A DNA stretch of 21,882 nucleotides, from positions 1 through 21,882 of the IMG/VR virus record IMGVR_UViG_3300034062_003817; one strand, 5' to 3'. The position numbers and the translations under genes are program-made. The stretch is from a virus. Under the pieces are notes generated by a model, which searched no databases, was not told the origin of the DNA, and saw nothing but the letters and a program-made list of their open reading frames with translations. Positions 1 through 21,882 of this stretch are shown here, one piece after another. Numbering within the stretch: position 1 is the first letter of the stretch; each line of letters opens with the position of its first letter.

Positions 1-158
1 AGGGCTGCGAGCACTACGACGGCAAGGCGTGCAAGCAATGCGGGTGCCCGGTCGTCCGAGAAAAGCAGTTCATCAGCAAACTGGCGTGGGCGGATCAGTC
101 CTGCCCGGTGGGGAAATGGGGGCCGGTCGCGAAAGCGGCCGAGAACGCCGGAAAGTAG
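1..158 (+). CDS. Cys-rich small phage protein, 3' end only
   Basis: An open frame enters from the left edge (first full codon at base 3) and stops at TAG 156-158, giving the last 51 residues. The tail has clustered cysteines (CEHYDGKACKQCGC, then SCPVGKW about 20 residues later), a CxxCxC...C pattern that suggests a zinc-binding knuckle. I have seen similar Cys...CPxGKW tails in small uncharacterised phage proteins, but I cannot name a family. The next gene starts 35 bases downstream, after an AT-rich promoter-like element. The start lies outside the window, so total length is unknown. Confidence 0.6.
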   Translation, partial: GCEHYDGKACKQCGCPVVREKQFISKLAWADQSCPVGKWGPVAKAAENAGK

Positions 159-167
159 GTCTGGGCC

Positions 168-180
168 GGACATAAATCTA
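168..180 (+). promoter_or_regulatory. AT-rich element, candidate phage promoter (copy 1)
   Basis: GGACATAAATCTA lies between the stop at 158 and the Shine-Dalgarno of the first full virion gene. An identical 13-mer occurs at 18800-18812. The CATAAAT core resembles the TATAAATA late promoter of T4-like phages, or a -10 box, and stands out in GC-rich DNA. The promoter role is inferred from position and sequence only. Confidence 0.4.
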
Positions 181-193
181 GCGAGGGATGTCC

Positions 194-619
194 ATGACGC
201 CTATGCAAATGACTCGCTATACCGGCCCGTCGTACTCGCAGAGCGGAAGCTCTAGCACTTCGTACGACTACGCCGGGCTGGACGAACACATCAAGCGGCA
301 GGATGCCCTTGGGGCGGCCCGGGACGAGAAGTTCAATGCCCTGTATTCGGGCGACGTCCAGGCTGGGGTCGGGGCTGGCAATCGCATTCGCGACCTACTG
401 AAAGCCGTCCGCGCCCACGCTCCCGGTGCTGACGAACGCGATCCGCATCACATCGTCAATCCGCTGGTTCGGATTTCCAGCACTAGCGGATCCAGCAGCA
501 TGTCTGGCGATTCGGGCAGCGGCGAGTTCATGCCGGAGGCTCCTGGTGTTGAGCCGCAGGTGCCGCCAGCCAATGCAGCTCTGGGCCGCAGGCCCAACAG
601 ATTCGCTGGTCAGGTCTAG
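194..619 (+). CDS. Hypothetical virion-region protein, 141 aa
   Basis: The start is chosen at ATG 194, because the GAGGG at 183-187 is 6 bases upstream of it; the in-frame ATG at 188 directly abuts that GAGGG and has no spacing. The N-terminus is rich in Ser, Tyr and Gly. A helical stretch at residues 30-80 contains GNRIRDLLKAVRAHAPGA (62-79), and a closely similar motif occurs in the 462-aa protein at 5911-7299. The C-terminus is Ser/Gly/Pro-rich and probably disordered. No enzyme motif is visible. It is the first gene of the small-protein cluster before the very large virion proteins and may be a virion component. The exact family is not recognised. Confidence 0.65.
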   Translation: MTPMQMTRYTGPSYSQSGSSSTSYDYAGLDEHIKRQDALGAARDEKFNALYSGDVQAGVGAGNRIRDLLKAVRAHAPGADERDPHHIVNPLVRISSTSGSSSMSGDSGSGEFMPEAPGVEPQVPPANAALGRRPNRFAGQV

Positions 620-630
620 GAGCAAGAGCA

Positions 631-969
631 ATGGCCGGATATGGCGCTATGGGGCTCGGGGCCTACGACACCCACAACATGGAGCATGAGACCACGCGCA
701 AGCAGAAGCAGGCGTGGGCCCAACAGCAGGCCGCTGCACAACAGCAGCAGCAGGCCAACTGGAACCAGGGTCGCGAGATGTTTGAGCGTGGCCTGCTGGG
801 CCAGGAGCAGGCCCGCAAGCAGTACGACTCGCAGACGGCTCGGGACATCGGCGGCCAGAAGTACCAAGTGCTGGGCGGGCTGCTCAAAGGCATCGTCAGC
901 GGGAACGCCAGCGGCATGGATGGATATGGCGGCGGCACGGGTTGGCAGCGAACCATGCGACGGGGGTGA
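631..969 (+). CDS. Gln/Ala-rich helical protein, probable internal virion protein, 112 aa
   Basis: ATG 631 follows AGGAG (618-622) with good spacing. Residues 20-75 are charged, Gln-rich and likely a long helix or coiled coil (AWAQQQAAAQQQQQ), followed by a small hydrophobic Gly-rich segment (VLGGLLKGIVSG) near the C-terminus. This composition, small size and position beside other helical small proteins and two huge proteins fit internal or ejection proteins of podoviruses (T7 gp14-like in style, not demonstrated by homology). The stop TGA overlaps the likely GTG start of the next gene, which indicates translational coupling. Confidence 0.65.
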   Translation: MAGYGAMGLGAYDTHNMEHETTRKQKQAWAQQQAAAQQQQQANWNQGREMFERGLLGQEQARKQYDSQTARDIGGQKYQVLGGLLKGIVSGNASGMDGYGGGTGWQRTMRRG

Positions 970-1334
970 ATGCCGTGCAAGCCAAGCCTGCTGGCGGCCT
1001 TTTGGGCGGCCTCTCCAAGAACCCCAACGTCAGCGCCTATGCCAAGGGGCGGCAGATGGAGAACGCCGCCGCTCTTGGCTTCGAGAACGCACAGCGGTCA
1101 CAGAAAGCGGACGTTGACCAGATGCAACAGGAGAGCAGCCAGCGGCAACTGCGGTCGTCGAATGCTGCGTCGCAGGCCGCCAATCAGTCGCAGGAGCGCA
1201 TCGCGGCCAGCAATGCGAACACGCGATCTTCGGTGTTCGACACCTCGATGGGTTTTGACTACGCCGCCCTCCAAAAGCGGCGCAACCTGGACTTGCAGCA
1301 GGCGTTGCTCAACGGCGTGGCCAGGAGCTTCTGA
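966..1334 (+). CDS. Gln/Ser/Ala-rich helical protein, probable internal virion protein, 122 aa
   Basis: The start is uncertain. GTG 966 gives a GTGA overlap with the previous stop, which matches the genome's habit. TTG 942 and GTG 975 (with a GGGGG upstream) are alternatives in the same frame. The protein has a short Gly-rich N-terminus, then a long polar helix (residues ~25-95) rich in Gln, Ser and Ala, and ends in FDYAALQKRRNLDLQQALLN followed by a short tail. Its C-terminal LDLQQALL resembles LDLAPLLARLF at the end of the next protein, so the two may be diverged paralogues. Likely a structural or ejection component; no catalytic motif is visible. Confidence 0.6.
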   Translation: MNAVQAKPAGGLLGGLSKNPNVSAYAKGRQMENAAALGFENAQRSQKADVDQMQQESSQRQLRSSNAASQAANQSQERIAASNANTRSSVFDTSMGFDYAALQKRRNLDLQQALLNGVARSF

Positions 1335-1876
1335 TGGCCATTGGCGCCGATTCATCACTGCGGATGCCCATGAGTTCGCCCATTCGGCCGTCCGCTCGAC
1401 CGGCTGCGCCGCAGCAGCACAGCACCTCCAGCGGCTACCGGCCGTTCGCCATCAACGATCGTGCAGTCGCCGACATGACCAATAACCAGCGAGCGGCTGG
1501 CGTTGGTGCGGGCGCCGCCGCGATCCGGGCGCAGGATCGGTCGGGCATCTCTCGCGGCAGGGGCCAGCAGTACATGGCCGACATTGCGGAGGCGTCGGGC
1601 CGTGAGGCCGCCGATGCTGCGGCGAACGCCACCGAGTCGGCGGCCGGGTTTGCCAACCAGAGCGCTCAGCGAGCCTACGAGAACACACGCGAAAGCGAGC
1701 GGATCGCCAACGAGGGACTGCTGGAGCGGTTGCGGTCGGCTCAGTCCTCCGAGCGGCTGGCTCGTCGCAACAACGCCCAGGACATGTACGAGGCATACCG
1801 GCGGGGCCAGTTCGGCCTCGACTCCCAGCGATTGGATTTGGCGCCATTGCTGGCCCGACTGTTTGACGACCTGTGA
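1334..1876 (+). CDS. Ala-rich coiled-coil protein, probable internal virion protein, 180 aa
   Basis: ATG 1334 overlaps the previous stop by one base (TGATGG) and has AGGAG 8 bases upstream. Residues 1-45 are Ser/Pro/Arg-rich. Residues 50-165 form an almost uninterrupted Ala/Arg/Glu helix predicted to be coiled coil, ending with LDSQRLDLAPLLARLFDDL. The arrangement of a disordered head, long helix and Leu-rich tail is typical of small ejected virion proteins in podoviruses, but homology cannot be confirmed here. It lies in the same co-translated series as the preceding gene and may be a diverged relative of it. Confidence 0.65.
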   Translation: MAIGADSSLRMPMSSPIRPSARPAAPQQHSTSSGYRPFAINDRAVADMTNNQRAAGVGAGAAAIRAQDRSGISRGRGQQYMADIAEASGREAADAAANATESAAGFANQSAQRAYENTRESERIANEGLLERLRSAQSSERLARRNNAQDMYEAYRRGQFGLDSQRLDLAPLLARLFDDL

Positions 1877-1890
1877 CAAGGAGTGCGCAC

Positions 1891-2163
1891 ATGGACGCTG
1901 GCGAACTGGACATTGAAGACCTTCCGCCGAAGGCTCTTCGGAAGTTGATCCGCAGCATGATGGCCAAGGTCGGCAAGCCTCGCGATGCGAAGTCCGACGA
2001 GGACGCCGACGAGGAGCGTGAGGCTCTCGCGGACCTCAAGGAAGAGACCAAAGGCAAGGCCCCAAAGATCCCGGTGATCGAGGACGATCTCCCGCCCGAG
2101 CTTCGTGCTGACGAGGACGACGAGGACGAGACGCCCAAGAAGGCGAAGCGAAAGGGCAAGTAA
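1891..2163 (+). CDS. Acidic 90-aa protein with DDLPP motifs
   Basis: The ATG at 1891 is preferred over the in-frame GTG at 1873 because AAGGAG (1878-1883) is 7 bases upstream of the ATG. After a short helical N-terminus (LDIEDLPPKALRKLIRSM), the protein is dominated by Asp/Glu and ends in a Lys/Arg patch. The motifs IEDLPPKAL and IEDDLPPEL share the DDLP core that recurs many times in the next protein. Its stop overlaps the next start (TAATG), so the two are probably made together. It may be a chaperone, scaffold-like partner or cargo adaptor for the large protein; this is an inference from composition and context. Confidence 0.7.
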   Translation: MDAGELDIEDLPPKALRKLIRSMMAKVGKPRDAKSDEDADEEREALADLKEETKGKAPKIPVIEDDLPPELRADEDDEDETPKKAKRKGK

Positions 2164-5100
2164 TGAGCGTCACGGAAGCAATTCTTCGTCGCGTTCGCGA
2201 GGCGTCCCAGCGGACAGCCGCTGCTGGCGCCATGCCCGCGCGTGGCTTTGTGCCTAAGCAGCCCACGCCGACCGTAGATCTCACACTTCGTCGAAACCTG
2301 ATCGAAAAGGCGAGGCGGGGCGAGCCGCTGTCTGATCGCGAGATGGAGATTGTCCGCAGGGCCTCGCTCGAGCAGCAGGCTGGCCTCCAGGAACCTTTAG
2401 GCGATGTGGCCGCACAGGCTGAGGCCCCCGCCGTTGCAGTCCCCGCCGCCAACGCAGACGCCGTTCCCCAAGGGGCCGTCGCCGTTATGGGCGATGGCGG
2501 CAAGTTCTATCTGGTAGACGCCGGAGGGAACGCGCTCGAAGAGGTTGCGCAGGTCCGGCGGAACATCTACTCCCTGCCCAACGGCACCATGCTGCAACTG
2601 GCCGACGACGGTGCAGGATTCGAGGTGCTGCCCGGTGACCTGACTACGACCAGCGGCCGTGCGGCCGACAACTTGGAGGCGTCCGGCGTCGAGCTGAGCC
2701 CGACAGGCGCCAGGGGCAGGGGCCGCCAGAAGAAGGGGCCGTCGAAGATCGACAAGCTGGCCGACGACATTCGCCAAGCGACCACTCCGGCTGCTGGCGA
2801 AGAGGCCCTCGCCAACACCAAGGCAATCCGCGCACGGATTGACGCTCTACAGCCCGAAGAGCTGGATGCGCTCCTGTCGCACCCGTCGCTGGCGGAAGGC
2901 ATTGAGTCTGTGGCTGCGAAGAGAGACCCCGCTGCCCGGGAGGCCGCCATCAGCCGGGCTCGAGAGCGGCTCAAGGCTGTGCGCAACGAACCGTCTACTA
3001 CTGATCGCGCAGCCGGGCAACTCGTGGAAGCGAGTCAGGCACGCGATGCCGCTCGCGCGCCAGCCACAGCCAACCCGGCAGCGCCGACCGCCAGGGTCGC
3101 TTTCGAGCAAGCCCGCGATGCTGCGAGGTCATTGCTTCCCGCTGGGGATTTCAACGCAGCCGCTGCGGCCTACAACGGGCTCTCTCCTGATGCCCGCGCT
3201 GCACTGCTTGCCAGTTCTCGGGACGGCACGGCTAAGGCCATCCTCGATGCTGCCGACCTTTTTGTTCGCCGCCAGAACCCAGACCTTGACGGCGATGCCT
3301 TGATGGTGGCACGCACAAAAATCCAGCGTGACCTTAAGGCGGGCGCTGCGTTGCCGGACGAACTGGTCCAGAGCATTTCGGCGCCGACGAACGAGCTTGA
3401 CGCCCTGTTTATCAATCTTAACGGTGCCATGAAGGCTGGGGACACGGAGGCCGCAGATGCCCTGCGCGCACAAATCCAGGCCGCCGCACAGTTGGACCCC
3501 GAAGCCGCCCGTCAGGCCCAGCGGTCTTATCTCGGCCGCCGGGCCCTTGCTGATGGAATCGGCCGCTCAATGCAGGCCGACCGGATTTCCACAGAGGCCG
3601 CTGCGCTCCGCTCTGCCGAGATCGCTCCTTCGCCCCGCCCTGTGCTTGCCCCTGGAGCCCGCCAGCCCGAAGTGCAGGCGTTCGACCGACAGCCCAACGA
3701 GATGCCCACCGACGCAGACGAGGCCCGCTCGCTTGGTCGCGAGGCTGCACTGGAGCGGGCCGACAGGGCCCCGCTGGGCGGCATGGCAGATGACGCTCGC
3801 CGGGAAGTCTTTGGCGACGATCTGCCCGTCTTCTTGCGAGGGAGGGATCGCAATCCTCCGCTGGAGACTCGCAGGCGAAACGAGCGGCCGGACACTCGCG
3901 ACGTCGATTCCGTCGCCAAGGCCGAGCAGTTGGAGCAGGAGGTTGCTCAGGCTCAGCAGGCCGTTGATGCCGCCGCTGACCCGGCGGCTCGCGTGGCCGC
4001 CCTGGCCCGACTCCAGAAAGCCTACTCCGCGATTGACAAGGCATACCCGCCGCGATTGGTCAACGACAGGACGGGCGAGGTCATCGCTCGCGTTACGCCA
4101 GCGCAGCGTCGCGGAGAGGGAATCCCGAAGGGCTATCGCCTCGAGACCGGCCGCCGGGCGTACGCCGACAGCAGCGTCAACAAGGCCAGCTCGCAGGACA
4201 CCCTTGAAGACTTGTTCTTTGCCACCACCGGCTTCCGTCGGCGGGGCCGCAGGGCCATTTCAAACACCAACGCCGATGGCATGAGCGCCCAGGATCTCGG
4301 CGCCTCGCTGGACGATGCTCGCCTGGAGTTTGGCGACGACGTCTCTGAGTTTATTGACGACATCGACGGGGATTTCTCGTTCCGCGACGAGGTCAACGAA
4401 CTGCTCGATACCCCGCCAGCGGGCCGCAAGCAGCAGGTCAGGGGAGGCCAGCCGCAGCAGAGCCGGGTGAGGGGTTCGCTTGAGCGAGGGTTTGGCGGCC
4501 GCAATCCGCTTGAATCTGGCATGACCGCAGAGGAGGTTGCCCGCGAGGTCGCATCTCGCGTTCGCGGCCTGCGTCCCGGCACGGCAACCTACGAAATGAT
4601 GGTCGAGAGGTTCGCCAAGGCCGTGCAAGACACGTATGGCACTCCCCGCAACAATCCGATCGGCGCCATGGAGGCTCGAGGGGCTGCTCCCCGAACCTCC
4701 CGGCCCGAAGAGCCCGACGCGACTGTCATTCTGGACAGCAGCTCTACCGCCTCCGAAGCCGCAGAGGCTTACGCCAGGGGATTCCAGGCAGCGAAAAAGG
4801 CTGGCAAGTCCGATGACGAGGCTGTGGCGGCAGGCAACGCCGCTCGCAAGCAGTGGGGCCAAGAACTCAAGGCCGCCAGGACCGGCACGCTTCCGCCAGT
4901 CTCGGGCGACGACCTGCCCGCGACATCCGGCTCCCTCGACGATGCCGCCAGCACTCCCGCCGCCACTCCCGAAGATGCCAAACTGGATGCCTCTGCGACC
5001 GACCTTGGGGCCGTCGAGGGGGATTTGCCTGCACCTAGCCCGGCCGCCCAAAAGCTCGATGCTGAGGCCATGGCGGAAATCCAGGCTCGGGCCGATGTGG

Positions 5101-5900
5101 TCCGCGACGAAGCCTACGAGGCTGGCATTGCCAATGGTCTGTCAAAGCGTAAGGCCCAAGACGAGGCCAATGCCTTGCGGAAGGCATACGTAGACGAGCA
5201 GGTGGAGCGAGCCAAGCGGGCTGGTGCATCCGCCCCGCAAGCGGCCGCTGGCGACCTGCCGCCGCCGAAGGGCGACGTTGACGCTGCCCCAGCCGAATCA
5301 GCCCAGGCCGTCCCGGATCCTGAGATCGGTCGCGTCGATCCGGCCGACCTTCCTCCTGCCGCCGATGACCTTCCGCCACCAGCCGGTGACGTTGACGCAC
5401 CAGCCGCCACGCCGGACGCCGACACACCGCCGAAGGCTGGCGATGACCTCCCGGCCCCAGAGGGCGACCTTGAGGCCGACAGGCCCAGGGCCGAAGGCGA
5501 CACGCCCCCGCGAGGCAGGGACGGCGACGAGGGTGGCAGGCCCGCGCCAGAGTCGCTCCTGCGCAGGATCCGCAATGCGGGGTGGAAGTGGGGCTCCCGC
5601 GCCGCGATTGGCGGCGGTGTCCTCTGGGGTCTCGGCAGGCTCGCTGGCACCTCGAACGCCCCTGGCGGCCCGCACGTACCTCCACCCGGTGCCGGTGGTG
5701 GTGGCGGCGGCGGCGGCAATGGCCCTCCAGGCGGCCTCCCTGTGCCCTTCCCTCCCGGCGGGCAACCAGGGGCCGGAGACCCGGTGGCCGCAGCAGAGGC
5801 CGAGATCGAAGCTGCCTTGGAGAGCCTGAGGCGTGGCGAGAACCTCACGAGCCGACCCCCTCAGTACCAGACCTTCCAGCAATACAACCAGTTCGGTTGA
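2163..5900 (+). CDS. Giant Ala-rich virion protein with DDLP repeats, 1245 aa
   Basis: ATG 2163 overlaps the previous TAA by one base and has AAAGGG upstream. The protein is Ala/Arg/Asp-rich with long helical stretches separated by disordered linkers. Two similar helical units occur at about residues 869-895 and 984-1006 (AY..G...G.S...A...N..RK). Residues ~915-1110 carry a degenerate array of (G/D)DLP(A/P)P and GDVD motifs, with another DDLP near 551. A weak hydrophobic segment (1143-1160) precedes a poly-Gly/Pro stretch, and the C-terminus is Gln/Tyr-rich. Size, lack of enzyme motifs and the neighbouring large and small helical proteins suggest an ejected internal virion protein; the family is not recognised. 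Confidence 0.75.
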   Translation: MSVTEAILRRVREASQRTAAAGAMPARGFVPKQPTPTVDLTLRRNLIEKARRGEPLSDREMEIVRRASLEQQAGLQEPLGDVAAQAEAPAVAVPAANADAVPQGAVAVMGDGGKFYLVDAGGNALEEVAQVRRNIYSLPNGTMLQLADDGAGFEVLPGDLTTTSGRAADNLEASGVELSPTGARGRGRQKKGPSKIDKLADDIRQATTPAAGEEALANTKAIRARIDALQPEELDALLSHPSLAEGIESVAAKRDPAAREAAISRARERLKAVRNEPSTTDRAAGQLVEASQARDAARAPATANPAAPTARVAFEQARDAARSLLPAGDFNAAAAAYNGLSPDARAALLASSRDGTAKAILDAADLFVRRQNPDLDGDALMVARTKIQRDLKAGAALPDELVQSISAPTNELDALFINLNGAMKAGDTEAADALRAQIQAAAQLDPEAARQAQRSYLGRRALADGIGRSMQADRISTEAAALRSAEIAPSPRPVLAPGARQPEVQAFDRQPNEMPTDADEARSLGREAALERADRAPLGGMADDARREVFGDDLPVFLRGRDRNPPLETRRRNERPDTRDVDSVAKAEQLEQEVAQAQQAVDAAADPAARVAALARLQKAYSAIDKAYPPRLVNDRTGEVIARVTPAQRRGEGIPKGYRLETGRRAYADSSVNKASSQDTLEDLFFATTGFRRRGRRAISNTNADGMSAQDLGASLDDARLEFGDDVSEFIDDIDGDFSFRDEVNELLDTPPAGRKQQVRGGQPQQSRVRGSLERGFGGRNPLESGMTAEEVAREVASRVRGLRPGTATYEMMVERFAKAVQDTYGTPRNNPIGAMEARGAAPRTSRPEEPDATVILDSSSTASEAAEAYARGFQAAKKAGKSDDEAVAAGNAARKQWGQELKAARTGTLPPVSGDDLPATSGSLDDAASTPAATPEDAKLDASATDLGAVEGDLPAPSPAAQKLDAEAMAEIQARADVVRDEAYEAGIANGLSKRKAQDEANALRKAYVDEQVERAKRAGASAPQAAAGDLPPPKGDVDAAPAESAQAVPDPEIGRVDPADLPPAADDLPPPAGDVDAPAATPDADTPPKAGDDLPAPEGDLEADRPRAEGDTPPRGRDGDEGGRPAPESLLRRIRNAGWKWGSRAAIGGGVLWGLGRLAGTSNAPGGPHVPPPGAGGGGGGGGNGPPGGLPVPFPPGGQPGAGDPVAAAEAEIEAALESLRRGENLTSRPPQYQTFQQYNQFG

Positions 5901-5910
5901 GGAGAACCCC

Positions 5911-7299
5911 ATGGGCTTGCGACCAGACGAACGAGAAGACTTCGCCCGGCAGTTTGCTGCGGCTCAGGATCCCTCGCACCGCGAGGAGATCCTCCAGCGT
6001 GCCGCTGGCTTCGGGCCCGGTGAAGCCCTTGGCGTGATGCGGCTGGCGGAAGCACGCAAGGCGAGGGGGCCGGTGCCTAACGTCACTCGCCCGCCGGTCG
6101 CATACTCGCCGCCCGCCGCACCTGCGCCCCAAGGCATCGCGGACGATGGCCCCGAGATCGCCTTGCCGGTCGATGCTCCGCAGCGGCCTGTCATGGTCGA
6201 TATGAAGCCGGAGGACCGTGCTAGGGCCGCCGCCGAGCGGGCGTTTGCGGGCAACGCTCCTGCTGCTCCGGCCGTTGCTGCGGCTGCACCACCCGCCCCT
6301 GCCGCCCCGCCTCCTCCTGCGCCACCGCTGGCCCGTCAGCCCGATCCGGCGGCCCAGCCCGAAGCGCCAGGCATGCCTCAGGCTGCTGGGCCACAGGCCA
6401 ATCGCGACGCGGCAATGCAGCGCAAGTTTGCTCTCGACATGACTGTTCGGTATGTGCATCTACTGCCGCCGAGCCAACGCAATGCAATCCTTGCGGCAGG
6501 TGAAATGCCCGGAGGAATGGAGAAGCTTCGGGAGTTCGGCCGCCTGCTGCGAGCGCAAGACCTGCAAAATCGTCGGCTTACGGCCAAGCAGCGTGCAAAC
6601 GACTACAACCTGAGCCAGGACAACCGAAACCCCAACATCGCTCCCGGCATGCGGATCCGCAGCCTCATGCGCGCTGTGGACGAAAACAATCCCATGGCGG
6701 CGGCAGCGGTGAACGAAATCGCTGGCAATCCGATGGGGGCGGCGAGGTTCGGGGCCATGGACATCACGCAGCGGGCTGGCGATTCACAGGTCCAGGCGGC
6801 GAAGGCAGAGGCAGCAGGGAGGGCTGCGGAGGCGGCCGCTAAAAACCCCGAAACGCCACCGAAGCTGATCGGAGAAGAGGTTCAGCAACAACTGAGCACG
6901 GCCCTTGCTGTAGCGGATCCTACTCAGCGATACGAGTCCGTCTACCAAGTGGTCAAAAAGCTGCACCCCGAGAGCGGTGAAGGTCAATGGGCCGCAATCA
7001 CTCAGAGCTACATTGCCGCCCACATGTTTCGGACCAACGGTGCGCAAGACCCGGCTGTCCTTAATCACCTCAACACGCTGCGCAAAAACAAGCCTGCGTT
7101 CATTGACTTTGCCGTCCGGCATCTTGGCATGAACCCGCAGCAGGCAGAGCTGTACTACAACAGCGGCCAAGCAACTCCCGAGCAGCAAGGCCAGCAGGCC
7201 GCGCAGGGCATGCAAGACGCCGCCACCGGAGCCGCAGGTTGGGCTAGTGGATTCTGGCGAGGTCTCACGGGCGGCGGCCAGCCAAATCCACAGGGGTAG
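5911..7299 (+). CDS. Pro/Ala-rich virion protein, 462 aa
   Basis: ATG 5911 is chosen because TTGAGGAG (5897-5904) sits 6 bases upstream and overlaps the previous stop; a longer in-frame reading would run back into the preceding gene. The N-terminal ~50 residues are helical (RPDEREDFARQFAAAQ). Residues ~60-165 are a Pro/Ala-rich disordered linker, and the rest is mostly helical. Residues 246-263 (GMRIRSLMRAVDENNPMA) match in pattern GNRIRDLLKAVRAHAPGA of the 141-aa protein at 194-619. The C-terminal 60 residues are Gln/Gly-rich. Located between two giant virion proteins, it is probably a structural or ejection protein; no enzymatic motif is visible. Confidence 0.72.
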   Translation: MGLRPDEREDFARQFAAAQDPSHREEILQRAAGFGPGEALGVMRLAEARKARGPVPNVTRPPVAYSPPAAPAPQGIADDGPEIALPVDAPQRPVMVDMKPEDRARAAAERAFAGNAPAAPAVAAAAPPAPAAPPPPAPPLARQPDPAAQPEAPGMPQAAGPQANRDAAMQRKFALDMTVRYVHLLPPSQRNAILAAGEMPGGMEKLREFGRLLRAQDLQNRRLTAKQRANDYNLSQDNRNPNIAPGMRIRSLMRAVDENNPMAAAAVNEIAGNPMGAARFGAMDITQRAGDSQVQAAKAEAAGRAAEAAAKNPETPPKLIGEEVQQQLSTALAVADPTQRYESVYQVVKKLHPESGEGQWAAITQSYIAAHMFRTNGAQDPAVLNHLNTLRKNKPAFIDFAVRHLGMNPQQAELYYNSGQATPEQQGQQAAQGMQDAATGAAGWASGFWRGLTGGGQPNPQG

Positions 7300-7305
7300 T
7301 GCTGC

Positions 7306-10300
7306 ATGAGCCTGTTCGCAGACGACATCTTCGGGCAGGCTGTCGGCCCCGCCACGCGACGGCGGAAGGCCGCTGGCCCCGCTCCGTTGTTTGGCGATGT
7401 GTTCGGCGGCGTGCCTCCCGACCAGGAGGAAGTCAGCCCCGAGTTGCAGGCGTCTGTCCTGGGTGAACTGGGCGAACTGACCGGCGGTACGCTGTCTCGC
7501 GTAGGTGACGCACTGGCCATGCCGGGCGACTACTTTCGCGGGCTGCTGGCCGGGAGTCCTGGCGAGCGGGTGACGGGTCGTGAACTGCTGCGCGACATGG
7601 GTCTGGCTGGGCAGGAAGACACGTGGGGCAACTTCCTGTCGGGCCTGGCCGTTGAGGTGGGAACCGACCCCTTGGCCATGCTAAGTGGCCCGGCCAAGGC
7701 GTTGACTCCCGCAGGCCGTGCTGCCCAGAAACTCGGTTTGCTGGACAATGCCCCAACCGCCGCCACCCGCAAGGCCATTCAGAGCGGGGCACTGGCGACT
7801 GCGGACGCACGGAAGGCTTTGCCGACCGTTGTGCAGCGCACTGCCGATAAGTTGGAGGCCACTGGCCGAACGCTCAGCACGCTTGATCCGGCCACTGTGG
7901 GCAGGCCGCTATACGGCACTCGCACCGCTCGCCGGGCCATCACGCTCGACGACACGATCAAGTATGCCGACAGCCCGCAAGCGGCCGAGCGTGAGGCCAG
8001 GGCGCTGCTGGGGGACACGGAGTTCAACCGCATCCGCAACCAGCGGCTGGCCGACAGTTTCGGCATCGGCTTGCCATTCCAGAACCCTAGTATCACGGGC
8101 GATTTCCTGGGCAAGGGCTTTGGCGACAACTACGCCGACGTCTTGGACACGCTTGGGCAAGCCTACCGCTGGAGCCCCGTTGGGCGGCAAATGTCGGCCC
8201 TGTTCGACAACAAGGTCGGCGGTGCCGTCGATGCCGAAGATCAACTCACCAACATTGCTTCCTTTAGGGCCAGGGAGCAGGCAGGTGGCGTAGCCGATAG
8301 CGCACACACCCTGCTGCTCTCGCGGGTGCAGCAATCGCACCCTGAGGTCTTCTCGGAGGACGGCAACCGCATCCTGGGTCGCTACCTCGAGGGGCCAGCG
8401 GCGATGCGGCCCGGCGACGAGGCGTACGTGCAGGCCAGGCCCGAACTGCTCAACTACGCCAACTGGTGGAAGAACAATCGGCAGGATTACCTGACCGGCG
8501 CCCGGGAACTCGGCCTCACGGCAGAGCAACTGGCCGACAAGTACGGCATCGAGTATCTGCCCCGCCGGGCGGATGCGGTGCTGGAGATGGAGTCTCGCCG
8601 CAACCGCCAACTGAACAACGCACTCTCGACGTTCACGGGCGACATGCTCCGCCGCACGGACGCCATGCAGGTGCCCGGTGGTCGCGAAACCATCCTGCGG
8701 CTGTCTCGCGACCCGGTGGTGGCGGGCGGGAAGCGGACGGCCACGACCGACACTGCCGCCGCCGTCCATATCCTCAAGGAACTCCAGCCGCTGGTGCCGC
8801 CAGGCGGACCAGACATCACGCTGGAGCAGGCCGAGAAGATTGCTCGCGTGCTGCACAAGTTGCCGTCAGAGGCACTCGACCGAGCGCCGCTGTTTGGGCA
8901 GCACCCGACCGAAATGATCGGCTCGTACATGCGCAACCGCAACGAGAGCATGGCGACGGCCAAGACGCTGTACGACTCCCTGGCGACGTTCGCTGAGGAC
9001 GGTCTCTACACCGACATCCCGGGCGGTCGGCACATCTCCATGGAGGACGCGATCAAGCGTCTGGGATTGCGGTCATACGACGATTCTGCCGACGATCTCA
9101 TGGACATCGTCGGTGATGGCGCTGCCGCGCGTGCCGTCAACGCTCGCCCCTTGTCTGGCGCCTCCAAGCAGATGCGTGAGCGCATCGCTGGGCTGCGGGG
9201 CATAGCCGACCCAGACCAAGTCAAACTGTCTGAAATCAGCATTCCAGAGGAGCATGTCAACCGGCTGCTCAGGGCACGGGACGTCTTCTCGGTGGACGAG
9301 GCTTCTGGCTCGCTGCTCCAGCAGCTCGACCACATCACCGCCGCCTGGAAAGGCTCAATCCTCACCTGGCCTGCCCGGGCGGTGCGCGATCTCTATAGCG
9401 GCGCCACCAGCAACTGGCTGGAGGGCGCCCTCGACCGCCGGTCTGTGCGGGCCGCCAGGGGGTTGCTGTCATCGGGGCCGGGCGACCAGACGTTCCTGGC
9501 GGAACTCCAGTCCATCCCTCGCTACCAGGGCATGGGGGCCGACGCCGTCAACCAGTTCTATTCGGACCTCGCAGGCACCGGGCTCGTCGCAGGCGGCTCG
9601 TCCACGGACATTGGCCTTGGACTCACTGGCAGGCGGGCCCTTGACGCCGCCCTGCCGGGAGCCACGCCGGTCAACGCTGGCACGATCCTTGGCGAGTTAG
9701 CCCCGCAGTCCGGCCGCACGTGGACCGAGTTTGCCCGAGACTTCGGCACGTGGCGGTCTAGCCTCAAGCCGCTGGCCGAGACGAAGAACCCCATCCTCCG
9801 TGCGGGCGAGCAGATGAACTCGCTGACGGACGGCATCAATCGCCTGAGCGGTTACCTTGCCTTGCTCAAGCAGGGCTTCACGCCGGAGGCTGCGGCCAGG
9901 GCGATGAAGCGGGCCCACGTGGACTATACGAGCCTTAGCGGCTTCGAGCGCAACGTACTCCGCCGGGTTTTTCCTTGGTACTCCTACCAGAGCAGGATTT
10001 TCGGGGAGGTGTTGCGGCAACTGTCCGAGCAACCCGGCGGCCGGTACGGGCAACTGGTGCGAGCCACCGAGTCAGTGCAGGACGATGTGGACGACGACGC
10101 CTACATCACCAGCGACCTTCGTTCGCAGTTTGCCGTGCCGATCCCGGAGGAGTGGGGCGGCGTTCCGGCACCGGGCACGCAGACCTACCTCACCGACCTC
10201 GACTTCCCAGGCTTCGATCAGATCAACATGCTCGAGACTCCCGGCACGGTCTCAGGTGCCGCAACCGGCACGATGCGGCAGGTGGGCATGCAATTGCATC

Positions 10301-10821
10301 CCGGGCTGCGGACTCTGGCGGAACTCATGTCGGGCCAGGACTTCTTTACCCGCCGCCCGGTTGGCGAAAGCACCAGCACGCTGGATTCCATTCTGCGATC
10401 TGTCACGGGCAACCCAGACGCCAACGTCCCGGCCATCATCGAGAAGCCCGTCGAGATGATGCCGTTCGTCGGTCGCCCGCTATATGCCGCACGCTCGCTC
10501 CTGGACGATCGCGGTGGGCAGTCGCTTGCCCAGCGAGCCATCAAGACCAGCCTCAACGCCACGACCGGCCTGAAGGTGCGAGACAAGACGCAGGAAGACA
10601 TCCTCCGCGATCAGGTGCGGCAGCTCCAGGAAAGCGTGGACCCTTACACCCGCGAGTTCACGACGAGCTACATCCCCGAGAACCTCCAGCCCTACGTGCC
10701 CAACTGGGCGCTCGACCGCATGGCCGTCTCCCGGTCGCTCGACCGCGAGCGTCGGGCGGCTCGCCGCAAGCCGCGACGCAAAGAGCGTGAACGCTCGGCC
10801 ACCGGCCAGCTATTCGAGTAG
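7306..10821 (+). CDS. Large internal virion-type protein, 1171 aa (LPD38-like motif)
   Basis: ATG 7306 follows the previous stop by 6 bases, with CAGGGG upstream. Most of the protein is helical and unassigned. Residues ~834-905 hold a conserved-looking segment with NSLTDGINRLSGY, then VDYTSLSGFERNVLRR and VFPWYSYQSR. This DYxxLxxFERxxxRRxxPWY pattern recalls the large polyvalent protein domain LPD38 found in giant phage virion or polyvalent proteins; the assignment is from memory, so moderate. The C-terminus is a basic tail (RRAARRKPRRKERER), possibly DNA-binding. Its 3' end overlaps the convergent integrase by 12 bases. Likely a genome-ejection or DNA-entry protein, comparable in place and size to podovirus internal core proteins. 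Confidence 0.78.
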   Translation: MSLFADDIFGQAVGPATRRRKAAGPAPLFGDVFGGVPPDQEEVSPELQASVLGELGELTGGTLSRVGDALAMPGDYFRGLLAGSPGERVTGRELLRDMGLAGQEDTWGNFLSGLAVEVGTDPLAMLSGPAKALTPAGRAAQKLGLLDNAPTAATRKAIQSGALATADARKALPTVVQRTADKLEATGRTLSTLDPATVGRPLYGTRTARRAITLDDTIKYADSPQAAEREARALLGDTEFNRIRNQRLADSFGIGLPFQNPSITGDFLGKGFGDNYADVLDTLGQAYRWSPVGRQMSALFDNKVGGAVDAEDQLTNIASFRAREQAGGVADSAHTLLLSRVQQSHPEVFSEDGNRILGRYLEGPAAMRPGDEAYVQARPELLNYANWWKNNRQDYLTGARELGLTAEQLADKYGIEYLPRRADAVLEMESRRNRQLNNALSTFTGDMLRRTDAMQVPGGRETILRLSRDPVVAGGKRTATTDTAAAVHILKELQPLVPPGGPDITLEQAEKIARVLHKLPSEALDRAPLFGQHPTEMIGSYMRNRNESMATAKTLYDSLATFAEDGLYTDIPGGRHISMEDAIKRLGLRSYDDSADDLMDIVGDGAAARAVNARPLSGASKQMRERIAGLRGIADPDQVKLSEISIPEEHVNRLLRARDVFSVDEASGSLLQQLDHITAAWKGSILTWPARAVRDLYSGATSNWLEGALDRRSVRAARGLLSSGPGDQTFLAELQSIPRYQGMGADAVNQFYSDLAGTGLVAGGSSTDIGLGLTGRRALDAALPGATPVNAGTILGELAPQSGRTWTEFARDFGTWRSSLKPLAETKNPILRAGEQMNSLTDGINRLSGYLALLKQGFTPEAAARAMKRAHVDYTSLSGFERNVLRRVFPWYSYQSRIFGEVLRQLSEQPGGRYGQLVRATESVQDDVDDDAYITSDLRSQFAVPIPEEWGGVPAPGTQTYLTDLDFPGFDQINMLETPGTVSGAATGTMRQVGMQLHPGLRTLAELMSGQDFFTRRPVGESTSTLDSILRSVTGNPDANVPAIIEKPVEMMPFVGRPLYAARSLLDDRGGQSLAQRAIKTSLNATTGLKVRDKTQEDILRDQVRQLQESVDPYTREFTTSYIPENLQPYVPNWALDRMAVSRSLDRERRAARRKPRRKERERSATGQLFE

Positions 10822-11625
10822 CACAGGCGTCTGCGGAATCTGTCCTCGCACCTGGGACCAGTCGATATAGAACCGCTCGGCCAGCCCGACCGTCTTGTGT
10901 CCCAAGTGCAGGCGAGCCTTGCCGGGCTGGAGGATCTCCACGTGCGTGGCCCCCGACCTCCTGAGCCACTTGCTGGACCCGGGCAGGTCAAGCCGCTTGA
11001 GGAATCGCCGCAGCCGCCGCCACCCCGACTCCTTGACCATTGCCCAGCCCAGCACTCGCCCATCGGGAGAGCCCTCCAGCATTGCAGTGACTGCCGCCAT
11101 GCAGGCCGGAGTCAACTTTTTTGACAACGGCACGCCGGTCTTCCCCTGCGTCCAGGCAACCGTGTCGCCAAAGAAATCCGACCGCCGGAGGTTCCACAAG
11201 TCCTCCTGGCGAGCCCCTGTCTCGTACCCGAGCAGCAGCCAGCACCTCAGGAAAACCCCGAGCCTTGCCCCCGATCGCAGCAAAATCCCGTCGTCTTGGA
11301 AAGTGGCCTTGACGGCCGTACAGCACTGCTCTAAAGTCCACGCCCGAACTGGTGGCCTCGACACTTTGATCTTGACGAGACCACGCGGCATGGAATCCAC
11401 TAGCCCACGTTCATAAGCAAAACGCCACAGGCTCAGGATGAGCACTCTCTCGGGAGCAACGGTCACGGAGCGGACCTCCGATAGCCTCTTGCGGAGGTAT
11501 CGGTTGCACCACTCCACGCTGACCCAGCGGCACCCGGCAGCAGCCGCTCGGACTCGCCGAGCGTAGGACTGGTTCACGATTCGCTCGCGGAGATACGCCT
11601 CCGCCACCCTTGGAAAAGACTTCAT
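10810..11625 (-). CDS. int: Tyrosine recombinase (phage integrase), 271 aa
   Basis: This is the only convincing gene on the - strand. The start is taken at the ATG reading leftward from 11625 (MKSFPRVAEAYL); an ATG 51 bases further out is less likely. An N-terminal SAM-like core-binding domain (1-85) precedes a catalytic domain. Visible catalytic residues are Arg139 in ETGARQEDL, Lys162 in TQGKTG, Arg222 in KWLRRSGATHVE, His243 in LGHKT and the nucleophile Tyr253 in ERFYIDW. The usual HxxR box reads KxxR here. It would catalyse site-specific integration and excision, making the phage temperate. Its tail overlaps the 1171-aa gene by 12 bases, and its start shares CATG with the divergent exonuclease frame. 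No attP core was identified. Confidence 0.93.
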   Translation of the reverse strand: MKSFPRVAEAYLRERIVNQSYARRVRAAAAGCRWVSVEWCNRYLRKRLSEVRSVTVAPERVLILSLWRFAYERGLVDSMPRGLVKIKVSRPPVRAWTLEQCCTAVKATFQDDGILLRSGARLGVFLRCWLLLGYETGARQEDLWNLRRSDFFGDTVAWTQGKTGVPLSKKLTPACMAAVTAMLEGSPDGRVLGWAMVKESGWRRLRRFLKRLDLPGSSKWLRRSGATHVEILQPGKARLHLGHKTVGLAERFYIDWSQVRGQIPQTPVLLE

Positions 11626-12595
11626 GTTTCTCGCCACCCAAAGCAATGGAGTGCAAGAAACCGAACAGGTGCGCACGGATGGTCAGGCCAGCACAGCCGA
11701 TACGATCGGCACGGCTTTCGGCTTGAACATCACGAACGTCCTGTCCGGAGGCACACCATCGCTCCTTTCTGTTGATCTTCGGCGGGGAGAGCCTAACGCC
11801 GACTATCACGCTGACCAGACGTACAGGTCATGCAGCACGATCAAAACATTCCTTGACTCGCCGCTCCTGTACCACCAGCGGTACATCGCCAAGACGCTCC
11901 CGCCGTTCAGCAGCCCGGCCATGTCGCACGGCACGATGCTGCATTCGTGGCTGGAGCATGGCGACGACTTCCTTGAGTCGCTGGTGGTGCCTCCAACTGA
12001 AAGGCTAACCGCGACGGGCCTGCTGGGCAAAGATGCCGAGAAATGGGCCGAAAACGAGGCTCCTCCCGGCAGCACGCTCATTTCGCCCAAGGAGAAGGCC
12101 CAGCTTCTCGCTGAGGTGGCGGCCATCCGGCGTCACCCGGCCTGCGTCGAGATGCTCGACCAGATCGTCGATCGCGAGGCCAGCGTCCGCTGGGTCTCGC
12201 CGGACGGGCACTACCTCAAGTGCCGCTACGACGCCCGCACTCCAGACTTCTGGATCGACCTCAAGACGACCAGCGAGCAGGACATCCTGGCTGGCTTCTG
12301 GAGTCCGGTGCTGAAGTACCGATACCACCTGCAAGATGCGTGGTATCGCTGCGGCATGGAGGCGTGTGGCCTAGAGCCCGCCCCGCTGCGGTTCATCGTT
12401 GTCAGCACATCGCTGCCGCACGACTGCCAAGTCGTGACGCTTCCCGACGCCATCGTTGCGGAAGGTCGGCGGCTCATGGACCGAGCGCTCGCTGACTTGC
12501 GAGTGCGAGAAGACCTCGACTGGTGGTTGCCGGACACGCACGGCGAGGTTGTGGAGTTGTCTTTTCCGGCTCATGTCATGGGGAGGATTTCGTGA
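11624..12595 (+). CDS. RecB-like PD-(D/E)XK exonuclease (DUF3799 / RecE type)
   Basis: The frame matches phage exonucleases of the DUF3799 / exodeoxyribonuclease VIII group: ADYHADQTYRSCSTIKTFL, GTMLHSW with His107, Asp203 in KCRYDARTPDF, IDLKTT with Asp212 and Lys214, and QDAWY (Gln237, Tyr241), the H-D-DxK-QxxxY pattern of RecB-family nucleases. It would resect double-stranded ends for the ERF annealing protein encoded next. The start is doubtful: ATG 11624 overlaps the divergent integrase start, and the first ~55 residues look unlike the family and have a less GC-biased third position. A later GTG (11669) or TTG (11723) is possible. The stop overlaps the next start as GTGA. Confidence 0.88.
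   Translation: MFLATQSNGVQETEQVRTDGQASTADTIGTAFGLNITNVLSGGTPSLLSVDLRRGEPNADYHADQTYRSCSTIKTFLDSPLLYHQRYIAKTLPPFSSPAMSHGTMLHSWLEHGDDFLESLVVPPTERLTATGLLGKDAEKWAENEAPPGSTLISPKEKAQLLAEVAAIRRHPACVEMLDQIVDREASVRWVSPDGHYLKCRYDARTPDFWIDLKTTSEQDILAGFWSPVLKYRYHLQDAWYRCGMEACGLEPAPLRFIVVSTSLPHDCQVVTLPDAIVAEGRRLMDRALADLRVREDLDWWLPDTHGEVVELSFPAHVMGRIS
11696..11710. promoter_or_regulatory. Perfect inverted repeat, candidate operator
   Basis: GCCGAT-ACG-ATCGGC is a perfect 6-base inverted repeat with a 3-base spacer. It lies where the int/exo divergent promoters should be if the exonuclease starts later than ATG 11624. A 6-base palindrome can arise by chance in DNA of this composition, so the operator role is only a suggestion. 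Confidence 0.25.
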
Positions 12596-13308
12596 ACAGG
12601 GTATTCGACGCATCGGTGTGGAACGCCAACAGCGACCACGTGGATCAGATTTCTGAGGCCATGGCACAAGCCTTCGGCCAGTTGAGCAACGTCGTGCGGA
12701 ACAAGGTTTCGCACTTCGCCAAGAAGGGCAAGGACGGCAAGCCGGTCCCCGACTACGCCGACCTTGCTTCGTGCTTTGAGTGCATCCGTGCCGCCTACGC
12801 CACGAACGGCCTGTCCGTGCGGCAGACGTTCCATCCGTACGGCGAGGACGGGACGATCTATCTCGTCACGACCGTGCGGCACAAGAGCGGTCAGTTTGAG
12901 CGGTCCTACCTGCCCATGCCGGGCCGGGTGCCGCCACAGGAACTCGCCAAGGCGGCGACGTACCTCAAGCGAATCGCCCTGTGTGCCATCACGGGGATCG
13001 CTGCGGACGATGACGATGACGGCGAGCAGGCCGAGCGGTCGCATGCAGCGGCTGCGGCCGACAGCGAGAAGCGATGGGAGAAGGCCATTGCCTCCAAGTT
13101 GGGAGAGGCCAAGAAGCCCGACGCCGTCGCCGCTGTTCTCGACCAGATCGCCAGGGGCTCTGCCAGCGGGCATCTATCTGAGGCTGCGGCCACGCGACTG
13201 CGGGTCATGGCCAACGAAACGGCGGCCAAGCTCCAGCCGAAGCCGGTCGTTGAGGTGACGAAGGACTCCAACAACAAGAAGTCGCCGCAGCCTGCGGCCG
13301 TTTCGTGA
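12592..13308 (+). CDS. erf: ERF-family single-strand annealing protein, 238 aa
   Basis: GTG 12592 overlaps the previous stop (GTGA) and has GGAGG at 12582-12586, so the longer in-frame reading from 12523 is rejected. The core matches the ERF (essential recombination function) family: ISEAMAQAFGQLSNVVRNKV, DYADLASCFECIRAAYATNG, TVRHKSGQFERSYLPM, and AATYLKRIALCAITGIAADD followed by more Asp. ERF proteins form rings on single-stranded DNA and anneal complementary strands. Coupled with the upstream exonuclease, this is a Red/RecET-style two-component recombination system. The C-terminal ~75 residues are Ala/Lys-rich and less conserved. The call is confident; family membership is from motif recognition only. 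Confidence 0.9.
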   Translation: MNRVFDASVWNANSDHVDQISEAMAQAFGQLSNVVRNKVSHFAKKGKDGKPVPDYADLASCFECIRAAYATNGLSVRQTFHPYGEDGTIYLVTTVRHKSGQFERSYLPMPGRVPPQELAKAATYLKRIALCAITGIAADDDDDGEQAERSHAAAAADSEKRWEKAIASKLGEAKKPDAVAAVLDQIARGSASGHLSEAAATRLRVMANETAAKLQPKPVVEVTKDSNNKKSPQPAAVS

Positions 13309-13634
13309 TGAATCAGGCAGGGGCGAAGCCTTCCTCCACCGGCGAGCCGGACGCCGTCAGCCCCATCCGGCACCAACACACCATGTTTCAGTACGAGCAA
13401 CTACACGCGGTCTCGATGGCTGTCTCTGGGCGTGCCCAGGCCGGAACCCTCGACCACGAAAGCGCACTCAAGTTCTGCACCCATCTGCTGCCGCAGTTGC
13501 TGGTTGAGTTTGAGATTGCCCGTCGCGTCGAGGATCGGCTGGCAACGATGTTTCCGGCTGCGGCAGAGCCGGAACCTGTGCTACCGCCCAAGTCAGCCCG
13601 CCGAGCCCGCAAGCCACGAAAGGGGAAGCGCTGA
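13308..13634 (+). CDS. Hypothetical small protein of the recombination operon, 108 aa
   Basis: ATG 13308 overlaps the ERF stop by one base (TGATG); an adjacent GTG at 13305 is also possible. No strong Shine-Dalgarno is visible, so expression probably depends on coupling to erf. An internal ATG at 13383 (MFQYEQLHAVSM) could be the true start. The middle is helical (SALKFCTHLLPQLLVEFEIA), the C-terminus is Lys/Arg-rich with Pro (ARRARKPRKGKR), and may touch nucleic acid. No family recognised. Its stop overlaps the helicase start by one base. The frame is kept open with normal GC-rich codon use, which supports it as a real gene. Confidence 0.6.
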   Translation: MNQAGAKPSSTGEPDAVSPIRHQHTMFQYEQLHAVSMAVSGRAQAGTLDHESALKFCTHLLPQLLVEFEIARRVEDRLATMFPAAAEPEPVLPPKSARRARKPRKGKR

Positions 13635-15154
13635 TGGTCATGCTCCGTGACTACCAGAAGAGGGCCGTCCACGCAGTCTGCAAGGCCGCCAAGGCCGGGC
13701 ACCGTCGCATCGTCGTGTGCCAGCCGGTCGGCAGCGGCAAGACGGAGGTGCAGGCGGAGCTGTGCCGCCTTGCCCGATACCCGCTAGGGATCGTGCCGCT
13801 GGTGGATCTCATGCGGCAGAACCGCGACCGGCTGGAGCTGCGGCTCGGAGAGCAGTGCGACATCGAGCAGGGCGGCAACTACGCGGAGTCCATCGAGGGC
13901 CTGCGAAACCGCGTGATCGTCGGCTCCCGAGACAGCCTGCTGTCGAGCAATCGGTACAAGGCCCGGGCCTACGATCGCGTCACGCTGGTGCTGGTGGACG
14001 AGTGCCACGTGGGCATCACGCCTCGCATGGAGGAGATGCTCCGGTGGTTTGAGGATCGAGGGGCCACGATCGTCGGCTTCTCGGCCACGCCCTACAAGGG
14101 GAAGGGCAAGGCACTGCGGTACTGGCCGCGCCCGCAGATTGTGTACTCGCTGATGGAGGGGATTAGCGACGGCTACCTCGTCGGCCCAACCTGCTTCCTG
14201 TCGGAGGCCAAGTCGTTCGATCTCTCGCTGGTCGAGGACGTTGCGGGCGAGTGGAATGAGGAGCGACTGGCTGCTGTACTCGCGGCCGAACACTTTGCCC
14301 AGGAGGTCTCGAGCCTCGTCCTCCAGACGCACAAGGGCCAGCCCTCTGTGATCTACGCCGCTCACGTTCGGCAGGCCAGCCTACTGGCGGAAGTGTTCCA
14401 GCGGTACGGGGCGAAGGTGGCCATCGTCCACTCCAAGCAGAACCCGCTGGTTCGCAAGGAGAACATGGATGCTTTCGTTGGCGGCGAGACCAACATCATC
14501 ATCAACGTGGGCGTCCTGGGGTACGGCTGGGATTTCCCAAGGCTGCGAAACATCTATATGGCGGCCCCGACACGCAGCCTCTCACGCTATGAGCAACGGC
14601 TCGGTCGCGGAACCCGTCCGCTGCCGGGAGTCGTTCACTCCGAGATGACCCGCGACGAGCGGCTGGCGGCCATTCGGAACAGCGACAAGCCCACGTTCAA
14701 CCTGTACGACATCACCGACGCCAGCCGCAGCCACCAACTGCTCTCGGCCCTGGACGTTCTGGATGCCAAGTGCCGCAAGTCGGCCAAGCGGCGGCAGACG
14801 ATCCGGGATCTCCTGACGTCTGATGGCGTCGATGCCGTCGAGGCCATGCGTCAGGCCGACGAAATGGAGCATGCCGAACTGGCCCTCCAGGCACAGGAAC
14901 TGATCGAGAAGCGGAAGCGCCTGGTCGTCGGCGTGACCTTCGACCATGAGACCCGCGACCTGTTCTCCGAGCCGGAGGGCAAGAAGAAGCGTGGCTGGCG
15001 GATGCTTTACGGCAAGTACAAGGGCCAGCCCATCGACAGCCTTCCTGCCAGCTATCTGGCCTGGGTGCTGGACTCGACCAAGAAGGACTCTCCGTTCAAG
15101 TCTGCGGTACGGCACGCACTGGCTAAGCGCAAGGAAGCGACGGCCACTCACTGA
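13634..15154 (+). CDS. SF2 DEAD/DEAH-box helicase with C-terminal DUF3820-like tail, 506 aa
   Basis: ATG 13634 overlaps the previous stop by one base and has AAAGGGGAAG upstream (ATG 13640 is an alternative). Superfamily 2 motifs are clear: motif I PVGSGKTE (31-38), motif II DECH (122-125), motif III SATP (150-153) and motif VI QRLGRGTR (~320-328). The start LRDYQKRAV is the usual Q-like segment. It resembles phage and type III/RecQ-like DNA helicases and would unwind DNA during replication or recombination. Residues ~458-480 (YGKYKGQPIDSLPASYL, then AWVLDS) match the small DUF3820 module seen in phage nucleases and exonucleases, here fused to a helicase. Its DNA substrate is not predictable from the sequence. 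Confidence 0.92.
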   Translation: MVMLRDYQKRAVHAVCKAAKAGHRRIVVCQPVGSGKTEVQAELCRLARYPLGIVPLVDLMRQNRDRLELRLGEQCDIEQGGNYAESIEGLRNRVIVGSRDSLLSSNRYKARAYDRVTLVLVDECHVGITPRMEEMLRWFEDRGATIVGFSATPYKGKGKALRYWPRPQIVYSLMEGISDGYLVGPTCFLSEAKSFDLSLVEDVAGEWNEERLAAVLAAEHFAQEVSSLVLQTHKGQPSVIYAAHVRQASLLAEVFQRYGAKVAIVHSKQNPLVRKENMDAFVGGETNIIINVGVLGYGWDFPRLRNIYMAAPTRSLSRYEQRLGRGTRPLPGVVHSEMTRDERLAAIRNSDKPTFNLYDITDASRSHQLLSALDVLDAKCRKSAKRRQTIRDLLTSDGVDAVEAMRQADEMEHAELALQAQELIEKRKRLVVGVTFDHETRDLFSEPEGKKKRGWRMLYGKYKGQPIDSLPASYLAWVLDSTKKDSPFKSAVRHALAKRKEATATH

Positions 15155-15162
15155 GAGGCGGC

Positions 15163-15567
15163 ATGGGCAAGGGACTGTCTGATGGACGTTACATCTGTGA
15201 GATCGGCATGTCGCTGGCTGTGGCGCAACTACTGCGCTCCGGCTATCAAGTCGCTCTCCCGATCATTGATGACGGCTATGACATCTTGGCCTTGGATGGT
15301 CGCCGCTGCTGGCGGATCCAAGTCAAGGCAACGGCTCGCACTTCCGGGAAGAACCGATCCCGGGTGCGCATATCGCGTGGCGGCCGCAAGCAGTTGCGAT
15401 ATGACGCGACTCAGGTCGATGCGTTCGTTATCACGAACATATCGACCGGGCTACTGCTCTGCGTGCCGTTTGCCAAGGCAGCGGGCCGCAGTTGGATCAA
15501 CCTTGCCATTGGCGAACAGTACGCCGACTTCAACCTCCTGAGGAGAGTTAAGCCGAACAAGCACTGA
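15163..15567 (+). CDS. Small PD-(D/E)XK endonuclease (I-Ssp6803I-like), 134 aa
   Basis: ATG 15163 follows GAGAGGCGG, 8 bases after the helicase stop. The protein has the PD-(D/E)XK fold pattern: Glu13 in ICEIGMSLAVAQLL, Asp40 in DDGYDILALDG and RIQVKAT (Gln53, Lys55). Small proteins with this QxK layout resemble the group I intron homing endonuclease I-Ssp6803I family (Pfam PDDEXK_5) and Holliday-junction-resolvase-like phage proteins. It is the last gene before the 295-base gap at 15568-15862. No group I intron has been shown next to it, so the homing role is only a family analogy. A DNA-processing nuclease is likely; its target is unknown. Confidence 0.78.
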   Translation: MGKGLSDGRYICEIGMSLAVAQLLRSGYQVALPIIDDGYDILALDGRRCWRIQVKATARTSGKNRSRVRISRGGRKQLRYDATQVDAFVITNISTGLLLCVPFAKAAGRSWINLAIGEQYADFNLLRRVKPNKH

Positions 15568-15862
15568 CAGACAACTTAAACGGCTGCGTGGGTTGGGAAA
15601 ACCTCTGGCACGCAGACGCATGACCCACGACCAGAAGGGATCGTGACGAAAGTGGGTACGGCCAGCCGCAAGCGACAGGGCCAAGTCACGCGGGCAGCAG
15701 GATGCTCGATAAGCAGGTCGCAAGCCTCCGCCCCTGCGGCAAGGAGGACACCCGAAAGCGTCCTAACGAGCAGCGGACAGGGTGGCGGCTAACCCCAGCA
15801 TCACGCTGGGGATTAGTCGCCGTCCACCCATTGCGAGCCTTCAAGCAACAGACAGGGCCTCC
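15568..15862 (+). ncRNA. Candidate structured RNA or leader, unknown class (intergenic gap)
   Basis: About 295 bases without a supported gene. It is densely self-complementary. CTGCGTG (15584-15590) pairs with CACGCAG (15609-15615), enclosing GGTT/AACC. ACCCAC (15623-15628) can pair with GTGGGT (15652-15657), but also with CGTGGGT (15587-15593), giving alternative folds. CCTCC (15725-15729) pairs with GGAGG (15743-15747). A very long hairpin spans 15780-15829. GACAGGG occurs three times (15674, 15776, 15851). I tried tRNA, tmRNA, RNase P, SRP and group I/II intron patterns and none fits. It could be a standalone RNA, an untranslated leader for the following nuclease genes, or an origin/attachment region. 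No poly-T terminator is seen. Confidence 0.35.
15780..15829 (+). repeat. Long imperfect hairpin with 20 pairs
   Basis: GGGTGG (15780-15785) pairs with CCACCC (15824-15829), CGG (15786-15788) with CCG (15820-15822), CTAA/TTAG surrounds a bulged A, and CCCCAGC (15793-15799) pairs with GCTGGGG (15805-15811) around the loop ATCAC. No T-run follows, so it is not a typical intrinsic terminator. It ends 33 bases before the start at 15863 and is the strongest element of the structured gap. Confidence 0.75.
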
Positions 15863-16159
15863 ATGACACAGGACTTAGCGCAACAGGAAGAAGGGGTGGT
15901 TGATCAGATGAAAGGGTTTTTGTCACTGGCGATTGGAAAGTTGATGGCATCCAACGACGCTCTGGCAACGGCTGGCCGATTGGCTGGACGCCTCCGGCGG
16001 CGGCGGCCGGTCTTCGTTGAGGAAATCACTGACGTTCGCGACCCGGGCGGATCGCCGCTGATTCGGTGGTCGGTGATCTTGCAGTCCCGCGAAGACGCCC
16101 TGGAGTTTGACGGTGCGGTCCTGCGTCTAGCCCGAGCAGTCTCGGAGGAGGAGGAGTGA
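15863..16159 (+). CDS. Hypothetical protein, 98 aa
   Basis: ATG 15863 is preferred (AGGG upstream at 15854-15857). A longer in-frame reading from 15782 would run through the big hairpin, and ATG 15908 is an internal alternative. Residues 1-35 are polar helical (MTQDLAQQEEGVVDQ...), the middle is Ala/Leu/Arg-rich with RLRRRRPVFVEE, and the end is acidic helical (EDALEFDGAVLRLARAVSEE). No family is recognised. The stop overlaps the GTG start of the HNH-nuclease gene (GTGA), so the two are likely co-translated, and the protein may support that nuclease. Confidence 0.5.
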   Translation: MTQDLAQQEEGVVDQMKGFLSLAIGKLMASNDALATAGRLAGRLRRRRPVFVEEITDVRDPGGSPLIRWSVILQSREDALEFDGAVLRLARAVSEEEE

Positions 16160-16848
16160 GCCATGCTGTGCTATCTGCCTTTGCTGACAAGTTCCAGTTT
16201 TGTGCGGTGTGCTGGAGCCGAGAAAGGCTTCACATTCACCATCTCGTCGGAGGCGCCGGAAGGAAGCACGACCGCAGAAACCTTCTGCGTCTGTGCATGT
16301 GGTGCCATCACGGTCTTCACTCAGGCGGGGTGCATAACCTCACGCCAGGGATGTGCCTTGCTGCCAAGCGTGAGGTGGATGACTCCCACTACGACCCGAC
16401 GTTTCTCGCCAGCCTGCGGCACCGCAGGCATCTTGGCTACGGCCCGGAGGTGTATCCGGGACGCGTTCTCTGGCATCGCAGCCGCAATGGGATTCCGCAG
16501 GAGCTGATCGACATGGCAATCAACAGTCGCCGCAAGGGCAAGGTCGGGGAGCTCGAGGCCGCCAGTGAGCTGAATCGCTTGCTGCCGAAGTCGTTGGCTC
16601 GTCGGGCACAGCAGCACAGCGGCACCGAGAGTGCGTCCGACCTGATTGCTCCTGGCCTCCCGGGCCTGTGGCTGGAGGTCAAGCGGGTGCAAAAGCTGAA
16701 CCTCACTGAGGTGATGGATAAGTCGAGGGAGCAGTGCGGGGCGCTTGTGCCTGTGGTGCTTCATCGCAAGAACGACGCGGAATGGCTGGTGACATTTCCG
16801 CTTGAGCAGATCCAGCAGTTCGTGCAGCAGATTCAAGGAGGGATGTGA
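16156..16848 (+). CDS. HNH plus PD-(D/E)XK double-nuclease fusion, 230 aa
   Basis: GTG 16156 follows a GGAGGAGGAGGA tract and overlaps the previous stop (GTGA). The N-terminal ~60 residues contain Cys16/Cys19, His26/His28/His29, Asn42, Cys47/Cys50 and His51/His55 (HIHHLVGG, NLLRLCMWCHHGLHSGG), an HNH nuclease layout with two zinc cysteine pairs. Residues ~125-215 match phage PD-(D/E)XK / resolvase-like proteins: RRKGKVGELEAASELNRL, SASDLIAPGLPG (Asp162) and LWLEVKRVQKLNL (Glu174, Lys176). One reading frame joins two nuclease folds that are usually separate. It probably cuts or resolves DNA during replication or packaging; partner strands and specificity are unknown. Confidence 0.8.
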   Translation: MSHAVLSAFADKFQFCAVCWSRERLHIHHLVGGAGRKHDRRNLLRLCMWCHHGLHSGGVHNLTPGMCLAAKREVDDSHYDPTFLASLRHRRHLGYGPEVYPGRVLWHRSRNGIPQELIDMAINSRRKGKVGELEAASELNRLLPKSLARRAQQHSGTESASDLIAPGLPGLWLEVKRVQKLNLTEVMDKSREQCGALVPVVLHRKNDAEWLVTFPLEQIQQFVQQIQGGM

Positions 16849-17141
16849 TGCCTAAGAATCATGAGTTTCTCATCAACAAGGTGCGATGGCTGTGGCGATA
16901 CGCCCGGCTTCGTGGGTCTGCGGACGGCTATGCGTTCGTCAAGACGCCGAAGACTCCAAGCACGCCTGAGCGAATCCTGATCGACGAGCGACTGTCTGGC
17001 CGCAAGCGGCTTGAAATCGAGATCCACGAATTCCTTCATGCGGCAAATCCCACGCATGACGAGGAGCATGTCACCCAGCAGGGGCGCGACCTGTCTCGCA
17101 TCCTGTGGGCGTTGGGCTACCGGCCCAAGGAGGGGCAATGA
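16848..17141 (+). CDS. Mini HExxH metallopeptidase-like protein, 97 aa
   Basis: ATG 16848 overlaps the previous stop by one base (TGATG) and has GGAGGG upstream. The zinc-peptidase signature HEFLH (60-64) lies in RLEIEIHEFLHAANP, followed by acidic DEEHV, where Glu73 may be the third ligand. The C-terminal LSRILWALGYR recalls small phage HExxH proteins of SprT/ImmA-like size in which a short tail follows the motif. It lacks room for a larger protease domain. It may cleave a small protein, such as a host regulator, or be a non-catalytic scaffold. The next gene overlaps its stop (ATGA). Confidence 0.68.
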   Translation: MPKNHEFLINKVRWLWRYARLRGSADGYAFVKTPKTPSTPERILIDERLSGRKRLEIEIHEFLHAANPTHDEEHVTQQGRDLSRILWALGYRPKEGQ

Positions 17142-17608
17142 AGGTAGATCTTGAGTGGTTCGAGGTCAGTCGGGCCGCACTGGTTGGCGTCTCTCGCAAC
17201 GTCGAGGCGATGCGCAAGCAGTGTCAGAATCGCAGCACGGTGCCCGACGACTGGGGCATCCACATCCTTGGTGCGCTGGGCGAGTGCGCGTTCGCCAAGG
17301 CAACGAACAGGTACTGGAACGGCAGCGTCAACACCTTCAAGCGTGGCGGCGACGTTGGTCGCATCCAGGTTCGGACCCGAGCAAGGCACGACCACGATCT
17401 GATCGTGCGACCCCAGGACAAGAGTGAGGATGTCTTCGTCTTGGTGACGGGCGGCCCCAGCAGCTTTGAGATTCAAGGCTGGTGCGTAGGCGAAGAGGCC
17501 AAGCAGGATGCGTTCACTGCCAATCATGGCGGCTACGGAGAGGCGTACTTCGTGCCAGCCAAGTCCCTGCGGACCCCAGAGCAACTCGTAGTGGGAGGTG
17601 AGGAATGA
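17138..17608 (+). CDS. PD-(D/E)XK-fold phage protein with QxR motif, 156 aa
   Basis: ATG 17138 overlaps the previous stop and follows AAGGAGGGG. The fold pattern is restriction-endonuclease-like: LGALGECAFAKATN (Glu49), FKRGGDVGRIQVRTR (Asp72, Gln77, Arg79), then alternating strand-like segments (LIVRP, VFVLVTGG, FEIQGWCVGEE) and YFVPAKSLR. Phage proteins of this shape are common in nuclease clusters. The catalytic Lys of QxK is replaced by Arg, so activity may be reduced or changed. Position between the metallopeptidase-like and HD genes suggests a DNA-processing or modification-associated role. Identity beyond the fold is not certain. Confidence 0.68.
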   Translation: MKVDLEWFEVSRAALVGVSRNVEAMRKQCQNRSTVPDDWGIHILGALGECAFAKATNRYWNGSVNTFKRGGDVGRIQVRTRARHDHDLIVRPQDKSEDVFVLVTGGPSSFEIQGWCVGEEAKQDAFTANHGGYGEAYFVPAKSLRTPEQLVVGGEE

Positions 17609-18120
17609 AGAAGACGATCATGCAGACCTACACCGGCAAGCTCATCGACTTGTCGCACTTCCGGCCGAGTGACGTTCGGCTCCCGGACATCGCCCACGCT
17701 CTCGCTTGCATCAATCGCTTTACCGGGCACAGCCGGGTGCCGTACTCGGTCGCCCAGCACAGCGTTCTGGTCAGTGAGCTGACCCCGCCCGAGCATGCCC
17801 TCTGGGGGCTTTTGCACGACGCCAGCGAGGCATACCTGGGGGACGTTGCCACGCCGCTCAAGTCCATGCTCGACGGCTATCGCGAGCTTGAGGAGGACGT
17901 CCAGCGGTCGATCGCCACGCACTTCGGCCTCCAGTGGCCGATGCCAGGGGCCGTTCACGTGGCCGACCGGCAGGCCCTGATGGCCGAGAAGCGAGACCTC
18001 ATAACGGTGAACAACGACTGGGGAATCGATGCCCAGCCTGCGGCAGTTGTGGTAGTGCCCTGTGGATGGGCGCATGCCAAGGAGCAGTTCGAGAAGAGGT
18101 TTAAGGAGTTGTACCGATGA
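17605..18120 (+). CDS. HD-domain phosphohydrolase (YfbR/DatZ-like), 171 aa
   Basis: ATG 17605 overlaps the previous stop by four bases (ATGA) after GGAGGTGAGGA; ATG 17620 (MQTYTG) is an alternative start. The protein matches phage HD hydrolases: LPDIAHALACINRFTGH, PYSVAQHSVLVS (His52), LLHDASEAYLGDVATPLK (His71-Asp72, Asp80) and HVADRQALMAEKRDL (Asp121). These enzymes hydrolyse nucleotides; relatives include YfbR 5'-nucleotidases and the dATPase DatZ of Z-genome phages. It is directly followed by a DUF5664 diphosphohydrolase, suggesting dNTP-pool control. No PurZ-like gene is in the window, so the Z-DNA reading is not established. Confidence 0.85.
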   Translation: MKKTIMQTYTGKLIDLSHFRPSDVRLPDIAHALACINRFTGHSRVPYSVAQHSVLVSELTPPEHALWGLLHDASEAYLGDVATPLKSMLDGYRELEEDVQRSIATHFGLQWPMPGAVHVADRQALMAEKRDLITVNNDWGIDAQPAAVVVVPCGWAHAKEQFEKRFKELYR

Positions 18121-18473
18121 AGACTGTGGAGCGGTCGAAGGTGATGTACGAGAGCGGTGCGGTGCGGTCGAGCGATGCTGAGGAGACTCGCTATGACCTC
18201 ATTACGCCGGTTGGATTGGCAGCGGTGGCACGGGCGTGTGCGGAAGGTGCGCAGAGGTACGGCGACTTCAACTGGGAGAAGGGCATGCCCGCAAACGACA
18301 TGCTCAATCACGCCATCAGGCACCTGTACATGTTCCTTGGAGGGGACAGGGCGGAGGATCACTTGGGTCATGCGGCGTGGAATGTCATGGCGGCAATCCA
18401 CTCCCTCGAGGTCTGGCCGGAGATCAACGAGGGCACCTTGCGTTCCGGCTTTTTGGAACCACCGGGAGGTTGA
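18117..18473 (+). CDS. DUF5664-type dATP/dGTP diphosphohydrolase, 118 aa
   Basis: ATG 18117 overlaps the HD stop (ATGA). The protein follows the family known as the dATP/dGTP diphosphohydrolase N-terminal domain (DUF5664, MazG-like): RYDLITPVGLAAVARACAEG, AQRYGDFNWEKGMP, LNHAIRHLYMFLGGDRAEDH and HAAWNVMAAIHSL. Glu43, Glu80, Asp81 and His82 are likely metal-binding. The length is close to the single-domain phage forms. It would hydrolyse purine dNTPs to dNMPs and pyrophosphate. Together with the HD enzyme, this makes a nucleotide-pool pair, found in many phages and not only in those using modified bases. Confidence 0.87.
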   Translation: MKTVERSKVMYESGAVRSSDAEETRYDLITPVGLAAVARACAEGAQRYGDFNWEKGMPANDMLNHAIRHLYMFLGGDRAEDHLGHAAWNVMAAIHSLEVWPEINEGTLRSGFLEPPGG

Positions 18474-19007
18474 ATGCGAGACGTCGCCGTAACGGACTAC
18501 GACGACCAGGGGATTGTTGAGCACTGCGAAGCCGGGTGGAGGCGGTTTTGCTGTGACGCCATAGCCAGGGCGTACTTTCACCTGCGGGCCTTGGGCCGCC
18601 GGGCGGCCGGGTGCGGCGGTGCGGTGCGTTGGCCGCGAGACAGGATGGCCAAGGAGGTTCTTCGGCGGCAGGTAGCCGCCTGCACGTGGGTTTTCAATGG
18701 CACTGGCGGCGAGTTCACCTTCGACCAGACCTGCGCGGACGTTGGCCTAGACCCGGATTTGCTGCGTCGGAAGTTCGTGTCCGCGTGCGGTCTTCCCAGG
18801 GACATAAATCTATTGGTCCGCATGGTCCAGTCCAAGAAGGAGCGCTCCCGTGATCTCTCTCTCAGACAAGATTCGCCTGCTTGTGGAGTGGGCTCCGGGC
18901 TTGTCGCTGCTGTCCGCGCTGTCCGCAGCTCGGACGCCCGCCGACCGGGCCGACGCGGCGCTCAAGCTCATGCAGTTTGTTGCTACCAAAACGGCCACTC
19001 CGATTGA
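18474..19007 (+). CDS. Probable DNA-binding/regulatory phage protein, 3' end uncertain
   Basis: ATG 18474 directly follows the DUF5664 stop, with GGGAGG upstream. Residues ~60-100 contain CTWVFNGTGGEFTFDQTCAD followed by VGLDPDLLRRKFV, a pattern I associate with uncharacterised phage proteins in which an aromatic-rich segment leads into a helix-turn-helix-like GLDPxxLR helix. The frame runs on to 19007, but the last ~50 residues (after about 18850) look like an out-of-frame translation of the next, well supported gene. A TGA at 18851-18853 in another frame would restore the usual GTGA coupling, so a single-base indel or sequencing error is possible. A putative promoter lies within its 3' part. 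Function is inferred. Confidence 0.6.
   Translation: MRDVAVTDYDDQGIVEHCEAGWRRFCCDAIARAYFHLRALGRRAAGCGGAVRWPRDRMAKEVLRRQVAACTWVFNGTGGEFTFDQTCADVGLDPDLLRRKFVSACGLPRDINLLVRMVQSKKERSRDLSLRQDSPACGVGSGLVAAVRAVRSSDARRPGRRGAQAHAVCCYQNGHSD
18800..18812 (+). promoter_or_regulatory. AT-rich element, candidate phage promoter (copy 2)
   Basis: GGACATAAATCTA is identical to 168-180. It lies 37 bases before the GTG start of the first gene of the membrane/peptidase cassette. In the overlapping reading frame it would encode rare-looking codons (ATA AAT CTA TTG), which fits a conserved DNA signal better than selected protein. Promoter function is inferred. Confidence 0.4.
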
Positions 19008-19125
19008 CGACGAGGTCGTGGCTCGGCTGCGAGCCTTGCTCCAGACCAAGGAGGGCTACGAACTGTTTGAGTACGTGGTCGGGCTGGTCTCTGCATTGAC
19101 GGTCAAGGAGGCTCTGGCGTCGTGA
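18850..19125 (+). CDS. Hypothetical protein, 91 aa, first of the lysis-like cassette
   Basis: GTG 18850 has AAGAAGGAG upstream with 8-base spacing. The protein is mostly helical: DKIRLLVEWAPGLSLLSALS, then ADRADAALKLMQFVATKTAT and DDEVVARLRALLQTKEGYEL, and no clear membrane segment or catalytic motif is visible. It overlaps the tail of the upstream frame by 158 bases, which is unusual for this genome. Its stop overlaps the next start as GTGA. Position after the candidate late promoter and ahead of membrane and peptidase genes suggests a structural or lysis-associated role; no family recognised. Confidence 0.7.
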   Translation: MISLSDKIRLLVEWAPGLSLLSALSAARTPADRADAALKLMQFVATKTATPIDDEVVARLRALLQTKEGYELFEYVVGLVSALTVKEALAS

Positions 19126-19727
19126 CCCTGGAGCAGCTTCTCCGTACTGCGGCGGTGGTGGCGGCGGTGGTCGTCCTGGCGGCTCCGTATCAAGACCTCA
19201 TCGTGGCCAAGGCCCGGGCGGCCGCAGGCTGGATTCAGTCGCACGCGGGTGGTATCAGTCGCGTGGTGGCCGCCTTGCTGATCGTAGCGGCTGCGTGGGG
19301 GAAGTTCCCGACCCCGACGTTCATGGTTGACCTTCCCAGGGCTGGGGTTGCCGTCCCCGAGCCGAGCATTGCCCTGCGTGCGTTGGTTGGTCCCGTGCGG
19401 CAAGCCCTCGAAGGGGCCACTCCGCAGGCCCGGGCGGCGTGGTCGGATGTCTGGAGCAAGGCCGCCAAGGTCGTGGAGGCCGAGACGGCGGAGAAAGACC
19501 AGATCTTCAAGGACGTTCCGTCGCTTCGGATCCTGACCGTAACGGCCCTGGACATCGGCTGGCGGCGGCTGTCGGGCGTCGCCCCTGGCTCGCTGCCAGG
19601 GCTTAAGGCGGGCGTCGAGGAAGCACTGGCGTCGGCCGTCGGCAAGGACGCAAGGCCCCTCACGGACGAAATGCGGGCCTCCTACGTGGATGTGGCCATG
19701 GCTCTGGCGTGGGCTGGGCAGAGGTGA
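19122..19727 (+). CDS. Two-helix membrane protein, holin-like candidate, 201 aa
   Basis: GTG 19122 overlaps the previous stop (GTGA); AAGGAGG is upstream but at long spacing. Two hydrophobic segments are clear near the N-terminus (residues ~5-22 LLRTAAVVAAVVVLAAPY and ~45-60 RVVAALLIVAAAWGKF), with a short loop between them. The remaining ~135 residues are soluble and helical (SIALRALVGPVRQALEG and further). The two-helix hairpin would fit a small holin or membrane anchor, but the large soluble part is atypical. The following gene is a papain-like peptidase, so it may anchor or help export the peptidase. No family recognised. Confidence 0.65.
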   Translation: MTLEQLLRTAAVVAAVVVLAAPYQDLIVAKARAAAGWIQSHAGGISRVVAALLIVAAAWGKFPTPTFMVDLPRAGVAVPEPSIALRALVGPVRQALEGATPQARAAWSDVWSKAAKVVEAETAEKDQIFKDVPSLRILTVTALDIGWRRLSGVAPGSLPGLKAGVEEALASAVGKDARPLTDEMRASYVDVAMALAWAGQR

Positions 19728-19730
19728 CCG

Positions 19731-20654
19731 GTGGCGAACTACCATTCGTTTGGCTACGTCCCGGATCCGGCTGGGGCAGAGAGGTTTGCAGCCTCGCTGC
19801 CTCACCCGACGTTCTCGTCTGCGGCCCCTGACTGCACGGCCAGCGGCAAGGACGTCTTCCTGTGGCCAGCCCTCCTGCAATGCTCCCCCCGCTGGAAGCG
19901 AGGGAGTCAGGGTTCGGTGGGTTCGTGCGTCGGCTGGGCGGCCAGCCTGGGGGTGGACGTCACGGCGGCCTGCGACATCGCCTACCGGCATGAGCCAGAG
20001 GAGTGGCGGGGCCGCACCATCGAAAGTTCCCTGTACGGCTTCTCCCGTGTCGAGGCGCGTGGGCAGAAGGTGAACACTGGGGGCGACGGCTCGACTGGCT
20101 GGCACGCCGCCAAGGCCATTCGCGAGCTTGGGTGCCTCCACTACGGCGTGGACTACGGCGGCGTGGTGATCCAGGAGAAGGGCAAGGAGGCGAGGGACAG
20201 AGACTGGGGCCGCAATGGAGTGCCAGACAAGCTCGAGCCTTTCGCGAAGGAGCGGCGGTGCAGCGAGGTGACGCTGGTCACCACGTTCGAGGAGGCGGCC
20301 GCTGCCATCTCCAACGGCTTCCCGGTCGTGGTCTGCTCGGGAGTCGGCTTTAGCATGACCCGGGACGACGACGGCTTCTGCCGCCCTGGTCCGACTTGGT
20401 GGCACGCCATGCTCCTGGCAGCGGTGAGGTGGGGCAAGCGGCCCGGCCTCAAGTGCTTCAACTCCTGGGGGGACAGTAACACTCGCGGCAAGCACTACCC
20501 CGAAGACCTGCCTCCTGCGATTGCCAACTGCTCGTTTTGGATCGACGCCGACGTCTGCACCCGCATGCTGTCGGGTCGCGACTCCTACGCCTATGCGGGG
20601 TACAGCGGATTCCGCGTGACCCAGATCCCCGACTGGACTGGAGGTGCGCTGTGA
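19731..20654 (+). CDS. Papain-like (C1) cysteine peptidase, 307 aa
   Basis: GTG 19731 has AGAGG at 19720-19724, 6 bases upstream. The papain triad pattern is visible: GSQGSVGSCVGWAAS (oxyanion Gln60, Cys66), TWWHAMLLAAV (His225) and CFNSWGDS (Asn244-Ser-Trp-Gly). It also contains a family-like segment, NGFPVVVCSGVGFSM followed by RDDDGFC, which I recall from uncultured phage peptidases. No signal peptide or clear membrane anchor is seen. It may act in virion maturation, host-envelope digestion, tail penetration or lysis. No classical endolysin is seen beside it, so it is a candidate lysis enzyme, but this is an inference from context. Confidence 0.88.
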   Translation: MANYHSFGYVPDPAGAERFAASLPHPTFSSAAPDCTASGKDVFLWPALLQCSPRWKRGSQGSVGSCVGWAASLGVDVTAACDIAYRHEPEEWRGRTIESSLYGFSRVEARGQKVNTGGDGSTGWHAAKAIRELGCLHYGVDYGGVVIQEKGKEARDRDWGRNGVPDKLEPFAKERRCSEVTLVTTFEEAAAAISNGFPVVVCSGVGFSMTRDDDGFCRPGPTWWHAMLLAAVRWGKRPGLKCFNSWGDSNTRGKHYPEDLPPAIANCSFWIDADVCTRMLSGRDSYAYAGYSGFRVTQIPDWTGGAL

Positions 20655-20947
20655 GGCCGCTCCTTGTGTCCCTTGCCCTGCTGGCGGGCTGCGTTCCCGG
20701 AGACGATCCGTCCATCACGGCAGACCTTGCCGTCGAGACGGCCTGTGGGCTTGCCCGCAGTGAAGCGGATACGCCAGACGATGTGGCCCCGAAGCCGGGC
20801 GACCCGTGCCCCAACTGCAACGGTCGCGGGTACGTCGGGGACGGCACTGTGCGCGTAACTTGTCAGGCGTGCGGCGGCGGCAAGGTGGTGAAGTCAGTCC
20901 TGGTGCGAGAGTGCCAGGGGGGGCAGTGCAATCTGCGGGGCCTGTGA
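20651..20947 (+). CDS. Cys-rich lipoprotein, 98 aa
   Basis: GTG 20651 overlaps the peptidase stop (GTGA) and follows TGGAGG with 7-base spacing. The start MRPLLVSLALLAGC is a lipoprotein signal with the lipobox LAGC (acylated Cys14). Downstream, Cys53/Cys56 in CPNCNGRGY and Cys71/Cys74 in CQACGGGKV form two DnaJ-like CxxCxG zinc knuckles, with further Cys at 32, 88 and 93. It would be lipidated in the outer part of a Gram-negative-type envelope. Candidate roles are outer spanin, exclusion or immunity lipoprotein, or partner of the adjacent peptidase. A combination of lipobox and zinc knuckles is unusual; no family is claimed. Confidence 0.75.
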   Translation: MRPLLVSLALLAGCVPGDDPSITADLAVETACGLARSEADTPDDVAPKPGDPCPNCNGRGYVGDGTVRVTCQACGGGKVVKSVLVRECQGGQCNLRGL

Positions 20948-20949
20948 GC

Positions 20950-21300
20950 ATGGACGAGCTGACTGATTACGTCCGGCGCAGGCTCCCGATCAAGGCTCGG
21001 CTCATCGGACCGGAGCGGCTGCGAGCAATCGTAGAGATGGCTGTGTCGCGATGGCCCGCCGACGAACTGTCCGGCTGTCAGCGCGGCTCTTCGCAAGAGG
21101 AGGCACTGCTCCAAACGCTGTCCCAGCAAGTCGGCTTGAGTTACCAAGCCACTCGCCCAGGCGACAACACCTACGGGTTTGTCTGGGTGTTCCTGCTCTC
21201 GGCGGTTCTTTCTGGGGTGGTGCAAGCGATCCTTCGGTGGTGGCTCGAGAAAGAAGGCAATCGCCACTCGATGGCGGCATGGAAACGGGGGGCGGCATGA
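20950..21300 (+). CDS. Single-pass membrane protein, 116 aa
   Basis: ATG 20950 is preferred because GGGG (20937-20940) is 9 bases upstream; GTG 20944 (GTGA overlap) is an alternative. A soluble helical N-terminal half (residues 1-70) is followed by one membrane segment at about 75-96 (YGFVWVFLLSAVLSGVVQAI) and a charged, basic C-terminus. The shape fits a small membrane component of a lysis or superinfection module. It is coupled to the next membrane protein by an ATGA overlap. No family recognised. Confidence 0.68.
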   Translation: MDELTDYVRRRLPIKARLIGPERLRAIVEMAVSRWPADELSGCQRGSSQEEALLQTLSQQVGLSYQATRPGDNTYGFVWVFLLSAVLSGVVQAILRWWLEKEGNRHSMAAWKRGAA

Positions 21301-21548
21301 GCGGAGAGAGCGTGTATGAGGTAGGGCTGCGAGCCCTGGAGCGGTACGGATTTGGCCTGGTTTTGGCGTCTGCCGTGCTGTGGTTCGTGCGTATCGACAT
21401 TGTCTTGCCAATGGTAGAGTCGCACCGAGAGTTCCTCCGGGAGATGTCGGACACCCAGCGGCAGATTTCGGCAGCGGTGGCAGAGCAAACGCGATTGCTT
21501 TACGCACTCCAGCCACCGCACGGCGGCCCAGCGGATGCCAGGGATTAG
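21297..21548 (+). CDS. Single-pass membrane protein with coiled-coil tail, holin/spanin-like, 83 aa
   Basis: ATG 21297 overlaps the previous stop (ATGA) and follows an ACGGGGGG tract. Residues ~17-39 form one membrane helix (YGFGLVLASAVLWFVRIDIV), then residues 40-72 are a heptad-like polar helix (HREFLREMSDTQRQISAAVA). This small membrane-plus-coiled-coil design resembles holin or inner-spanin partners, and the lipoprotein encoded just upstream would fit as an outer-membrane partner. This is inference from architecture, not homology. It ends 3 bases before the tail-fibre gene. Confidence 0.66.
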   Translation: MSGESVYEVGLRALERYGFGLVLASAVLWFVRIDIVLPMVESHREFLREMSDTQRQISAAVAEQTRLLYALQPPHGGPADARD

Positions 21549-21551
21549 GCA

Positions 21552-21815
21552 ATGCAAGACAAGGACTTCAAGGCCGACATCCACAGCAGGACGGCGGCAG
21601 ACTGGACGCTAGAGAATCCCTTCCTCCCGAAGAACGACCTTGGTGTCGAGATGGATACCGGTCGCATGAAGCTCGGAGTGGGCCAGCGATGGGCGTCCAC
21701 GAATCACCTTCCGCCGCCCGGGTTCGTGGGCTTCACGAACATCGTCGCCCTCACCCAGGCGGCGTACACCGCACTCGCCGTGAAAGACCCCCAGACCCTC
21801 TACATCATCACCTAG
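21552..21815 (+). CDS. Tail-fibre N-terminal-like protein (Mtd_N-like), 87 aa
   Basis: ATG 21552 follows AGGG/AGG with modest spacing. The start resembles the N-terminal domain of phage receptor-binding proteins such as Mtd: DIHSRTAADWTLENPFLPKN, then DLGVEMDTGRMKLGVGQRW. Such domains form small beta-prism folds that begin many tail-fibre or tropism proteins. The C-terminal ALTQAAYTALAVKDPQTLYI (then IT) is a motif common at the ends of phage tail proteins. It is complete but short, so it probably is an accessory or adaptor of the tail-fibre complex rather than the whole fibre. Confidence 0.78.
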   Translation: MQDKDFKADIHSRTAADWTLENPFLPKNDLGVEMDTGRMKLGVGQRWASTNHLPPPGFVGFTNIVALTQAAYTALAVKDPQTLYIIT

Positions 21816-21816
21816 C

Positions 21817-21882
21817 ATGGCTGCGGCAGTCGGCACAACCAGCGTCCTTTTTCGCGTCGGCAGCGGCTCGCCGTCGAAGGTG
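21817..21882 (+). CDS. Probable tail-module protein, 5' end only
   Basis: An open frame starts at ATG 21817, one base after the previous stop codon, and runs in frame off the right edge (22 codons visible). The opening MAAAVGTTSVLFRVGSGSPS is like the Gly/Ser-rich beginnings of phage tail proteins (...VLFRxGS...), but the visible part is too short for a firm call. No Shine-Dalgarno is seen, so expression may rely on coupling to the preceding gene. Confidence 0.45.
   Translation, partial: MAAAVGTTSVLFRVGSGSPSKV

Follow-up and report, generated by a model that had tools for sequence, protein, structure and literature searches.

The window analysed here is a contig of 21,882 nt (21.9 kb) from an uncultured phage in IMG/VR. 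Within it, a coding sequence that stops at 15567 is separated from the next ATG, at 15863, by a stretch that holds no plausible gene. The upstream gene encodes a PD-(D/E)XK endonuclease. The stretch is followed by a small ORF and then by the gene for an HNH + PDDEXK (RusA-like) nuclease (Table 1), the product of which also gave Pfam HNH and PDDEXK_15 matches below the cut-off. The first-pass annotation had placed the region between two nuclease genes, which is correct on the upstream side; on the downstream side the small ORF comes first and the second nuclease gene starts only at 16156. A 98-aa protein with an HEFLHA zincin-like motif is encoded at 16845-17141, and proteins of 1245 and 1171 aa, both very large, at 2163-5900 and 7306-10821; none of the three has a Pfam or PHROG match. 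A possible temperate lifestyle is suggested by a tyrosine-recombinase-like integrase encoded on the minus strand at 10810-11676 (phrog_1, E = 2.2e-10).

Table 1. Genes, RNA elements and predicted helices at the locus and at related loci (positions refer to the window unless a contig is named)
Feature	Position	Strand	Remark
Upstream gene, PD-(D/E)XK endonuclease (PDDEXK_5)	15163-15567	+	PF11645, E = 1.4e-9
Type I structured RNA, whole conserved element	15580-15858	+	Steep drop in conservation on both sides, 13-27 homologues
P1	15584-15615 (15584-15590 with 15609-15615)	+	Two-sided changes at 3 of 7 pairs; 98.9% paired
P2, small hairpin inside P1	15591-15594 with 15600-15603	+	Without compensatory change
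H3, pseudoknot from the P1 loop	15604-15635 (15604-15608 with 15631-15635)	+	2 compensated pairs
H4	15623-15657 (ACCCAC 15623-15628 with GTGGGT 15652-15657)	+	5 of 6 pairs compensated
H5	15642-15690 (15642-15647 with 15685-15690)	+	5 of 6 pairs compensated; 100% of cells paired
H6	15660-15682 (GGCC 15660-15663 with GGCC 15679-15682)	+	2 of 4 compensated; 95.9% paired
H7	15672-15721 (GCGAC 15672-15676 with GTCGC 15717-15721)	+	3 of 5 compensated; 100% paired
H8 hairpin	15691-15708	+	3 of 6 pairs compensated
Kissing loop	15697-15737 (H8 loop 15697-15701 with H9 loop 15733-15737)	+	3 of 5 compensated; 96.8% paired
H9 hairpin	15725-15747 (15725-15729 with 15743-15747; 15730-15732 with 15738-15740)	+	4 of 8 compensated
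H10 hairpin	15749-15784 (CACCC 15749-15753 with GGGTG 15780-15784)	+	95-99% paired; 1 compensated pair
Direct repeat, copy A (GAGCAGCGGACAGGG)	15768-15782	+	Co-evolves with copy B
H11 long hairpin, 20 pairs (4+9+7)	15780-15829	+	98.5% paired; 5 compensated pairs
Direct repeat, copy B (AAGCAACAGACAGGG)	15843-15857	+	3' end of the element; nothing conserved beyond
Downstream 98-aa ORF	15863-16159	+	Without Pfam or PHROG match
HNH + PDDEXK (RusA-like) nuclease gene	16156-16848	+	phrog_244, E = 1.2e-12
Type II RNA	L011:3334-3597	+	Equivalent place in about 30 related phages
Type II core	L158:3120-3180	-	Acidobacteria contig; near Shedu SduA gene (L158:1530-2846)
Type II core	L159:4307-4367	+	Acidobacteria contig
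Type II core	L164:1501-1558	+	Acidobacteria contig; upstream of ArdC anti-restriction gene (L164:2047-3057)

Homologous loci on about 30 contigs were gathered through the neighbouring proteins and a motif from the region, and further related phages were added through the HNH protein. Outside 15580-15858 the sequences are unrelated or nearly so, which trims the element, referred to below as the type I RNA, from the originally proposed extent of 15568-15862. No conserved reading frame runs through the region: stop codons interrupt nearly every frame of nearly every homologue, and the homologues differ by insertions and deletions of 1-4 nt. These results bear out the earlier view that the stretch is free of genes and speak against a protein-coding reading. 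The covariance model R1 gave the RNA of the window a score of 316.6 bits. Identity between the window and L008 was 89.6% for the RNA, as opposed to 51% for the adjacent PDDEXK protein; these uncultured freshwater phages hold the RNA more constant than its protein neighbours. A single copy was present in each of nine contigs searched whole. Synteny indicated that the HNH + PDDEXK gene is linked to the RNA in every type I locus long enough to judge, and this linkage is kept despite upstream rearrangement (L024/L036 and L030). In place of the 98-aa ORF of the window, other phages carry unrelated small ORFs (two or more).

The folding energy of the region (z = -2.18 on the plus strand, with 7 of 200 shuffles equally good, and z = -1.88 on the minus strand) is weak evidence by itself and not decisive. 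An unsupervised scan of the MAFFT alignment returned as its top helix 15642-15647/15685-15690 (H5), with five covarying pairs and no mismatch. Among 25 distinct sequences, 97.9% of the cells of the full structure of 80 proposed base pairs were paired, and 35 of the 80 pairs had compensatory changes, with 116 cells showing changes on both sides. Shuffled controls averaged 12 pairs and 23 cells with two-sided changes, and sliding the partner by 1-3 columns left 35-40% of cells paired and 3-9 compensated pairs; the counted helices were partly picked from the same sequences, a bias that these controls limit and do not remove. The alignment used for counting had been fitted to a simpler nested model, R1, and because H3, H4, H7 and the kissing loop are absent from that structure their support is independent of the fit. 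Consistent with transcription of the plus strand, H11 contains one invariant G-U pair, H8 has a G-U pair in 16 of 25 sequences, and a TTCG tetraloop caps H11 in several members (L008-type sequences); on these grounds we take the plus strand to be the RNA strand. Overall, covariation shows that 15580-15858 specifies a real structured RNA of about 280 nt, under strong selection on both structure and sequence. The dense base pairing noticed at first reading is thus that of a conserved plus-strand RNA, and the comparison of homologous loci, which had been proposed as the way to check it, was decisive.

In the predicted fold five helices interlock in series (P1xH3xH4xH5xH7), accompanied by a kissing loop and a 3' domain that includes a long hairpin. 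H4 interlocks with both H3 and H5, H5 interlocks with H4 and H7, and H7 crosses H5 and H6. Individual variants follow these pairings: in H3, TCTGG:CCAGA is replaced by TTTGG:CCAAA in L030/L034, and the L068 version of H7 is GAGTC/GACTC. A long-range helix proposed by RNAalifold (15716-15723/15831-15839) was rejected, as it is broken in L068, L056 and L069, all of which keep H7; in L068 and L056 H7 is itself compensated. The ACCCAC segment at 15623-15628 had been suggested to switch between two partners. Both pairings can be drawn in the window (with 15588-15593 and with 15652-15657). In the upstream one, four of the six pairs are each broken in 4-5 of the 25 sequences, and its bases at 15588-15593 belong to the covarying P1, so this switch is unsupported, and the covariation in H4 points to 15652-15657 as the true partner.

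The first-pass annotation also listed a hairpin of about 20 pairs, which is present as H11, and three copies of GACAGGG. All three copies exist (15674, 15776 and 15851), although they are not one feature: the first belongs to H6/H7, and only the other two lie in a pair of co-evolving direct repeats. In the 3' domain, H10 has an additional inner pairing (GTCC 15760-15763 with GGAC 15775-15778) and cannot form together with the outer part of H11 (H11b, 15780-15783/15826-15829). Two partners are available to GGGTG at 15780-15784. All five of its bases can form H10 with CACCC at 15749-15753, and the first four can instead join ACCC at 15826-15829 in H11. Both pairings are conserved (95-98%), and both keep pace with one shared change, which gives GGGCG/CGCCC in L030 and L034. 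GGGTG may alternate between two partners, or one of the pairings may be a by-product of a repeated unit; resting on a single evolutionary event, the two are not distinguishable. The earlier suggestion of alternative folds may thus hold in a different place, as conserved competing helices supported by one evolutionary change.

The two 15-nt repeats agree with each other within genomes at 224 of 290 letters (20 distinct pairs). Permuting the pairs gave a mean of 166 and a maximum of 195 agreeing letters, and none of 5000 permutations reached the observed value, indicating that copies A and B evolve in concert. Where they differ, nearly all differences are a G in A and an A in B. We found no partner for the repeats inside the RNA that was consistent across sequences, no complementary target in nearby phage DNA of the homologous loci, and in three contigs neither targets above the level of a reversed-pattern control nor further copies.

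Searching the whole window against Rfam 15 at the gathering threshold gave no match, and relaxed searches gave only chance-level matches (E up to 10 in 15500-15920 and up to 5 in five homologues). ARAGORN found 0 tRNA or tmRNA genes and Rfam had no match to either. The initial impression that the region resembles no tRNA, tmRNA, RNase P, SRP RNA or intron was therefore confirmed. No relative appears in the open papers on ornate RNAs that were searched (e.g. PMC12286853), which describe other families; most of the subscription literature lay outside this search. With respect to Rfam 15 and these papers the family is new, while its mode of action may be one that is known already. Neither the type I RNA nor the type II RNA described below was found by blastn in cultured phages (INPHARED). 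Pattern searches of about 85,000 bacterial genomes gave no type I match, and a model search of 297 Acidobacteriota genomes, run without a positive control, likewise gave none.

Several known systems share some of its features. The HK022 put RNAs provide a phage precedent for RNA-based antitermination. Like put, the type I RNA is a phage RNA within an operon and would act independently of the gene that follows; put consists of two simple hairpins of about 70 nt, whereas the type I RNA is four times larger and has interlocked pseudoknots. The HEARO and OMEGA RNAs are likewise structured RNAs shortly upstream of an HNH nuclease gene. However, the type I RNA has no HEARO match, its nuclease is HNH + PDDEXK (RusA-like) without RuvC, and no guide segment such as those of HEARO/OMEGA RNA was recognised in it. 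GOLLD and ROOL are ornate large RNAs of phages and prophages (PMC12286853). The type I RNA resembles them in being large, rich in pseudoknots, phage-associated, present in lake metagenomes and without an established function. It differs in its length of about 280 nt (GOLLD and ROOL are several times longer), in its location within a recombination operon and in the lack of a match to their models.

Related phages that lack the type I RNA have another conserved element of 260-285 nt at the same position, which we call the type II RNA. In its proposed structure 97.5% of cells are paired and 19 of 52 pairs are compensated. None of the loci tested has both types, and the covariance models of the two do not match across, including pieces that cover most of two phage contigs. 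Either of two unrelated families of small ORFs may follow both types. The two lack detectable sequence homology. Their layouts agree in that the loop of a 5' hairpin pairs with a segment downstream, a second helix crosses a long one and a hairpin sits between them, and the corresponding joint holds a short GGGCC(A/G)A motif; this shared plan makes common descent possible. In L137 and L139 a similar GGGAGTCGGTC hairpin region lies upstream of the HNH gene and is neither type I nor obviously type II; it is possibly a third RNA type.

The type II RNA has a much wider distribution than type I. Wider searches relied on a core model, R2. A pattern search located the core in two Acidobacteria MAG contigs, a model search located it in a third Acidobacteriota genome, and it also occurs in phages without the HNH gene (L167, L178, L180, L181, L183, L193 and L200), whose translations, when read, indicated terminase, ERF, RNase H-like or endonuclease VII-like genes nearby. 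In these unrelated phages and in the ArdC-bearing element, genes on the same strand mostly follow close behind, and in some cases (L164, L183 and L193) the RNA stands at the start of a transcription unit divergent from the upstream genes. Type II had no match in Rfam, and no credible match to its core was found in plasmids.

We tentatively favor, as the most likely reading, a cis-acting intercistronic or leader RNA of phage DNA-metabolism operons. The RNA would be transcribed within the polycistronic mRNA of recombination and DNA-metabolism genes and would control the genes behind it. A protein, the transcribing polymerase or a ligand could recognise the RNA through its knotted 5' core (P1 to H9), and the 3' domain, in which GGGTG pairs with CACCC (H10) or with ACCC (H11), could switch state beside the next ribosome-binding site. 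This rating rests on tight spacing, on the lack of promoter and terminator, on nearby same-strand starts and on the type II RNAs at the heads of divergent units. In the window the RNA starts 12 nt past the PDDEXK stop codon and ends 5 nt ahead of the small ORF, and in L030/L034 it starts only 2-5 nt past the upstream stop; a promoter of its own could fit only within the upstream gene. A search for sigma-70-like promoters around the RNA gave none, and no terminator-like site stands directly after it. The RNA usually ends 5-65 nt ahead of a same-strand start codon, with some of these distances resting on an automatic choice of start; such placement is weak evidence, because any RNA gene in a packed operon would sit so. 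Several results count against a cis role: the gene directly downstream is not conserved, neither a U-tract terminator nor consistent sequestration of a ribosome-binding site was seen, and in L158 an opposite-strand gene follows the type II-like RNA. The concerted evolution of repeats A and B is the main observation that cis action leaves unaccounted for. Since the first gene behind the RNA varies, operon-level control, for example put-like antitermination, is likelier than a riboswitch for one enzyme. The same variability, among DNA-metabolism genes without a common metabolite, makes it unlikely that the element is a riboswitch in which a 5' aptamer senses a ligand and a 3' expression platform responds. 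The knotted core and the conserved, mutually exclusive H10 and H11b would suit such a device, but the lack of a terminator and of consistent ribosome-site sequestration speaks against it.

The main rival, possible and less probable than cis control, is a trans-acting noncoding RNA, excised from or transcribed within the operon and working as an RNA or RNA-protein particle, i.e. as a scaffold, a decoy or a partner of a phage or host protein, as has been supposed for GOLLD and ROOL. Sharp boundaries, a single copy per phage, conservation whichever gene comes next, a compact fold with many tertiary contacts and the filling of the same place by another ornate RNA without detectable sequence homology all agree with it. 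A trans-acting RNA would, on the other hand, have to do without a promoter or terminator of its own that we could find, and in nearly every locus the genes behind it point the same way and a start codon lies close by. We consider it quite unlikely that the element is, or derives from, a ribozyme that cuts or processes the polycistronic transcript, such as a relative of group I introns. H5 and H7 enclose H8 in the order of the group I core (P3-P7-P3-P8-P7), all three helices covary, AUAAGCAGGUC occupies the place expected of the AUAAG-like J8/7 joining region, and type II too has two crossing helices, one of them long, with a hairpin between them. Yet only 24 nt lie between H5 and H7, leaving no P4-P6 domain, the strand expected to form P4 pairs upstream instead, in H4, P1 has no conserved U-G splice pair, and the element lies between complete genes, with no interrupted gene and no exons; Rfam gave no intron or ribozyme match at E up to 10. 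Group I intron identity itself was rejected, as the topology is alike and the tests that define membership fail. A DNA-level element (a replication origin or a packaging or recombination site), acting as a folded single strand with the repeats as protein-binding sites, we regard as very unlikely. Its position in a recombination gene cluster and the two co-evolving direct repeats flanking the long hairpin are what such a site might look like, but the compensation includes many G-U states on the plus strand, no GC-skew extreme falls at the RNA in two whole or nearly whole related phage contigs, and three contigs have no further copies of the repeats.

Returning to cis control, a broader version is that types I and II are two distant branches of one hitherto undescribed superfamily of ornate RNAs, positioned by phages and integrated mobile elements ahead of DNA-metabolism, nuclease and anti-restriction genes and exerting operon-level control by a new RNA mechanism in which repeats A and B would be paired binding sites; we consider this doubtful. 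The type I RNA represents a new class in phages known only from metagenomes; its pseudoknots interlock in an unusual chain, and dozens of compensatory changes back this chain and the kissing loop. One place in these phages is occupied by one of two RNAs without detectable homology, the second of which is also found in unrelated phages and in Acidobacteria contigs, and this occupancy and spread point to a general phage function carried by RNA. The most likely job of the RNA is control of the phage DNA-repair genes behind it, and the defined helices specify exact mutations that make its function in the phage testable.
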